Shown here piece by piece: positions 1-64,000 of a stretch of 64,000 nt of DNA; the stretch's first letter is position 1, and each line of letters starts with the position of its first letter. Below the pieces are notes generated by a model that worked only from the letters and a program-made list of their open reading frames with translations, was not told the DNA's origin and did not search any database. The translations under genes and the position numbers were made by a program. Location of the stretch: contig NZ_FWXX01000002.1 in assembly GCF_900176475.1 (NCBI RefSeq), positions 1-64,000 on the forward strand, written 5' to 3'. The stretch is from Tropicibacter naphthalenivorans (GTDB lineage Bacteria; Pseudomonadota; Alphaproteobacteria; Rhodobacterales; Rhodobacteraceae).

Positions 1-380
1 TGCCTCTGTGAGCCAGAACAAATCGCTCATGATGCAGGTCTCCACGACGCCCCTGCATAACCTTGTCCCTCAAATCTTAATGAGGCCTGAGCCTAATGCC
101 TCGGCCCGCATTTGTCGCCACTCAGAGGCGCTCTCTGGGCTTAGGTCGATGATCCGGCCAATGCGCTTCTGGCCTTGGCGTCGGCTTCAAGCTGTCTGAT
201 CTGGCCAATGCGCACGTCCCGCAGGCGGACGGCTTCTGCGTGGCTGGTCGTGTTCAGCCCGAGTTTGATTTCGTTGCCGAAGGATTTCTTGGTCCAAGAG
301 TTCTGGGTTCCGACCAGCACAGGGGGCGTGACCATGCGAAGAGAGTATCCTCGGCCTCGGGGCTTGGTGAGATACTGCAT
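1..380 (-). pseudogene. Tyrosine-type phage integrase, N-terminal remnant with frameshifts
   Basis: The minus strand opens at an ATG at 380 (GGAG six bases upstream) and reads MQYLTKPRGRGYSLRMVTP, then a segment with ..NTTSHAEAVRLRDVRIGQIRQLEA.., the pattern of the N-terminal arm of Rhodobacteraceae site-specific integrases. This frame stops at 141-143. The next frame continues plausibly with IDLSPESASEWRQMRAEAL until a stop at 70-72, and the third frame then gives DLRDKVMQGRRGDLHHERF to the window edge. At least two frameshifts have therefore broken the gene. The catalytic domain would lie left of the window. The gene starts just beyond the 3' end of tRNA-Ser and runs away from it, the usual position of an island integrase beside its attachment tRNA. 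An ATG at 458 is an alternative upstream start. The family call is inferred from residue pattern only. Confidence 0.6.
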
Positions 381-496
381 GTCAGGCTCCGGCGAGCCCG
401 AGGTGATCTGCGGCGGTTGAATGTGGTCCGTCCTGTACCACAGGATGGTGTGTGCCACCCTTGATTTAAACCCTACAAATCAATGACTTAGGGGGG

Positions 497-586
497 TGGC
501 GGAGAGACAGGGATTCGAACCCTGGGTCCCCGTGAAGGGACAACGGTTTTCGAGACCGCCCCGTTCGACCACTCCGGCACCTCTCC
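497..586 (-). tRNA. tRNA-Ser(CGA)
   Basis: Reading the minus strand, a 7-bp acceptor stem starts GGAGAGG and closes with the complementary CTCTCC before discriminator G and an encoded CCA. The anticodon loop CTCGAAA gives anticodon CGA, which reads TCG serine codons. A long variable arm (TTGTCCCTTCACGGGGAC) marks a class II tRNA, and the T-loop GGTTCGAATCC is intact. The 3' end faces the broken integrase at 1-380, so this tRNA was probably the attachment site of an integrated element. Confidence 0.95.
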
Positions 587-831
587 GCGGGGGTCTTGGT
601 GAGCGGTCGTTTAGACAATCCCCAAACCGGGCGCAACAGGGAAAATCGAAAAAAGTCACATGGCCTCGCATTTTAACCCAAAGCCCAAGCCACAGGCAGA
701 GCGGGTAGGGGGAGCACACTCGCTAGAATTGCAGGCAAAAACCGGCAAAGCCTTGCGCACCACTGCACGCAGCACCTTGTTGAGACACGCGCCCTGCACT
801 AGCTTTCCCATAGCAAACAGGAGCTGGCATT

Positions 832-1647
832 ATGCGCGCACAGGCGGTTCAACGTATCGGCATGACCCTCGGGGCAGCTTTGCTGGCTTGGCCTTTGCAC
901 GCGGCCCCCGCGGACGATCTGATCGACGCGCTGCGGCTGGACGATATGATCGCCACCATGCGCACCGAGGGGCTGGCCTACGGGGCCGAGCTGGGCGAAG
1001 ACATGTTCCAGGGGGGCGATGCGGGCTGGCAGCGTCTTTTGGAAGACATCTATGACACCGACCGGATGGAAAGCCTGATCGAAGCGGAATTCACCGCCGC
1101 GCTCGGGGACACTGACCTGACGCCGCTAATTGACTTTTTCGAGTCGGACCAAGGGCAGGAAATCGTCGAGCTGGAGCTGGCCGCGCGCGAGGCCATGATC
1201 GACGACGAGGTCGAAGAGATGGCGCGCTCGACCTATCGTTTTGCCGACCCGGACGGGGGGCGCACCCGGCAGATCACCCGCTTTATCGAGGCGAACGACC
1301 TGCTGGACTCCAACGTGGCCGGGGCGATGAACGCCTCTTTCCGGTTCTACCTGGGGCTGGTGGACGGCGGCGGCTTTGAGATGAGCGAATCCGACATCAT
1401 CCAGGACGTCTGGGCGCAAGAGCCAGAGACCCGCTCTGACACCCAAGAGTGGCTGTATGGCTTTCTCTTGATGGCCTATGATCCGCTCAGCGACCGCGAG
1501 CTGGACCAGTACATCGACCTGTCTGCAACGCCCGAAGGGATGGCGCTGAACCGCGCTTTGTTCACCGCATTCAACAAGATGTATGACGACATCTCTTATG
1601 CGCTGGGGCTGGCCGCCGCGCAGCAGATGCAGGGCCAGGACCTGTAA
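832..1647 (+). CDS. Secreted DUF2059-domain protein
   Basis: The 271-residue protein begins with a typical signal peptide (MRAQAVQRIG.. followed by a hydrophobic stretch and cleavage near LHA-APADD), so it should act in the periplasm. The mature part is acidic and helical, and its segment around LIDFFESDQGQEIVELELAAREAM resembles the DUF2059 domain, whose biochemical role is unknown. The ATG is preceded by AGGAG at 819-823 with normal spacing. The gene stands alone between tRNA-Ser and the rplU operon, whose promoter starts 13 bases after its stop. Confidence 0.7.
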   Translation: MRAQAVQRIGMTLGAALLAWPLHAAPADDLIDALRLDDMIATMRTEGLAYGAELGEDMFQGGDAGWQRLLEDIYDTDRMESLIEAEFTAALGDTDLTPLIDFFESDQGQEIVELELAAREAMIDDEVEEMARSTYRFADPDGGRTRQITRFIEANDLLDSNVAGAMNASFRFYLGLVDGGGFEMSESDIIQDVWAQEPETRSDTQEWLYGFLLMAYDPLSDRELDQYIDLSATPEGMALNRALFTAFNKMYDDISYALGLAAAQQMQGQDL

Positions 1648-1659
1648 ACGCCAAGGTTG

Positions 1660-1688
1660 TTGACAGGGCGCATGGCTTTGCCTATGTA
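1660..1688 (+). promoter_or_regulatory. Sigma-70-type promoter of the rplU-rpmA operon
   Basis: A perfect -35 hexamer TTGACA (1660-1665) is followed after 17 bases by TATGTA (1683-1688), an excellent housekeeping promoter. Transcription would start near 1695, about 155 bases ahead of rplU, leaving a long structured leader. Confidence 0.75.
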
Positions 1689-1702
1689 GCGCGGACGAAA
1701 GA

Positions 1703-1735
1703 CGGGGTCCCACAGGCCCCGCTTTTGTTTTTTGT
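1703..1735 (+). terminator. Terminator-like hairpin in the rplU leader
   Basis: CGGGG at 1703-1707 pairs with CCCCG at 1717-1721 around a 9-base loop, followed by CTTTTGTTTTTTG. It lies about 8 bases after the predicted start of the rplU transcript, so besides ending read-through from the DUF2059 gene it could attenuate ribosomal-protein transcription. A second stem follows at about 1740-1771 (CGAACG..CGTTCG enclosing GCCC..GGGC). Confidence 0.55.
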
Positions 1736-1849
1736 TGAAACGAACGCCCCGTAACAGGGCGCGCCGTTCGAGGTAAGTGGCCCAAGCCACGCGAAACGCC
1801 CGGACCTGATCCGGGGACCAAAGAACGCGGGAATGAAAGGAACACGCGT

Positions 1850-2425
1850 ATGTTCGCGGTGATGAAAACCGGCGGCAAGCAGTACAAAGTCCAGGCGGGG
1901 GATGTCCTTCGTGTGGAGAAGCTGGCAGCCGATGCGGGCGAGACCGTCCAATTCAACGATATTCTGATGATCGGTGGCGACAACACTGTTGTTGGTGCAC
2001 CGCTCGTCGCAGGTGCGGCTGTTCAGGCCGAAGTGATCGACCAGATCAAAGGCGAAAAGACCATCAACTTCGTCAAGCGTCGTCGTAAGCACTCGTCGCA
2101 GCGCACCAAGGGCCACCGCCAGCAACTGACGCTGCTGCGCGTGACCGAGATCCTCGCCGACGGTGGCGACAAGTCCGGCGTCAAGGCCGCGACTGGCGCA
2201 GGGTCTGCCCCCAAGGCAGCCGCTCCCGCCGCAGCAAAGGCCGCTCCGGCAGCCGCAGCTGGTGACGATCTGACCACCATCACCGGTGTCGGCCCCGCCG
2301 CCGCCAAAAAGCTGAACGACGCAGGCATCACCACCTTTGCCCAGCTCGCAGCTGTTGACGCAGACACGTTCGAAGCCACCAAGGTCAAGCCTGAGTGGGT
2401 CGAGCAGGCCAAAACTCTGGCCTAA
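1850..2425 (+). CDS. rplU: 50S ribosomal protein L21 with C-terminal helix-hairpin-helix extension
   Basis: Residues 1 to about 103 are a standard L21 (MFAVMKTGGKQYKVQAGD.., ending with the RRRKHSSQRTKGHRQ region that binds 23S rRNA). The usual protein ends there. This one is 191 residues long: an Ala/Pro/Lys linker (about 104-145) leads into a compact domain starting DDLTTITGVGPAAAKKLNDAG, a helix-hairpin-helix motif of the kind that binds nucleic acid. Such tails are seen on L21 in related alphaproteobacteria, as far as I recall, and their role is unclear. AAAGGA precedes the ATG. rpmA follows after 19 bases. Confidence 0.95.
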   Translation: MFAVMKTGGKQYKVQAGDVLRVEKLAADAGETVQFNDILMIGGDNTVVGAPLVAGAAVQAEVIDQIKGEKTINFVKRRRKHSSQRTKGHRQQLTLLRVTEILADGGDKSGVKAATGAGSAPKAAAPAAAKAAPAAAAGDDLTTITGVGPAAAKKLNDAGITTFAQLAAVDADTFEATKVKPEWVEQAKTLA

Positions 2426-2444
2426 GTTCTAAGGAGAGACACTC

Positions 2445-2714
2445 ATGGCACATAAAAAAGCAGGCGGTTCCTCCCGTAACGGTCGCGACTCTGCGGGTCG
2501 CCGTCTTGGTGTGAAACTGTACGGTGGCCAGGCGGCCATCCCGGGCAACATCATCGCACGTCAGCGCGGCACCAAATTCTGGCCGGGCGAAGGCGTTGGC
2601 ATGGGCAAAGATCACACCATCTTTGCAACCGTCGAAGGCGCAGTCACCTTCCACAAGGGCCTCAAAGGCCGCACCTTTATTTCGGTTCTCCCGGTGGCGG
2701 AGGCCGCTGAGTAA
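2445..2714 (+). CDS. rpmA: 50S ribosomal protein L27
   Basis: The 89-residue protein has the full L27 signature: [20 protein letters not shown] at the N-terminus, which in this family reaches toward the peptidyl-transferase centre, then LGVKLYGGQ and the [20 protein letters not shown] core. There is no cleavable N-terminal extension of the Firmicutes type. TAAGGAG lies 9-10 bases before the ATG. It is the last gene of the rplU operon and is followed by a strong terminator. Confidence 0.97.
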
Positions 2715-2743
2715 GCCGACCTGAGGGTTTTGAAGAAAAACAG

Positions 2744-2775
2744 GGGATCGGCAGGACTGCCGGTCCCTTTTCTTT
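2744..2775 (+). terminator. Rho-independent terminator after rpmA
   Basis: An 11-base arm GGGATCGGCAG (2744-2754) pairs with CTGCCGGTCCC (2757-2767) with one wobble pair, followed by TTTTCTTTT. It closes the rplU-rpmA transcript and separates it from the acetyltransferase gene. Confidence 0.85.
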
Positions 2776-2899
2776 TGCGCGCTTGACCTTGCCGGGAATG
2801 GGGATTCGAGGGGGCTTGGCCATAAAAGCGCCGCGAAAGGGTGAAATACGTAACGAAACGCCTAATTGTTTCAGGCAGTTGCACAGGAGGAGCGTGCAG

Positions 2900-3439
2900 A
2901 TGAGCCTCGATACCATGACCAGCCAGCCTTTGGTTGAAACCGACCGCTTTGACCTGCGGCCCTTGCGCCGTTCGGACATGGGGTTGATCGAACATTACGC
3001 CAGCGAAGAGCGCCTGGCGCGGATGACCGCGACGATCCCGCACCCGTTGCCGCCCACCGCGGCCGAGGCCTATGTGACCCGCGTCACCGCCCCGGACCGC
3101 GCCGAGGACGTCTGGGCGCTGGATGCCACCAAGGTCGGCGGAAGCGAGTTGATGGGGGTTGTGACCCTGACCCACGTCGATGACGGCCAGTCCGAGGTCA
3201 GCTATTGGATCGCGCCGGCGTTCTGGAACACGGGCCTTGCCTCTGACGCGGTGAACGCGCTGGTGGCGGCCAACCCGCTGAACTGCACCACGCTGTTCGC
3301 CTCGGTGTTTCAGGACAACCCGGCCTCGGCGCGCGTCCTGGTGCACGCGGGCTTTGAATACATTGGCGACGCCGAGACGTTCTCGGTGGCGCGAGGCACC
3401 AAGGTCCCAACCTGGACCTACCTTCGAAAACTGGGCTAG
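2900..3439 (+). CDS. GNAT-family N-acetyltransferase
   Basis: The 179-residue protein has the layout of RimJ/RimL-type GNAT enzymes: an opening LVETDRFDLRPLRRSDMGLIEHYAS, a central strand pair ending EVSYWIAPAFWNTGLASDAVNALV (acetyl-CoA pyrophosphate loop region) and a closing ASVFQDNPASARVLVHAGFEYIG motif. It would transfer an acetyl group from acetyl-CoA to an unknown amine, perhaps a protein N-terminus. The start at 2900 is chosen because AGGAGG (2885-2890) lies 9 bases upstream; the open frame extends to 2783 without a better site. It lies between L27 and obgE, a conserved position in this group. Confidence 0.85.
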   Translation: MSLDTMTSQPLVETDRFDLRPLRRSDMGLIEHYASEERLARMTATIPHPLPPTAAEAYVTRVTAPDRAEDVWALDATKVGGSELMGVVTLTHVDDGQSEVSYWIAPAFWNTGLASDAVNALVAANPLNCTTLFASVFQDNPASARVLVHAGFEYIGDAETFSVARGTKVPTWTYLRKLG

Positions 3440-3532
3440 GCGTCTGCGTGGCCCGAGCCTTATGGCGGCGCCGGGCCGTGTCAGCGCTTGAGAGCGCGCC
3501 GAATCCCGGCTAAACCGCCCCCAACCAGTTAG

Positions 3533-5685
<2,153 letters not shown>

Positions 5686-5743
5686 CCGGGCGACCATTTC
5701 GAGTACAACCCTGATCCTAACCTAACCAAAAGCGAGACACGCC

Positions 5744-7009
5744 ATGAAGGATATGACCGACATTCCCGCCCTCATGCAGCAGATCGGCGCCCGTGCCAAG
5801 GCCGCCGCAGCCGAGCTCGCTTTTGCCCCAGCCGAGGTCAAGCAAAAGGCGCTTGAGGTGGCGGCCGATACCCTGTGGGCGCGCCGCGCCGAGGTGACCC
5901 TTGCCAATGCCAAGGATATGGACTTTGGCCGTGAAAAAGGTCTGTCGGACGCCATGATGGACCGTTTGATGCTGGACGATGCGCGCATCAAGGGCATCGC
6001 CGACAGCCTGCGGGCGGTGGCGGCGCAGGACGATCCGGTGGGGCAGGTGATGTCCGAATGGGATCGGCCCACGGGCCTGCATATCAAGCGCGTGCGCACG
6101 CCGCTTGGGGTGATCGGTGTGATCTACGAAAGCCGTCCCAACGTGACGGCGGACGCGGGCGCGCTGTGCCTCAAGGCTGGGAACGCGGTGATCCTGCGCG
6201 GCGGCTCCGAGAGTTTTCACTCGTCAGGCGCGATCCACGCCTGCCTCGTTGAGGGCCTGCGCGCCGCCGGTCTGCCCGAGGATGCCATCCAGCGCGTGCC
6301 GACCCGCGACCGTGCGGCGGTGCAGGAAATGCTGACCATGACGGACTATATCGACGTGATTGTCCCGCGGGGCGGCAAGGGCTTGGTGGGGCTGGTACAG
6401 CGTGAGGCGCGGGTGCCGGTCTTTGCCCATCTCGAGGGCATCGTGCACATCTATATCGACAAGGACGCCGATCCGGTCAAAGCACTGAGCGTGGTGATGA
6501 ACGCGAAAACCCGCCGGACGGGGATTTGCGGTGCGGCGGAATGCTTGCTGATCCACCGCGATGTGGTGGACACGCTGGGGCAGGGGCTGATCAAGGCGCT
6601 GGTCGAGGCGGGCGTCGAAGTGCGCGGCGACGAGACCCTGTCGCAGATCGCCGGCACCGTTCAGGCGACCGAAGCCGATTGGGGCTGCGAATACCTTGAC
6701 AGCATCATCGCCGCCAAGGTGGTCGACGATCTGGACGGCGCGATTGCCCATATCCGGCAGTACAGCTCGAGCCACACCGATTGCATCATCACCGAGGATG
6801 ACGCCGCCGCCGACCGGTTCTTTAGCCGGGTGGACAGCGCCATTCTGATGCGCAACGCCTCGACCCAGTTTGCGGACGGGGGCGAGTTTGGCATGGGCGC
6901 CGAGATCGGCATCGCCACCGGCAAGATGCACGCGCGCGGCCCGGTGGGGGCCGAGCAGCTGACCAGCTTCAAGTACATCGTGGTCGGTGACGGGACGGTG
7001 CGCAGCTAA
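5744..7009 (+). CDS. proA: Gamma-glutamyl phosphate reductase
   Basis: The 421-residue protein is the second proline-pathway enzyme, reducing glutamyl-5-phosphate with NADPH to glutamate semialdehyde. It belongs to the aldehyde dehydrogenase superfamily. Visible motifs are [17 protein letters not shown], the cofactor region GGSESFHSS, and [12 protein letters not shown] with the catalytic Cys at residue 262, then a [19 protein letters not shown] signature near the end. The upstream site is weak (only a short GAG run), so expression may depend on proB translation. It converges with chpT, whose stop lies three bases beyond. Confidence 0.96.
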
Positions 7010-7012
7010 GCG

Positions 7013-7621
7013 TCAGGCAATCTTGATGGTGATCGTGCTGTCGTCACTGGTCACCATCACCTTATAGCCGCGCTCTTCGGCCAGCACGACAAGCAGGGCG
7101 AAATGCACCCGTTCTGGGCCGACGTCGTCCAGCGGCACAAGGCCATTGAGGTGATCCCACAGCGGCTGCACCATGTTCAGACGCGGGCCCGTCGCGGTGA
7201 TCGACCAACCGGCCATATCGTGGTCAATGCGCACGGTGCCGCCTGCGGGCAGCGCGCTTTCGCAACACAGAAAGGTCAAAAAGGCCAGTTGCACGTCGTG
7301 GCGCGAGAATTCCCCCTGCGGCACCCAGTCGGCGCGCAGCCGCCCGCCTTGGGTTGTGGCGGTCAGGGTGGACACGATCTCGCGTTGACCTAGGGTCTGT
7401 TCTGACTTGGCGCTTCCAAAGGCGACGCGAAAGAACTGAATCCGGGCGGTCGCGCTGGTACAGCTTTCCTGGATCAGCGACATTTCGGGGGACTCAGGCT
7501 CTGATCCACCGGACAGAGCGATCAGTTCCAGCCCGTTTTGGATGGCCCCGATTGGGCTGATCAGGTCGTGGCAGAGGCGAGACCCCACAAGCGACGCGAG
7601 GTTGGCGCTGGACTGCGGCAT
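7013..7621 (-). CDS. chpT: Histidine phosphotransferase ChpT
   Basis: In alphaproteobacteria ChpT takes phosphate from CckA and passes it to CtrA and CpdR, controlling the cell cycle or motility. The 202-residue protein has the H-box LCHDLISPIGAIQNGLEL with the phospho-accepting His at residue 18, followed by a degenerate kinase-like fold (PF10090 type) that lacks the ATP-binding N and G boxes. The start at 7621 fits GGAGG ten bases upstream; the open frame continues to 7708 without good sites. The divergent DUF3553 gene starts only 30 bases away, so each promoter must lie within the other gene. Confidence 0.85.
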   Translation of the reverse strand: MPQSSANLASLVGSRLCHDLISPIGAIQNGLELIALSGGSEPESPEMSLIQESCTSATARIQFFRVAFGSAKSEQTLGQREIVSTLTATTQGGRLRADWVPQGEFSRHDVQLAFLTFLCCESALPAGGTVRIDHDMAGWSITATGPRLNMVQPLWDHLNGLVPLDDVGPERVHFALLVVLAEERGYKVMVTSDDSTITIKIA

Positions 7622-7651
7622 GTAGTATGTTCCTCCGTGAAGGATGAAATG

Positions 7652-7834
7652 ATGAACGAACTCAACTCTTTGCTCGAACCGGGGATGCTGGTGAAGCACC
7701 CGGATCAACCGGATTGGGGCATCGGACAGGTGCAGTCCAACATCGGTGGCCGCATCACCGTGAACTTCCGCGAGGAAGGAAAAGTGGTGATCGACGGCAA
7801 CCGGGTCGCCTTGACCCCGGTCTTTGATGGTTAA
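7652..7834 (+). CDS. DUF3553 small protein
   Basis: A 60-residue protein (MNELNSLLEPGMLVKHPDQP.., then GIGQVQSNIGGRITVNFREEGKVVI) with the compact beta-rich pattern of DUF3553. Its sequence resembles the SH3-like or CarD-like modules that follow a PxWGxGQV motif. AAGGA lies seven bases before this ATG; an adjacent ATG three bases upstream is slightly too close to it. It is divergent from chpT with a 30-base gap, a pairing worth noting because DUF3553 has no known role. Confidence 0.75.
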   Translation: MNELNSLLEPGMLVKHPDQPDWGIGQVQSNIGGRITVNFREEGKVVIDGNRVALTPVFDG

Positions 7835-7867
7835 CCTAGTATATCAGAGGTTGAGATAAGGTTAACC
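7829..7867. repeat. Pair of GGTTAACC palindromes upstream of olsB
   Basis: The 8-bp palindrome GGTTAACC occurs at 7829-7836 (covering the stop of the DUF3553 gene) and again at 7860-7867, 31 bases apart. Both lie within 130 bases of olsB. TTAACC is also the half-site bound by CtrA, but the full TTAA-N7-TTAA arrangement is absent. Confidence 0.5.
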
Positions 7868-7957
7868 AAAGTCGCGCCTTTCGTCGCGTTTTCGATGCTG
7901 TTGTCTTTGAGCGGTTGTCTGCTAAAACCCGCCGGGAACCGATGGCGGAGCCAAAAG

Positions 7958-8716
7958 ATGACCGTACAAGGCCAGCATTTCGAGCTGCAACTGGCGCAGG
8001 GCGAGGCCGATATTCGCGCCGCGCAGCGTCTGCGCTACGAGGTTTTTGTGGATGAACTTGGCGGCGATGGCGCGCTGGTTGACCACGACGCGCGGCTGGA
8101 ACGGGATCGGTTCGATCCCTTCGTGGACCACCTCTTGGTGCGCGATCCCATGCGGGATGGCATGGTTGTCGGCGTCTACCGCCTGATGCGCCAAGAGCAG
8201 GCAGAGGCCGCCGGGCAGTTCTATTCCGAGGATGAATACGACCTTGAACCGCTGCGGGCCTCGGGGCGTAAGCTATTGGAATTAGGGCGGTCTTGCCTGC
8301 ACGCTGAGTATCGCGGCGGCGGGGCGATGTTCCGGCTGTGGCAGGGGCTGGGGCAGTATGTACTGGACCATGGGGTCGAGGTTCTGTTCGGCACGGCGTC
8401 GTTTCACGGCACCGATGTGGGTGCGCTGGCGGAGCCGTTGTCCTTCCTCCATCACCGCCACTTGGCGCCCGCCGACCTGCGGGTTCGGGCGCGCGATTTC
8501 CAGCCGATGGACCTGATCCCACAGGCCGATCTGGATCGCCGCGCCGCGATGCAGGCGATGCCAGCGCTGATCAAGGCGTACCTTCGTTTAGGCGGCTGCG
8601 TGGGCGAGGGCGCCTTTGTGGATAAGTCCTTTAACACAACTGACGTTTGTCTTGTCATGGACACCGCGCGGATGACCGAGGCGCAGAAATCCATGTACAC
8701 CAAGGCGCGCGCATGA
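7958..8716 (+). CDS. olsB: L-ornithine N(alpha)-acyltransferase OlsB
   Basis: OlsB joins a 3-hydroxyacyl chain from acyl-ACP to ornithine, making lyso-ornithine lipid at the inner membrane. The 252-residue protein shows the family hallmarks: AAQRLRYEVFVDELG, a DPFVDHLLVRD stretch, GVYRLMRQEQ and LELGRSCLHAEYRGG. The start at 7958 has GGCGGAG seven bases upstream; an upstream in-frame ATG at 7895 would add a hydrophobic lipoprotein-like segment and looks wrong for this family. The stop overlaps the start of olsA, indicating a coupled two-gene operon for a phosphorus-free membrane lipid. Confidence 0.88.
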   Translation: MTVQGQHFELQLAQGEADIRAAQRLRYEVFVDELGGDGALVDHDARLERDRFDPFVDHLLVRDPMRDGMVVGVYRLMRQEQAEAAGQFYSEDEYDLEPLRASGRKLLELGRSCLHAEYRGGGAMFRLWQGLGQYVLDHGVEVLFGTASFHGTDVGALAEPLSFLHHRHLAPADLRVRARDFQPMDLIPQADLDRRAAMQAMPALIKAYLRLGGCVGEGAFVDKSFNTTDVCLVMDTARMTEAQKSMYTKARA

Positions 8717-9534
8717 GCACCTGGGACGGGGGCACGCCTGCGCCGCAGATTCGCATCTCGGCCTTGGGCTGGCTGTGTATCGCCTATAGGTTGCCGCTGA
8801 TCGGGCTGGTGAATTTCGGCGGGTTGCTGCTGTTGCTCAGCCTACGCCTGATCGAAAGGCCGCTGTTCGGGATGGATCGGCCGGTGACTCCGTGGATCAC
8901 GCAAGCCGTTTGCCGTACCACGTTGCGGATCATGGGGCTGCGCCTGCGCGCCACGGGACCGCGTATGAAAGGCCCCGGCGCGGTGGTCGCCAACCATTCG
9001 TCCTGGCTGGATATTTTTGTCCTCAACAGCCGCAAGAACGTCTATTTTGTCGCCAAGCAAGAGGTGTCTGGCTGGGCCGGGATCGGCTGGCTGGCGCGCG
9101 CCACCGGCACCGTTTTCATCAAGCGCGACCGCCGCGAGGCCAAGGCCCAGACGCAGGTCTTCCAGGATCGTTTGCTGCACGGTCACCGCCTGTTGTTCTT
9201 CCCCGAGGGCACCTCGACCGACAACCAGCGCGTGTTGCCGTTCAAGACGACGCTCTTTGCGGCCTTTTTCGACGACGCCCTGCGCGAGCGCTTGCAAGTG
9301 CAGGCCGTTAGTGTCTCTTACCAAGCGCCTAAAGGCCGTGAGCCGTATTTTTACGGTTGGTGGGGCGGCATGGATTTCGCGCCCTACCTGCTGCATGTGC
9401 TGGGCCAGCCGTGTCAGGGCAGCGTGACGCTGACCTATCATCCGCCGGTGCGGGTGGCGGATTTCGCGGATCGCAAAGCGCTGGCCGCAACCCTCGAACA
9501 GCAAACGCGGGGCGGGTTCAGCCTCGCGCGTTAA
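8713..9534 (+). CDS. olsA: Lyso-ornithine lipid O-acyltransferase OlsA
   Basis: OlsA adds the second fatty acid to lyso-ornithine lipid. It is a member of the PlsC acyltransferase family, with the NHSSWLD motif (HX4D catalytic pair) and FFPEGTSTDNQRVLPFK. An N-terminal hydrophobic segment (LIGLVNFGGLLLLLSLRLI) anchors it to the membrane. The 273-residue frame starts at an ATG that overlaps the olsB stop (ATGA), and pairing with olsB makes the specific role likely rather than general phosphatidate synthesis. Confidence 0.88.
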   Translation: MSTWDGGTPAPQIRISALGWLCIAYRLPLIGLVNFGGLLLLLSLRLIERPLFGMDRPVTPWITQAVCRTTLRIMGLRLRATGPRMKGPGAVVANHSSWLDIFVLNSRKNVYFVAKQEVSGWAGIGWLARATGTVFIKRDRREAKAQTQVFQDRLLHGHRLLFFPEGTSTDNQRVLPFKTTLFAAFFDDALRERLQVQAVSVSYQAPKGREPYFYGWWGGMDFAPYLLHVLGQPCQGSVTLTYHPPVRVADFADRKALAATLEQQTRGGFSLAR

Positions 9535-9539
9535 CGCCC

Positions 9540-10160
9540 TCAGACCATCGCGGCGCGCAGCGCTTTGAGCGTGGCCAGCGGGTCTTCGGTGTTCCAGATT
9601 TCCTCGCCGATGGCGAAAAAGTCGGTCACGGGGGCCAGATCGCGCACAAGCGCTTCGGTCAGGTTGCCCTCGGCGACGACCGGCACTTCGATCATCTCGG
9701 ACCACCACTGGAACAGCTCCTTGTCCGCCAATTCGCCGCCGCCAAGCGCGCCGGACACCGGCCCGAAGGAAATATAATCCGCGCCGTTTTCGCCCGCGGT
9801 CATGCCGTCGTGACGCGACTGCGCGCAATAGGCGCCGACGATCGCATCCGCGCCCAGCTCTTTGCGGGCCGCGCGGACCGAGCGTGCGCCGTCCAGCAGA
9901 TGCACCCCGTCAAGGCCCAGCCGCTGCGCCAGCACCACATGGGTGTCGATGACCAAGGCCACGTCCTGCTGATGCGCCACTTCGCGCACGGCATCGGCGG
10001 CGCGCATCAGGCGGTCTTCGTCGCGGGTGGCCAGCGACAGGCGCAGGCAGGCGATCTCGACCTCACCCATGACACGGGCAAGCTCTGCGGGAAACGTGCC
10101 GAGTTCAAACTCGGGCGGGGTCACGAGATAGATCTGGGGGGCGTCGTCCTGGGCCATCAT
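9540..10160 (-). CDS. ThiE/TenI-family protein (thiamine phosphate synthase-like)
   Basis: The 206-residue TIM-barrel-type sequence carries ThiE-like landmarks: ALVIDTHVVLAQRLGLDGVHLLDG, ARKELGADAIVGAYCAQSRHD and ENGADYISFGPV, plus VVAEGNLTEA near the end. It departs from true ThiE, which has a HLGQED-type motif after DGVH and a GxSxH motif where this has GAYCAQSRH. No other thi gene is nearby. It may therefore be a paralogue with another substrate; thiamine phosphate synthase activity is uncertain. AGGAG fits the second of two adjacent ATGs (10157) slightly better. It converges with olsA and is divergent from trmJ. Confidence 0.7.
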   Translation of the reverse strand: MMAQDDAPQIYLVTPPEFELGTFPAELARVMGEVEIACLRLSLATRDEDRLMRAADAVREVAHQQDVALVIDTHVVLAQRLGLDGVHLLDGARSVRAARKELGADAIVGAYCAQSRHDGMTAGENGADYISFGPVSGALGGGELADKELFQWWSEMIEVPVVAEGNLTEALVRDLAPVTDFFAIGEEIWNTEDPLATLKALRAAMV

Positions 10161-10313
10161 TCGCTCCTGTGGGCTTGGCCGCGTCTCTTAACGTGGAATT
10201 TGCGGTTTGACCATAAGGATTTGCTGCAAAGGCGGGGTTTGCGGGCGGGCAGGGCTTGCGTGCACGCGGATGGCCCCTTAGGCAGGCGTCGCATTTTGAC
10301 GGGGAAAAGACAG

Positions 10314-11060
10314 ATGGCGACGGGCACTCCTCAACCGGCTTTTGTGCTGGTGCGACCGCAGATGGGCGAGAACATTGGCGCGGCAGCGCGGGCAATGTGG
10401 AACTTTGGGTTGGACCGGATGCGGCTGGTGGCCCCGCGCGACGGCTGGCCGAACCCGCGCGCCGTGGCGATGTCGTCGGGCGCGGGGCGTCTGCTGGACG
10501 AGGCGCAGCTGGCCGAGGATCTGCCCGGCGCGCTGTCCGATTGCACCTATGTGATGGCGACGACCGCGCGCTCACGTGATCTGACCAAGACGATTTTCAC
10601 GCCGGAACAGGCGATGATCGAGGCCCGCGACCGCATAGCGCGCGGCGAAAAGGTGGCTGTGCTGTTCGGGCCGGAACGGGCGGGCCTTGAGAATGACGAT
10701 ATCAGCCGGGCGAATGCCATCATCTCGGTGCCGGTGAACCCGCAATTTGCCTCGCTCAACCTTGGGCAGTGCGTGCTGCTTTGCGCCTACGAATGGCAGC
10801 GCGCTGTGGGCAACGCCCCCGCGATCCAAGAGGAACTGGCCGGAACCGACTGGGCCAACGGCGAAGAGATCGAGCATCTGGCCAAGCACTACGAGGACCG
10901 GATGGAGGAGGCGGGCTTTTTCTTCCCCGAGCATAAGGTCGCCAGCATGAAGCTGAACCTGCGCAACATGTGGAGCCGGATGCCCCTGACGCGCGCCGAT
11001 GTACAGATGTTGCACGGCATGATGCGTCAGATCGTGCGCTGGAAAGAGCGCGACAAGTAA
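10314..11060 (+). CDS. trmJ: tRNA (cytidine/uridine-2'-O-)-methyltransferase TrmJ
   Basis: The 248-residue SpoU-family enzyme methylates the 2'-O of nucleotide 32 in the tRNA anticodon loop. The three SpoU motifs are clear: RPQMGENIGAAARAMWNFGL near the N-terminus (motif 1), VLFGPERAGLENDDI (motif 2) and ISVPVNPQFASLNLGQCV (motif 3), with the helical C-terminal extension typical of TrmJ. The start is chosen by homology, since the long upstream open frame to 9357 runs antisense through the ThiE-like gene and is an artefact. Confidence 0.88.
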   Translation: MATGTPQPAFVLVRPQMGENIGAAARAMWNFGLDRMRLVAPRDGWPNPRAVAMSSGAGRLLDEAQLAEDLPGALSDCTYVMATTARSRDLTKTIFTPEQAMIEARDRIARGEKVAVLFGPERAGLENDDISRANAIISVPVNPQFASLNLGQCVLLCAYEWQRAVGNAPAIQEELAGTDWANGEEIEHLAKHYEDRMEEAGFFFPEHKVASMKLNLRNMWSRMPLTRADVQMLHGMMRQIVRWKERDK

Positions 11061-11091
11061 AAAGCGGACCAGCTTTGGGGGCTGATCCGCT
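11056..11091 (-). terminator. Terminator of the SH3-like gene
   Basis: AGCGGACCAGC (11063-11073) pairs with GCTGATCCGCT (11081-11091) with one mismatch. Read on the minus strand the hairpin is followed by TTTTTAC, so it serves the minus-strand gene ending at 11134; it overlaps the last bases of trmJ. Confidence 0.75.
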
Positions 11092-11133
11092 GGCGGCTGG
11101 GCCGATCCGGGAGGAGAAGACCGGCGCGCGCCG

Positions 11134-11463
11134 TCAGTAGCCGTAGCCGCTGTGGGGCTTTTTATAGACCGGCTTTTTGTGGGTTTTCTTGGGGGCCGGG
11201 GCATAGTGGCAGGACTGGTTGCTCAGATACTTGGCCGAAACCCAGTAATACCCATGGTTGTAGGCAACCTTGGCCCAGCCGTGGCTGTGTGCCACCACAT
11301 GCACCGGGGTGCAGGGCTTGAAGGTGCCCAGGACGTGGTAATTGGTGCCGGGGCCAGAGCGGGCGTTCAGCGCCGAGGAGCCGACCCAGGCTTGGGTGGC
11401 AGAGGCGGCCGAAGCGGTCAGCGTGGCGGCGGCGAGGACGGCGGAAAGAAGGATCTTTTTCAT
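11134..11463 (-). CDS. Secreted SH3-like domain protein
   Basis: The 109-residue protein starts with a clean signal peptide (MKKILLSAVLAAATLTASA..) and continues into one bacterial SH3 domain (LNARSGPGTNYHVLGTFKPCTPVHVV, then WAKVAYNHGYYWVSAKYL), a module that often contacts cell-wall peptides. Two cysteines (in FKPCTP and NQSCHY) could form a disulfide. The tail is Lys/His/Tyr-rich with repeated KKPVYKKPHSGYGY-like units. AAGGA lies eight bases before the chosen ATG. Confidence 0.8.
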   Translation of the reverse strand: MKKILLSAVLAAATLTASAASATQAWVGSSALNARSGPGTNYHVLGTFKPCTPVHVVAHSHGWAKVAYNHGYYWVSAKYLSNQSCHYAPAPKKTHKKPVYKKPHSGYGY

Positions 11464-11653
11464 CGGGATGGTCCTTGGAAATGCGTTGGGGTGGTGGGCC
11501 TTGACTTGTGCATCCAAGGTACGTCCCGACCCGCATTCGCATAAGTCCGGAAACCATTACTGAGGTTTTCCTTACCTTTGGGACGCGTGGTCGCATCCGC
11601 TTGAAGCGCCCGGTGCTGCGCACTACTGTCCCCACGAAATTCGGGAGAAGACG

Positions 11654-12793
11654 ATGGCCGAGAAACGCAAACTCTTTGAAGAAGTGGGGCAAGACACCCC
11701 GGCGCGCACCGCCCCCGCAGGCGGCATGATCGACGCCAACAAACGCGGCGCGCGCGGGGCGATCCGGGCGTGGCTCATGGTGTTGTTCGCGCTGGTGATG
11801 GTGATGATCGCCGTGGGCGGTTTGACGCGGCTGACGGACTCTGGCCTGTCGATCACAGAGTGGAAGCCGATCACCGGCGCGATCCCCCCCATGTCCGCCG
11901 AGGCGTGGGACAGTGAGTTTGCCAAGTATAAGGAAATTCCTGAATACCAGTTGCAAAACAAGGGGATGAGCCTGTCCGAATTCAAATCCATCTACTGGTG
12001 GGAATGGGGTCACCGTCAGCTTGGGCGCGTGATCGGCCTTGTCTGGGCGGTCGGGTTCTTTGGCTTTTGGGCGGCAAAACGCATCCCCGCGGGCTGGACG
12101 GGCCGCCTGTTTGGCATCGGCGTCTTGGGCGGTCTGCAAGGGGCCGTGGGCTGGTGGATGGTGCATTCCGGCCTTGGCGGTCAGATGTTGGACGTGGCGT
12201 CCTATCGCCTTGCCACGCACCTTGGGCTGGCCTTTGTGATCCTTGGGTTTATCGCGTGGTTTGTCTTTAGCCTTGGGCGCGAGGAACGCGAGCTGATGCA
12301 GGCGCGCCGTCTGGCTGAAGTGAAACTTTTCAAGATGTCCACCGGGTTGTTGCACTTTGCTTTCTTGCAAATCCTGCTGGGCGCGCTGGTGGCGGGCATC
12401 GACGCGGGCCGCAGCTTTAACGATTGGCCGCTTATGGCCGGGGGCTTTTTCCCGCCGTATCCCTTCGATCTGGACCCGGTCTGGCGCAACTTCTTTGAGA
12501 ACGCTGGGCTGGTGCAATTCATGCACCGGATGGCGGGCTATCTCTTGATGGCCTTTGGCATTGTGGTCTGGCTGCGTGGGCGGCGATCCGCGCAAAGCGA
12601 CACGCGGTTCCGCTTTAACGCGGTGCTGGCGATGTTGATCATCCAGATGCTGCTCGGTATCGTTACGGTTGTGTACCTTGCCCCGTGGCAGGTCGCGATC
12701 CTGCACCAGATCGGCGCGGTTGTGCTGTGGGTGCTGATCCTGCGGGCGCGCTTTGCGGCGCGCTATCCCGTGCAACAATCTATCCGAGGGTAA
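11654..12793 (+). CDS. ctaA: Heme A synthase (COX15/CtaA)
   Basis: The enzyme oxidises heme O to heme A for aa3-type cytochrome oxidase in the inner membrane. The 379-residue protein has about eight membrane segments and the conserved heme-ligand histidines of type-2 CtaA/Cox15: WEWGHRQLGR, ATHLGLAF, QFMHRMAGY and ILHQIGAVVL. The loop LTRLTDSGLSITEWKPITGA after the first membrane segment is the family signature. GGAGA precedes the ATG. The M32 peptidase gene follows after three bases, so the two are cotranscribed. Confidence 0.95.
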   Translation: MAEKRKLFEEVGQDTPARTAPAGGMIDANKRGARGAIRAWLMVLFALVMVMIAVGGLTRLTDSGLSITEWKPITGAIPPMSAEAWDSEFAKYKEIPEYQLQNKGMSLSEFKSIYWWEWGHRQLGRVIGLVWAVGFFGFWAAKRIPAGWTGRLFGIGVLGGLQGAVGWWMVHSGLGGQMLDVASYRLATHLGLAFVILGFIAWFVFSLGREERELMQARRLAEVKLFKMSTGLLHFAFLQILLGALVAGIDAGRSFNDWPLMAGGFFPPYPFDLDPVWRNFFENAGLVQFMHRMAGYLLMAFGIVVWLRGRRSAQSDTRFRFNAVLAMLIIQMLLGIVTVVYLAPWQVAILHQIGAVVLWVLILRARFAARYPVQQSIRG

Positions 12794-12796
12794 CCC

Positions 12797-14272
12797 ATGA
12801 GTGCTTTTGAAGAGTTGATGGCCTTTCAGCGCGACACCGAGGCGCTGGCGGGCGTGGCCGGGCGTCTGGGCTGGGATCAGGAAACCATGATGCCGCGCGG
12901 CTCTGCCGATCAGCGCAGCGAAGAGCTGGCGGCGATGGAAGGCGTGCTGCACCAGCGCCGCAACAGCCCGCGCATTGGCGAGTGGCTGGCGGCGATTGAT
13001 CACGATGCGCTGGACGCGGTCGGCAAGGCGCATCTGCGCCACATCCGCCGCAGCTTTGAGCGGGCGCAAAAGATCCCCGAGGCGCTGGCCTCGGCCCTTG
13101 CGCGCAAGACCAGCCAAAGCCACGTGATCTGGGCGCAGGCGCGCGCCGACGACGATTTCGCCGCCTTCGCGCCGACCTTGGCCGAGGTGATCGCCCTGCG
13201 CCAGGAAGAGGGCGCGGCGCTGGCGGATGGCGGCGATGTCTATGACGCGCTGATCGACGACTACGAACCGCAGGCCAAGGCGAGCGATCTGGCGGCGATG
13301 TTCGGCGCGCTGCGGCCGCGTCTGGTGGCGCTGCGCGAGGCGGTTCTCGCCCAGCCGGTGCCCGCTGGTCTCGAAGGACCCTTCGACGAAAGCGGCCAGA
13401 TGAAGCTGGCGCGGGCCTGCGCCAAGGCCTTTGGCTATGACTTTAAACGGGGCCGGGTGGACAAGGCGGTGCATCCGTTCAGCTCTGGCAGCGGCGACGA
13501 TGTGCGCATCACCACGCGGACCAACCCATTGGATCCGTTCAATTGTTTGTACTCGACCATCCATGAGGTCGGCCACGCCTGTTACGAGCAGAACATCGAC
13601 GCCGCCTATCGGCTGACGCCGCTGGGGCAGGGTGTGTCCATGGGCGTGCACGAAAGCCAAAGCCGGATCTACGAGAACCAGCTGGGCCGTTCGCGCGCCT
13701 TTACCGGCTGGCTCTATGGCCAGATGCGTGACACCTTTGGCGACTTTGGCGTGGCCGATGAGGACGCGTTTTATGCCGCCGTGAACCGGGTGCACAACGG
13801 CTATATCCGCACCGAGTCGGATGAGTTGCAGTACAACCTGCATGTGCTGCTGCGCTTCGATCTGGAGCGCGCGTTGATCTCGGGCGATCTGGCGGTGAGC
13901 GATCTGGAATCGGCTTGGAACGATAGGTTCGAGGCGGATTTCGGCTTTGCCGTGGACAAGCCGTCGAATGGCGTTTTGCAGGATGTGCATTGGTCGGCGG
14001 GCCTGTTTGGCTATTTCCCGACCTATTCGCTGGGCAATGTCTATGCCGGGTGCCTGTATCAGGCGCTGCGTTCGGCGGTGCCGACCCTCGACGATCAACT
14101 GGCGCAGGGCGACACCTCGGGCGCGACCGCGTGGCTGCGGGACAACCTGCAAACCCACGGCGGGCTGTATACCCCGCGCGAGGTCATCGAACGCGCCTCT
14201 GGGGCTGCCCCGTCAGAGGCGCCTTTGCTGGACTACCTCGACGAAAAGTTCACCGGGCTCTACGGCCTGTAA
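12797..14272 (+). CDS. M32-family (Taq-type) carboxypeptidase
   Basis: This 491-residue zinc metallopeptidase removes C-terminal amino acids from peptides. The zinc motif HEVGH sits in LYSTIHEVGHACYEQ, and the third ligand region is GVHESQSRIYENQLGRS, as in thermostable carboxypeptidase 1. There is no signal peptide, so it should be cytoplasmic. It starts three bases after ctaA and ends ahead of a strong hairpin terminator. Confidence 0.93.
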   Translation: MSAFEELMAFQRDTEALAGVAGRLGWDQETMMPRGSADQRSEELAAMEGVLHQRRNSPRIGEWLAAIDHDALDAVGKAHLRHIRRSFERAQKIPEALASALARKTSQSHVIWAQARADDDFAAFAPTLAEVIALRQEEGAALADGGDVYDALIDDYEPQAKASDLAAMFGALRPRLVALREAVLAQPVPAGLEGPFDESGQMKLARACAKAFGYDFKRGRVDKAVHPFSSGSGDDVRITTRTNPLDPFNCLYSTIHEVGHACYEQNIDAAYRLTPLGQGVSMGVHESQSRIYENQLGRSRAFTGWLYGQMRDTFGDFGVADEDAFYAAVNRVHNGYIRTESDELQYNLHVLLRFDLERALISGDLAVSDLESAWNDRFEADFGFAVDKPSNGVLQDVHWSAGLFGYFPTYSLGNVYAGCLYQALRSAVPTLDDQLAQGDTSGATAWLRDNLQTHGGLYTPREVIERASGAAPSEAPLLDYLDEKFTGLYGL

Positions 14273-14282
14273 GCGGACAAAG

Positions 14283-14309
14283 AAAAAGCAGGGGTTTCCC
14301 CTGCTTTTT
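14283..14309. terminator. Bidirectional hairpin terminator after the M32 peptidase
   Basis: AAAAAGCAGGGG (14283-14294) and CCCCTGCTTTTT (14298-14309) are perfectly complementary around a three-base loop. A T run follows the stem in both directions. No other gene occupies 14310-14459. Confidence 0.85.
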
Positions 14310-14459
14310 GAGGTTCAGTATGCAAGCTCTTACGTGTGCAAGACACGCGAGACCTGTCTGTGCGGGCATCCCCTGATGTCCTTGAAAGTTGACTCTATAG
14401 TCCATCTTTGCGCGCCGCAACGCTGCCGTGGCGTATGGTGCGTGCTCTTTCGTATAGGG

Positions 14460-14810
14460 TTATAGCAGGGCCATCCGCTCGGCGCGTTCGGTATCGGGGA
14501 AGGGGCGGTACAGCCCGAAATCCGCCGCCAAAATCTGCTCGTGCACCGCGCGGTAGAGGGCGTCGATGGTATCGTCATGCCGGCCAAGCGTGCGAAAGGC
14601 TTGGTCAAGCTGGCTCATATCCTCGACCTCGATCTGCAACAGGAAATCGCGGTGGTGGCTGGAGGCAAGGTTCAGCTTGCGCCGATAGAGGTGCCAATCC
14701 TGTATGACTTTCAAGGACTTGAGGTGGTTTAGCCAATCCTCTGCCGCCTTGGCAAAGACCAGCGCCTTGGCGTCATTTTTCAGATCAATTGAACAGGTGT
14801 ACAGGTTCAT
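14460..14810 (-). CDS. Conserved small protein, possibly DUF6614
   Basis: A 116-residue soluble protein starting MNLYTCSIDLKNDAKALVFA, with no signal peptide. The pattern of alternating strands and helices (FLLQIEVEDMSQLDQAF) suggests a ferredoxin-like fold of the ABM or NIPSNAP type. I recall similar roseobacter proteins under DUF6614, but this is from memory. GGAGGAG lies upstream of the ATG. It is downstream of a LysR gene and a membrane-protein gene on the same strand, though a terminator separates them. Confidence 0.6.
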   Translation of the reverse strand: MNLYTCSIDLKNDAKALVFAKAAEDWLNHLKSLKVIQDWHLYRRKLNLASSHHRDFLLQIEVEDMSQLDQAFRTLGRHDDTIDALYRAVHEQILAADFGLYRPFPDTERAERMALL

Positions 14811-14879
14811 TGCTATTCTCCTCCGCGCTTGATCATTGCGCAGTCGCCTTTCCCGCCCCTTAATGCTTCTAATCCAACA

Positions 14880-14908
14880 CAAAAAATGGCGACCCCGAAG
14901 GGCCGCCA
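14880..14908 (-). terminator. Terminator between the membrane protein and DUF6614-like genes
   Basis: TGGCGACCC (14887-14895) pairs with GGGCCGCCA (14900-14908) apart from one mismatch. On the minus strand a TTTTTTG tract follows, so it ends the transcript of the membrane protein gene that stops at 14936. Confidence 0.75.
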
Positions 14909-14935
14909 GTACGGAGTCATCCATTGGGCAACGGA

Positions 14936-15325
14936 TTACAGAGCGCCGCTCCAGCCGCGTTGCAGCAGGCTGTACCGTCCGCCGCCGCGCAACAAGAGCG
15001 GCAGGGCAATGACGGTGACGACGAAAAGAGAATGCGCGGTCTGCGCGGAAAACATGTGAACGCCGGGCACCAGAATCGCGAACCCGTAAAACAGCGCCAG
15101 CCCCAGCGCCGCGACCACGCGCGTGCGCAGGCCGAACAGCAACCAGATCGCGGTGATCCACAGCATGGCGCGCAGGATCAGGACGGACAGCGCCTCTAGC
15201 GGCGGCTGCACGGATCCGATGGGGAGCGCATTCGGGGAGAGGTAATGCTCGGATGCCGTGTATGCCAGCGCGCAGGCCAAGAGGATTCGAAGGGCGCATT
15301 GACGCCCGTCTTCAGAGGGTAACAT
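14936..15325 (-). CDS. Small integral membrane protein, DoxX-like
   Basis: A 129-residue protein with about four hydrophobic segments (LRILLACALAYTASEHYL, LSVLILRAMLWITAIWLLFGL, VVAALGLALFYGFAILVPGV, HSLFVVTVIALPLLL), the size and layout of DoxX-type proteins, though I see no diagnostic motif. The ATG at 15325 has only a weak purine-rich stretch upstream; a TTG at 15391 in the same frame is the alternative. It follows the LysR gene by 103 bases on the same strand. Confidence 0.5.
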   Translation of the reverse strand: MLPSEDGRQCALRILLACALAYTASEHYLSPNALPIGSVQPPLEALSVLILRAMLWITAIWLLFGLRTRVVAALGLALFYGFAILVPGVHMFSAQTAHSLFVVTVIALPLLLRGGGRYSLLQRGWSGAL

Positions 15326-15428
15326 TTTGATTTTCTGCTCGTTTTCTTCTTTTGTTACGATCAACGTCGTACAATTCGAAGATGTGCGCAACGCCGATTA
15401 CCGCGACAGTGCAATTGCAGAAAACGTG

Positions 15429-16283
15429 TTAGCCCGCCTTCGTCCCTGCGCTATCGGAAAACTGCGCCTCTTCGAAAGCCTTCAGCACAAAGTCTACGGC
15501 GCGCCGAATGCTGGGGTCGCTGCGGCGGGATTCGTGGAAAAACAGCCAGAAATCCTTGATCTCGGGGGCCGCTTCGGGCGTGACAGGCTCTAGCTCGGGG
15601 TCAGCCATGCCCACCAGATCGGGCAAAGGCGCCGCGAGGTTCAGCGTCTTCATCAAGGTCTGAAGCGCGTGAAAGTTGTCGACCCGCAGACGCGGCGGGC
15701 ATTTGAACTCGGCATAGGCCATCTGGATCAGGCTGTCGTCGTCCATCGACTCGGCCAAACCGGCCCAGGCGCCGCTGATGCTGCCCTTGGGGCGGAACAG
15801 GCGAAAGGACAGCTCGCCCGCCTTGCGCGTGACCACACGGCCTTGTTCGGGGCGGCGATACTGGATCACCAGATCATGATCGCCCAAGCCCTCTTTGTTG
15901 ACGCGATCGGAAAACACCATGTTGATGCCGTCCAGCATTGCACCATCGCGCTGCAATCCGGGCGCAAGCACCGACCGCAATACGAAAGGCACGCTGCCCA
16001 TCTTGATGACGACCGGTGCGCTGTCGGCGTCACTTTGCGCGTTCAGCGCCGATTGGATTTGTCCGTCAAAGCTTTGGGCGACGTGGATCAGCCCCTCGAC
16101 CGCTTTGGAAGGTTTCCAGCCGTCGGTCGTTTTGATAAATGCGGGCTGCCCCAAGGTTTCGGAAAGCCGTTCAATGCGGCGGGATACGGTGGCGGTGTTT
16201 GTCCCCAAAACTTGCGCCGCCGCTTTCATTGTTCCGGTGCGGGCCAGCGCTACGAGAAAGCGCAGATCATCCCAATTATCCAT
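15429..16283 (-). CDS. LysR-family transcriptional regulator
   Basis: The N-terminal 60 residues form the LysR winged helix-turn-helix (DDLRFLVALARTGTMKAAAQVL, then TNTATVSRRIERLSETLG), followed by an effector-binding domain. The length of 284 is normal. The ATG at 16283 begins MDNWDDLRFLV; the open frame upstream adds 28 residues unlike the family. Its target cannot be read from sequence, but the two small genes downstream are candidates. The effector domain is divergent (no typical LTTR strand motif around residue 100), resembling the subgroup fused to short N-terminal DNLRxFV motifs. Confidence 0.85.
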   Translation of the reverse strand: MDNWDDLRFLVALARTGTMKAAAQVLGTNTATVSRRIERLSETLGQPAFIKTTDGWKPSKAVEGLIHVAQSFDGQIQSALNAQSDADSAPVVIKMGSVPFVLRSVLAPGLQRDGAMLDGINMVFSDRVNKEGLGDHDLVIQYRRPEQGRVVTRKAGELSFRLFRPKGSISGAWAGLAESMDDDSLIQMAYAEFKCPPRLRVDNFHALQTLMKTLNLAAPLPDLVGMADPELEPVTPEAAPEIKDFWLFFHESRRSDPSIRRAVDFVLKAFEEAQFSDSAGTKAG

Positions 16284-16513
16284 GTAGTCTCTTCTTATTA
16301 TATCCTTGCGGAATGGAAACGCATGACGCGGGATTTGGTTCCCGTATTCAGCACTGGCACTCGGCACATTTTTTGGCGGATTGAGTGAAGGTCCGCTTAT
16401 TCGTTAGCTCGGTTTACCTTAATTTAGAGCACAAGGGCGAAACCATCAATCATGATGCTGTATCTGCGCTGCATCTAATACGGTCAGCGCAGGCGTTACA
16501 TGCACGTTTACGC
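16284..16513. other. Noncoding stretch between lysR and gyrA
   Basis: About 230 bases with no credible reading frame. It must hold the lysR promoter. I see no convincing operator, repeat or RNA gene here. Confidence 0.5.
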
Positions 16514-16552
16514 AGTAAAACGCAAAAGGCCCGGCGCGAACACCGGGCCTTT
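16514..16552 (-). terminator. Terminator of gyrA
   Basis: AAAGGCCCGG (16525-16534) pairs perfectly with CCGGGCCTTT (16543-16552). On the minus strand the stem runs into TTTTGCGTTTTA. Confidence 0.85.
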
Positions 16553-16571
16553 AGGCGTAGAACGGCGGGGA

Positions 16572-19367
16572 TCAGCTGTCGTCGCTGGGCCCGGTTTCGG
16601 GGGCGTCGCCTGCGTCGGTGACGGCCTCTGCCTCTTCGGATTGCTCGGCGATCCATGCCACGGAGACGACGGTTTCCTCCTTCCCGGTGTTGAACACCTT
16701 GACGCCGCCGGCGCTGCGCGAGCGGAAGGAAATGCCATCCACCGGCACGCGGATCGACTGCCCGGTCGAGGTCGCCAGCATGATCTGATCGCCATTCTCG
16801 ACGGGGAAAGAGGCCACGATGTCGCCGCCGCGCATGGATTTCTCCCACGCGGTGACGCCCTGGCCGCCGCGCCCGCGAACGGGGTAGTCATGCGACGAGG
16901 ACAGCTTGCCCAGACCCTTGGCTGTGATCGTCAGGATCAGGTTCTCGGCGGCGGACATTTCCGCATAGCGTTCCTGCGGCAGCGGGGTGTCGGCGTTGCC
17001 CTCTTCCTCGGCGTCGTCCTCGGTCACGCCAGCCATCAGGCGGCGCATCTTGAGATAAGAGGCGCGCTCGTCAGACTCGGCGTCAAAGTGGCGGATCACC
17101 GACATGGACACGACCTCGTCGTCGCCGTTCAGCCGCACGCCGCGCACACCGGTCGAGGCGCGCGAGTTGAACACCCGCACATCCGTAACGGGGAAGCGGA
17201 TCGCCCGGCCAGAGTTGGTCACCAGCATGACGTCGTCATCTTCGGAGCAGATGCGGGCGTTGATCAGACGCATCTCAGTTTGCCCTACCGCTTCGCTACT
17301 TGAGGGCGCGTCCTCGGTGTCGAACTTCATGGCGATCTTGCCGTTCGCCTTGACGTTGGTGAAGTCCGACAGACGGTTACGACGCACCGATCCCTTGTTG
17401 GTGGCAAAGACGATTTGCAGGTCGTCCCAGTCATCCTCGGGGCGGTCCACCGGCATGATCGCGGCAATCGACACGCCCGCCGGGATCGGCAGGATGTTGA
17501 CGATCGCCTTGCCTTTGGAGGTGCGGCCACCCTGCGGCAGACGCCAGGTCTTGAGCTTGTAGGCCATCCCATCGGTGGTAAAGAACAGCAGCTGCGTGTG
17601 GGTGTTGGCCACGAACAGCGTGGTGACCACGTCGTCGTCCTTGGTGGCCATGCCCGACAGCCCCTTGCCGCCGCGTTTCTGCGCGCGGAAGTCGGCCAGC
17701 GCGGTGCGCTTGATATAGCCGGACTGGGTGACGGTGACGACCATGTCCTCTTGTTCGATGAGGTCCTCGTCGTCCATGTCGCCCGCCCAATCGACGATGG
17801 TGGTGCGGCGCGGCACGGCGAACTGGTCGCGCACTTCGCGCATCTCATCGCCGATGATGCCCATGATCCGGTCGCGCGAGGACAGGATTTCGAGGTAATC
17901 CTTGATCTTGGCGGCCAGCTCTTCGAGCTCGTCGGTGACCTCTTTGACGCCCAGCTGGGTCAGGCGCTGAAGCCGCAGTTCCAGGATCGCCCGCGCCTGG
18001 CTTTCGGACAGGTTATAGGTGCCGTCCTCGTTGGGCTTGTGGGTCGGATCGTCGATCAGCGCGATGAACGGCAGGATTTCCCCGGCGGGCCAGCGGCGTT
18101 CCATCAGCTTGGTGCGCGCTTCGGCGGCGTCGGCAGAGGCGCGGATCGTGGCAACCACCTCGTCGACATTGCTGACCGCCACGGCCAAACCGCACAGCAG
18201 GTGCGAGCGTTCGCGCGCCTTGCGCAGCAGATAGGCGGTGCGCCGCGCCACCACATCCTCGCGGAAGTCGATAAAGGCGGACAAAAACGCCCGCAGCGTC
18301 AGCTGTTCGGGGCGGCCGCCGTTCAGCGCCAGCATGTTGCAGCCAAAGGAGGTCTGCATCGGCGTAAAGCGGAAGAGCTGGTTCATCACCACCTCGGCGG
18401 TGGCGTCGCGTTTCAGCTCGACCACCACGCGCACGCCTTCGCGGTCGGATTCATCCTGAACGTGGGCGATGCCTTCGATCTTTTTGTCGCGCGCGGCCTC
18501 GGCGATGCGTTCGATCATCGTGGACTTGTTCACCTGATAGGGGATCTCGTCGATGACGATGGCCCAGCGGTCCTTGCGGATTTCCTCGACCCGGGTCTTG
18601 GCGCGGATGATGACGCTGCCGCGCCCCTCAAGATACGCCTTGCGCGCGCCAGAGCGGCCAAGGATCACGCCGCCCGTTGGGAAATCCGGGGCGGGGATGT
18701 ATTCGATCAACTGCTCAGAGGACAGGTCGGGGTTGTCCATCAAGGCCAGCGTCGCGTCGATCACCTCGCCAAGGTTGTGCGGCGGGATGCGGGTCGCCAT
18801 GCCGACCGCGATGCCTTCGGCGCCGTTGACCAGCACGTTGGGGTAGCGCGCGGGCAGAACCGTGGGCTCCTGCTCCTTGCCGTCATAGTTGTCCTGAAAG
18901 TCGACGGTTTCCTTGTCGATGTCGTTCAGCAGCGCAAGCGCGGTCTTGTCCAGACGGCTTTCGGTGTAGCGCATTGCCGCGGGCGGATCGCCATCCATCG
19001 AGCCAAAGTTGCCCTGACCGTCGATCAGCGGCAGCGACATGGAAAAGTCCTGCGCCATCCGCACCAGCGCGTCGTAAATCGCGCTGTCGCCGTGCGGGTG
19101 ATAGTTCCCCATGACCTCGCCAACGGATTTGGCCGACTTGTGATAGCTCTTGTCCGGGGTGTAGCCGCCTTTGTGCATCGCATAAAGAATGCGCCGATGC
19201 ACAGGTTTTAGGCCATCGCGCAAATCGGGAATCGCACGGCTGACGATCACGCTCATGGCGTAATCGAGGTAGCTCACCTTCATCTCGTTTTCGATAGAGA
19301 TCGACGGGCCGCTGTACTGGGGCGTCTTTTTCTCTTCGTTTTCAGGGGTTTCGGGCGTGTCGTTCAC
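16572..19367 (-). CDS. gyrA: DNA gyrase subunit A
   Basis: GyrA cuts and rejoins DNA in the gyrase tetramer that introduces negative supercoils. The 931-residue protein has the catalytic Tyr at 134 (AAMRYTE) and the quinolone-determining segment [10 protein letters not shown], where Ser95 and Asp99 match the drug-sensitive E. coli positions 83 and 87. The GyrA box region reads QKRGGKG, and beta-pinwheel repeats follow. Residues 689-696 (SSSEAVGQ) come from a 26-bp sequence that recurs in mfd and lies in a variable loop of the C-terminal domain. The tail after residue 900 is acidic ([19 protein letters not shown]). It is a single-gene transcript with its own terminator. Confidence 0.97.
17280..17305 (-). 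repeat. 26-bp in-frame repeat, copy in gyrA
   Basis: On the coding strand this reads CCTCAAGTAGCG, A, AGCGGTAGG, G, CAA and encodes SSSEAVGQ (residues 689-696). The copy in mfd at 23691-23716 differs only at the two single bases set apart here (A/G and G/C) and is translated in the same phase. The other two frames of this strand contain TAG, so only this phase is open. Confidence 0.7.
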
Positions 19368-19409
19368 GTTTTCGGCCTGTTCTTGTGGCTTCGATATATA
19401 GTTGGTGAG

Positions 19410-19439
19410 GTTATATCAGAGACCATATGCAGGGTGCAA
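19410..19439 (-). promoter_or_regulatory. Probable gyrA promoter
   Basis: On the minus strand TTGCAC (19439-19434) is followed after 18 bases by TATAAC (19415-19410), about 45 bases before the gyrA ATG. A reasonable sigma-70 match; not otherwise supported. Confidence 0.45.
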
Positions 19440-19559
19440 TGCCGCCCCTTTACGCGGATTTTTGGCAGCCACCGGGCGTGGGTGCTAACACACTGTTTTT
19501 ATTGAAAACTAAAGGATTCCTTCGCAAGATTCCGGTATCAAGAAAATTGAGGGTCAAAA

Positions 19560-19829
19560 ATGCAGGAAAGCGAAACGGAACTGATGCTGCGCGGCTATGG
19601 GCTGACCACGGCCGAGTTTTACTACCGGATGCCGGATTTTAAAAACGTGTTGAACACCTTCATCTGGCAAGAGTACGACATTGCGCCCGATCACCCCAAG
19701 CTGTTCGAGTTCATCGAATTCTGGCAGGACGAGATCGAAGGCCCGCTGCATTCGGTGCGCTTTACCCACCGCAAGATGATCTCGCCGGGGGAATGGCGCA
19801 ACGTGGTGGGGGAATTTACCTACCATTGA
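19560..19829 (+). CDS. usg: Usg family protein
   Basis: An 89-residue soluble protein with the sequence of the Usg family (LMLRGYGLTTAEFYYRMPD, TFIWQEYDIAPDHPKL, FWQDEIEGPLHSVRFTHR), first noticed near tryptophan genes in alphaproteobacteria and of unknown function. GAGGGT precedes the ATG. A possible promoter, TTGGCA-18-TAACAC, lies at 19462-19491. It is divergent from gyrA and converges with the SYLF lipoprotein gene. Confidence 0.8.
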   Translation: MQESETELMLRGYGLTTAEFYYRMPDFKNVLNTFIWQEYDIAPDHPKLFEFIEFWQDEIEGPLHSVRFTHRKMISPGEWRNVVGEFTYH

Positions 19830-19865
19830 AAACAAAAACATCGCCCCGCGTCCTGGGGGCGATGT
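19829..19865 (-). terminator. Terminator of the SYLF lipoprotein gene
   Basis: ACATCGCCCC (19838-19847) and GGGGCGATGT (19856-19865) pair perfectly. On the minus strand the stem is followed by TTTTGTTTTC, serving the gene that stops at 19888. It abuts the usg stop codon. Confidence 0.8.
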
Positions 19866-19887
19866 CTATCAGCGCAAGTGCGCAAAT

Positions 19888-20442
19888 TTACGGAATAATC
19901 CGGCTGTATTTCACGCCTTCCAGCGTTGCACCCAGTCGCAGGCCCGACTGGCCAAAGATCACCGCGATCACCGGCGCCAGCGAGGTTGTCGTCTCGGCGG
20001 CCAGCGTTTCCCCTTGCGACGGGGTCGCGTATTCGATGTTCGCGCCCGCCGCATAGCCGGGCGAGCGGCGGAAGGTTTGCAGCGCCGCTTCGGTCATGAA
20101 GAACAGCACGTGGCTGTACTGCTGCCCGCCGATCTGCAAGCCACCCGAGGCTTTGGCGATGGAGTAATAATCCACCGTCGCCCCGCCCACGCGCAGCGCG
20201 CCGCGCCCATAGCCGCCGCCAAGGCCAAGGCCGACCTCGGTCACCAGCGGCATGACCAACATGCCTACGGATTTTGCGGCCAGCTGCTGGGTCGCGGGGT
20301 AATCGCCGTAAAGCTGGCTGAGCGTCGCGTTCACGCGCGCGTCGATCGTCGCCGGCCCGCGGCTGCCAATGCCATTGCCGCAGCCCGCCATCAGGCCGGT
20401 CGCGCCCAACCCCAGGACCATCTCTCGTCTGGAAAAGCTCAT
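19888..20442 (-). CDS. SYLF (YSC84-like) domain lipoprotein
   Basis: The 184-residue protein opens with SRREMVLGLGATGLMAGCG, combining a Tat-like arginine pair with a lipobox (LMAGC), so it is probably exported and lipid-anchored. The rest matches the YSC84/SYLF domain, a lipid-binding module: a SVGMLVMPLVTEVGLGLGGGYGRGAL stretch, YYSIAKASGGLQIGGQ, and FGQSGLRLGATLEGVKYSRI at the end. AAGGGACAG precedes the start. It lies between usg and hemB and has its own terminator. Confidence 0.8.
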   Translation of the reverse strand: MSFSRREMVLGLGATGLMAGCGNGIGSRGPATIDARVNATLSQLYGDYPATQQLAAKSVGMLVMPLVTEVGLGLGGGYGRGALRVGGATVDYYSIAKASGGLQIGGQQYSHVLFFMTEAALQTFRRSPGYAAGANIEYATPSQGETLAAETTTSLAPVIAVIFGQSGLRLGATLEGVKYSRIIP

Positions 20443-20559
20443 GTCATCTGTCCCTTGCCGATGCCTCTGTCCGGCTTTTGTCGCCGGTTAACTATGACAT
20501 CTTATAAGAGCGGCGGGGCGGCTTGTCATCCTTAACAGCCGCCCATCGGCAAGCTATCG

Positions 20560-21558
20560 CTATCCGTTCAGGATTTTCGACGCGGCGGGGGCGAAATAGG
20601 TCAAAATCCCGTCGCAGCCCGCCCGTTTGAAGGCGGTCAGGCTTTCCAGCATGACCTTTTCGCCGTCGACCCAGCCGCGCTCGGACGCGCCCGCCAGCAT
20701 CGCGTATTCGCCCGACACTTGGTAGGCAAAGGTCGGCGCGCCGAACATATCCTTGGCGCGGCGGCAAATGTCCAAGTAGGGCATCCCCGGTTTGACCATC
20801 ACCATGTCCGCGCCTTCGCGCAGGTCACGTTCGATCAGGCGCATGGCCTCGTCCGAGTTGCCCGGCTCCATCTGGTAGGTTTTTTTGTCGCCTTTCAGCG
20901 CGCCCGACGCGCCCACCGCATCGCGGAACGGGCCGTAAAAGGCGCTGGCGAACTTGGCGGCGTAGGACAGCAGCAGGACGTTTTCGTGCCCCTCAGCCTC
21001 CAAAGCCTGACGCAACGCACCGATCCGCCCGTCCATCATATCTGACGGGCCGATGATGTCCGCGCCCGCTTCGGCCTGCGACAGGGCTTGTTTCACAAGC
21101 GCCTCGACCGTGCGGTCATTGACGATCTTGCCATCCTCGACAAAGCCGTCATGGCCGTTGATGTTATAAGGGTCGAGCGCCACGTCGGTCATCACGGCGA
21201 TCTCGGGCACCGCGTCTTTGATCGCGCGGGTGGCGCGGTTGGACAGGTTGTCCGGGTTCCACGCCTCGGCGCAATCTTCGGTTTTGAGCGACGGATCGGT
21301 GTAGGGAAACAGGCAAATCGACGGGATGCCAAGGCTGTAGGCTTCTTTGGCGGCCTCGACCACCTTGTCCACCGACAGACGGTTCACACCGGGCATCGAG
21401 GCGATGGGTTCGACCACACCCGTCCCGTCACGCACAAACACTGGCCAGATGAAATCGCCGGGTGTCAGCGTGGTTTCCTGCACCAGCTTGCGGATCGCGG
21501 GGGTGCTGCGCAGGCGGCGCAGGCGGGTGGCGGGAAAGGCGGCTTGGGTCGGGCGCAT
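20560..21558 (-). CDS. hemB: Porphobilinogen synthase
   Basis: HemB condenses two 5-aminolevulinate molecules to porphobilinogen in heme, chlorophyll and B12 synthesis. The 332-residue enzyme shows both active-site lysines (LLSYAAKFASAFYGPFRDA and DMVMVKPGMPYLD). The metal-site loop reads DVALDPYNINGHDG, with Asp in place of the cysteines of zinc enzymes, so it should be a Mg-type HemB. GAGGAG lies six bases before the ATG at 21558; an upstream ATG at 21597 is less likely. hemA, which makes its substrate, lies 20 kb away in this window. Confidence 0.95.
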   Translation of the reverse strand: MRPTQAAFPATRLRRLRSTPAIRKLVQETTLTPGDFIWPVFVRDGTGVVEPIASMPGVNRLSVDKVVEAAKEAYSLGIPSICLFPYTDPSLKTEDCAEAWNPDNLSNRATRAIKDAVPEIAVMTDVALDPYNINGHDGFVEDGKIVNDRTVEALVKQALSQAEAGADIIGPSDMMDGRIGALRQALEAEGHENVLLLSYAAKFASAFYGPFRDAVGASGALKGDKKTYQMEPGNSDEAMRLIERDLREGADMVMVKPGMPYLDICRRAKDMFGAPTFAYQVSGEYAMLAGASERGWVDGEKVMLESLTAFKRAGCDGILTYFAPAASKILNG

Positions 21559-21728
21559 CGGCAACTCCTCGGGGTGGTTCGCGCCCAACAGATGCACGGG
21601 GCAGGGCGGCTTGTCCAGCCTGTCACCTGCGGCGCAAGCGCATCATATTGCCTCGGTCTCACGCAACCTCTGGGCATTTGCCCAGACCCGCGCTAGAACC
21701 CCTCGGACGGATTACAAGGACGCATTGC

Positions 21729-22253
21729 ATGGATTGGTACGGCTCGGTTTTCGAAATGATCGACATGCGGTCGTTTTCGAACCTGTGGTTCTGGATTGTC
21801 CTTGCGGTGGTGTGGTCGTCCGCCAGCCATTGGGTGCTGGGGGTGCCGTTCGACATGGTCGCCCGCGCGAAACGCTCCAACGGCGGGCAAGCGGCCCAGG
21901 ACCTGGAGGACCTCGTGCGCATCAACGCCAACCGCATCTGGTTCATCGTCGAGGAAACCGGGCTTTGGCTGGCCGCGCTGGTGTCGGGCTTTCACACCGG
22001 CATGGCGCTGCTGGGCTGGGTCTATGGCGTGGAATTCGCCCAGGCGGTGTTCCTGCTGGCCTTTCCCATGTCGCTGGTCGGCCTGCTGAGCATTGCCTCG
22101 GCCCGCCGTATCCTGAACGGCGAAGGGCAGGGCGAGGCGCTGTGGCGCCGCCTGCGCATCCACCGGACGATCTCGCAGTTCATCGGCACCATCTCGATCT
22201 TTATCACCGCCTTTTGGGGCATGGCGCAGAACCTCGTTGTTCAGGTTCCTTAA
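21729..22253 (+). CDS. Integral membrane protein, annotated in relatives as component of SufBCD complex
   Basis: The 174-residue protein has three to four membrane segments (NLWFWIVLAVVWSSASHWVLG, WLAALVSGFHTGMALLGWVYG, AVFLLAFPMSLVGLLSIAS, ISQFIGTISIFITAFWGM) and no catalytic motif that I recognise. Rhodobacteraceae homologues carry the label component of SufBCD complex, but I see nothing here that links it to Fe-S assembly, and no suf genes are near. AAGGA lies nine bases before the ATG. It is divergent from hemB and upstream of mfd. Confidence 0.6.
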   Translation: MDWYGSVFEMIDMRSFSNLWFWIVLAVVWSSASHWVLGVPFDMVARAKRSNGGQAAQDLEDLVRINANRIWFIVEETGLWLAALVSGFHTGMALLGWVYGVEFAQAVFLLAFPMSLVGLLSIASARRILNGEGQGEALWRRLRIHRTISQFIGTISIFITAFWGMAQNLVVQVP

Positions 22254-22354
22254 CGCTCGTCCTTGACCCCTGTCCTTAATGCCTGTGCGGTTTTCACCCG
22301 CTTAATCACCGCTTGTGGTTGACCCGGACGCCGAGGCGCGCCAAATCACGACCC

Positions 22355-25300
22355 ATGGCGTCAAATCAGATCATCATGGGCGGCGCGCCGGAAGGCTTCG
22401 ACGCGACCCTCGTCCTGCAAGAACTCGACAAGGCCAATGGCCCGGTCATCCACGTGGCCCGCGACGACAAGCGGCTGGCGTCCATGCGCGACGCGCTGGC
22501 GTTCTTTGCGCCGGATGTGCCGGTGGTGACCTTCCCGGCGTGGGACTGTCTGCCCTATGACCGCGTCTCGCCCAATGCCGATATTTCCGCCGCGCGGATG
22601 GCGTGTTTGGCCGGTTTGGTCCACGGGATGCCGGGGCGCTATGTCCTGCTGACGACCCTGGCGGCGGCGATGCAGCGGGTGCCTGCGCGCGACGTGCTGC
22701 GCGAGGCGGCGTTCAGCGCACGGGTCGGCAGCCGCGTCGACGAGGAAGCCCTGCGCAAGTTCCTTGTCCGCATGGGCTTTTCCATGGCCCCCACGGTGAC
22801 CGAGCCGGGCGACTACGCCATCCGGGGCGGCATCATCGACATCTATCCACCGGGCGAAGGCGGCCCGGTGCGGCTGGATTTCTTTGGCGATACTCTGGAC
22901 GGCGCGCGGCGCTTTGACCCCGTCAGCCAGCGCACCACCGAAAAGCTCGAGGTGGTGGAGCTTGCCCCCGTGTCCGAGGTGATCCTCGACGACGCCGCCA
23001 TCACGCGCTTTCGCCAGAACTACCGGATTGAATTCGGCGCGGCGGGCACGGACGATCCGCTGTACGAAGCGGTCAGCGCGGGCCGCAAGCACCAAGGGAT
23101 CGAGCATTGGCTGCCCTTTTTCCACGACCATCTAGAGACGCTGTTCGACTATCTGCCGGACGCGCCGGTGATGATGGATGACCAGATGACCGCCGCGCGG
23201 CTGTCACGCTGGGACAGCATCGAGGACCAGTTCGAGACCCGCAAACACGCGATGTCTCAGAAGAAAACCATGGGCAGCACGGTCTACAAGCCGATCCCGC
23301 CGGGGCTGCTGTACCTGAACGACGGCGACTGGACGCAGGCTGTGGGCGACCGGCGCTCTGTCCTGTTCCACCCCTTGCCGCAGGCCACTGGCCGCGGCGT
23401 GGTGGACGCAGGCGGGCGCATCGGGCGCAACTTCTCGCCCGAGCGGCAGCAGGAAAGCGTGAGCCTGTTCGGCGCGCTGGCGTCCCACGTCAAAGCCAAG
23501 ATGCAAGACGGCCCGGTGGTCATCGCCTCTTACTCCGAAGGGGCGCGCGAGCGCTTGACCGGCCTGATCGAGGACGAAGGCCTTGCCGCCGCGATCCCCA
23601 TCGGCAACGGCACCCGCATCGGCAAGACCGGGCTGCATCTGGCGGTCTGGTCTTTGGAAGCGGGGTTCGAAGCGCCGTGGGAGGCCCCGGCCTCAAGTAG
23701 CGGAGCGGTAGGCCAACAAAAACTCACGGTCATTTCTGAACAAGACGTTCTGGGCGACCGCCTCATCCGCTCGCCGCGCAAACGTCGCAAGGCCGAGAAC
23801 TTCCTGACCGAACATCAAAGCCTGACGCCCGGCGATCTGGTGGTCCACGTCGATCACGGCATTGGCCGCTACATGGGGATGGAGGTCATCACCGCCGCCG
23901 GGGCCGCGCACGAATGCCTGCTGCTGGAATACGCCGAGGCCGCCAAGCTGTATCTTCCGGTTGAGAACATCGAACTGCTCTCGAAATACGGCCACGAAGA
24001 GGGCTTGCTCGATAAACTCGGCGGGGGCGCATGGCAGGCGAAAAAGGCCCGTCTCAAGGAACGCATCCGCGAGATGGCCGACAAGCTGATCCGCATCGCC
24101 GCTGAACGTGCGCTGCGCAAGGCGCCGGTGATGGACCCGCCGGTGGGGGCCTACGAAAGCTTTGCCGCGCGCTTTCCCTACAGCGAGACCGACGACCAGC
24201 TGAGCGCCATTAATGACGTGATGGACGACATGCACTCGGGCCAGCCGATGGACCGGCTGATTTGCGGCGACGTGGGCTTTGGCAAAACAGAGGTCGCCAT
24301 GCGCGCCGCCTTTGTCGCGGCCATGTCCGGCGTGCAGGTGGCGGTGATCGCGCCGACCACGCTGCTGGCCCGTCAGCACTATAAATCCTTTGCCGAACGC
24401 TTCCGGGGCTTCCCGCTGAACGTGGTGCCCATGTCGCGCTTTGTCTCGAGCAAAGAGATGAGCAAACACCGCGAGGGGCTGGCGAACGGCACCGTCGATA
24501 TCGTTGTGGGCACCCACGCGGTCTTGGCGAAAAACCTGCGGTTCCAGAACCTTGGCCTGCTGATCATCGACGAGGAACAGCACTTTGGCGTGCAGCACAA
24601 GGAGCGGCTAAAGCAGTTGCGCAGCGACATCCACGTGCTGACCCTGACCGCAACGCCGATCCCGCGCACGCTGCAACTGTCGCTGACCGGGGTGCGCGAT
24701 CTGTCGATCATCGGCACGCCGCCGGTGGACCGTCTGGCGATCCGCACCTATGTGTCCGAGTTCGACCCGGTCACCATCCGCGAAGCCTTGCTGCGCGAAC
24801 ATTACCGCGGCGGGCAGTCGTTTTACGTGGTGCCGCGCATCTCTGACCTGCCCGAGGTCGAAGAGTTCCTGCGCGAGCAACTGCCTGAGCTGACTTACGT
24901 TGTCGCCCACGGCCAGATGGCGGCGGGCGAGCTCGATGACCGCATGAACGCCTTTTACGACGGCAAATACGACGTGCTGGTGGCGACGACCATTGTCGAA
25001 TCCGGCCTCGACATCCCCACCGCCAACACCATGGTGGTGCACCGCGCCGATATGTTTGGCCTCAGCCAGCTGTACCAGATACGTGGCCGCGTCGGCCGGT
25101 CGAAAACCCGCGCCTACGCCTATCTGACCACCAAACCGCGCGCCAAACTGACCACCACAGCCGAGAAACGCCTGCGCGTGCTCGCCAGCCTCGACAGCCT
25201 CGGCGCGGGCTTTAGCCTGGCGTCGCAGGATCTGGACATTCGCGGGGCAGGTAACCTCCTGGGCGAGGAACAGTCAGGCCAGATGCGCGATGTGGGCTAT

Positions 25301-25849
25301 GAGCTGTACCAATCCATGCTCGAAGAGGCGATCACCAAGATCCGCTCGGGCCAGATGGAAGGTCTGACCGACGACGACGGCCAATGGGCACCGCAGATCA
25401 ACCTCGGCGTGCCGGTCCTCATCCCCGAAGACTACGTGCCCGATCTCGATGTGCGTCTGGGCCTCTATCGCCGGTTGTCGTCCCTGTCGACCAAGGTGGA
25501 ACTCGAAGGCTTCGCCGCCGAGCTGATCGACCGCTTTGGCAAACTCCCGCGTGAGGTGAACACCCTGCTCTTGGTGGTGCGGATCAAGGCCATGTGCAAA
25601 CGCGCCGGGATCGCGAAGCTCGACGGCGGGCCAAAGGGCGCGACGGTGCAGTTCCACAACGACAAATTCGCCAAACCCGAAGGGCTGGTGGACTACATCA
25701 AACGCCAGGGCGAGCACGCCAAGATCAAGGACAACAAGATCGTCGTGCGCCGCGACTGGAAAAGCGACAAGGACAAGATCCAAGGCGCCTTTGCCATCGC
25801 CCGCGATCTGGCCGAGGCCGCAGGCACCGTCAAACGCAAAAAAGCCTGA
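22355..25849 (+). CDS. mfd: Transcription-repair coupling factor Mfd
   Basis: Mfd pushes RNA polymerase off damaged DNA and recruits UvrA. The 1164-residue protein has, in order, UvrB-like N-terminal domains, the RNA-polymerase-interacting module (TPGDLVVHVDHGIGRYMGME), a RecG-like helicase with Walker A GDVGFGKTEVA and a DEEQHFGV box, helicase C-terminal motifs (VATTIVESGLDIPTANTM, QIRGRVGRS) and the C-terminal TRCF domain. Residues 447-454 (SSSGAVGQ) derive from the 26-bp repeat also present in gyrA. They sit in a stretch of roughly 15 residues that relatives appear to lack, between GFEAP and LTVISEQDVLGDRL. The start at 22355 matches the family; its ribosome site is weak. Confidence 0.96.
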   Translation: MASNQIIMGGAPEGFDATLVLQELDKANGPVIHVARDDKRLASMRDALAFFAPDVPVVTFPAWDCLPYDRVSPNADISAARMACLAGLVHGMPGRYVLLTTLAAAMQRVPARDVLREAAFSARVGSRVDEEALRKFLVRMGFSMAPTVTEPGDYAIRGGIIDIYPPGEGGPVRLDFFGDTLDGARRFDPVSQRTTEKLEVVELAPVSEVILDDAAITRFRQNYRIEFGAAGTDDPLYEAVSAGRKHQGIEHWLPFFHDHLETLFDYLPDAPVMMDDQMTAARLSRWDSIEDQFETRKHAMSQKKTMGSTVYKPIPPGLLYLNDGDWTQAVGDRRSVLFHPLPQATGRGVVDAGGRIGRNFSPERQQESVSLFGALASHVKAKMQDGPVVIASYSEGARERLTGLIEDEGLAAAIPIGNGTRIGKTGLHLAVWSLEAGFEAPWEAPASSSGAVGQQKLTVISEQDVLGDRLIRSPRKRRKAENFLTEHQSLTPGDLVVHVDHGIGRYMGMEVITAAGAAHECLLLEYAEAAKLYLPVENIELLSKYGHEEGLLDKLGGGAWQAKKARLKERIREMADKLIRIAAERALRKAPVMDPPVGAYESFAARFPYSETDDQLSAINDVMDDMHSGQPMDRLICGDVGFGKTEVAMRAAFVAAMSGVQVAVIAPTTLLARQHYKSFAERFRGFPLNVVPMSRFVSSKEMSKHREGLANGTVDIVVGTHAVLAKNLRFQNLGLLIIDEEQHFGVQHKERLKQLRSDIHVLTLTATPIPRTLQLSLTGVRDLSIIGTPPVDRLAIRTYVSEFDPVTIREALLREHYRGGQSFYVVPRISDLPEVEEFLREQLPELTYVVAHGQMAAGELDDRMNAFYDGKYDVLVATTIVESGLDIPTANTMVVHRADMFGLSQLYQIRGRVGRSKTRAYAYLTTKPRAKLTTTAEKRLRVLASLDSLGAGFSLASQDLDIRGAGNLLGEEQSGQMRDVGYELYQSMLEEAITKIRSGQMEGLTDDDGQWAPQINLGVPVLIPEDYVPDLDVRLGLYRRLSSLSTKVELEGFAAELIDRFGKLPREVNTLLLVVRIKAMCKRAGIAKLDGGPKGATVQFHNDKFAKPEGLVDYIKRQGEHAKIKDNKIVVRRDWKSDKDKIQGAFAIARDLAEAAGTVKRKKA
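23691..23716 (+). repeat. 26-bp in-frame repeat, copy in mfd
   Basis: Reads CCTCAAGTAGCG, G, AGCGGTAGG, C, CAA and encodes SSSGAVGQ (residues 447-454). It matches the gyrA copy at 24 of 26 positions, including third codon positions, and the flanks are unrelated. Confidence 0.7.
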
Positions 25850-25943
25850 GGCCGATCTGCCTCAGGTTGCCTGTTGCGCAGCGCCTTCGGGTTGACCTTG
25901 GCGCGCGGCTGCGGCCTCATGCCCGCAAAAGACGAGGTGAAAA

Positions 25944-26510
25944 ATGGCGAGCATCAACCGAATAGTCATGGCCAAGGCCTGCCGCACCCTCGTGCGCCAG
26001 TTGGAACCCGAAACGCTGGATGTGGCGGAAATTTCTGGGAAATTCGGCGCGAACTTTAGCTTTCGCAGCTACGACCAATATTGGTTCCCCGAATACGACA
26101 TCTGCAAAGCGCCTCTGATCGACGCAAACGGCAGCCAGAAACTCTACGATCTGATCATCGCCGATCAGGTCTGGGAACACCTCGACCGCCCGTACCTCGC
26201 CACGCAACATATCCGCCAATCGCTGCGCCCCGGCGGCTATTTCCTCGTGGCCGTGCCATTCTTCGTCCCGCTCCACGCCGCTCCGCACGACTGCACCCGC
26301 TGGTCGGCGCGCGGCCTCAAGAACTTCCTCATCGAATGCGGCTTTGCCGAGGAAAACATCCTGTCCGAACAATGGGGCAACCGCTGGGCCGGGGTGCGCA
26401 ATGTGGTGGGCCCGTTTCCGCCGGTCTACCAACCCGAAACCGACAAGCTCGAAAACGAAGACGATTTCCCCATCACCACTTGGGCTCTCGCGCAAAAAGA
26501 GCAGCTCTAA
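25944..26510 (+). CDS. Class I SAM-dependent methyltransferase-like protein
   Basis: The 188-residue protein fits the later half of a methyltransferase Rossmann fold: YDLIIADQVWEHLDRPYLATQHIRQSLRPGGYFLVAVPFF is the motif II/III region of Methyltransf_11. The glycine-rich SAM loop is not obvious; the corresponding place has LDVAEISGKFGANFSFRSYD. The substrate is unknown, and the HDCTRWSARGLKNFLIECGF segment resembles methyltransferases in sugar or polysaccharide clusters. GAGGTG precedes the ATG. A terminator hairpin follows directly. Confidence 0.7.
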   Translation: MASINRIVMAKACRTLVRQLEPETLDVAEISGKFGANFSFRSYDQYWFPEYDICKAPLIDANGSQKLYDLIIADQVWEHLDRPYLATQHIRQSLRPGGYFLVAVPFFVPLHAAPHDCTRWSARGLKNFLIECGFAEENILSEQWGNRWAGVRNVVGPFPPVYQPETDKLENEDDFPITTWALAQKEQL

Positions 26511-26517
26511 ATCACAA

Positions 26518-26555
26518 AAGCCCCAGCCAAACTTCGGCCAGGGCTTCTTCTCTTT
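26518..26555 (+). terminator. Terminator of the methyltransferase gene
   Basis: AAGCCC (26518-26523) pairs with GGGCTT (26541-26546), with an inner GCC/GGC pair, followed by CTTCTCTTT. The T-rich tail is also the start of a dispersed repeat. Confidence 0.6.
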
Positions 26556-26598
26556 GCAAATATCCCGGGGGAGGCCGCAGGCCGGGGGCAGCGCCCCC
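26545..26598 (+). repeat. GC-rich intergenic repeat, copy 1
   Basis: Begins TTCTTCTCTTT, then AAATATCCCGGGGG, then CCGCAGGC and GGGCAGCGCCCCC. A second copy lies inverted at 50607-50666. The final part (GGGGGC..GCCCCC) folds into a hairpin. Such elements seem common at gene ends in roseobacter genomes, as far as I recall. Confidence 0.7.
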
Positions 26599-26660
26599 TT
26601 TTACCAATAAGTGGCTCACCTTCGGTGAGACGGGGCAGCGCCCCCAAACCCCTCAAAAAA

Positions 26661-27737
26661 TCAGCGACGGCGACGACCGCCACCACGGCGACCACGGCCA
26701 CCTTCTGCGCCATCCGCAGCAGGCGCTTTATTGAACTTGATCCACTCAGCGCCGCTGTCGTCGTTGTTGGTCAGGAAGTTCGCCGCGCGGATCGCTTCCA
26801 TTTCCTTGCCGGGGCGCGGCTTGGTGCTGCCCATGCCGAACATCTGAACAAACGCTTCGTCGTCCATGCCCTCGGGCAGCACGATGCCAGCCGCTTCGAC
26901 GGCCGCGCGCTTTTCGGCAATCGCCTTGGGGCCAACGGGCAGAGCCACCGGGTTCATGATCGCAGAGGTCATGCCCGCGCCCATGGCCATCGGCAGGAAG
27001 GCGTTGTTGATGCCGTGACGGTTCGGCAGACCAAACGAAATGTTCGACGCGCCGCAGGTGGTGTTCACGCCCAGCTCTTCGCGCAGACGACGCACCAAGG
27101 TAAAGACCTGAAGGCCTGCGGTGCCCATGGCGCCAATCGGCATGACCAGCGGGTCGACCACGATGTCATGCGCCGGGATGCCAAAGTCAGCGGCCCGCTC
27201 GACGATCTTTTTCGCCACGGCAAAGCGCACGTCCGGGTCTTCGGAAATGCCGGTGTCGTCGTTGGAAATCGCCACAACCGGCACGTTGTATTTCTTGACC
27301 AGCGGCAGAACCACCTCCAGGCGCTCTTCTTCGCCGGTGACAGAGTTCAGCAGCGGGCGGCCCTTGGCAGCGGCCAGACCGGCCTCCAGAGCGCCGGGCA
27401 CGGAGGAGTCGATGCACAGCGGGCAATCGGTCACGGCCTGCACACGCTCGATCAGCTGCTTCATCAGGTCCGGTTCAACAAAGTTGTTGTCGGCGTAACG
27501 CGGGTCTTCGGCCATCTTGTTCGAGAACACCGCACCCGAGTTGATGTCCAGCACGGTGGCCCCGGCGGCGACCTGCGCGATGGCGTCGGCCTCCACGCGG
27601 GAAAAATCGCCGCGCTCCAGCTCTTCGTTCAGGATTTTGCGCCCGGTGGGGTTGATGCGCTCGCCGATGACGCAGAACGGCTGGTCAAAGCCGATCAGGG
27701 CAGTTTTGGTTGCGCTCTCGATGACGGTACGTGTCAT
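26661..27737 (-). CDS. Pterin-binding methyltetrahydrofolate:corrinoid methyltransferase
   Basis: The 358-residue TIM-barrel protein belongs to the DHPS-like family that includes the folate domain of MetH and AcsE. It has FCVIGERINPTGRK at the pterin pocket, ATVLDINSGAVF, PLCIDSSVPGALEAGL and the VSNDDT-type strand. It should move the methyl group of methyl-tetrahydrofolate to a cobalamin protein. The C-terminus is an unusual basic RGG-type tail (GGRGRRGGGRRRR). Its start overlaps the HAD gene stop by four bases, in an operon with metF. This fits a split methionine synthase whose homocysteine and B12 domains are encoded elsewhere. Confidence 0.8.
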   Translation of the reverse strand: MTRTVIESATKTALIGFDQPFCVIGERINPTGRKILNEELERGDFSRVEADAIAQVAAGATVLDINSGAVFSNKMAEDPRYADNNFVEPDLMKQLIERVQAVTDCPLCIDSSVPGALEAGLAAAKGRPLLNSVTGEEERLEVVLPLVKKYNVPVVAISNDDTGISEDPDVRFAVAKKIVERAADFGIPAHDIVVDPLVMPIGAMGTAGLQVFTLVRRLREELGVNTTCGASNISFGLPNRHGINNAFLPMAMGAGMTSAIMNPVALPVGPKAIAEKRAAVEAAGIVLPEGMDDEAFVQMFGMGSTKPRPGKEMEAIRAANFLTNNDDSGAEWIKFNKAPAADGAEGGRGRRGGGRRRR

Positions 27738-28402
27738 GTGTTTGCCTCTCTGTCGAAGCGCTGAAATACCTCCCTCAGCGCCGGATCGTTGAAATCTTGG
27801 ATGGTGATATGCGCGCCGTTCTCCCGCAATTCGCGGTCCGACAGCGCGGAACGGATGCCCACGGTGAACGCGCCGGAAGCCGCCGCCGCGCGGGTCCCCG
27901 AGGGGCTGTCTTCAAAGGCGATGCAGTCCGCCGGGGACACGCCCAGCTGGCGCATGGCCTCGAGGTAGGGATCGGGCGCAGGCTTGCCGCGCGGGCATTC
28001 CTCGCCGATCACCATCACCTCAAAGGCGTGGCGCTGGCCGACGGCCTCTAACATGGCTTCGGCGTTCAGACGCATGGCGTTGGTCACGACAGCGCGAGGC
28101 CAGTCGTTGTCCACCGCATGGGCGATCACCTCGGCCACGCCGGGCATGGCGGGGTAGGGACGCGGCAGGCGGGCGCGAAACTCGGCCTCCTTGGCGTCGG
28201 ACAACCCCTGCGGGTCGGGCTCGTTCGGCAGGAACTCGGCGAAGAAATCCACATTCAGCCGTCCGTGGACGTGCTGCATATAGAAGTCTTCGGTCACGTT
28301 CAGCCCGCGCGAGCCCATCATGTCGGCGAAAACGGCCATGTGGATCGAGTCGCTGTTCAGCATCGTCCCGTCCAGATCAAAAAGCAGTGCCGGTTTCGCC
28401 AT
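27734..28402 (-). CDS. HAD-superfamily phosphatase (beta-phosphoglucomutase-like)
   Basis: The 222-residue protein has HAD motif I (LLFDLDGTMLNSD), motif II near AVVTNAMRLN, a lysine in GEECPRGKPAPDPYL and motif IV (CIAFEDSPSGTRAA). The cap after motif I is helical, as in the PGMB-like subfamily. The substrate is unknown. It lies inside the one-carbon operon, ten bases after metF and overlapping the pterin methyltransferase by four bases, so a role in that pathway or in damage repair of one of its metabolites is possible. Confidence 0.82.
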   Translation of the reverse strand: MAKPALLFDLDGTMLNSDSIHMAVFADMMGSRGLNVTEDFYMQHVHGRLNVDFFAEFLPNEPDPQGLSDAKEAEFRARLPRPYPAMPGVAEVIAHAVDNDWPRAVVTNAMRLNAEAMLEAVGQRHAFEVMVIGEECPRGKPAPDPYLEAMRQLGVSPADCIAFEDSPSGTRAAAASGAFTVGIRSALSDRELRENGAHITIQDFNDPALREVFQRFDREANT

Positions 28403-28411
28403 GATACCCCT

Positions 28412-29338
28412 TTAGCCGTTTGCCGGTTTCGCCGAAGCGCCGCCGTTCTCGATGGCCCAGTTTGCGTTGGTCTTGATGCCGCCCAGCGGGAAGAAGTGCA
28501 CGGATTCAATGTTGAAATTCGGGTTGGCGGCCTTGTGCGCGGCCAGCTCGGTCAGCACCTCGGTCGGCTCATAGGGCAGCAGCAGCTTGGTCACGTCCAT
28601 AGCGCGCTTTTGCAGAACCTTGAGCGAGGGGCCGACACCGCAGGCGATGGCGAACTTGATCAGTGTTTGCAGCTTGGCCGGGCCGGCGATGCCGATGTGG
28701 ATCGGCAGGGTGATGCCCTCGGCGGTCAGGCGGTCGGCCCATTCGATGATCGGCTTGGCGTCAAAGGCGAACTGCGTGGCCAGCGCCATTTGCGCATCGG
28801 TGCGTTCGTTAAAGGCTTGCTTCCAGCGCAGCGCCTCCATCACCATGGCGTCGCCGCCGTTGGGGTCGATGTCCTTGTTGCCCTCGGGGTGGCCCGCGAC
28901 GTGCAGACGGGTAAAGCCCGCTTTGTCAAACAGGCCCGTTTCCAGCAGCTGCATCGAGCTGTCAAAATCGCCGTGGGGCTCGGCCACACCGCCCGCAAGC
29001 AAAAGCGCTTGCTTGACGCCCGCTTCACCGGCGTACATGGCAATCCAGTTTTCCAGCGTCGCGCGGTCCTTGATGATGCGCGCCGGAAAGTGCGGCATCA
29101 CGTTATAGCCGTCGGCGCTCAGACGCTTGGCAGTGGCGACCATATCCTCGATGGGGGTGCCTTCGATGTGCGCGATGTAGACGCGGGTCTCTGCGGGTAG
29201 CAGATCGCGGAAGTTCTCGACCTTCTCGGCGGTGCGCGGCATCACCTCGATCGAATAGCCTTGCAAAAAGGCCTCAAGCGCAGGGTTGGCGTTGCCCGAC
29301 GGGATTTCGTCGCGCTTACGGAAATTGAGCAATGCCAT
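28412..29338 (-). CDS. metF: Methylenetetrahydrofolate reductase, short type
   Basis: The 308-residue TIM-barrel flavoprotein matches the MTHFR family (SIEVMPRTAEKVENFRDLLPAE, YNVMPHFPARII, LLLAGGVAEPHGDFDSSMQLL, HVAGHPEGNKDID, ITLPIHIGIAGPAKLQTLI). It would reduce methylene-THF to methyl-THF, the donor for methionine synthesis. The ATG at 29338 follows AAGGAGG; the frame also opens at 29359. It sits just before the HAD and pterin methyltransferase genes and after the PF13769-like gene. Confidence 0.88.
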   Translation of the reverse strand: MALLNFRKRDEIPSGNANPALEAFLQGYSIEVMPRTAEKVENFRDLLPAETRVYIAHIEGTPIEDMVATAKRLSADGYNVMPHFPARIIKDRATLENWIAMYAGEAGVKQALLLAGGVAEPHGDFDSSMQLLETGLFDKAGFTRLHVAGHPEGNKDIDPNGGDAMVMEALRWKQAFNERTDAQMALATQFAFDAKPIIEWADRLTAEGITLPIHIGIAGPAKLQTLIKFAIACGVGPSLKVLQKRAMDVTKLLLPYEPTEVLTELAAHKAANPNFNIESVHFFPLGGIKTNANWAIENGGASAKPANG

Positions 29339-29355
29339 CACGGCCTCCTTCAGGT

Positions 29356-29664
29356 TCACTCGGGCGCACTCGCCCAGCCATCATTTGCGATCAGCGTCTT
29401 GATCCGCTCGGGCGTGAACTCTGCGTCGATCCGTTCGGCGGCGGCTTTGGCCGCTTCCATTGGATCACCCTCGACCGTGCCTTCGGCCACCTTGCGCCAT
29501 TCGGCAAGATAGGCGTCGGTGTCCGAGGCCCCCACCTTCATGGCGGCGCGGTCGATGGCCTGCTCGAAACGTTCGGGCAGGGGCATCTTTGCGCCACGGC
29601 GGCCTTTCCCGACAATGACTTGTGCCGGAATGTCGCGCCAATACACGATGGTGAGATCAGCCAT
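29356..29664 (-). CDS. Virulence-factor domain protein (PF13769-like)
   Basis: A 102-residue protein starting MADLTIVYWRDIPAQVIVG with the RRGAKMPLPERFEQAIDRAAM pattern of the small family named virulence factor (PF13769). The name has no experimental meaning in this setting. The stop is 18 bases before metF, so it is the first gene of the one-carbon operon and likely linked to methyl transfer. AAGGGAAT precedes the ATG. Confidence 0.7.
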   Translation of the reverse strand: MADLTIVYWRDIPAQVIVGKGRRGAKMPLPERFEQAIDRAAMKVGASDTDAYLAEWRKVAEGTVEGDPMEAAKAAAERIDAEFTPERIKTLIANDGWASAPE

Positions 29665-29980
29665 GGAGTTGATTCCCTTTTTTCTCGCTAGACCTTGATT
29701 ACCTGTGGTCGGCCCATTGCCGGTGGTCGTTTTCGACCGATGCCGGATGGTATGCGACAGGGTAAAGCGAAGTTGCCGGACATGCCACCGCCGCCAATCC
29801 CCTAAGTTTTCACAAACAACATGAGGCCCGTTAACAAAGTGTCGGCCTTGGCGCGCCTGATGTTTGACGCTTTGGTAAAATTATTGAAAACCGCTGCGAT
29901 GCGGCGCGTCACGCCACTTGCGCCAAGGCGGGGGGATGCGTATCTTGAGGGCAAGTTGATATCGGAAGAGGCGCAAAATC
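29665..29980. other. Divergent regulatory region between the metF operon and ppx
   Basis: These 316 bases hold no credible gene. Both promoters must lie here. The only clear structure is a small hairpin, GGTCG-TTTT-CGACC, at 29725-29738, inside the probable leader of the one-carbon operon. I looked for cobalamin (B12) box and SAM-II riboswitch landmarks on the minus strand and did not find them. Confidence 0.5.
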
Positions 29981-31093
29981 ATGGCGCCCAAGCGTCCCAA
30001 GGCTGCGGGCGCATTCCCGAAACCGGTCGAGAGCCCCGCGCCTGTACCGCCCGATCCCAATGCGCTGTATGCCGCGTTGGATCTGGGTACAAATAGTTGT
30101 CGCATGTTGATTGCCCAGCCAAAGGGCAGTCAGTTCCATGTGATCGACAGCTTTTCCAAGTCGGTCCAGCTGGGCCAAGGGCTTGAAAAGACTGGTCGTC
30201 TAAGCCGGTCGTCCATGCAGCGGACGATCTCGGCCATTCGTGTGTGCAAGCAAAAGATCGAACGCCACAACGTGCAGAACATGCGCCTTGTGGCGACCGA
30301 GGCCTGCCGCCGGGCGCGCAACGCCCGCGATTTCATCCGGCACGTCAAACGCGAAACCGGCCTGATGCTGGAAATCATCCAGCCCGAGGAAGAGGCGCGT
30401 CTGGCGGTGATTTCCTGCGCGCCGCTGGTGTCGACCAAGACGGAGCAACTCTTGGTGGTGGACATCGGCGGTGGCTCGACCGAATTGGTCTGGCTGGACC
30501 TGTCGAATGTCGAGCCGCGCGAGCGTCCGCGCGCGATCATGCGCCTGCACGCCGGGTTCCACCCGCCCGACAGCCCGTTCCCCACGGCCAAGGTGGTCGA
30601 TTGGATCAGCGTGCCCTTGGGCGTGGCGACCTTGCGCGATCAGTTCAATGATGTGGCCGATGATGCCGCGCGCTACGCCCTGATGAGCTGGTATTTCGAG
30701 GAACATCTGGCCGATTTCGCCCCGTATAGTGACGAACAGGCGCGCGAAGGGTTCCAGATCGTCGGCACCTCTGGCACCGTGACCACGGTTGCGGCCTCTC
30801 ATCTTGGGCTGCGCCGCTATGACCGGACCAAGGTCGACGGGCTGCGCATGTCCTCTGACCAGATCGAAGCGGTGATCCAGCGTTACCTTGATATGGGGCC
30901 GACGGGGCGGCGGCGTGATCCGCGCATCGGGCCGGACCGTCACGCGCTGATCATGTCGGGCAGCGCGATCTTGCAGGCGCTCTTGCGGCTGTGGCCCACG
31001 GACCGCCTGAGCGTTGCCGACCGCGGCCTGCGCGAAGGGCTGCTGTACGCGCAAATGTCAGCGGATGGCGTTTTGGAAGACGGCCCGCTATAG
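29981..31093 (+). CDS. ppx: Ppx/GppA phosphatase
   Basis: The 370-residue protein is in the actin-like ASKHA fold of exopolyphosphatases and guanosine pentaphosphate phosphatases. It has the first phosphate loop ALDLGTNSCRMLI, the catalytic-Glu region IIQPEEEARLAV and the second loop VVDIGGGSTEL. It lacks the C-terminal HD domain of longer Ppx proteins. GGAAGAGG precedes the ATG. rlmE follows by 51 bases, so they are probably cotranscribed. Confidence 0.88.
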   Translation: MAPKRPKAAGAFPKPVESPAPVPPDPNALYAALDLGTNSCRMLIAQPKGSQFHVIDSFSKSVQLGQGLEKTGRLSRSSMQRTISAIRVCKQKIERHNVQNMRLVATEACRRARNARDFIRHVKRETGLMLEIIQPEEEARLAVISCAPLVSTKTEQLLVVDIGGGSTELVWLDLSNVEPRERPRAIMRLHAGFHPPDSPFPTAKVVDWISVPLGVATLRDQFNDVADDAARYALMSWYFEEHLADFAPYSDEQAREGFQIVGTSGTVTTVAASHLGLRRYDRTKVDGLRMSSDQIEAVIQRYLDMGPTGRRRDPRIGPDRHALIMSGSAILQALLRLWPTDRLSVADRGLREGLLYAQMSADGVLEDGPL

Positions 31094-31144
31094 GGACAGC
31101 TTCGGCAACTGCCGAACACAGGAAACACGAAGGCGAGTGAAGGT

Positions 31145-31855
31145 ATGGCGAAGGGGACGAAGAACAGCTCCGGGCGCGGGCAGCGCGATCTGAAGGTCAA
31201 GGTCAAGTCGGCCCGTGGGCGCAAGCTGTCGTCCACGCTTTGGCTGCAACGGCAGCTGAACGACCCCTATGTCAAACGCGCCAAGGAAGACGGCTATCGC
31301 GGGCGTGCGGCCTTTAAGATCTTGGAAATCGACGATAAATATCGGTTCCTCGTGCCGGGTGCGCGGGTGGTTGACCTTGGCTGTGCACCGGGCGGCTGGT
31401 GTCAGGTCGCGGTCAAACGCGTCAATGCCCTGGGCGAGAAAAAGGGCAAAAAGGTCGGCACGATCCTCGGCGTCGATCTGCAAGAGGTCGATCCGATTCC
31501 GGGGTGCGAGATTCACCAGCTCGACTTTATGGAGGACGGCGCCGACGACAAGGTCAAGGCGTGGCTCGGCGGGCAGGCCGACGTGGTGATGTCCGACATG
31601 GCGGCGGCCTCTTCGGGGCATAAACAGACCGACCACCTGCGGATCATCGCCCTGTGCGAGGCCGCCGCCTATCTGGCCTTCGACGTGCTCGAAGAGGGCG
31701 GGACATTCGTGGCCAAGGTGCTGGCGGGCGGGGCCGAAGGGTCGCTTCAGCAAATCCTGAAACAGCGCTTTACCAAGGTTGCGAATTTCAAACCGCCGGC
31801 AAGCCGCTCTGATTCCTCGGAAAAATTCGTCGTGGCGACCGGGTTCAAAGGTTAA
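31145..31855 (+). CDS. rlmE: 23S rRNA (uridine-2'-O-)-methyltransferase RlmE
   Basis: RlmE methylates U2552 in the A loop of 23S rRNA, helping late 50S assembly. The 236-residue FtsJ-type enzyme has the K-D-K-E tetrad (in [35 protein letters not shown] and [10 protein letters not shown]) and the SAM loop [15 protein letters not shown]. The N-terminus is longer and more basic than in E. coli. It follows ppx and converges with a small gene that overlaps its stop codon. Confidence 0.93.
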
Positions 31856-32043
31856 TCGCGCGGGGCGGTCAGCGAATGGATCGCCTGCGCCATGATATCC
31901 GCGATCTGATCGTCACTTAGCGCCGCCTCACCGTGGTGCATGGCGACCTGCTCGGCCTCGATGATTTCTTCGGTGCGGTGCAGGGCAAACAGCCGCGCCA
32001 GCCGGTTGCTGGGCTCAGAGGGGCGGGGCGTGTCGTCAAGCAT
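31852..32043 (-). CDS. Small hypothetical protein
   Basis: A 63-residue acidic, helical protein ([22 protein letters not shown], then [18 protein letters not shown]). I do not recognise the family. It overlaps the end of rlmE by four bases in convergent orientation. The ribosome site is weak, but composition and the clean start suggest it is real. Confidence 0.45.
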
Positions 32044-32221
32044 GGGGCAGTCCGAAGGTATCCAAGGTTTAAGCTGTTGTTAGCCATGAGTTTGACGGTG
32101 CTTTATGGCGATTTTCGTGCAATGAGAAGACCGATGTCGGGTGCTTTGCGCGGGTTGGTCGGACTGCGTGACAAAAAGGTTAACAGCGCCGCCGCAGGAC
32201 CACACGGCCAGGAGGAAAAGC

Positions 32222-32848
32222 ATGGCAGTTATTCTATGTTACGGCGATAGTAACACCCACGGCACCCTGCCGATGAAGATCCCCGGCGTGTCAGACCGCG
32301 CCCCGCGCGGCGATCGCTGGACGGACGTGATGGCCGCGCTTCTTGGCCCGGACCATCAGGTCATCCCCGAAGGTCTGCCCGGCCGCACCACCGTCCATGA
32401 CGACCACATCGAAGGCGGCGCACGCAACGGCCTGTCGGTGCTGCCTGCGGTGATCCACAGCCATAAGCCTTTGGATTTCATGGTTTTGATGATCGGCACC
32501 AACGATCTAAAACCGCGCTTTTCCGTCACCGCCAATGAAATCGCCCGTTCGGTCGAGCGCTTGATCCTGACCGCCCGCGCCGAGGGTGAGGTCAGCGATA
32601 TCCTCGTCGTTGCGCCCGCGCCGGTACGCGAAGTCGGCACTCTGCGCGAGGTGTTCGCTGGGGCCGAAGCGCGCCAAGAGGGCTTGGACGATCAGATCAG
32701 AGCTGTGGCCGAGCGTCACGGCTGCGGGTTCCTCGCCGCGGGTGATCACGTTAAGGTTTCGGACAAGGACGGAGTCCATTGGGAGGTGGACCAGCAGCGC
32801 CATTTCGGCGCCATCATGGCGCGCGCCGTGCTGGATCACCTGAAATGA
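32222..32848 (+). CDS. SGNH/GDSL hydrolase (arylesterase-like)
   Basis: The 208-residue protein has the SGNH catalytic blocks: block I CYGDSNTHGT with the serine nucleophile, the GTNDL block, and DGVHW with the Asp-His pair near the C-terminus. It lacks a signal peptide, so it is a cytoplasmic esterase similar to the arylesterase of mycobacteria and agrobacteria. AGGAGG precedes the ATG at 32222. The lipoprotein gene downstream overlaps its stop (ATGA). Confidence 0.88.
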   Translation: MAVILCYGDSNTHGTLPMKIPGVSDRAPRGDRWTDVMAALLGPDHQVIPEGLPGRTTVHDDHIEGGARNGLSVLPAVIHSHKPLDFMVLMIGTNDLKPRFSVTANEIARSVERLILTARAEGEVSDILVVAPAPVREVGTLREVFAGAEARQEGLDDQIRAVAERHGCGFLAAGDHVKVSDKDGVHWEVDQQRHFGAIMARAVLDHLK

Positions 32849-33288
32849 AACGCGCAGCTTTCGCCGTGCTGCTGCTGAGTGCCTGCGCGCAGCCCGCGAC
32901 CTTGCCCGACGTGGCGATCCCCATGCGCAATCCCACCGCACCCGTCGCCTCGCAGGCCGATGCGGGAGTGGGCCGTCTGTCCGGCGACTGGGTGGTCGTC
33001 CAAGGGGCCGGGCTGCCCCAAGGCACGCGCCTGCGGTTCTCCAAGACCTCCGTTCAGGTGGGTGAGGCGGTCCTGCCGCTTTCCCCGCAGGGGCAAGGGC
33101 GCTACAGCTTTGGGTCCGAGGCGATCTGGGTCCACTGGCTGGACGCCGACAACCGCACCGCCGCGCTTGGCAACCCGGACGGGGCGCGCGTCTGGATCAT
33201 GGATCGCAGCGGCACGCCGGGCGAGCGCCTCAAAGCTGCCCGCGAAATCCTCGACTGGTACGGCTATGATCTGGGCCAGTTGAACTAA
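32845..33288 (+). CDS. Lipocalin-like lipoprotein
   Basis: The 147-residue protein begins MKRAAFAVLLLSACAQ, a signal with lipobox LLSAC, so it should be membrane-anchored. The core (GDWVVVQG.., YSFGSEAIWVHWLDADNRTAALGNP) and the ending VWIMDRSGTPGERLKAAREI, DWYGYDLGQL resemble small bacterial lipocalins in which a barrel is followed by a helix and a GYD motif. The match is weak. It overlaps the SGNH hydrolase stop and may act with it at the envelope. Confidence 0.55.
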   Translation: MKRAAFAVLLLSACAQPATLPDVAIPMRNPTAPVASQADAGVGRLSGDWVVVQGAGLPQGTRLRFSKTSVQVGEAVLPLSPQGQGRYSFGSEAIWVHWLDADNRTAALGNPDGARVWIMDRSGTPGERLKAAREILDWYGYDLGQLN

Positions 33289-33356
33289 GTCCCAGCTTTG
33301 CCTTGTCTTTTGCCGCGCGCGCAGGTTCCATGGCGTGCGACACACAAGGAGGCGAC

Positions 33357-34763
33357 ATGGCACAACGGGCAGCGATCATTGGCGGCGGCGTCATCGGGGG
33401 CGGCTGGGCGGCGCGGTTCGCGCTTATGGGCTGGGACGTGGCGTTGTACGATCCTGACCCAGAGGCCAAGCGCAAGATGTCCGAGATCATGGCCGGTGCG
33501 GCGCGCGCCTTGCCCATGCTATTCGAAGCGCCAATGCCGCCGCGCGGCACCATCACCCATTGCGCGACCATGGCCGAAGCCGTCGCCGGTGCCGCCTATA
33601 TCCAGGAAAGCGTGCCAGAGCGGCTGGAGCTAAAACACAAGGTTTACCAAGAGCTTCAGGCGAATTGTTCACGTGATGCGGTCATTGGCTCCTCCACCAG
33701 CGGATTTACTCCGACGCAGCTACAAGAGGGCGCGGCGCACCCCGAACAGATCATCGTCGCGCATCCCTTTAACCCTGTTTACCTTTTGCCCTTGGTCGAG
33801 TTGGTGCCCAGCCTCAAGACCGCGCCAGAAGTCACTGAAAAGGCGAAGGAAACGCTAACCAAGATCGGCATGTACCCGCTGCATGTGCGGGCCGAAATCG
33901 ACGCCCACATCGCGGACCGTCTGCTAGAGGCCGTCTGGCGCGAGGCGCTGTGGCTGGTCAAGGACGGCATCGCCACGACGCAGGAAATCGACGATGCGAT
34001 CCGCTATGGCTTTGGCCTGCGGTGGGCGCAGATGGGGCTGTTTGAAACCTACCGGATTGCCGGCGGCGAAGCGGGGATGCGGCACTTTATGGCGCAGTTC
34101 GGTCCGGCGCTGAAATGGCCCTGGACCAAGCTGATGGACGTGCCAGAGTTCGACGATGCGCTGGTGGATCTGATCACCGAGCAGTCCGATGCGCAGTCCG
34201 GTGCCTTGGACGTCCGCGCGCTGGAGCGGCTGCGCGACGACAACCTTGTGGCGATCTTGCGGGCCTTGAAAGGGCGCGAGGCGGCGGCTGGCAAGCTGTT
34301 GATTGAACAAGACACGCGGCTGCGCGCCCCCTTGGCGGGCAGCGTGCCCTTGGTGACGGTCCGGCGCACGGTGCCGGTGGATTGGGCCGATGTGAACGGC
34401 CACATGAACGAGGGCCGCTACGGTCAGGTGTTCAGCGATGCTTCTGAAGAGGTAATGACCCACGTGGGCGCGGATCGGGCCTATATCGACGCAGGTCACA
34501 GCTATTTCACTGCCGAGACCAACATTAAGTATCTCGCGGAAACCCTTGTCGGAGAAGAATTTATCGTGGAGACGCGGGTCGCGCTGGGGCAGGGCAAAAA
34601 GCTGCGTCTCTTGCACGAGATGAAGCGCCCGAGCGGCGAGGTCCTTGCCACTTGCGACCAGTTTTTGCTGCATGTGTCGCTGACCACGCGCAGTTCTTGC
34701 CCACCTTTGCCGGATGTTCTGGCGCGGGTCGAAGCCCTGGCGAAGGCGCACGCCGATGGATAA
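33357..34763 (+). CDS. L-carnitine dehydrogenase fused to betainyl-CoA thioesterase
   Basis: Residues 1-310 form a 3-hydroxyacyl-CoA dehydrogenase-type NAD domain (AAIIGGGVIGGGWAARFAL at the N-terminus, VIGSSTSGFTPTQLQ, VAHPFNPVYLLPLVELVP) and residues about 330-468 a hotdog thioesterase (VDWADVNGHMNEGRYGQVFSD, NIKYLAETLVGEEF). This fusion is known from carnitine degradation, where the first domain makes 3-dehydrocarnitine and the second hydrolyses betainyl-CoA to glycine betaine. The middle enzyme of the route is not in the neighbourhood. AAGGAGG precedes the ATG. The downstream glycerate kinase overlaps by eight bases. Confidence 0.85.
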   Translation: MAQRAAIIGGGVIGGGWAARFALMGWDVALYDPDPEAKRKMSEIMAGAARALPMLFEAPMPPRGTITHCATMAEAVAGAAYIQESVPERLELKHKVYQELQANCSRDAVIGSSTSGFTPTQLQEGAAHPEQIIVAHPFNPVYLLPLVELVPSLKTAPEVTEKAKETLTKIGMYPLHVRAEIDAHIADRLLEAVWREALWLVKDGIATTQEIDDAIRYGFGLRWAQMGLFETYRIAGGEAGMRHFMAQFGPALKWPWTKLMDVPEFDDALVDLITEQSDAQSGALDVRALERLRDDNLVAILRALKGREAAAGKLLIEQDTRLRAPLAGSVPLVTVRRTVPVDWADVNGHMNEGRYGQVFSDASEEVMTHVGADRAYIDAGHSYFTAETNIKYLAETLVGEEFIVETRVALGQGKKLRLLHEMKRPSGEVLATCDQFLLHVSLTTRSSCPPLPDVLARVEALAKAHADG

Positions 34764-36018
34764 GCGCGCCTTTCTCACCGACCTGTTTCACACTGCCGTG
34801 GCGGCGGCTGATCCGCTCAAAGCCTTAGCAGAGGCTTTGCCGCCCAAGCCAAAGGGCCGTACCGTTGTGGTTGCAATCGGCAAGGGCGCGGCGCAGATGG
34901 CAGCGGCGTTCGAGACGCTTTGGGACGGGCCGATCAGCGGCGTGGTCGTGACGCGCTATGGCTACGCGGTGCCGTGCCAGCATTTGCCGGTGATCGAGGC
35001 CGCGCACCCGGTGCCGGACGCCGCAGGCATGACCGCCACGCGCAAGGTGTTCGAAGCCGTCAAAGGGTTAACAAAAGACGATCTGGTGGTCGCTCTGATC
35101 TGCGGCGGCGGGTCGGCTTTGTTGCCCGCGCCGCCGGGCGGCTTGGCGCTGGAAGATGAACAAGACCTGAACCGCGCTTTGCTGGCCTCTGGCGCGCCGA
35201 TTGGCGTGATGAACGCGATCCGCAGGCACTTTAGCGACATCAAGGGCGGCCGATTGGCGGCTGCGGCCTATCCGGCGCGCGTGGTATCCTTGGTGGTTTC
35301 GGATGTTCCGGGCGACGATCCGGCGCAGGTGGCCTCTGGTCCCACGGTGCCGGATGAGGTGTCGCAAAGCGATGCGCTGTCGATGATCAGAGCGCGAAAT
35401 ATCGTTCTGCCAGAGCGGGTTATGGCGCATATTTCAGGTGATACTTGCGCCGCCCCAGACCCGAGTGACGCGATCTTTGCCGACAACGAGGTGCGTGTCG
35501 TGGCCTCTGCCCGATTGTCGCTAGAGGCCGCCGCCGCGCGCGCCGAGGCGCAGGGCATCCCCGCGGTGATCCTGTCCGACGCCATCGAGGGAGAGGCCAA
35601 GGACGTGGGTCTTGTCCACGCCGCCATCGCGCGGGAAACGGCGCTGCGGGGGCGCCCGTTTAAGGGACCGTTAGTGATCCTTTCGGGCGGCGAAACCTCT
35701 GTGACCCTCGGGGCCAATCCCGGCCGGGGCGGACGCAACACCGCCTTTCTTTTGGGCCTCGCCGGGGCGATCGAAGGGCTGGAGGGCGTCACCGTGCTGG
35801 CCGCCGACACCGACGGGATTGACGGCAGCGAAGACAACGCCGGCGCGTTTGCGGACGGCGGGTCATTGGCGCGGTTGCGCGCGATGGGCCAAGACCCTGG
35901 CGACTACCTTCGGGCGCAAGACCCTTGGGGGGCGTTCGACGCTTTGGGTGATTTGTTCGTGCCGGGGCCGACGGGGACAAACGTTAACGATTTCAGGGCG
36001 ATGTTCATCGAAGGTTAA
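34756..36018 (+). CDS. ttuD: Glycerate 2-kinase (MOFRL family)
   Basis: The 420-residue enzyme phosphorylates D-glycerate at the 2-position. It matches the GckA/TtuD family: VVVAIGKGAAQMA near the N-terminus, LVVALICGGGSALLPAPPGGL, VSDVPGDDPAQVASGPTVPDE and, in the C-terminal MOFRL domain, ILSGGETSVTLGANPGRGGRNTAFLLGLA and ADTDGIDGSEDNAGAF. The start at 34756 overlaps the carnitine dehydrogenase stop. Its end overlaps the convergent sulfotransferase gene by four bases. The symbol follows the tartrate-cluster name; the tartrate context is absent. Confidence 0.86.
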   Translation: MDKRAFLTDLFHTAVAAADPLKALAEALPPKPKGRTVVVAIGKGAAQMAAAFETLWDGPISGVVVTRYGYAVPCQHLPVIEAAHPVPDAAGMTATRKVFEAVKGLTKDDLVVALICGGGSALLPAPPGGLALEDEQDLNRALLASGAPIGVMNAIRRHFSDIKGGRLAAAAYPARVVSLVVSDVPGDDPAQVASGPTVPDEVSQSDALSMIRARNIVLPERVMAHISGDTCAAPDPSDAIFADNEVRVVASARLSLEAAAARAEAQGIPAVILSDAIEGEAKDVGLVHAAIARETALRGRPFKGPLVILSGGETSVTLGANPGRGGRNTAFLLGLAGAIEGLEGVTVLAADTDGIDGSEDNAGAFADGGSLARLRAMGQDPGDYLRAQDPWGAFDALGDLFVPGPTGTNVNDFRAMFIEG

Positions 36019-36764
36019 GTATAACCATAACCCAGAAGCGCCTCTTGGGCTGAGTCCAGCTGCGTGGTCATAAAGTCCAAATCCGCATCGGGCATCGCCT
36101 TGGGCGTGGCGGGGCGCGGCGTGACGCTGGGCAAAAACCGAGAGCCTAACCGCTTGTGAATGGGGCGAAAATCCTGCTCGGGCGAGGCCAGACCTAGCTC
36201 CGCCTGAACCTCGGTCACGAACCGCTGCGGCGCGGCGATGACGTTTTCCATCCGGCAAAACACCACCGTACAGCCGCGATTGTAGAACGACAGCAGCGCC
36301 GCCAGCTTGGCCCGGCGCAGGGCATAGAGGTTGGCAAACGGCACCCCCGTTAACGGATCGCGATCCAGCTGAAGCGGCAATCCCAACCCTCCCAGCGCCT
36401 GGACCTGCGGAAAGTACCGCTTGCGGTCGGCGATCGTCGCCCAGGGCGCGCGGATAAACTCTGCAAACTCCAAAACCTGCATCTGCGGCGGGCAATGCCA
36501 AGGTTTGGCGTGCATCGACAGGCTCCAGTCGCGGGCATCGCGGACCACGCAAACCACCGCCACATGCGCCGGAATCGCGGTCATCTGGGGAAAGCCATGC
36601 TTCCACCCGAGGTCTTCGATGGGCTGCATCACGGTGTTGCGGCCAAGAATACGTTTAACGTAATTGGTGCCTGAAGATCGCTCGCCAAACACTTGGAATT
36701 GCGTCGGAATTACGCCGTTTGGGGCGATCTGCCAGCCGGTTTCGCGAAAGTCCTGCCCGATCAT
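36015..36764 (-). CDS. Sulfotransferase-like protein
   Basis: The 249-residue protein has the PAPS-binding features of sulfotransferases: a 5' phosphosulfate loop in FQVFGERSSGTNYVKRIL and a 3' phosphate motif in CVVRDARDWSLSMH, then a late helix GLASPEQDFRPIHKRL. There is no membrane segment. The ATG at 36764 follows GAGG by six bases; an ATG at 36779 is directly adjacent to a purine run and less likely. It is divergent from a glycosyltransferase gene, so both may modify a surface polysaccharide. Confidence 0.65.
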   Translation of the reverse strand: MIGQDFRETGWQIAPNGVIPTQFQVFGERSSGTNYVKRILGRNTVMQPIEDLGWKHGFPQMTAIPAHVAVVCVVRDARDWSLSMHAKPWHCPPQMQVLEFAEFIRAPWATIADRKRYFPQVQALGGLGLPLQLDRDPLTGVPFANLYALRRAKLAALLSFYNRGCTVVFCRMENVIAAPQRFVTEVQAELGLASPEQDFRPIHKRLGSRFLPSVTPRPATPKAMPDADLDFMTTQLDSAQEALLGYGYT

Positions 36765-36876
36765 ATCGCGCCTCGTCATCCTTTTGTCAGACAGGTTAAC
36801 CGCCTGCGTGCGAAAATGCGATTCACTCGAGGATAGATTGTGGCTAGGGTGACCGTAAAACGACAAGAGGCGTAAG

Positions 36877-37752
36877 ATGCAGACTGTAGCCGCGGCGCTG
36901 ACCATGGTGCGTGACGATGCGTTTTTCCTGAAGGCTTGGCTGCGCCACTACGGCGAGGTGCTGGGGCGCGAGAATTGTTACGTGGTGAATCACGGGCGCG
37001 GCGCCGAGGTCGAACAGCTGGCCGAGGGCTGTAATATCATTGGCATTCCCGGCGATCCGCACCCGAATTTCGACATGAAACGCTGGCGGATGCTGAACAA
37101 CTTTGTGCAGGGGCTGCGCAGCTACTACACCCACGTGATCGTCGGGGATGTGGATGAGCTGGTGGTCGTTGATCCATCTACCGGTTTGAATTTGCTCGAC
37201 TATCTGGCCAAGACCAAGGGCAAGCGGGTGCTGACCCCCTTGGGGCTAGAGGTGATCCATCGCCCCGAGTTGGAGCCTGAGCCGATCACGGACCGCATCC
37301 TGGGGCCGCGCCGCCACCTGCGCCTTGCGCCGCATTACTCGAAACCTTGTGTGATTTCAAACGGATGCAAGATTGCGCGGGGCGGGCATTACACCAGCTT
37401 CGATGAGTTGATCACCCCCGATGAGTTGTATCTATTCCATCTCAAGTTCTGCGATTTCGACAATTACGTGCGGGTTATGGACGCGCGCAACGCGGTCACC
37501 CAAGAGATCGGCAAAAGCATCAAGGAGACGGCGATTGGCCGCCATTGGTTCCCCGTGGCGCGCGGCGATGATCGCGCGCTGTTTGACGGTTTCGCGCAGC
37601 TGAAAATGCAAGAGGGCTTTGACGTGGATTGGGTGCGCAAGCGGATGCACCGCAGCTTTACCCCGCGCGGCGACACCGGGTTTTTCCAGTTCAACCGGCC
37701 CGAGTATGACGCGCAATATGTCCTGCCCGAAAGGTTTAACGGGCTGTTCTAG
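36877..37752 (+). CDS. Glycosyltransferase family 2 or 92-like protein
   Basis: The 291-residue protein begins AAALTMVRDDAFFLKAWLRHYGEV, the entry of GT-A transferases of the DUF23/GT92 and family 2 kind, and has a DVDELVVVD acid motif (HVIVGDVDEL) at the nucleotide-sugar metal site. No membrane segment is visible. AGAGG lies six bases before the ATG. It is divergent from the sulfotransferase gene across 112 bases. Confidence 0.72.
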   Translation: MQTVAAALTMVRDDAFFLKAWLRHYGEVLGRENCYVVNHGRGAEVEQLAEGCNIIGIPGDPHPNFDMKRWRMLNNFVQGLRSYYTHVIVGDVDELVVVDPSTGLNLLDYLAKTKGKRVLTPLGLEVIHRPELEPEPITDRILGPRRHLRLAPHYSKPCVISNGCKIARGGHYTSFDELITPDELYLFHLKFCDFDNYVRVMDARNAVTQEIGKSIKETAIGRHWFPVARGDDRALFDGFAQLKMQEGFDVDWVRKRMHRSFTPRGDTGFFQFNRPEYDAQYVLPERFNGLF

Positions 37753-37770
37753 AGGTTAACGATTGTCGGA

Positions 37771-38307
37771 TTAACGGCCGTTAGAGGAGACAAAGGTAAC
37801 CTTGCCGAAATCGACGCCCGGCAGCACGTCGCCCACGGTGGCACTGGCCTGCATCATCAGCCCCTGCGAGTTGCTGTCCAGCATCCCAAAGCCGGTCGTC
37901 CACACGGTCGAGGGCGTGTAGATCAGCACCAAAGCCCCCAGCGCGCCGATCAGCAGCCCGCCGGAGTTCTTGCGCTTGCCGCCATTCTTGAACAGGTAGC
38001 GAAAGACGTGCAGCGCCAGCATGACGCCGGACACCGCCAGCAGCACCGCGAGCCCGGCAAAAATCCAGTCGTGATATTGCGCGGGCAGGTTGCCTTGTTT
38101 CAGCGACGCGGCGATGTGGTCACGGTTGTTCGACACCGAAATCACAAGGTAGGCCCAGCCAAAACCCATCAGCGCGGACCCAACCGGACGTTGTGGCGTC
38201 AGATCACGCACAGTCCCGCGCTCTCCCCAGCGATAGAACCGAGGATCGACGGTTTTCACGCGGCGGCGAAAGTCAGTGTGGGTTTGTTTGCGGATCAGAT
38301 GTGCCAT
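37771..38307 (-). CDS. Hypothetical membrane protein
   Basis: A 178-residue protein with three hydrophobic segments (VGSALMGFGWAYLVISVS, IFAGLAVLLAVSGVMLALHVF, GLLIGALGALVLIYTP) and a basic N-terminal cytoplasmic part (MAHLIRKQTHTDFRRRVKT). I recognise no family. The final region after the last segment is probably periplasmic. A consensus CRP-type palindrome lies about 210 bases upstream. Confidence 0.6.
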   Translation of the reverse strand: MAHLIRKQTHTDFRRRVKTVDPRFYRWGERGTVRDLTPQRPVGSALMGFGWAYLVISVSNNRDHIAASLKQGNLPAQYHDWIFAGLAVLLAVSGVMLALHVFRYLFKNGGKRKNSGGLLIGALGALVLIYTPSTVWTTGFGMLDSNSQGLMMQASATVGDVLPGVDFGKVTFVSSNGR

Positions 38308-38548
38308 GCGATTTTTCTAGTAAACGAATTGGGCCAGATTGGGATGAATTGCGGCGAAACTGCCTTAATTAGCAAGCGGATATTACAAATTTTAACCTAT
38401 TGTGCGGGCATCCGAGAGAGGGCGTATCCTTTGGGATAGTTTACCATGCGTTAACTAATGCTCGGACCGCCGTTTGCCCACCTTAACGCGAATCACGGAG
38501 TTGAGAGGCTTCGTGTGACGCAGATCACAGCCACCGGGTGATTTTGGC
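38308..38548. other. Noncoding region upstream of the membrane protein gene
   Basis: About 240 bases without a credible gene. It contains a CRP-type palindrome (38514-38529) and several TTAAC tracts. The leftward membrane protein gene is the only one it can control. Confidence 0.5.
38514..38529. promoter_or_regulatory. CRP-type palindrome TGTGA-N6-TCACA
   Basis: TGTGACGCAGATCACA is a full match to the CRP/FNR-superfamily CRP consensus. It is 206 bases from the start of the 37771-38307 gene, which is far for direct activation, so the site may be accidental. Confidence 0.4.
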
Positions 38549-38583
38549 AGAAAAAACGGGCCGGAAACAGCGCTCCGACCCGT
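38549..38583 (-). terminator. Terminator of the M20 dipeptidase gene
   Basis: ACGGGCCGGA (38556-38565) pairs with TCCGACCCGT (38574-38583) except for a central mismatch. On the minus strand it is followed by TTTTTTCTG. Confidence 0.78.
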
Positions 38584-38609
38584 CTATCTTTCAGAAACTT
38601 AATCCTTGG

Positions 38610-39983
38610 TTAACTTTTGATGGCGTCGAGAATCCGCGCCCAGGACCGGATGCCCTTGTGGAAACTCTCGACGTCGTATTTTTCGTTGGGCGAATGGATC
38701 TGGTCGTCGTCCTTGGCCCAGCCCACCAGCATCGTGTCCATTTCGAGGATCGACTTGAAGTAACCGGCCACCGGGATCGAGCCGCCGCAGCCGGTAAATG
38801 CCGCCTCATGCCCCCATTCCGCGCCCAGCACGCTGCGCGCCTGTTCGAACGCCGGGTGGGTCGTGGTCATCTGGCTGGCAGGCGAGGCGCCGTGTTCCTG
38901 ATAGCTGATTTTCACATCGGCGGGCAGCTGCGCCTCAACCCATGCGCGAAAATTCTTGCGGATCGCGTGCGGGTCTTGCTGGCCAACCAGACGGAAGGAC
39001 ACCTTGGCCGAGGCCTTGGACGGCAACACCGTCTTGAACCCGTCGCCGGTGTAGCCGCCGATGATCCCGTTGATCTCTGCCGTGGGTTGTGACCAGAGCA
39101 TCTCCAGCGGGCTGCGGCCCTTTTCCCCGGCAGGCTGGCTGAGGCCCACATCGCCAAGGAAGGTGCCGTGGTCAAAGTTCAGCGCGTCCCACTGGGCGGC
39201 GATGTCCTCGGGTAGTTCGGGCACGCCGTCGTAGAAATGCGGGATCTGGATGCGGCCCGCGTCGTCGAACAGGTTGCCAAGGATGCGCGTCAGCACCCGG
39301 ATCGGGTTGATCGCCGCGCCGCCGTACATGCCAGAATGCAGGTCTTTGTCGGGACCGGTGAGGGTGATCTCTTCGCCGCACAGGCCGCGCAGCTGGGTCA
39401 TGATCGACGGCACCTTGGACTCGAACAGCCCGGTGTCGCAGATCAGCGCGATGTCCGCTTGGAGTTCGTCTTTGTTGGCCTCAAGGAACGGCACCAAGGA
39501 CGGAGAGCCGCTTTCTTCTTCGCCCTCAAAGAAGAAGGTGATCTTGCAGGGCAGGGTGCCATGCACCTCTTTCCAGGCGCGGCAGGCCTCGATAAAGGTC
39601 ATCAGCTGGCCTTTGTCATCGCTCGCCCCGCGCGCGCGGATGACGCGACCCTTGGGTGTGTCCTCGACGATCGGGTCAAAGGGATCGCGGTCCCAAAGTT
39701 CCAGCGGATCAACGGGTTGCACGTCGTAGTGGCCGTAGAACAGCACATGCGGGCCGTCGCCGTCGACGTGGCCGACCACCATCGGATGCTTCGGCGTTTC
39801 GCGCTTTTCCGCCGGGATGCCAAGGCTGCGCAGATCGCTCACCAGCCAGTCGGCGGCGCGGTCCACGTCGGCCTTGTAGGCGGGATCGGTGGAGATCGAC
39901 GGGATGCGCAGCAGGTCGAGCAGGCGCTCCATCGCGGCGGGCAGGGTTTCGTCGATGCGGGAAAGGACGGGGTCAAGCGACAT
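38610..39983 (-). CDS. M20-family dipeptidase
   Basis: The 457-residue zinc peptidase is in the carnosinase/DapE group. Metal motifs are VLFYGHYDVQPVD (first His and bridging region), ARGASDDKGQL (bridging Asp), FFFEGEEESGSPSL (catalytic Glu pair), and HSPNEKYDVESF near the end. A dimerisation lid domain sits in between. No signal peptide is present. AGGAG lies five bases before the ATG at 39983. The SMR transporter gene is upstream on the same strand. Confidence 0.9.
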   Translation of the reverse strand: MSLDPVLSRIDETLPAAMERLLDLLRIPSISTDPAYKADVDRAADWLVSDLRSLGIPAEKRETPKHPMVVGHVDGDGPHVLFYGHYDVQPVDPLELWDRDPFDPIVEDTPKGRVIRARGASDDKGQLMTFIEACRAWKEVHGTLPCKITFFFEGEEESGSPSLVPFLEANKDELQADIALICDTGLFESKVPSIMTQLRGLCGEEITLTGPDKDLHSGMYGGAAINPIRVLTRILGNLFDDAGRIQIPHFYDGVPELPEDIAAQWDALNFDHGTFLGDVGLSQPAGEKGRSPLEMLWSQPTAEINGIIGGYTGDGFKTVLPSKASAKVSFRLVGQQDPHAIRKNFRAWVEAQLPADVKISYQEHGASPASQMTTTHPAFEQARSVLGAEWGHEAAFTGCGGSIPVAGYFKSILEMDTMLVGWAKDDDQIHSPNEKYDVESFHKGIRSWARILDAIKS

Positions 39984-40046
39984 GGCGGCTCCTGTTCGTG
40001 TTTGGCCTGACCCTAGCACCGCGCCGCGCACTGTCCAGAGCGGGCG

Positions 40047-40382
40047 CTACTGCGTCACCAGAACCACGCCGCCAATGACCAAAGCTGCGCCAGCCAGTTG
40101 CCGCGCGCCCAAGCCTTCGCCGATGTATTGCGCCCAAGCCAGCACCAGCGCGGTTTCGGCGGCGATGATGGCGACATAGACCAGCGAGACGTCAAAGCGC
40201 CGCATCAGCTTGACCTCGGCGATAAAGGCCAGCGCAAAGCCCGCGAGGGTCAGGATGGCCCCCAGGATCGTAGAGGCACCACCCGAGACGGATTTCATGC
40301 CGACGGTGGCCAGCGCATAGCCGACAGCCGTCGCAAGAATAAAGGGAAAGGCCAGACCGGGCGTGCTGGATACAAAAGACAT
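40047..40382 (-). CDS. Small multidrug resistance (SMR/EmrE-like) transporter
   Basis: The 111-residue protein has four membrane helices, the size of SMR transporters (FPFILATAVGYALATVGMKSV; ILGAILTLAGFALAFIAEV; VSLVYVAIIAAETALVLAWA; ARQLAGAALVIGGVVLVTQ). A helix 1 acidic residue typical of EmrE (Glu14) is not obvious; the place has Ala/Thr, so it may be in a divergent branch, and its substrate is unknown. No Shine-Dalgarno sequence is clear. It may share a transcript with the dipeptidase gene, 63 bases further on. Confidence 0.65.
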   Translation of the reverse strand: MSFVSSTPGLAFPFILATAVGYALATVGMKSVSGGASTILGAILTLAGFALAFIAEVKLMRRFDVSLVYVAIIAAETALVLAWAQYIGEGLGARQLAGAALVIGGVVLVTQ

Positions 40383-40567
40383 GGGATGTCCGTTCGGAAC
40401 GGGAAAATGAGCAAAGGGGACGTCAGGTAATCGCTGAGATCACTTTGCGTGGAGGGAGGCGCGCCGGGTAGTCCGGTATTCCACCGTTCACGGATGTGGC
40501 CCCGGATAGGGTTCATGGCCGGGGCAGGCGGGCGACCCAAGGACCGCACGCCATTCATTCAATTTTG
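40383..40567 (-). other. Structured leader region upstream of the SMR transporter
   Basis: 185 bases between the Gly-rich gene and the SMR gene. A 7-bp perfect stem GCCCCGG (40499-40505)/CCGGGGC (40519-40525) encloses a 13-base loop, and smaller CCGG- and CCGT-type stems follow toward the SMR start. The hairpin is not followed by T residues, so it is not a simple terminator. Confidence 0.4.
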
Positions 40568-40882
40568 TTATTTTCGACCGCCTTTAGAGCCGCCACCCTT
40601 GCCGCCGTTTCCGCCATTTCCGCCGCGCGCCGAAGAACCACCCTGAGCGTTGTCCTGTGCGCCGCCCGCGTCATCGGACAGCTTGCCAAAGGCGTTCTGG
40701 GTCATCACACCGCGCATCTCATCCTCGCCCGGTGTGCCGATGCTGCGCGCTTGGTTCGTGTCGTGATACTGCTCCAGCAGGATCGACGTGTCCGTGGTCC
40801 AAGGGTTGGCGTGCCCGGCAAGCGCGGCGCCTGCGGTAAGGGTCATCATGCCGATTGTGCTAAGTGCGAAAAGGGTTTTCAT
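40568..40882 (-). CDS. Secreted small protein with Gly-rich C-terminus
   Basis: A 104-residue protein with signal peptide (MKTLFALSTIGMMTLTAGAALAG) and mature part HANPWTTDTSILLEQYHDTNQ, followed by a low-complexity tail GGSSARGGNGGNGGKGGGSKGGRK. The tail could bind polyanions such as DNA or surface polymers. I do not recognise the family. GGAG lies eight bases upstream of the ATG, and a promoter (TTGCTT-17-TATAGA) is visible at 40920-40948. Confidence 0.6.
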   Translation of the reverse strand: MKTLFALSTIGMMTLTAGAALAGHANPWTTDTSILLEQYHDTNQARSIGTPGEDEMRGVMTQNAFGKLSDDAGGAQDNAQGGSSARGGNGGNGGKGGGSKGGRK

Positions 40883-40919
40883 GGCTTGCGCTCCGTTGTG
40901 ATTTCGTCCACCCGAAGCC

Positions 40920-40948
40920 TCTATATTCCAACTATAAGATATAAGCAA
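40920..40948 (-). promoter_or_regulatory. Sigma-70-type promoter of the Gly-rich protein gene
   Basis: On the minus strand TTGCTT (40948-40943) and TATAGA (40925-40920) are separated by 17 bases, 38 bases before the ATG. Confidence 0.5.
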
Positions 40949-41103
40949 TTGTTTGAGAGTTTGAGTTTTCCGAAAATTCGCATTGAACCCGCCGCGCTCT
41001 GGCGTGATTCTCTGGCCCGTGTTAAATGGCCCTTAAAGGTGTTTCCGATATGCGCCAATGCACCCCCATGCGACCAAAATCGAGGTGTGCGGCATGTACC
41101 TTT
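40949..41103. other. Noncoding stretch upstream of the hemA FNR box
   Basis: About 155 bases of the 371-base gap between the Gly-rich gene and hemA. No gene, hairpin or repeat is visible here; the FNR box and hemA leader follow. Confidence 0.5.
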
Positions 41104-41117
41104 TTGACGTAAATCAA
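41104..41117. promoter_or_regulatory. FNR/FnrL box upstream of hemA
   Basis: TTGAC-GTAA-ATCAA differs from the FNR consensus TTGAT-N4-ATCAA by one base. It lies 137 bases before the hemA start. In Rhodobacter, hemA is known to be activated by FnrL under low oxygen, so function here is likely. Confidence 0.7.
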
Positions 41118-41253
41118 AGATGCGACGGTAAGTCCGCCCCTAAACGGTAGACATAACGGGCTTTGGGCTTTAGTTATTCACGAAATTGAATGCGGACATA
41201 ACCCGCTGTGGCTGCCAAAAATGATCGCGGCCAATAACAGAAGGAGGAGCCCG

Positions 41254-42483
41254 GTGGACTACACCGCGAAACTCGACGAAGCCTTGAACCGCCTGCACGA
41301 AGAGGGCCGTTACCGGACCTTTATCGACATCGAACGCAAGAATGGTCAGTTCCCGCACGCCGTCTGGACCAAGCCCGATGGCAGCGAACAGCCGATCACC
41401 GTGTGGTGTGGCAACGACTATCTTGGCATGGGGCAACACCCCGTCGTGCTCGCGGCCATGCACGAGGCGATCGACGCCACCGGCGCGGGCTCTGGCGGGA
41501 CGCGGAATATTTCGGGCACCACCGTTTACCACAAGGCGCTGGAGGCCGAGCTGGCCGACCTGCACGGCAAAGAGGCGGCGCTGCTGTTCACCTCTGCCTA
41601 TGTGGCCAACGACGCGACTTTGTCGACGCTGCCGAAACTCTTCCCCGGTCTCATTATCTATAGCGACGAGCTGAACCACGCCTCGATGATCGAAGGGGTG
41701 CGCCGCAACGGCGGGGCCAAGCGTATCTTTAAGCACAACGACGTGGCCGATCTGCGCGCCAAGCTCGAGGCCGACGATCCCGCAGCGCCCAAGCTGATCG
41801 CCTTTGAATCGGTTTATTCGATGGACGGCGATTTTGGCCCGATCAAGGAAATCTGCGATCTGGCGGATGAATTCGGCGCGCTGACCTACATCGACGAAGT
41901 GCACGCGGTGGGCATGTACGGCCCGCGCGGCGGCGGCGTGTGCGAACGCGACCGGCTGATGCACCGCATCGACATCATCAACGGCACGCTGGCCAAGGCC
42001 TATGGCGTGATGGGCGGCTACATCGCCGCGTCGGAAAAAATGTGTGACGCTGTGCGGTCTTATGCGCCGGGCTTCATCTTTTCGACCTCGCTGTCGCCGG
42101 CTCTGGCGGCGGGTGCGCGCGCCTCGGTTGCGTTCCTGAAAACGTCCGAGGGGCAAAAGCTGCGCGATCAGCACCAGACGCAGGCCAAGATCCTCAAGAC
42201 CCGTCTGAAAGGTCTGGGGATGCCGATCATCGACCACGGCAGCCACATCGTGCCGGTCATCGTCGGCGATCCGGTCCACACGAAAAAGCTGTCGGATATG
42301 CTGCTCGAGGGCTTTGGCATCTACGTGCAGCCGATCAACTTCCCGACCGTGCCACGTGGCACCGAACGGCTGCGCTTTACGCCGTCTCCGGTGCATGGCC
42401 CCAAGGAGATGGACGCGCTGGTCAGCGGCATGGACCAACTCTGGAGCCACTGTGCGCTGAATCGTGCCGAACTGGCGGGGTAG
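41254..42483 (+). CDS. hemA: 5-aminolevulinate synthase (Shemin pathway)
   Basis: The 409-residue PLP enzyme condenses glycine and succinyl-CoA to 5-aminolevulinate, the first step of tetrapyrrole synthesis in alphaproteobacteria. It matches Rhodobacter HemA almost throughout: [78 protein letters not shown], and [16 protein letters not shown] with the PLP lysine. It starts with GTG at 41254, four bases after AAGGAGGAG; an ATG at 41221 upstream is in frame but not homologous. An FNR box precedes it. Confidence 0.97.
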
Positions 42484-42607
42484 CGCCTAGAAAACCTGTC
42501 AAATCCCTTGCCTTGTGTTAATCTGGGCTCAATAACCGGGCGACACGAATCGTGAGCGCCCGGGGATGGGCAGGCACTGGGGCGGACAGGACGATGGGGC
42601 AGACCGT

Positions 42608-44257
42608 ATGATCGGGCGTTACACCCAAGATCAACACGATCATTCTGATTCTAGTCAAAATGGCTACGATGATTTCACCATGAGTCTGGGTGATCTCATG
42701 CGCGGGGAACGTGCGACGCTGGGCAAATCTCTGCTCGACGTGCAGCGCGAATTGCGCATCAAGGCCAGCTATATCGCCGCCATTGAAAACTGCGACCCCG
42801 ACGCCTTTGACACCCCCGGTTTCATCGCCGGTTACGTGCGGTCCTATGCGCGCTACTTGGGCATGGACCCGGACGAAGCCTTTGCCGGGTTCTGCCGCGA
42901 AAGCGGGTTTTCGGTCGCGCATGGTATGTCCTCGCAGGCCTCCGTGGTGCGCAAATCGCCGCTGGCCTCGGACAAGCCGCGCGCCAAGTCGCGCAACCCG
43001 CTGGCCGAGCCGAATTTGCCTTTCGCCCCCAGCAGCGACTCGTTCCTGTCGCGGATCGAACCGGGCGCGGTGGGCTCTTCGCTGGTGCTGGTCGCTCTGA
43101 TCGCGGGGATTGGCTATGGCGGCTGGTCGGTTTTGAAAGAGGTGCAGCGCGTTCAGGTGACCCCGGTGGATCAGACCCCGGTGGTGCTGTCCGAACTGGA
43201 CCCGTTGGATGCGGCTATGGCGCCGCAAGCCCCTGAAATGCCTCAGGATGTTGCCGCGGGTGTGTTTTCGCCGCCGACCTCCGAAGCGTTTGATCGCCTT
43301 TATCGCCCGCAAGCCTTGGACGTGCCGGTCTTGGTGGCGCGGGATGCGCCGATCTCCACCCTCGATCCCGAAAGTGTGGGCGTGTTTAGCCAAGCGCGGG
43401 GCAGCGCCTTGCCGCAGGTGCAGGACAGCTCCTTGGCCGCCGTGGCGCTGGCCGAAGGTTTGGCCGCCCAGCCCGGCGCAACGCCGCCCGCAACGCTGTC
43501 GTCCGGCGTCAGCCTGATCGCGGCGCGCGATGCCTGGGTCGAGGTCACGGACCAGAACGGCAAGGTATTGATCAGCCAGAACATGGCGGCGGGCGATACC
43601 GTTTCGGTCCCGGCCTCTGCGGTTGATCCGCGCCTGATCGTGGGCGAATCCGGCGCGCTGTATTTCAACGTCGATGGCACGGTCTACGGACCGGCGGGCA
43701 AGGCGGGCTATCCCACGTCAAATATTTCCGTGGTTCCGCAAGAGCTTATGGCGCGCTACGCGCCGGTCGACGCGTCCACGGACACCGATTTGCTGACCGC
43801 CATGGTCGCGCAGGGCTTGCAGGCGACACCCACCGCCGATCCCGTTCAGACGGCAGAGGCCGCGCCGGCGCCGATCGCCACGCCGATGATGCCCAAGGTG
43901 CTGGCCGATGCCGCGCCGGGAATCACCGTGGTCGCCACGGCGGAAACCTGGGTCGAGGTCACCGCACCCTCTGGCAAAAAGCTGTTCGCCCAGACTTTGA
44001 AGGCTGGGCAGACCTACCAGGTGCCGCAGACTGACCAGCCGCCGACGATCTTTTCCGGCAACGCGGGCGGCGTTTATTTTGCCGTGAACGGCCAGACCTA
44101 CGGCCCCTACGGGCAAAGCGGTCAATTCGGTCGCAACCTTGCGCTGTCGCCGGATGCGATCACGCAAAAGATGCAGGTCGCCGACCTGCGGCAGAATCAG
44201 ACCTTGGCCAAGGTGGTCGCCGAGCTGAACCTGCAAGCGCAGCGGCCTGGGCAGTAA
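42608..44257 (+). CDS. RodZ-like protein with duplicated DUF4115 domain
   Basis: The protein of about 549 residues has an N-terminal HTH_25 domain (LGDLMRGERATLGKSLLDVQRE, DPDAFDTPGFIAGYVRSYARYLG), a single membrane segment (GSSLVLVALIAGIGYGG) and a long periplasmic part. It carries two copies of the DUF4115 unit (SLIAARDAWVEVTDQNGKVL and GITVVATAETWVEVTAPSGKKL, each with a YFNVDG or YFAVNG-type strand). RodZ links MreB to the membrane and controls rod shape. The usual RodZ has one DUF4115 unit. The ATG at 42566 is an alternative start. ispG follows after 108 bases. Confidence 0.82.
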   Translation: MIGRYTQDQHDHSDSSQNGYDDFTMSLGDLMRGERATLGKSLLDVQRELRIKASYIAAIENCDPDAFDTPGFIAGYVRSYARYLGMDPDEAFAGFCRESGFSVAHGMSSQASVVRKSPLASDKPRAKSRNPLAEPNLPFAPSSDSFLSRIEPGAVGSSLVLVALIAGIGYGGWSVLKEVQRVQVTPVDQTPVVLSELDPLDAAMAPQAPEMPQDVAAGVFSPPTSEAFDRLYRPQALDVPVLVARDAPISTLDPESVGVFSQARGSALPQVQDSSLAAVALAEGLAAQPGATPPATLSSGVSLIAARDAWVEVTDQNGKVLISQNMAAGDTVSVPASAVDPRLIVGESGALYFNVDGTVYGPAGKAGYPTSNISVVPQELMARYAPVDASTDTDLLTAMVAQGLQATPTADPVQTAEAAPAPIATPMMPKVLADAAPGITVVATAETWVEVTAPSGKKLFAQTLKAGQTYQVPQTDQPPTIFSGNAGGVYFAVNGQTYGPYGQSGQFGRNLALSPDAITQKMQVADLRQNQTLAKVVAELNLQAQRPGQ

Positions 44258-44365
44258 ACTCGCGCAAAACAGTGACGATTTGGTGAATTTCAGGACGCCC
44301 CGACTGGAGAAATCCGGCGGGGCGTATTACCTGTCGGGCACCGCTTCCAAAAGGGGAACCTACCG

Positions 44366-45490
44366 ATGAGCCTCAACCACGTCCGCCCTTGGCGCAACAT
44401 CTATCGCCGCAAGTCGCGCCAGATCATGGTGGGCAATGTGCCGGTGGGGGGCGACGCGCCGATCAGCGTGCAGACCATGACGAACACGGTCACCACCGAC
44501 GTCAAGGGCACCATCGCGCAGGTCTTGGCGGCGGCAGAGGCTGGCGCGGACATCGTGCGCGTGTCGGTCCCGGACGAGGCCTCGGCCAAGGCGCTGCGCG
44601 AGATCACCCGCGAAAGCCCGGTGCCGATCGTGGCGGACATCCACTTTCACTACAAACGCGGGATCGAAGCGGCCGAGGCAGGCGCGGCCTGCCTGCGGAT
44701 CAACCCCGGCAACATCGGCTCCGAAGAGCGCGTGCGCGAGGTCATCAAGGCGGCGCGTGACCACAACTGCTCGATCCGCATTGGCGTGAACGCAGGCTCC
44801 TTGGAAAAACACCTGCTGGAGAAATACGGCGAGCCGTGCCCCGAGGCGATGGTCGAAAGCGGTTTGGACCATATCAAGATCCTGGAAGACAACGACTTTC
44901 ACGAGTTCAAGATCAGCGTGAAGGCGTCGGACGTGTTTCTGTCGGCGGCGGCCTACCAAGCGCTGGCCGAAGTGACGGACAAGCCGATCCATCTTGGGAT
45001 CACCGAGGCGGGCGGGCTGACCTCTGGGACGATCAAATCGGCGATTGGGCTGGGCAACCTGCTGTGGATGGGGATTGGCGATACGATCCGCGTGTCGCTG
45101 TCCGCCGATCCAGTCGAAGAGGTCAAGGTCGGCTATGAGATCCTGAAATCGCTGGGGCTGCGGCACCGGGGCGTCAATATCATTTCCTGCCCCAGCTGCG
45201 CGCGTCAGGGGTTTGACGTGATCAAGACCGTGGAAGCGCTGGAAAAGCGGCTGGAACATATCAAGACGCCCATGAGCCTGTCGATCATTGGCTGCGTGGT
45301 GAATGGACCTGGCGAAGCCTTGATGACCGATGTTGGGTTTACCGGCGGCGGCAATGGCGCGGGAATGGTATATCTGGCGGGCAAGCAGAGCCACAAGATG
45401 AGCAACGAGCAGATGGTCGATCACATCGTCGAGCAGGTGGAACAGCGCGCGGCGCAGATCGAAGCGGCAGAGGCCGACGCCGCCGAGTGA
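44366..45490 (+). CDS. ispG: 4-hydroxy-3-methylbut-2-enyl diphosphate synthase (flavodoxin/ferredoxin type)
   Basis: IspG makes HMBPP from MEcPP in the MEP isoprenoid pathway, using a 4Fe-4S cluster. The 374-residue protein has the TIM barrel start ([25 protein letters not shown]) and the C-terminal cluster domain with Cys residues in [13 protein letters not shown] and [19 protein letters not shown] precedes the ATG. It follows the RodZ-like gene in the same direction and ends before a double-hairpin repeat. Confidence 0.95.
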
Positions 45491-45502
45491 GGCCCGCGGG
45501 GA

Positions 45503-45550
45503 CCAAATCTTTTTCAAAAGATTTGCAAATTCCTTGGAAGGAATTTGGCC
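45503..45550. repeat. Double-hairpin repeat, copy 1
   Basis: Stem 1 is AAATCTTTT/AAAAGATTT, stem 2 is AAATTCCTT/AAGGAATTT, joined by GC and bounded by CC and GG. It lies between the convergent ispG and thioredoxin-like genes and could serve as a bidirectional terminator. Confidence 0.85.
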
Positions 45551-45552
45551 GC

Positions 45553-45960
45553 TCAGTCCGACAGGTAGCGCGCCAGCACAAAGCTGGGCATGGGCCCGCG
45601 GATCAGCCGGTCTGGCATGACGTAAGACGGCACGATGTCCAGCGTCATGCGGGCCATCAATCTTGCGGTTTCGCCGTCGTCGATGTCCAAAACGTTGACG
45701 GCCACACCTAGCCCCTGCAAGTCGGCCAAGCTCGCGTCACACTCCGGGCAATCCGGGGCGACAAAAACCGCGATTTTTTCGCCCTTCGGGAACAGCAAAG
45801 CCGCGTCCGCCGCGATGCGCGCGAGATCTGCGGCCTTTTCCGCCGCGTAGGGATCAGAGACCTCTGGCGACGACAGCGCATTCAGGCGCTGCCGCAGGTC
45901 TTGGGCCTCGGCCCCCAAAGGAACCGAGGCGAGCAGCGCGAAAGCTGCCAGACGGATCAC
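45553..45960 (-). CDS. Secreted mini thioredoxin-like protein with CPEC motif
   Basis: The 135-residue protein has a signal peptide (MIRLAAFALLASVPLGAEAQ) and a thioredoxin-fold core with the redox pair CPEC in KIAVFVAPDCPECDASLADL and a cis-proline candidate in DIVPSYVM. It is shorter than standard thioredoxins. It overlaps the DsbA-like gene by four bases, so both act in the periplasm and are made together. It may be the reductase or recycling partner of DsbA. Confidence 0.7.
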   Translation of the reverse strand: MIRLAAFALLASVPLGAEAQDLRQRLNALSSPEVSDPYAAEKAADLARIAADAALLFPKGEKIAVFVAPDCPECDASLADLQGLGVAVNVLDIDDGETARLMARMTLDIVPSYVMPDRLIRGPMPSFVLARYLSD

Positions 45961-46736
45961 TCCGCCGCGCGCTCTTGGGCAACGATCTGCTGCATGGCGG
46001 GCAGGGGCGCATAGCCGCGCACCATCTGGTCGCCAAACACAAAGCTCGGCGTACCGTTGATCTGCATCGCCTGCGCCAGCTGGCGGGTGTCGGCGATGCG
46101 GCGCAGCACTTCGTCGCTGTCCATCTCGGCCATGATCGCGTCGACATCCAGACCCAGCGTATCCGCGAGGCGGGTCAGCGGGCCCTTTCCCGGGTTCCCT
46201 TCGAGCGCGATCAGCGCATCATGGACTTGCTTATAGGCCTCGTCGCCGGCGACGATCTGCGTTGCGATGGCAAATTTGGCAGAGATCAGAGACGCGTCCC
46301 CCAGGATCGGGAACTCTTTGATAATCAGGCGGATATTCCCATCCGATGCGATGAGCTCTTCGACTTCGGGCTGCGCCTTGCGGCAGTAGCCACAGCGGTA
46401 GTCCATGAACTCGATCACGGTCACGTCGCCGTCCGGGTTGCCGCCCACCCAAGAGTAGCCGTCGTTCACCAGCGCCTCGTAGTGGTCCTGAACCAGCTGG
46501 TCGTCGGCGGCGGCCGCGGCGTTTTGCTGGCGTTCCTCCAGAACGGCGACGGCCTCCATGATGACTTCGGGGTTTTCCATCAGGTAGGCGCGCACGGCCT
46601 CGCCAAAGGCGGCGCGCTGCGCGTCGCTCATGGTGGCCGGGTCAAAGGCGTCCTGCGCGCTGGCGGCACCGGCCATCAGGCAAAGCGCGGCGGCGGTGGT
46701 GCGCAGACCCGCAAAGGAAGAAAGGGTTTTCAGCAT
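45957..46736 (-). CDS. DsbA/Com1-family disulfide oxidoreductase
   Basis: The 259-residue protein has a signal peptide, a helical N-terminal region (MENPEVIMEAVAVLEERQQN, typical of Com1-like proteins) and a thioredoxin domain with VIEFMDYRCGYCRKAQPEV (CGYC redox motif) and cis-Pro at GTPSFVFGDQMVRGY. It should form disulfides in the periplasm. GGAGAG precedes the ATG at 46736. The mini-thioredoxin gene follows in a four-base overlap. Confidence 0.88.
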   Translation of the reverse strand: MLKTLSSFAGLRTTAAALCLMAGAASAQDAFDPATMSDAQRAAFGEAVRAYLMENPEVIMEAVAVLEERQQNAAAAADDQLVQDHYEALVNDGYSWVGGNPDGDVTVIEFMDYRCGYCRKAQPEVEELIASDGNIRLIIKEFPILGDASLISAKFAIATQIVAGDEAYKQVHDALIALEGNPGKGPLTRLADTLGLDVDAIMAEMDSDEVLRRIADTRQLAQAMQINGTPSFVFGDQMVRGYAPLPAMQQIVAQERAAE

Positions 46737-46758
46737 GGATCTCTCCGTTGGGTTGAAT

Positions 46759-48081
46759 TTATCGGCGCTTTGCCTGCTTTGCTGCGAATAACACATCTTG
46801 GGCGCGTTGCCACGGGGCGGATCCGCTCGGCAGGCGGTCGGCGGCGCGTTTGGCGTGCAGGGCGGCGTCCTCTAACCGGCCTTGCAGGGCAAAGCGTTCT
46901 GCCGTGGCCAGCGACGCCATGGCGGGTTGGTTCAGCTTGGCGTAAGCGATGGCCAGATCGCGTTGGACCCGGATGTCGGTGTAATCGCGGCCCCGCGCGG
47001 CCTCGAGTGCGCCAAGCGCCTGTTTCGGCTGGCCCGCCGCCAGATAGGCCCGCCCCAGACCGCCAAGGATCAGCGCTTCACGCGGGGCGGCCTTGGCGGC
47101 GGACTGATAGACCTGCACGGCGGCGCCAAACTGGCGCGATTCCAGCAGGATCTGGCCTTTGAGCTCCATCAAAAAGGGATCGCCCTTGCGCAACGCCAGC
47201 GCGCCGTCGATGGCCGTCAGCGCCTTTTTCAGGTTCGACTGGCGGTGATAGGCCACCGCCTCGCGCATCAGCGCAATGTCCTGCGAGCCGCTGTCCTTCA
47301 GCCGCCGCAACGTCCAGCTGGGCGCGCGTTTGAACGCCGTCAGCTTGCCGCGCGCCCGCGCGTACCAATAGTTTGCGGCGGCGTTGGGCGGATGCGACGG
47401 GGCGGCGGCGACCAACCCCTTGAGCGCGCGCAGACGGTCGCGCGACAGCGGATGAGAGCGCATATAAGGGTCTTGCCGGGCGCTCGACAGCGCCTCTTGG
47501 CCGCGAAACAGGTCCTGAACCTCGACCGCGCCCTGGGGGTTGATCCCGGCGCGGCTCAGATAGCGGACCGAAGACATATCGGCCGCCGACTCCTCGGCCC
47601 GGGTGTGGCTGAGGAACAATCGCATGGCCGAACTGCCCGCGCCAATCGCCAGTCCCGCCGTCGCCTTGGCATTGCCCGACGCCGCGCCCGCCGCCGCCGC
47701 CAAGGCAAGCCCCAGCGTGGCGGCACTTTGCGCCGTGCGCATGTTCGACAGCCTCCGCGAGATATGGCCGTTGGCGATATGCGCCGCCTCATGGGCGATC
47801 ACCGCCTGAATTTCCGGCGCGCTGTCCAGCTTCATGATCAGGCCCGAGTGGATAAAGATGTGCCGATGGTCGATGACAAAGGCGTTCAGCGACGGATCGT
47901 CGATCACCACCACCTTGATCCGGCTGGCATTCAGCCCGGCGGCGGTCAGGATCGGCTTGGCTAATTGCCCCAGCGCGTATTCGATATCCGCATCGCGCAG
48001 CAGCCGCACCCCGGCCTGCACGGGCTGGGCGAAAATCAGCATAGCCGCCATGACAAAAGCCATCATCCGGGTCGGGGTCAT
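46759..48081 (-). CDS. M48-family zinc metalloprotease with TPR domain (BepA-like)
   Basis: The 440-residue protein has a signal peptide (MTPTRMMAFVMAAMLIFAQPVQA), a zinc motif HEAAH in IQAVIAHEAAHIANGHISRR, the Glu-containing HTRAEESAADMSSVRYL helix, and a C-terminal TPR region (from about residue 230) ending in KRAADRLPSG. BepA-type proteases keep outer-membrane assembly clean by degrading or refolding stalled proteins. It lies 22 bases upstream of the dsbA-like gene on the same strand. Its start is 55 bases from the divergent aminotransferase gene. Confidence 0.85.
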   Translation of the reverse strand: MTPTRMMAFVMAAMLIFAQPVQAGVRLLRDADIEYALGQLAKPILTAAGLNASRIKVVVIDDPSLNAFVIDHRHIFIHSGLIMKLDSAPEIQAVIAHEAAHIANGHISRRLSNMRTAQSAATLGLALAAAAGAASGNAKATAGLAIGAGSSAMRLFLSHTRAEESAADMSSVRYLSRAGINPQGAVEVQDLFRGQEALSSARQDPYMRSHPLSRDRLRALKGLVAAAPSHPPNAAANYWYARARGKLTAFKRAPSWTLRRLKDSGSQDIALMREAVAYHRQSNLKKALTAIDGALALRKGDPFLMELKGQILLESRQFGAAVQVYQSAAKAAPREALILGGLGRAYLAAGQPKQALGALEAARGRDYTDIRVQRDLAIAYAKLNQPAMASLATAERFALQGRLEDAALHAKRAADRLPSGSAPWQRAQDVLFAAKQAKRR

Positions 48082-48136
48082 TGACGAGGCACCTTTCACA
48101 CTCGTAGGTCGTAGGGCGCACAGTAGAGAGGCAGAC

Positions 48137-49291
48137 ATGCGGAATTCAAGTCGTGGGAACGTCGATCCCTTTATCGTGATGGATGTGATGGAGGCCGCGC
48201 GGCAGGCCGAGGCGGACGGACGCCACATCATCCACATGGAGGTGGGCCAGCCCGGCACGCCTGCGCCCGCTGCGGCGCGCGATGCTTTGGCCGCTGCGAT
48301 GAAGGACGACTCGCTGGGCTACACGGTGGCCTTGGGCCTGCCGGCCTTGCGCGCGCGGATCGCGAAACTCTACGGGGAGTGGTACAACGTCGACCTTGAC
48401 CCGGCGCGGGTGGTGGTGACGCCGGGCTCTTCGGGCGGGTTCATCCTTGCGTTCTCGGCGCTGTTCGATGCGGGCGACCGGGTGGCCTTGGGGCGGCCCG
48501 GCTATCCGTCCTATCGGCAAATCATGAAGGCCATGGACCTTGTGCCGGTCGAGGTGGAATCGCGCGCGGAAAACCGCCTACAGCCGACGCCAGAAGATCT
48601 GGCCCAGATTGATTACCAAGGGTTGATGGTCGCCAGCCCGGCGAATCCCACCGGGACGATGCTGGATCGGGGCGCACTGGCGGCGCTGATAGACGCCTGT
48701 CAGGCCAAGGGCGCGTCCTTCCTGTCGGATGAGATTTACCACGGCATCGAATACGACAAAAAGGCCGTCACCGCGCTGGAGATCAGCGACGATGTCTGCG
48801 TCATCAACTCTTTTTCCAAGTATTTTTCGATGACCGGCTGGCGCGCCGGGTGGCTGGTGCTGCCCGAGGCGAACATCCGGCAAGTGGAAAGGCTTGCGCA
48901 AAACATGTTCATCTGCGCGCCGCACGCCTCGCAGGTGGCGGCCCTTGCGGCGATGGACGCTGGGATCGAGCTGGAGGCCAATATGCAGGTCTACCGCGCC
49001 AACCGCGCCATGATGCTGGACGGGCTGCCCAAGGTCGGGTTTGACCGCATCGCGCCGCCCGATGGGGCGTTCTACGTCTATGCGGATGTGAGCCATCTGA
49101 CGGGCGACAGCCGCGCCTTTGCCGCTGAGATCCTTGACAAAGCCGGGGTCGCGGTGACGCCGGGGCTGGACTTTGACCCCGACCGCGGCGCGGGGACCTT
49201 GCGCTTTTCCTACGCGCGCTCGACGGCGGATATCGCCGAAGGGCTCGAACGTTTGGGCAAGTTCATGCGCAACCGGGGCGTGATCGACTAG
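48137..49291 (+). CDS. Class I/II PLP-dependent aminotransferase
   Basis: The 384-residue enzyme has the fold-type I signature with PLP lysine in VINSFSKYFSMTGWRAGW, the NPTG substrate motif (VASPANPTGTML) and DEIYHGIEY for PLP contacts. It is closest in motifs to aspartate or alanine-type aminotransferases, but the precise amino acid cannot be told from sequence. AGAGG lies five bases before the ATG at 48137. It is divergent from the M48 protease. Confidence 0.85.
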   Translation: MRNSSRGNVDPFIVMDVMEAARQAEADGRHIIHMEVGQPGTPAPAAARDALAAAMKDDSLGYTVALGLPALRARIAKLYGEWYNVDLDPARVVVTPGSSGGFILAFSALFDAGDRVALGRPGYPSYRQIMKAMDLVPVEVESRAENRLQPTPEDLAQIDYQGLMVASPANPTGTMLDRGALAALIDACQAKGASFLSDEIYHGIEYDKKAVTALEISDDVCVINSFSKYFSMTGWRAGWLVLPEANIRQVERLAQNMFICAPHASQVAALAAMDAGIELEANMQVYRANRAMMLDGLPKVGFDRIAPPDGAFYVYADVSHLTGDSRAFAAEILDKAGVAVTPGLDFDPDRGAGTLRFSYARSTADIAEGLERLGKFMRNRGVID

Positions 49292-49362
49292 GGGCGCGAT
49301 CTTGTGAGGTGCACTGTGCGTCGTGGACTGCTAGGCTGGGGCAAAACCGGGAACCGGGACGG

Positions 49363-50586
49363 ATGAGCAGAGCATTTTCATGGATGGCGGCGCTGGTGCT
49401 GTGTGCCGCGCAGGCGGGCGCGCAAGAGGCGTCGGGCCAAGAAACGTCAGGTCTGGCGCGCTTTGAGGCGGGGCAGATCAGCGACGCGATGTTTGGCGGC
49501 ACCACGTTGGAGCTGGCGCTGAGCCAAGGCGTGCCGTGGCGGGCCTTTACCCTGACCGACCCGATGCGGCTGGTCTTGGATTTCCGAGAGGTGGATTGGC
49601 AAGGCGCGGACGCGCAGGTTTTGGACCAGAGCGAGGCGGTGACGGCTTTGCGCATGGGCGCGTTCCGCCCCGGCTGGTCGCGTCTGGTGGCCGAATTGTC
49701 CGAGCCTTTGCGGATCGAGCAAGCGGGCCTGTCGGTGTCCGAGGACACGGGGCAGGCCGGTTTGACGGTTGTCTTGAAAGGCACCAGCGCGGCGGCGTTC
49801 GAGGCGTCGGCGGGGATGCCGCGCGATCCGACTTGGGACCGACCCGCGCCAAGCGCCCATGCGCCCAAGGCGGCGGCGTCGGGCCGTCCGGTGATCGTGC
49901 TCGACCCCGGTCATGGCGGCATTGACCCCGGCGCCGAGCGCGACGGGTTTTCCGAGGCCGATCTGGTGCTGCGCTTTGCGCTGGAATTTCGCGAGGTGCT
50001 GCTGCGCACCGGGCAATACGACGTGGTGATGACCCGCGAGAGTGACCAGTTCGTGTCGCTCGAAGGGCGGGTGAGCTTTGCCCATGAGGTTGGCGCGGAC
50101 CTGTTTATCTCTTTGCACGCCGATGCCTTGGACGAAGGGCGCGCGCATGGCGCGTCGGTCTATACCTTGGCCGAAGAGGCGTCGGACGCGGCCTCGGCGG
50201 CGCTGGCCGAGCGGCACGACCGCGATGATTTGCTGGCGGGCCTCGATTTGTCGGGGGCCGATGACCGGGTGGCGCAGGTGTTGATGGATCTGGCGCGGCT
50301 GGACAATACGCCGCGCAGTCAGGCCTTGGCCGGGCATCTGGTGGGCGGGATCAAGAATGCCTTGGGACAGGTGCACAAGCGGCCCCTGCGGCAGGCGGGG
50401 TTTTCGGTTCTGAAGGCGGCGGATATTCCGTCTGTGCTGGTGGAGCTTGGGTTTTTGTCGACAGAGCAAGACCTTGCGAACCTGCGCGACCCGATCTGGC
50501 GCGCCGGGATGGCGGCGGGCCTGCGCGATGGGATTGCGGCCTGGGCGGTGGAGGATGCGGCGCTGGCGCGGTTGCGGCGGCAGTAG
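49363..50586 (+). CDS. amiC: N-acetylmuramoyl-L-alanine amidase (AmiC-like)
   Basis: The 407-residue zinc amidase cuts the septal peptidoglycan stem. It has a signal peptide, an N-terminal AMIN-type region (residues about 40-130), and an Amidase_3 domain with VIVLDPGHGGIDPGA (first His), DLFISLHADAL (second His) and a final SVLVELGFLSTEQDL with the catalytic Glu. The ATG at 49363 has only a short GGGAC upstream. It precedes mrcA, giving a hydrolase-synthase pair. Confidence 0.9.
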   Translation: MSRAFSWMAALVLCAAQAGAQEASGQETSGLARFEAGQISDAMFGGTTLELALSQGVPWRAFTLTDPMRLVLDFREVDWQGADAQVLDQSEAVTALRMGAFRPGWSRLVAELSEPLRIEQAGLSVSEDTGQAGLTVVLKGTSAAAFEASAGMPRDPTWDRPAPSAHAPKAAASGRPVIVLDPGHGGIDPGAERDGFSEADLVLRFALEFREVLLRTGQYDVVMTRESDQFVSLEGRVSFAHEVGADLFISLHADALDEGRAHGASVYTLAEEASDAASAALAERHDRDDLLAGLDLSGADDRVAQVLMDLARLDNTPRSQALAGHLVGGIKNALGQVHKRPLRQAGFSVLKAADIPSVLVELGFLSTEQDLANLRDPIWRAGMAAGLRDGIAAWAVEDAALARLRRQ

Positions 50587-50606
50587 CGTGTGACGATGGC
50601 GGGTCT

Positions 50607-50666
50607 GGGGGGCGCTGCCCCCCAAAGCCTGCGGCTTTCCCCCCGGGATATTTTTAAAGAGAAGAA
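50607..50666 (-). repeat. GC-rich intergenic repeat, copy 2 (inverted)
   Basis: Read on the minus strand it starts TTCTTCTCTTT and continues AAATATCCCGGGGG, CCGCAGGC, GGGGGCAGCGCCCCCC, as in copy 1 at 26545-26598. It lies between amiC and mrcA. The AT-rich end and the GC hairpin suggest a terminator-like or processing element. Confidence 0.7.
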
Positions 50667-50778
50667 AGTGGGCCGTGGGATAGGGGGAGAGGGCGTCGGC
50701 GGTTCCCCGCGCGGATGTGTTTTGACCGGATGGCGCTTGGCGTATAAGGAAGGCGCGAGCAGATAAGGGGCCACTTAC

Positions 50779-53307
50779 GTGCTGCGATTCATCTTTTCTT
50801 TCTTCGGCGGGATTTTCGCTGTTGTGACCATGGGCGCGATGATGACTGCGCTGACCATCGGGGCGGTGTTCTGGATGTATGGGCGCGATTTGCCCAGCCA
50901 CGAGCATCTGGCGCAATACACGCCGCCGACCATCAGCCGGATTTATTCGGTCGAGGGGCAGGTCATCGATGAATTCGCCCAGGAGCGGCGGTTGTTCACC
51001 CCGGCGGCAGAGATCCCCGATCTGGTCAAGCAGGCTTTTGTCAGCGCCGAGGACAAGTCGTTTTATACCCACAACGGCTATGATCCGCGGGCGATTGTTT
51101 CGGCGGCGATTGACACGGCGCGCGGCAACACGCGCGGGGCGTCGACCATCACCCAGCAGGTGATGAAGAACTTTTTGCTGTCCGGCGATCGCAAGGCCGA
51201 GCGTAAGATCAAGGAGATCATCCTGGCCTCGCGCGTGGAATCGGCGCTGAGCAAGGAGAAGATCCTCGAGCTTTACCTGAACGAGATTTTCCTTGGCCAG
51301 AACTCTTATGGTGTGGCGGCCGCGGCGCAGGTTTATTTCAACAAGACGCTGAGCGAGCTGGCCCCGCATGAGGCGGCCTTTTTGGCGTCGATGCCCAAGG
51401 CACCCGGCAGTTTCCACCCCGTGCGCCGCAAGGAGCGGTTGCGCGAGCGTCGGGACTATGTGCTCGAAGAGATGAAGGAAAACGGCTATATCAGCGAGGC
51501 GGTCTATGAGCGCGAGGTGGCGATGCCGCTGCGGTCGGTGCAGAACGGCGACTTTGAGCCCTATCAGAACGCCTTGCCGCCGCGCGACTATTTCACCGAT
51601 GAAATCCGCCGACAGCTGAGCCGGGATTTCGGCGAGGAGCAGTTTTTTTCCGGCGGGTATAGCGTGCGGGCGACCTTGGACCCCGAGATGCAGGTCGAGG
51701 CGGCGACCTCTTTGCGCCGTCAGCTGGAGCAATACGACCGTGGCTTGGGCGTTTGGAACGGCACGGGCAAGACCATCCCCGCCGAGGCGCTGAGCAGCGA
51801 GGACAGCTGGCGCGCGGCGCTGGCGGATGTGCGCGTGGCGCGGGACGTGGATCTGGACCATCCGTGGCTACCGGCGGTGGTGCTGGAGGTGCGCGAGAAC
51901 GAGCTGGTGATCGGCATAGAAGGCGTGTCCAGCGATGATCCGCGCGGAAACCGCGTGCCGCGCTCTGACACCTCTTGGTTCAAGGGCAACCTGTTCGACA
52001 ACTTTGAAAAGGGTGACGTGATCCATGTGCGCCAGATGACCGAGGACGGCAGCGGCGCGTTTATCCGTTGGTCCTTGCGGCAGATCCCCAAAGTGCAGGG
52101 CGGGTTCATGGCGATGGACGTGCACACGGGCCGGGTGATCGCCATGCAGGGGGGCTTTAGCTACCAGCATTCGGTGTTTAACCGCGCAACGCAAGCAAAG
52201 CGCCAGCCGGGGTCGAGCTTTAAGCCCTTTGTTTACGCCTCGGCTTTGGATAGTGGCTATACGCCCGCGACCATCGTTGTGGACGCCCCGATCGAGATCA
52301 ACACGCCGCAGGGGGTGTGGCGTCCGCAGAACGCGTCGCGTCAGTATTATGGCCCGACGCCGCTGCGCACGGGGATTGAACGGTCGCGGAACCTGATGAC
52401 CATTCGTCTGGCGCAAGAGGTGGGCATGGATGTGGTCGCCGATTATGCCGAGAAATTCGGGGTGTATGACAACATGGGGCGGGTTCTGGCCAACGCTCTG
52501 GGCGCGGATGAGACGACCTTGTACCGGGTTGTGGCGGCCTATGCCATGTTCGCCAACGGCGGTGAGCGGGTGGAACCGACGCTGATCGACCGGGTGCAGG
52601 ATCGCTATGGCTCTTCGATCTACAGCCACGATGCGGCGGACGGGAACAAGCGGGTCTGCGTGGATTGTGACAACCCGGAGCTCAATCCGGGTCGGTCCCC
52701 GCGCATCGTCAACGAACGCGAGCGGGTGATGAACGCCGTGACCGCCTATCAGCTGACTTCGATGATGCGCGGCGTGGTGCAGCGCGGGACGGCGTCGAAA
52801 TACGTCAACCTGCCGGTGCCCACGGCGGGCAAGACCGGCACCACCAACGACGCCAAGGACGTGTGGTTCGTGGGCTTTACGTCCAACATCGTGGCGGGTT
52901 GCTACATCGGTTATGACACGCCGCGCAGCCTTGGGCGCGGGGCGTCGGGCGGCGGCTTTTGCGGGCCGGTGTTCAACCGCTTTATGCAAAAGGCGATCAA
53001 GAAATACGGCGGCGGTGAGTTCAAGGTCCCCGAGGACTGCCAGTTCATCAACATCGACCGCTTTTCCGGCGCGCGTCTTGGGGCGGATGCCTCGGGCGAC
53101 AACGTGGTGTCCGAGTGTTTCCGTCAGGGCGAAGAGCCGGTGTTCGGCATTCAGTTTGACGGTGGCTTTGCCATGTCGGGCAGCTTTGACCTGATCCGGC
53201 CCGATGGCTCGACGCAGGCCCAGGAGGTGACGACCTCGACCGGGAAAAAGGCTGTGGTTGGCCCCAAGGCAGGGTTTGGGTCGCTGTCCTCGGGCGGGTT
53301 GTACTGA
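50779..53307 (+). CDS. mrcA: Penicillin-binding protein 1A
   Basis: The 842-residue bifunctional peptidoglycan synthase has an N-terminal membrane anchor (FIFSFFGGIFAVVTMGAMM), a glycosyltransferase family 51 domain (AFVSAEDKSFYTHNGYDPR, RGASTITQQVMKNF) and a transpeptidase domain with SSFK (RQPGSSFKPF), SRN (ERSRNLMT) and KTGTTN. Between the two lies the OB-type insertion. It starts with GTG eight bases after AAGGGG. A strong bidirectional terminator ends it. Confidence 0.95.
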   Translation: MLRFIFSFFGGIFAVVTMGAMMTALTIGAVFWMYGRDLPSHEHLAQYTPPTISRIYSVEGQVIDEFAQERRLFTPAAEIPDLVKQAFVSAEDKSFYTHNGYDPRAIVSAAIDTARGNTRGASTITQQVMKNFLLSGDRKAERKIKEIILASRVESALSKEKILELYLNEIFLGQNSYGVAAAAQVYFNKTLSELAPHEAAFLASMPKAPGSFHPVRRKERLRERRDYVLEEMKENGYISEAVYEREVAMPLRSVQNGDFEPYQNALPPRDYFTDEIRRQLSRDFGEEQFFSGGYSVRATLDPEMQVEAATSLRRQLEQYDRGLGVWNGTGKTIPAEALSSEDSWRAALADVRVARDVDLDHPWLPAVVLEVRENELVIGIEGVSSDDPRGNRVPRSDTSWFKGNLFDNFEKGDVIHVRQMTEDGSGAFIRWSLRQIPKVQGGFMAMDVHTGRVIAMQGGFSYQHSVFNRATQAKRQPGSSFKPFVYASALDSGYTPATIVVDAPIEINTPQGVWRPQNASRQYYGPTPLRTGIERSRNLMTIRLAQEVGMDVVADYAEKFGVYDNMGRVLANALGADETTLYRVVAAYAMFANGGERVEPTLIDRVQDRYGSSIYSHDAADGNKRVCVDCDNPELNPGRSPRIVNERERVMNAVTAYQLTSMMRGVVQRGTASKYVNLPVPTAGKTGTTNDAKDVWFVGFTSNIVAGCYIGYDTPRSLGRGASGGGFCGPVFNRFMQKAIKKYGGGEFKVPEDCQFINIDRFSGARLGADASGDNVVSECFRQGEEPVFGIQFDGGFAMSGSFDLIRPDGSTQAQEVTTSTGKKAVVGPKAGFGSLSSGGLY

Positions 53308-53322
53308 TCTGATTTGACTGCG

Positions 53323-53361
53323 AAAACGCCCCGCCGAGGTTTGTCCTTGGCGGGGCGTTTT
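53323..53361. terminator. Bidirectional terminator between mrcA and the kinase-like gene
   Basis: AAAACGCCCCGCC (53323-53335) pairs perfectly with GGCGGGGCGTTTT (53349-53361). T runs end the stem on both strands, serving the two convergent genes. Confidence 0.88.
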
Positions 53362-53366
53362 GCGTT

Positions 53367-54218
53367 TTATGGTTCCGCGAAATCCTGCGCGAGGTCCAAG
53401 AGCAGCGACAGCACATCTGCCTCAAGGTCATCGCCGAGCACCCCCTTGGCGCGCCACGCGATGGACAGCGCCGCCTTGGCCGCCGCCCAAGCCGCCAGCC
53501 GCGCCGGATCGACATCCAGCCCTTCGGCAAAGATGTGCAGGCGGGCGCTTTGGTGATCGCGGTCGCGCTGCAACTTCGCGCAGCCCTTGGGATTGCGCAT
53601 GGCATTGGCCAGCTCATAGGCCGGATCGCCGAGGATGCCCTTGGCGTCGATGGCCTTTGGGTGGGCGCCGACGATCACGTTGTCGTGGTGCAGATCGCCG
53701 TGCAAGGGACGCACCTTGTGATCGGTGGTTAGCATCCGCCGGGCCAGATCCCCGGCAAGGCCCATGTCGCGGCGCAAACCTTCGGGACAGTTGGGCGCGT
53801 ATTGCAGGTTGAACAGATCGCCAAACCACAGCTCCAGCCGGGGCAGGCGGCTGAGGTCGGGCAGGGGCACCGCGTGCAACGCGCGGGCGACCAAGGCCAG
53901 CCGCTGGCAGGCGTCCAGATCAAAGCCCTTGCGGCTGTCCTCGCCCAGCAAGGGGCCGGGAATATACTCCATCAGCAGCGCGCCGGGGCCTTCGCCAAGG
54001 ATCTGCACACAGGCCAGGGGGGCGCTTTCGGACCACAGGTTCATCAGGGCGATTCCCGACGCCTCATTGCCGAAATGCCCCTCTCGGTAGAGTTTCAGCA
54101 CGCAAGGTGCCCCGTCGATGCCAAGCGCCTTGTAAAGCTGCGCGTGGGGCGTATTTGTCAGCGCCGTGACCTCTGTCAGCGCAAAGCCCTCGATGGCATC
54201 GTGTAATCTGTCGTCCAA
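53367..54218 (-). CDS. Aminoglycoside phosphotransferase-family protein (APH(6)-like)
   Basis: The 283-residue kinase-like protein has the phosphate-transfer loop PLHGDLHHDNVIV (Brenner motif HGDxxxxN) and the metal motif AIDAKGILGDPAYELANAM. The pattern is closest to streptomycin 6-kinase-type proteins. Whether it confers resistance is not readable from sequence; related chromosomal proteins often act on other small molecules. It converges with mrcA and is divergent from prfB, with 78 bases between their starts. Confidence 0.8.
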   Translation of the reverse strand: MDDRLHDAIEGFALTEVTALTNTPHAQLYKALGIDGAPCVLKLYREGHFGNEASGIALMNLWSESAPLACVQILGEGPGALLMEYIPGPLLGEDSRKGFDLDACQRLALVARALHAVPLPDLSRLPRLELWFGDLFNLQYAPNCPEGLRRDMGLAGDLARRMLTTDHKVRPLHGDLHHDNVIVGAHPKAIDAKGILGDPAYELANAMRNPKGCAKLQRDRDHQSARLHIFAEGLDVDPARLAAWAAAKAALSIAWRAKGVLGDDLEADVLSLLLDLAQDFAEP

Positions 54219-54296
54219 GGCAAAGCCCCCGTCTTGCTACGTCCTTGGTCCCTTGGTATCACGCAGCACCCGAAGGGACGAGACAGGATCAAACCG

Positions 54297-55421
54297 ATGC
54301 GCGCAGAAGCTCAGAACAACGCCGACAAGGTGCAAAAATCCATCGACTTGCTGGCGCAGCGGTTGGGGGCGGAAACGGCGCAGCACCGGCTGGAGGAATT
54401 CAACGCCCGGGTTGAGGACCCCAACCTGTGGGACGACCCGGCGGCGGCGCAAAAGCTGATGCGTGAGCGGCAGGCCTTGGTCGATGCGATCGAGACCTAC
54501 GAGTCGATCAAGCAAGAGCTTGAAGATCAGGTCGAGCTGATCGAGATGGGCGAGATGGAAGACGACGAGGAAATCGTCGCAGAGGCCGAAGGCGCGCTGA
54601 AAGCGCTGGTCGAGAAGGCCGCCAAGAAAGAGCTCGAGGCGTTGCTGGACGGCGAGACCGACGGCAACGATGCGTTCTTGGAAATCAAGGCGGGCGCGGG
54701 CGGCACCGAAGCCTGCGACTGGGCGTCGATGCTGGCGCGGATGTATGTCCGCTGGGCCGAGAGCCGCGGCTTTGAAGTAGACCTGCAAGAAGAGACCCCC
54801 GGCGCCGAAGCGGGCATCAAATCGGTGACCTATCAGATCAAGGGCAAGAACGCCTATGGCTGGCTGAAGTCCGAAAGCGGCACGCACCGGCTTGTGCGGA
54901 TTTCGCCCTTTGGCAAAGGCACGCGCGAGACGTCTTTTGCCGCCGTGGGCGCGTATCCAGTGATCGACGACAACATCGAGATCGAGGTGAACCCGGCGGA
55001 TATCCGCATCGACACCTATCGCTCGTCCGGTGCGGGCGGGCAGCACGTGAACACCACCGACTCGGCGGTGCGGATCACCCACCACCCCACGGGGATCGTG
55101 GTGACCTCGTCGGAAAAATCGCAGCACCAGAACCGCGACATCGCCATGAAAGCGCTGAAATCGCGCCTCTACCAGTTGGAACTGGACCGCCGCAATGCCG
55201 AGGTGAACGCGCTGCACGAGGCCAAGGGCGACGCAGGCTGGGGCGCGCAGATCCGCAGCTACTTCTTGCAGCCCTACCAGTTGGTGAAAGACCTGCGGAC
55301 GAACTACGAAACCTCGGACAGCCAAGGCGTGCTGGACGGCGACCTTGACCCGTTCATGGAAGCCACGCTGGCCATGCAGGTCGCGGGCAAGAGCCGGGCA
55401 GACGCGCGCGGGGACGAGTAA
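54297..55421 (+). CDS. prfB: Peptide chain release factor 2
   Basis: RF2 ends translation at UGA and UAA. The 374-residue protein has the codon-recognition tripeptide SPF (LVRISPFGKGTRETSF) and the peptidyl-hydrolysis GGQ (SGAGGQHVNTTDSAVRITH). The gene is one continuous frame. The programmed +1 frameshift near codon 25 that many bacteria use is absent, as usual in alphaproteobacteria. The start at 54297 (MRAEAQNNADKVQKS) matches relatives; an upstream start at 54234 adds unrelated residues. Confidence 0.96.
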   Translation: MRAEAQNNADKVQKSIDLLAQRLGAETAQHRLEEFNARVEDPNLWDDPAAAQKLMRERQALVDAIETYESIKQELEDQVELIEMGEMEDDEEIVAEAEGALKALVEKAAKKELEALLDGETDGNDAFLEIKAGAGGTEACDWASMLARMYVRWAESRGFEVDLQEETPGAEAGIKSVTYQIKGKNAYGWLKSESGTHRLVRISPFGKGTRETSFAAVGAYPVIDDNIEIEVNPADIRIDTYRSSGAGGQHVNTTDSAVRITHHPTGIVVTSSEKSQHQNRDIAMKALKSRLYQLELDRRNAEVNALHEAKGDAGWGAQIRSYFLQPYQLVKDLRTNYETSDSQGVLDGDLDPFMEATLAMQVAGKSRADARGDE

Positions 55422-55474
55422 CCAAATCTTTTATCAAAAGATTTGCAAATTCCTTTTTTAAGGAATTTGCCCCC
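55422..55474. repeat. Double-hairpin repeat, copy 2
   Basis: Stem 1 AAATCTTTT/AAAAGATTT, stem 2 AAATTCCTT/AAGGAATTT, with loops ATC and TTTT. It begins one base after the prfB stop. The run ends with GCCCCC rather than GGCC. Confidence 0.85.
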
Positions 55475-55495
55475 GCGTGACTTGAGAAAACTTTT

Positions 55496-55509
55496 TTGAT
55501 CTAAATCAA
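55496..55509. promoter_or_regulatory. FNR box upstream of the DUF2189 gene
   Basis: TTGAT-CTAA-ATCAA is a perfect FNR consensus. The DUF2189 gene starts 80 bases downstream, which allows a class II promoter with a start point near 55544. Confidence 0.75.
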
Positions 55510-55589
55510 AAATTTATGGCTTCGGCGTCTTGCCTGAGGCCGCCCTAGCCCTTTTACTGGACATCAGGTCATGTTCAGGGGAGGGACAC

Positions 55590-56396
55590 ATGCCCGATAC
55601 ACCTAAACCCGGTGTGCCGGATCTTGGCACCGTCGCGTTTTCGACTTTGGCAGAGGCGCTGCGCCGCGGTCTCGCCGATCTCAAGCGCGCGCCGGGCTTT
55701 GCGTTGATCTTTGCTGGGGTTTACATCGTCGGCGGTTGGCTCATGGGGCTGATCACCTGGGCGACGGGGCAGACCTATTGGTTGGTCTTTGCCGCCATCG
55801 GCTTTCCCCTGATCGCGCCGTTTGCAGCTGTGGGCTTTTACGATGTCAGCCGCCGGATCGAGCAGGGGCGGCCCTTGGATTGGATGCAGGTCTTTTCCGT
55901 CGTGCTCCGCCAGTCCAAACGGCAATTGCCCAGCATCAGCGCCGTGATCATCGTGATCTTTCTGTTCTGGTTCTTCCTTGCCCACATGATCTTTGCGCTG
56001 TTCCTTGGCCTGTCGACGATGACCAACGTGTCGTCGTCCTTCGAGGTGTACCTCAGCGCCAATGGTTTGATGATGCTGGCGGTGGGCACTGCCGTTGGTG
56101 CGGGCTTTGCCGTAGTGCTCTATATGATCACCGTGCTGTCCCTGCCGCTGCTGCTGGACCGTGAGATCGATTTTGTCACCGCCATGATCACATCCTTCCA
56201 ATACGTGCAAAATAACGTCGTGGTGATGTTCTCTTGGGCGGCCTTCATTGCGATCGTCACTTTTGTGTCGATGCTGCCGGGCTTTTTGGGCTTGCTGATT
56301 TCGCTGCCGGTCCTGGGACATGCCACGTGGCATCTATATGACATGCTGGCCTATGGCACCGAAGCAGCGCCGCAGGGCCGGGAACTGCGCGCATAA
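55590..56396 (+). CDS. DUF2189 integral membrane protein
   Basis: The 268-residue protein has about six membrane segments (ALIFAGVYIVGGWLMGLITWA, YWLVFAAIGFPLIAPFAAVGF, SAVIIVIFLFWFFLAHMIFALFL and others) and a start PDTPKPGVPDLGTVAF. It matches DUF2189, whose function is unknown. The ATG at 55590 follows GGGGAGGG. A perfect FNR box upstream suggests it is expressed at low oxygen. It is in the same direction as prfB, though a double-hairpin repeat lies between. Confidence 0.8.
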   Translation: MPDTPKPGVPDLGTVAFSTLAEALRRGLADLKRAPGFALIFAGVYIVGGWLMGLITWATGQTYWLVFAAIGFPLIAPFAAVGFYDVSRRIEQGRPLDWMQVFSVVLRQSKRQLPSISAVIIVIFLFWFFLAHMIFALFLGLSTMTNVSSSFEVYLSANGLMMLAVGTAVGAGFAVVLYMITVLSLPLLLDREIDFVTAMITSFQYVQNNVVVMFSWAAFIAIVTFVSMLPGFLGLLISLPVLGHATWHLYDMLAYGTEAAPQGRELRA

Positions 56397-56435
56397 CCGA
56401 TGCGCACCGGGCCGTAGGCGCAAGGGCGCAGCCCA

Positions 56436-57260
56436 TCAGGCGATCGGCTGCCCCAGTTTCAGCAGTTGCGCATGGAACGGTGGCAGCTCGCTTGGATCAC
56501 ACAGACCCGCGACACGCGCGGCCGGCAGAATGCGCGCGGGATCGCGCCCGAGGTATTCGTAGACAAGCCGTTCAAACAGCCGCCCGCCGCCGTTTTCGCG
56601 CGTTGGACGCGCCGTGTAGCCCTGCCAGTAGTTATTCTCGAACGCCGGAACGCGGGCGAGAAAGTTAAAGGTAAAGGTCGTCGCCCCCCTCCGGCTGACG
56701 AAAAAGCCGATGCCATCGTCCTGGCGCATGACGTTGCCGCGAAACTCGCGGTTGGCCAGCGAGCTTTTCAGCCCTTGGGTCGCCATGGCATCCTTGGCCT
56801 CAAAGCCCTTGATCAGCACGTCGTCATTGGCGCGAAACACATATAGCAGCCCCTGCACGCATTTGGTTTCGTCCATATAGGACCGGCGGCTAAAGCGATA
56901 AAACCCGCTGGGCATTTCCGCTTCGGTCAGGGGCAGGGCCAAGGGACCAAGGAAATCCGCCAAGGCCGGGTTCTGGAAACCACGGGTCTGCACCGGGGCA
57001 ATCTCTTCGACCGGTTCCAGCAATATGCGCGCGTCGACTTTGAAATGGGTGCAAATGCGGTGCAGCACGTCCGGCCGGGGAAAGCTTTCGCCCGCCAGAT
57101 AGCGATTGAATTGGGTCCGGTTGATCCCCAGATCACGGCACAATGCCGAAACCGACGCGGCTTGTTGCGCCAACTGACGCAAATTGGCACCAAGCATACT
57201 GCGCAATTCAGACGGGGTTGGGCGATGCGACAGCGTGGTCTTCTTTTCGGTGGGGGCCAT
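56436..57260 (-). CDS. XRE-family transcriptional regulator with C-terminal effector-like domain
   Basis: The 274-residue protein has a helix-turn-helix near the N-terminus (SELRSMLGANLRQLAQQAAS, VSALCRDLGINRTQFNRYLAGESFPRPDVL) and a distinct C-terminal domain with repeated aromatic strands (GFYRFSRRSYMDETKCVQGLLYVF, NYWQGYTARPTRENGGG). The domain organisation recalls regulators that sense a cytoplasmic ligand; the target is unknown. GAGGA lies six bases before the ATG at 57260. It converges with the DUF2189 gene. Confidence 0.75.
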   Translation of the reverse strand: MAPTEKKTTLSHRPTPSELRSMLGANLRQLAQQAASVSALCRDLGINRTQFNRYLAGESFPRPDVLHRICTHFKVDARILLEPVEEIAPVQTRGFQNPALADFLGPLALPLTEAEMPSGFYRFSRRSYMDETKCVQGLLYVFRANDDVLIKGFEAKDAMATQGLKSSLANREFRGNVMRQDDGIGFFVSRRGATTFTFNFLARVPAFENNYWQGYTARPTRENGGGRLFERLVYEYLGRDPARILPAARVAGLCDPSELPPFHAQLLKLGQPIA

Positions 57261-57480
57261 GCTCGGTCCTCGTGCTCTGGTTTTGCTTTTGTCGATGGAT
57301 CGGATCGGAAACTCGGTACAGGCACAACCGTAAGTGATGCTTATTCGCGTCGATTTGATGCGATTTGACGCCAAATTTGCCCCTTGGTGGACCAAAAATC
57401 AAGACCTCCTCCCGGAATTAGTCCTCTGTTTACCAGTGTTTTCGCGCAATACTTTGTGTGTCAAAGCAGTCGTGAGCGTT

Positions 57481-57843
57481 ATGGAACAACGAATGTTGGG
57501 GGTGGTCCTATGGGCCGACCATGCGGATCATCGGGCCGTCATCTGGTGCGAAGACCAGGGTGAGCTGGCCTATTACGCGGCAGCGCAGTCTGCGGCGCAG
57601 GGCAATGTCGGTCTGGATGTGGGCGATTTGATCGAATTTGACATGCGCCGCGTGCGCAATTGTCGTTTGGCGGCCAAAGTACAGCGTCTTGGCCGGGGAT
57701 ATGCGCGCGATTTGCCCAAAGCGCTGCGGGCAAATGCCGCCAATCCAGCCGCAACTGCAACGCAGGGGCAAAAACGCCCAGCCGCGAAGAAATCAAAGAC
57801 TGTCGATAATATCGTGCCGTTTGTCCGCCCGTCCGGCGGCTAA
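57481..57843 (+). CDS. Hypothetical protein with OB-fold-like pattern
   Basis: A 120-residue protein. The first 70 residues read LGVVLWADHADHRAVIWCEDQ, then ELAYYAAAQ, LDVGDLIEFDM and CRLAAKVQRLG, like a cold-shock-type OB fold, and the tail is Lys/Ala-rich (TQGQKRPAAKKSKTVDNIVPF). The pattern suggests nucleic-acid binding but I do not recognise a family. The ribosome site is weak. It is divergent from the XRE gene and ends before a bidirectional terminator. Confidence 0.6.
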   Translation: MEQRMLGVVLWADHADHRAVIWCEDQGELAYYAAAQSAAQGNVGLDVGDLIEFDMRRVRNCRLAAKVQRLGRGYARDLPKALRANAANPAATATQGQKRPAAKKSKTVDNIVPFVRPSGG

Positions 57844-57872
57844 TTCGGCCAAGAGGTGCGGTACCGAGTAAA

Positions 57873-57908
57873 AAACCCCGCAAGGCGCTGGCCTGCGGGG
57901 TTTGGTTT
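57873..57908. terminator. Bidirectional terminator between the OB-like gene and ilvN
   Basis: AAACCCCGCA (57873-57882) pairs with TGCGGGGTTT (57894-57903), with GGC/GCC inside. T runs follow on both sides. Confidence 0.85.
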
Positions 57909-57925
57909 TTCCGGTAAAGGCGGGT

Positions 57926-58486
57926 TTAGACGCCGCGTGCCAAGGCGGCCACGCCGGTGCGCGCCACTTCTTCGAGGCCAAGGGGGCGCATCAGATCGGC
58001 AAAGGCGTCGATCTTGTCCGGGGTGCCGGTCAGCTGAAAGACAAAGCTTTCCAGCGTCGAATCGACCACATGCGCGCGAAAGATGTCCGCAAGGCGCAGC
58101 GCCTCGACGCGTTTTTCGCCGGTGCCCGCGACCTTGAACAGCGCCAGTTCCCGCTCGACAGAGCTGCCCTCGACGGTCAGGTCATGCACTTCGTGGACCG
58201 ACACGATGCGGCCCAGCTGCGCCTTGATCTGTTCGATCACCTGCGGCGTGCCCGAGGTGACGATGGTGATACGGCTCAGGTGGCCCTGGTGGTCGACTTC
58301 GGCCACGGTGAGGCTGTCGATGTTATAGCCGCGGCCCGAAAACAGGCCGATCACCCGCGCCAGCACGCCGGGTTCGTTTTCGACCAGAACGGCCAAGGTG
58401 TGGCTTTCGGTGACGTCCGAAAAGTTGGGACGCAGGTTGTAGGCAGAGTGCTTGCTCGAGCCTTTCTTGATCTTCAGCGGCGACAT
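57926..58486 (-). CDS. ilvN: Acetolactate synthase small (regulatory) subunit
   Basis: The 186-residue protein has an N-terminal ACT domain (HTLAVLVENEPGVLARVIGLFSGRGYNIDSLTV) that binds valine for feedback control, and the C-terminal domain (ALFKVAGTGEKRVEALRLADIFRAHVVDST) typical of IlvN/IlvH. It pairs with the large subunit encoded at 60422-62176. The two are separated by a histidine kinase gene on the other strand, which is unusual because they are normally adjacent. It has no attenuator of its own that I can see. Confidence 0.93.
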   Translation of the reverse strand: MSPLKIKKGSSKHSAYNLRPNFSDVTESHTLAVLVENEPGVLARVIGLFSGRGYNIDSLTVAEVDHQGHLSRITIVTSGTPQVIEQIKAQLGRIVSVHEVHDLTVEGSSVERELALFKVAGTGEKRVEALRLADIFRAHVVDSTLESFVFQLTGTPDKIDAFADLMRPLGLEEVARTGVAALARGV

Positions 58487-58634
58487 TTCGGGCGATCCCC
58501 ATCGTGATATCTGTGGTGGGGTACACTAGCCGCGCCCCCCGCAAATGACCAGAAGCCACGGCCAAGAATTTTTGAAAGCGAATATTAGGAAGCTGCGGGT
58601 ATGGCTGTGGTGGAGATTCTGGCGCGGAGAGCGG

Positions 58635-60293
58635 ATGGAGCGTGGTCAACAGCTTAACGACGGGACCGAGCCGGCACAGCCTTGCCCCGGCGAAGGCTGT
58701 GCGCCCTTGCGCGATCTCGAGGCGCAGCTGCGCCAGCGCAACGCCGAACTGGAGGAAAAGAACCGGCTGCTCACGGATGTTTTGGAAAACATGGGCGAGG
58801 GGTTGCTGGTCACCAGCAACGAGGGCGGCGAGATCGCCGACAACCGCATCCTGCTTGTGAACACCGCCTATAAGCGCTTGTTTGGAGTGACGGATGCGGA
58901 TATCGCGCCGGGAATGCGGGTGCGCGACTACGTGGCGTTTCTGGCGCAGCGCAGCGATCCTGACGGGGTTCAGACGCGGTTTCGCACCTTGACCGAGGCG
59001 TTGAAAAAGCGCGAGCCGGTGACCATGGACATCCCCAGTCAGGGAAAGCATTTCCATACCAAGGCGGTGTCGACCGCCAGCGGTGCGCGTGTGTTGGTGC
59101 ACACCGATGTGACCGAGCTTCAGCACCAACACGAGGCGCTGCGCTCTGCCCGCGATGCGGCCAAGGTGGCGAATCTGGCCAAGAGCAACTTTTTGGCGAC
59201 CATGAGCCATGAAATCCGCACGCCGATGAATGGCATCGTCGGGATGGTCGAATTGCTGGCAGAGACGACGCTGGACGAAGAGCAATCCGAATTCGTCGAG
59301 ACGATCCGCTCTTCGGCGCTGGCCCTGACCTCTTTGATCTCTGATATCCTCGATTTCTCCAAGGTCGAGGCGGGGCATCTGGATATCGCGGCCGATCCGT
59401 TTGATCTGCACGGTCTGCTGCACGAGATGTGCGATTTGCTGACGCCGCTCGCGGATGCCAAGCAGATCGCCCTGCGGTGTCAGATCGCGCCGGACGTGCC
59501 GCAATATGTGGTCGGGGATGCCTTGCGCCTGCGTCAAGTGCTGCTGAACGTAGTGGGAAACGCGATCAAGTTCACCTCGGACGGCAGTGTCAGCGTGCGG
59601 GTGGCGCACCGCGAGGACGTGGTGTTCACCGTGACGGACACGGGCATCGGCATCCCGCAGGACCGCTTGCCGCAGATATTTGCGCCCTTCGAGCAGGTCC
59701 ACAGCGGGCACAGCCGCGCATTCGAAGGCACGGGGCTGGGCCTGGCGATTTCGAAACAGCTGGTGGACGCGATGAACGGGCGGATCGCGGTGCGCTCGCA
59801 TGAGGGGCAGGGGACAGAGTTCCAAGTCAGCCTGCCCTTGCCGGAACGCGACGCTGCGCAGGATTTGGCGCAGCCGCCGGACATTCCCGACGACATCTGG
59901 ATCGAAGGGATGCAGATCCTGTTGGTCGAGGACAATCAGACCAACCAAATGGTGGTGCGCAAAATGCTGGAACGGCGGGGGGCGGCGGTGACCGTGGCCA
60001 GCAACGGCCAGCAAGCCATTGATCTGTATGATCCCGAAGCCTTTGATGTGGTGCTCATGGATATTTCGATGCCGGTCCTGACGGGGCTGGAGGCTTCGCG
60101 CCACATCCGCGCGCGGGAACATCTGAACAACTGGCCGCACCGGCCGATCATCGCGCTGACGGGAAACGCCTTTGCCAAGGATCAACACGAGGCGATGTCC
60201 GCAGGCATGGATGGGTTTTTGTCCAAACCCGTGCGGCGCGATGCGCTGCTGTCGGCGGTTGTGCTGCACATGGAATTGGCCAAGAAACGGTAG
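58635..60293 (+). CDS. Soluble hybrid histidine kinase with PAS and receiver domains
   Basis: The 552-residue protein has a coiled-coil segment (CAPLRDLEAQLRQRNAELEEK), a PAS domain (about residues 50-165), a HisKA helix with the phospho-accepting His in NFLATMSHEIRTPMNGIVGM, an HATPase domain (NVVGNAIKFTSDG, DTGIGIPQDRLPQIF, GTGLGLAISK), and a receiver domain (ILLVEDNQTNQMVVRKML, DVVLMDISMPVLTG). No membrane segment is visible, so it senses a cytoplasmic signal. The ATG at 58635 follows GGAGAG; the longer start at 58545 has no ribosome site. It sits between ilvN and ilvB on the opposite strand. Confidence 0.86.
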   Translation: MERGQQLNDGTEPAQPCPGEGCAPLRDLEAQLRQRNAELEEKNRLLTDVLENMGEGLLVTSNEGGEIADNRILLVNTAYKRLFGVTDADIAPGMRVRDYVAFLAQRSDPDGVQTRFRTLTEALKKREPVTMDIPSQGKHFHTKAVSTASGARVLVHTDVTELQHQHEALRSARDAAKVANLAKSNFLATMSHEIRTPMNGIVGMVELLAETTLDEEQSEFVETIRSSALALTSLISDILDFSKVEAGHLDIAADPFDLHGLLHEMCDLLTPLADAKQIALRCQIAPDVPQYVVGDALRLRQVLLNVVGNAIKFTSDGSVSVRVAHREDVVFTVTDTGIGIPQDRLPQIFAPFEQVHSGHSRAFEGTGLGLAISKQLVDAMNGRIAVRSHEGQGTEFQVSLPLPERDAAQDLAQPPDIPDDIWIEGMQILLVEDNQTNQMVVRKMLERRGAAVTVASNGQQAIDLYDPEAFDVVLMDISMPVLTGLEASRHIRAREHLNNWPHRPIIALTGNAFAKDQHEAMSAGMDGFLSKPVRRDALLSAVVLHMELAKKR

Positions 60294-60303
60294 ACCCGCG
60301 CGC

Positions 60304-60357
60304 GGCCAAATTCCTTGAACAAGGAATTTGCAAATCTCTTAGATAAGAGATTTGGCC
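60304..60357. repeat. Double-hairpin repeat, copy 3 (inverted)
   Basis: On the minus strand: stem AAATCTCTT/AAGAGATTT then AAATTCCTT/AAGGAATTT, flanked by GGCC on both sides. Relative to copies 1 and 2 the first stem has a T to C change in one arm and the compensating A to G in the other. It lies between the hybrid kinase gene and ilvB. Confidence 0.85.
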
Positions 60358-60360
60358 CCC

Positions 60361-60395
60361 GCAAAACAAAAGGCGCAAGTGAAACCACTTGCGCC
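60361..60395 (-). terminator. Terminator of ilvB
   Basis: GGCGCAAGTG (60372-60381) pairs perfectly with CACTTGCGCC (60386-60395) around a 4-base loop. On the minus strand TTTTGTTTTGC follows. Confidence 0.85.
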
Positions 60396-60421
60396 AATCG
60401 CTTGTCTTACTTGAGATGGCC

Positions 60422-62176
60422 TTAGACCAGCACGGCCCCTTTGGCGCCGATGGCGTCCTTGGTCGAGGCCTGGCCCAGCAGCATCTTGTTGTGCGGCTCG
60501 CCCGACGGGATCATGGGGAAGCAGTTTTCGTGCTTTTCCACGAGGCAGTCAAAGACCACCGGGCCGTCGTATTTGATCATCTCCATGATCGCGTCGTCCA
60601 GGTCCGCCGGATCCGAGATCGAGATGCCCTTGCAGCCGAACGCCTCGGCGAGCTTGACGAAATCGGGCAGCGATTCCGACCACGAGTGCGAGTAACGCTC
60701 GCCGTGCAGCAACTCTTGCCACTGGCGCACCATGCCCAGACGTTCGTTGTTCAGGATGAACTGTTTCACCGGCAGCATGTATTGCACCGCGGTCCCCAGC
60801 TCTTGCATGTTCATCAGCCAGGACGCTTCGCCCGCCACGTTGATCACGAGGCTGTCGCGATGCGCCATCTGCACGCCAATCGACGCCGGGAAGCCGTAGC
60901 CCATGGTCCCGAGGCCGCCCGAGGTCATCCAGCGGTTGGGGTCTTCGAAGCCCAAATACTGCGCCGCCCACATCTGGTGCTGGCCCACTTCGGTGGTGAT
61001 GTAGCGATCCATGCCCTTGGTCAACGCCTCAAGACGGGCAAGCGCGTGCTGCGGTTTGATGGTCGGGCCGTCCTGTTTGAAGGACAGGCAATCGACGGCC
61101 TTCCACTCTTCGATCTGCGCCCACCACTTGGCCAGGCCCTCGCGGTTGACCTTGCGGCCACGCGATTTCCACAGGTTCAGCACGTCTTCGAGCACATGGG
61201 CGATGTCGCCAACGATCGGGTAGTCCGCCTTGACAACCTTGTTGATCGAGGACGGGTCGATGTCGATATGCGCTTTCTTCGAGTTCGGGCTGAACGCATC
61301 GAGGCGGCCGGTGATCCGGTCGTCAAAACGCGCGCCGATGTTGATCATCAGATCGCAGCCGTGCATCGCCATGTTCGCCTCGTAGAGGCCGTGCATCCCC
61401 AGCATCCCCAGCCAGGACTTGCCCGACGCCGGGTAGGCGCCCAGACCCATCAGGGTCGAGGTGATCGGGAAACCCGTCGCTTCGGTAAACTCACGCAGCA
61501 GCTGCGAGGCCGCCGGGCCAGAGTTGATCACGCCGCCACCGGTGTACAGGATCGGACGCGCGGCATTTTCCAGCGCTTCGACCAGCGTCAGGATCATCTC
61601 CTGATCGCCCTTGAGCTGCGGCTGGTAATGCGAGGTGTTCACCTTTTGCATCGGCTGATACTGCGCGCTTGCGAACTGCACATCCTTGGGGATGTCCACC
61701 AGCACCGGACCCGGACGGCCAGAGCGCGCCACGTGGAAGGCCTGGTGGATCGTCTCGGACAGCTTTTCCGTCTCTTTCACCAGCCAGTTGTGTTTGGTGC
61801 AGGGGCGGGTGATGCCCACGGTGTCCGCTTCCTGAAAGGCGTCAGAGCCGATCATAAAGGTCGGCACCTGGCCGGACAGAACCACGATCGGGATCGAGTC
61901 GAGCAAAGCGTCGGTCAGGCCGGTCACAGCGTTGGTTGCGCCGGGGCCAGAGGTCACCAGCACGCAGCCAACCTTGCCGGTCGAGCGGGCATAGCCTTCG
62001 GCCATGTGCACGGCGCCCTGTTCGTGGCGCACCAAAACGTGCTTGATGCCGTTTTGCTGAAAAATCTCGTCATAAATCGGTAGTACGGCACCGCCGGGAT
62101 AGCCGAATACCGTGTCCACACCCTGATCCTTGAGGGCTTGGACTACCATTTTCGCTCCGGTCATTTGACGTGTCAT
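60422..62176 (-). CDS. ilvB: Acetolactate synthase large (catalytic) subunit
   Basis: The 584-residue thiamine-diphosphate enzyme makes acetolactate or acetohydroxybutyrate, the first common step of valine, leucine and isoleucine synthesis. Visible are the N-terminal TPP and glutamate region (GVDTVFGYPGGAVLPIYDEI, EQGAVHMAEGYARSTG), FAD domain motifs and the C-terminal TPP/Mg region LVINVAGEASWLMNMQELGTAVQY. The usual Mg ligand Asp of the GDG motif is replaced by Glu here (AGEAS), probably normal in this group. It is preceded by a leader-peptide attenuator and a promoter. Confidence 0.95.
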   Translation of the reverse strand: MTRQMTGAKMVVQALKDQGVDTVFGYPGGAVLPIYDEIFQQNGIKHVLVRHEQGAVHMAEGYARSTGKVGCVLVTSGPGATNAVTGLTDALLDSIPIVVLSGQVPTFMIGSDAFQEADTVGITRPCTKHNWLVKETEKLSETIHQAFHVARSGRPGPVLVDIPKDVQFASAQYQPMQKVNTSHYQPQLKGDQEMILTLVEALENAARPILYTGGGVINSGPAASQLLREFTEATGFPITSTLMGLGAYPASGKSWLGMLGMHGLYEANMAMHGCDLMINIGARFDDRITGRLDAFSPNSKKAHIDIDPSSINKVVKADYPIVGDIAHVLEDVLNLWKSRGRKVNREGLAKWWAQIEEWKAVDCLSFKQDGPTIKPQHALARLEALTKGMDRYITTEVGQHQMWAAQYLGFEDPNRWMTSGGLGTMGYGFPASIGVQMAHRDSLVINVAGEASWLMNMQELGTAVQYMLPVKQFILNNERLGMVRQWQELLHGERYSHSWSESLPDFVKLAEAFGCKGISISDPADLDDAIMEMIKYDGPVVFDCLVEKHENCFPMIPSGEPHNKMLLGQASTKDAIGAKGAVLV

Positions 62177-62210
62177 ACTGTTTCTCCGTTCACGACACTG
62201 CGTTATGCGT

Positions 62211-62284
62211 ATAAAAAAGCCCCCGTCCGGGTTGGCGGGGGCGCATGGGGTCCTGTTAGGGAAACCGTTACCGGCCCATGCGCC
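62211..62284 (-). promoter_or_regulatory. Transcription attenuator of ilvB
   Basis: On the minus strand, antiterminator arms GGCGCATGGG (62284-62275) and CCCATGCGCC (62249-62240) are perfectly complementary. The terminator arms GCCCCCG (62242-62236) and CGGGGGC (62225-62219) are followed by TTTTTT. The two structures share bases 62240-62242 and exclude each other. The first antiterminator arm lies in codons 11-14 of the leader peptide. Confidence 0.8.
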
Positions 62285-62315
62285 AAATTCCTACAATTAC
62301 AAGCAGGGTGCTCAT
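62268..62315 (-). CDS. ilv leader peptide
   Basis: A 15-codon frame, MSTLLVIVGIWRMGR, with an AAGGAG nine bases upstream. Six of residues 4-10 are Leu, Val or Ile (LLVIV, then I), the amino acids made by the downstream enzyme. A ribosome stalled on these codons leaves the antiterminator arm free; one that reaches the stop covers it and allows termination. Too short to appear in standard gene calls. Confidence 0.8.
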   Translation of the reverse strand: MSTLLVIVGIWRMGR

Positions 62316-62343
62316 ACCCGAGTGCTCCTTAATACGCGCGTGG

Positions 62344-62372
62344 ACATTATGTCCGGGGCGGGGCAGCGTCAA
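62344..62372 (-). promoter_or_regulatory. Promoter of the ilvB leader
   Basis: On the minus strand TTGACG (62372-62367) and TAATGT (62349-62344) are separated by 17 bases, with transcription expected near 62337, about 22 bases before the leader peptide ATG. Confidence 0.65.
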
Positions 62373-62627
62373 CCGCACATCGGTGAAAAATATGTCGCAT
62401 GGGGCGCTTTTTCTTTGCGAAAATTTCGCGAAGCGATCTTTGGGCGTAATGTGCCCTGCGAAAATGCGGTTGCGCGGGCGGAATCGTGTCGATCTGTGCG
62501 AAAATCCGCAGGGTATGGTGCGCAAATCGCGCTTTGCAACATTGCGCGCGCGTTCGTGAATTGTCTGTGTGGTGGGTTTCGTGGGAACACTATCCCAGCA
62601 GAGGCCAGCAGCCATAGGAGGCCAGTT

Positions 62628-62828
62628 ATGACCCGCAACATGTTTTACCGCGATTTCACCCTGTGCAAGGCGACGGCTCTGGTGGGTCTGATGGCCTTGG
62701 CCGCCGCTTTGGGGGGCGTGCCGCATCCCCATCTGGATCAGGCCGGGGCCGAGTTCGAAAGCTACATCCAGCCGGTGTACCTGATCGAGCAGTCCGACTG
62801 CGACAGCGCCAAGGGCACGCTTCTTTAA
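62628..62828 (+). CDS. Small secreted hypothetical protein
   Basis: A 66-residue protein with a hydrophobic stretch near the N-terminus (ATALVGLMALAAALGGVP, a signal peptide or anchor) and a short tail HPHLDQAGAEFESYIQPVYLIEQSDCDS. I do not recognise the family. AGGAGG lies upstream of the ATG with normal spacing. Its stop abuts the stop of the convergent response regulator gene. Confidence 0.6.
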   Translation: MTRNMFYRDFTLCKATALVGLMALAAALGGVPHPHLDQAGAEFESYIQPVYLIEQSDCDSAKGTLL

Positions 62829-63461
62829 CTACAGGTTCGCGCCTGTACCTTGCAGCACACCATGTTCCAGCGCGTAGCGGGTCAGGCCCGCGGTGCTGGA
62901 AATGCCCAGCTTGCGCTTGATGTTCTTGCGGTGGGTTTCCACCGTGCGCACGGAAATATCCAGCGCCAAGGCCACCTCTTTGTTCGACTTGCCCTGCGCC
63001 AGTTCCAGCAGCACCGTCTGTTCGCGGTTGGTCAGCTGCTCGCGGCTGGGGCTGTCGGGGGTCAGCGCGCCTTCGGCCCCGGTGCACAGGTAGCGCGCGC
63101 CGGTCATCACCGTATCAATCGCAAGCTTGATTTCCTCGGTCGGCACGTCCTTGAGGATGTAGCCGCGCGCGCCGTGGCTCAGCGCGTTCGAGATATACTC
63201 GGGCGTGTCGTGCATGGACAGGATCAGGATGCGCGTATCGGGGGCGCGTTCAAGGATCATCTCGGTGGCCGACAGCCCGCCAAGCCCCGGCATGTTCAGG
63301 TCCATCAGGATCACGTCCGGGGACAGCTCATCGAGCCGGTCGATGATCTGCTGGCCATCGGACAGGGTCGCCACCACGTCGATGTCGTCATAGCTTTCAA
63401 GAATGGCCTCGATCCCTTCGGCCACCATGGGGTGATCGTCGACAACAACGACTTTGGTCAT
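62829..63461 (-). CDS. NarL/FixJ-family response regulator
   Basis: The 210-residue protein has a receiver domain (MTKVVVVDDHPMVAEGIEAI, phospho-acceptor Asp in DVILMDLNMPGLGG, K in GYILKDVPTEE) and a LuxR-type helix-turn-helix (LTNREQTVLLELAQGKSNKEVALALDISVRTVETHRKNI). It is encoded with the histidine kinase whose stop overlaps its start by four bases. The target genes are not visible. Confidence 0.92.
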   Translation of the reverse strand: MTKVVVVDDHPMVAEGIEAILESYDDIDVVATLSDGQQIIDRLDELSPDVILMDLNMPGLGGLSATEMILERAPDTRILILSMHDTPEYISNALSHGARGYILKDVPTEEIKLAIDTVMTGARYLCTGAEGALTPDSPSREQLTNREQTVLLELAQGKSNKEVALALDISVRTVETHRKNIKRKLGISSTAGLTRYALEHGVLQGTGANL

Positions 63462-64000
63462 GCGTGTCCCTTTGTTTGGCTAGGCGCGCCTTCGGGCGGC
63501 AACAGGTGCGTCAGCGGCACCTGCGCTTCGATAACCGTGCCAGATTTCGAGGACAAGACGCGCAACGTCCCGCCCAGCTGATCCATGCGCTCTTGCATGT
63601 TTTTCAGGCCAATCCCAGAGTGAGAGCGGCTTTCCCCAAGGCCGACGCCATTGTCCGCCACGCGCAAAGTGGCCCCGGCACGGTGGCCGCGCAGGTCCAG
63701 CGTCACCTCGGACGCGGCGGCGTGGCGTTCAACGTTGGTCAGGGCCTCTTGGGCGATGCGATAGAGCGCGATCTTGGCGTCCTGATCCAGACGGTTGCGA
63801 AAGACGCTGGTGTCAAAGTGGGTCTGGATGCCGGTGCGGGTGCGGAAATCATCCGTCAGCGTTTTCAGCGCAGGCCCAAGGCCAAGGTCATCCAGCACGC
63901 CGGGGCGCAAATCGCGGCTGATGCGGCGGACCTCTTGGATCGCTTGCGACAGGTTGCCGATGCCCTTGTCCAGCGTTTCAGGCGCGCGCGGGTCGCCGGT
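63458..64000 (-). CDS. NarX-type sensor histidine kinase, partial
   Basis: The right edge cuts this gene. The visible 180 C-terminal residues have the end of a HisKA_3 helix (GNLSQAIQEVRRISRDLRP, the X-box; the phospho-accepting His is outside the window) and an HATPase domain of the NarL/DegS group (ALYRIAQEALTNVERHA, DNGVGLG, GIGLKNMQERMDQLGGTL). It would phosphorylate the response regulator encoded next, with which it overlaps by four bases. Confidence 0.88.
   Translation of the reverse strand, partial: TGDPRAPETLDKGIGNLSQAIQEVRRISRDLRPGVLDDLGLGPALKTLTDDFRTRTGIQTHFDTSVFRNRLDQDAKIALYRIAQEALTNVERHAAASEVTLDLRGHRAGATLRVADNGVGLGESRSHSGIGLKNMQERMDQLGGTLRVLSSKSGTVIEAQVPLTHLLPPEGAPSQTKGHA

Follow-up and report, generated by a model that had tools for sequence, protein, structure and literature searches.

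A well-conserved candidate ribosome-mediated attenuator with a 15-codon branched-chain leader peptide upstream of ilvB in Tropicibacter naphthalenivorans and related Rhodobacteraceae

In enterobacteria, ilvGMEDA (leader gene ilvL) and ilvB (leader gene ivbL) are preceded by leader peptides rich in isoleucine, valine and leucine, and stalling of the ribosome on the leader selects an antiterminator over a terminator. An earlier note on the locus studied here had presented attenuation of ilv genes as enterobacterial knowledge and its own leader as a compact alphaproteobacterial form. The 15-codon leader is indeed there, but two papers (PMC4117421, PMC1273637) indicate that such attenuation was already known in alphaproteobacteria. 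In its account of Caulobacter crescentus ilvBN, PMC4117421 describes leader attenuation with tandem isoleucine and valine codons, crediting Tarleton et al. 1994. In the second paper, from 2005, an alphaproteobacterial 'ilvB leader peptide' appears among elements 'previously described', citing Vitreschak 2004, and the same citation accompanies a Sinorhizobium meliloti 'ilvIH cis regulatory' element in PMC2573895. For Corynebacterium ilvBNC, a uORF attenuator with an ilvB-II motif is mentioned in two further papers (PMC10272879, PMC11857589), and a ribosome-mediated attenuator has been proposed for cysS in Rhodobacterales (PMC8632094).

We analyzed the first 64,000 nucleotides of contig NZ_FWXX01000002.1 of T. 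naphthalenivorans (the window), in which ilvB (60422..62176, minus strand, ATG at 62176) encodes the large subunit of acetolactate synthase, as judged from its open reading frame and the Pfam domains TPP_enzyme_N/M/C. The region 5' of this gene very probably acts as a ribosome-mediated transcription attenuator, with ilvB as the regulated gene. The promoter, ribosome site, 15-codon leader, antiterminator arms and terminator with T6 tract listed by the earlier note were all found on the minus strand, in that order and at the positions it gave. A −35 element TTGACG (62367..62372) and a −10 element TAATGT (62344..62349) are separated by a 17-nt spacer, with CATAAT and a 15-nt spacer as an alternative reading of the −10. 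TTGAC precedes 155 of 158 aligned leaders, and TTGAC with a suitably spaced −10-like hexamer was found in 135 of the 158, against 0.4% in shuffles; transcription would start near 62337. The Shine-Dalgarno sequence AAGGAG (62325..62330) lies 9 nt 5' of the leader ATG, and similar sequences are present in 149/158 leaders. The leader peptide MSTLLVIVGIWRMGR is encoded from the ATG at 62315 to the TAA at 62268 (62268..62315), a reading supported by the sequence and by relatives. A short ORF with its own ribosome-binding site is consequently placed between promoter and ilvB, as an attenuator requires.

Codons 4–8 of the leader, CTG CTT GTA ATT GTA (Leu Leu Val Ile Val; 62292..62306), are the proposed regulatory codons. 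The antiterminator 5' arm GGCGCATGGG falls within leader codons 11–14 (62275..62284; sequence and alignment), and the 3' arm CCCATGCGCC (62240..62249) is supported by sequence, alignment, folding and covariation in diverged members. The last three bases of this 3' arm are the first three of the terminator stem. Two small hairpins sit at the antiterminator junction: CCG[GUAA]CGG (62265..62274), with the leader stop codon in its GNRA-type loop, and TCCCTAACAGGA (62251..62262), seen in the predicted fold. The putative intrinsic terminator, GCCCCCG...CGGGGGC followed by T6 (62213..62242), lies ahead of ilvB, as expected of an attenuator, and combines a covarying stem with a U-tract. Because a consensus promoter and terminator scanner flagged neither element at the leader, both were judged real by their conservation. 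The predicted fold of the 141-nt leader region was better than that of all 200 dinucleotide shuffles (z −3.4), and the window holds one exact 9+9 arm pair, where 0.30 occurrences are expected with up to 3 mismatches allowed.

Downstream, the gene for the acetolactate synthase small subunit, ilvN/ilvH (57926..58486, minus strand; Pfam ALS_ss_C and ACT_AHAS_ss), does not follow ilvB directly: a gene for a hybrid histidine kinase lies between them in convergent orientation (58545-60293, plus strand; HisKA, HATPase_c and Response_reg domains). The two ilv genes are adjacent in nearly all named relatives and are parted by the kinase gene here (57926-62176); this kinase follows ilvB in just two (L036 and L073) of 80 named loci. 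Transcription of ilvN would either come by read-through, antisense to the kinase gene, or require a separate promoter. A divergent short ORF (62631-62828, plus strand, about 66 codons) with a hydrophobic, signal-like N-terminus lies upstream of the leader promoter, and similar sequences were found in three loci only (L014, L008 and L011).

To compare relatives, as the earlier note had proposed, we first identified IlvB in 149 genomes sampled from the family, 148 of them matching strongly, and also at 80 named loci; 222 non-redundant upstream regions were then searched for a leader ORF of 9–24 codons with at least four Leu/Val/Ile within six codons. Such an ORF was present in 196 of the 222; five were removed by eye as spurious, leaving 191 for analysis, 190 of which have a T-tract, mostly 40–54 nt past the leader stop. 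Most of these roughly 220 relatives therefore carry the leader, and the arm motif GCGCATGGG...CCATGCGCC[CT][CT]CG (searched as GCGCATGGGN{6,28}CCATGCGCCYYCG) occurs in 88 of the 149 family genomes, its count matching one per ilvB copy with zero hits in the reversed control. Most sampled Rhodobacteraceae have a leader of the form MxxLVVIVGxxRMGR-stop located 120–170 nt 5' of ilvB; its start codon alternates among ATG, GTG and TTG, and the frame and the length of about 15 codons are kept. One genome (G024) has two ilvB copies (L026 and L236), and a separate leader with the arm motif precedes each.

Of 190 genomes sampled across the class, four have the arm motif, and three of these belong to the same family. 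Since few of 60 class-wide ilvB loci have a comparable leader (e.g., L253 and L288), the canonical form is mainly a trait of Rhodobacteraceae, with scattered relatives elsewhere in the class. Several lineages have no leader, among them Paracoccus (L090-L092), where neither a leader ORF nor a terminator was recognised upstream of ilvB though relatives have both, suggesting an apparent loss of the attenuator.

Codon usage in 146 leaders was compared with that of the ilvB genes of the same loci. GTA makes up 51% of leader valine codons (5% in ilvB), CTA 37% of leucine codons (2%), ATT 52% of isoleucine codons (15%) and GGA 67% of glycine codons (6%). Among 136 leaders of 15 codons, positions 4–8 almost always encode Leu, Val or Ile, and outside the start and the C-terminal RMGR, leader residues are 27% Val, 14% Leu and 11% Ile, compared with 8%, 8% and 6% in IlvB. 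The Leu/Val/Ile-rich codons that the earlier note had matched to the products of acetolactate synthase are thus a regular property of these leaders, which favour the codons of the pathway's end products, as those of an attenuator should. Valine is the likeliest main signal read by the leader, to judge from the valines at codons 6 and 8, which are the most constant (84–85%).

The C-terminal RMGR of the peptide is 95–100% conserved, which could point to a conserved peptide, or the terminated leader RNA, acting in trans beside or instead of attenuation in cis. There is precedent in rnTrpL/peTrpL of Sinorhizobium, since the trp leader peptide and sRNA of S. meliloti have trans functions (PMC7298713, PMC10117765), and termination in the ilvB leader would free a small RNA about 125 nt long. 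RMGR is, however, encoded by the antiterminator arm, and its conservation is explained by the RNA pairing of that arm. Because the peptide end differs where the arm differs, we argue for a constraint on the RNA and not on peptide function, and regard a role in trans as unlikely.

Pairing was counted in an alignment of 105 leaders. In the antiterminator with its inner small hairpin, 94% of cells are paired and five pairs show double-sided changes (0.7 in shuffles); for the terminator the values are 99.7% and four pairs (0.4 in shuffles). Shifting the partner by 1–3 columns caused a sharp fall in pairing in both. The hairpin CCG[GUAA]CGG is paired in 96% of cells, with double-sided changes at all three of its three pairs. 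In most relatives the leader stop lies in a GUAA or GUGA tetraloop of this covarying hairpin; few leaders end in UAG, which does not fit the GNRA pattern. Arm pairing was also stronger with the true partner than with swapped ones in a set of 27 diverged leaders (−18.9 vs. −15.0 kcal/mol; z −6.2, 0/5000 permutations). The terminator halves likewise fitted their own partners better than swapped ones (z −14.5). The parts of the element, their order, geometry and conservation and the pairing of both alternative helices are therefore direct observations from sequence and comparison. In one window taken alone, short ORFs and stems could have come together by chance; this reading is refuted by the family-wide conservation and covariation, nothing beyond the window favours it, and we give it a negligible probability. 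To this extent the earlier note's core proposal, that ilvB is preceded by a ribosome-mediated attenuator whose leader peptide is rich in branched-chain residues, is borne out: peptide and arms are conserved and both hairpins covary.

The conserved multi-branched junction of the antiterminator, with its small hairpins, is a trait of many riboswitches, and a metabolite- or protein-sensing leader (a riboswitch or the target of an RNA-binding protein), with the short ORF incidental, was also considered. In a scan of the leader against Rfam 15 no family reached its gathering cutoff. Rfam RF02502 (Atu_C8) gave a weak full-length match of 28.8 bits against a gathering score of 50 and was rejected, as its sole above-cutoff genome match in the class sample adjoins LysR-like and transporter-like ORFs, not ilvB. 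Against direct sensing by the RNA, the ORF keeps its frame, its length and its Leu/Val/Ile codons while these three residues swap freely, rare codons occur specifically at those residues, the stop codon lies just beyond the antiterminator arm, and diverged members retain both the codons and the arm pairing despite a changed RNA sequence. We consider such a leader very improbable, and ribosome-mediated attenuation by far the better reading.

The earlier note had also called the two hairpins mutually exclusive. This holds over bases 62240-62242, the only three at which antiterminator and terminator overlap; elsewhere it does not, as a 7-bp antiterminator can coexist with the complete terminator. 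In the folding models, only the three bottom pairs of either stem exclude one another: in predicted fold A all 10 bp of the antiterminator form and the terminator is shortened (−33.7 kcal/mol), and in predicted fold B the terminator is complete and the antiterminator has 7 bp (−35.2 kcal/mol). Over the 105 leaders the fold with the complete terminator is favoured by 1.1 ± 1.6 kcal/mol, and equilibrium folding favours the complete antiterminator in 21 of them. Alignment column 134, common to both helices, changes from G to A in a single sequence (L129), and there each partner column (86 and 158) has U, which preserves the two pairings. The three shared bases and this triple change amount to the competition between antiterminator and terminator that attenuation demands. 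Since the hairpins are predicted to coexist, and the complete terminator is slightly favoured, one might suppose a constitutive partial terminator that sets a fixed level of ilvB expression independent of amino acids. That reading leaves the conserved Leu/Val/Ile codons, the rare-codon bias and the conservation and covariation of the arms unexplained, and it carries very little weight beside attenuation. Given the equilibrium preference for the complete terminator, the attenuator switch must rely on folding order or on a special weight of the lowest terminator pairs. The antiterminator would work by forming first and withholding exactly those pairs that adjoin the U-tract.

In leader coordinates the core of the antiterminator 5' arm occupies nt 33–41, the regulatory codons nt 10–24 and the stop nt 46–48. 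With a ribosome footprint of the usual size, a ribosome at the stop would cover the 5' arm, one stalled at codons 4–7 would leave it free, and one at codon 8 would just touch it. Masking the 5' arm, to mimic a ribosome at the stop, gave the complete terminator in the predicted fold, and both the coordinates and the masking are consistent with a ribosome that covers the arm at the stop and frees it at the regulatory codons. We infer that the leader is transcribed and translated and that stalling on it responds to amino acids as follows. On an RNA begun near 62337, a ribosome would load onto the 15-codon leader. With charged tRNAs for valine (and also leucine and isoleucine) in good supply, it would reach the stop at 62268 and cover the antiterminator 5' arm; the terminator stem would then close down to the U-tract and RNA polymerase would stop near 62213. 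Under shortage of a branched-chain amino acid, the ribosome would instead stall at codons 4–8, mostly at the rare GTA, CTA and ATT, and leave the 5' arm free to pair with the 3' arm ahead of terminator completion. Bases 62240-62242 would thereby be held from the lowest terminator pairs, beside the U-tract, and polymerase would continue into ilvB. A trp-type 1:2 pause hairpin 5' of the antiterminator found no support, its own pairing being weaker than swapped pairing (z +4.9), and a classical trp-type attenuator with such a hairpin was rejected on this ground. It follows that an untranslated leader should read through, not terminate.

A further helix may involve the read-through mRNA. The strand GCGTATTAAGGAGC (62324..62337, minus strand), which includes the leader Shine-Dalgarno, could pair with GCTTTTTTATACGC (62207..62220, minus strand), composed of the terminator end, the U-tract and the following bases, and this helix is present in the minimum-energy fold of the leader. 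An unbiased window scan of the 5' leader against the terminator surroundings gave one clear hot spot, the Shine-Dalgarno region against the U-tract and beyond (about −1.1 kcal/mol own minus swapped; overall SD 0.24), with part of this energy signal carried by the reversed-strand control. Position-free stem counting detected nothing beyond neighbours (own minus neighbour 0.04 ± 0.08). A register-aware score restricted to flanking bases exceeded the full set of swaps at p 9e-6 and the nearest-neighbour swaps at p 1e-3, the reversed control being null (p 0.3 and 0.9), and strong helices were counted in 30 of 179 leaders (11.7 expected). Because these controls are mixed, phylogeny enters the p-values only by way of the neighbour control and the test was tried in several variants, we keep the helix as a modest new lead, not a proven one: on read-through mRNA the U-tract and the bases that follow may be the pairing partners of the leader 5' end and ribosome site, with supporting extra covariation in a subset of genomes. 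Tentatively, and at somewhat less than even chances, the read-through ilvB message would fold its 5' end, including the leader Shine-Dalgarno, onto the U-tract and the bases beyond it once polymerase has passed the terminator, and not before, which would stop leader translation and shield the 5' end of the message. If so, the leader would act as a sensor only during its own transcription.

The attenuator provides a well-supported regulatory annotation for ilvB across an abundant, mostly marine bacterial family, at an element with no matching Rfam family and a 15-codon gene missed by gene callers. With GTA and CTA, both rare, so strongly preferred, the leader is a clean natural case in which to ask how attenuator sensitivity depends on codon choice. 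As a simple two-hairpin switch it also offers two concrete points for testing: the overlap of three bases and, on read-through RNA, the possible helix at the 5' end.

Compared with the enterobacterial attenuators, the leader here has only 15 codons, a pause hairpin is unsupported and the competing helices have three bases in common. Outside the Proteobacteria, ilvBNC of the actinobacterium Corynebacterium likewise has uORF-controlled attenuation ahead of ilvB, as described in the sources cited above. Caulobacter crescentus ilvBN (ilvIH; Tarleton, Malakooti and Ely 1994) is closer, being also from an alphaproteobacterium and comprising acetolactate synthase genes with a Rho-independent terminator under ribosome pausing, as described with ribosome profiling in PMC4117421, through which it is known here. 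The alphaproteobacterial ilvB/ilvIH attenuators predicted by Vitreschak et al. 2004, known here through the citing papers (PMC1273637, PMC2573895), share gene, class and mechanism. The ilvB leader of T. naphthalenivorans is, in this company, an ordinary and well-conserved element, a well-supported case of a long-known mechanism already reported in alphaproteobacteria.
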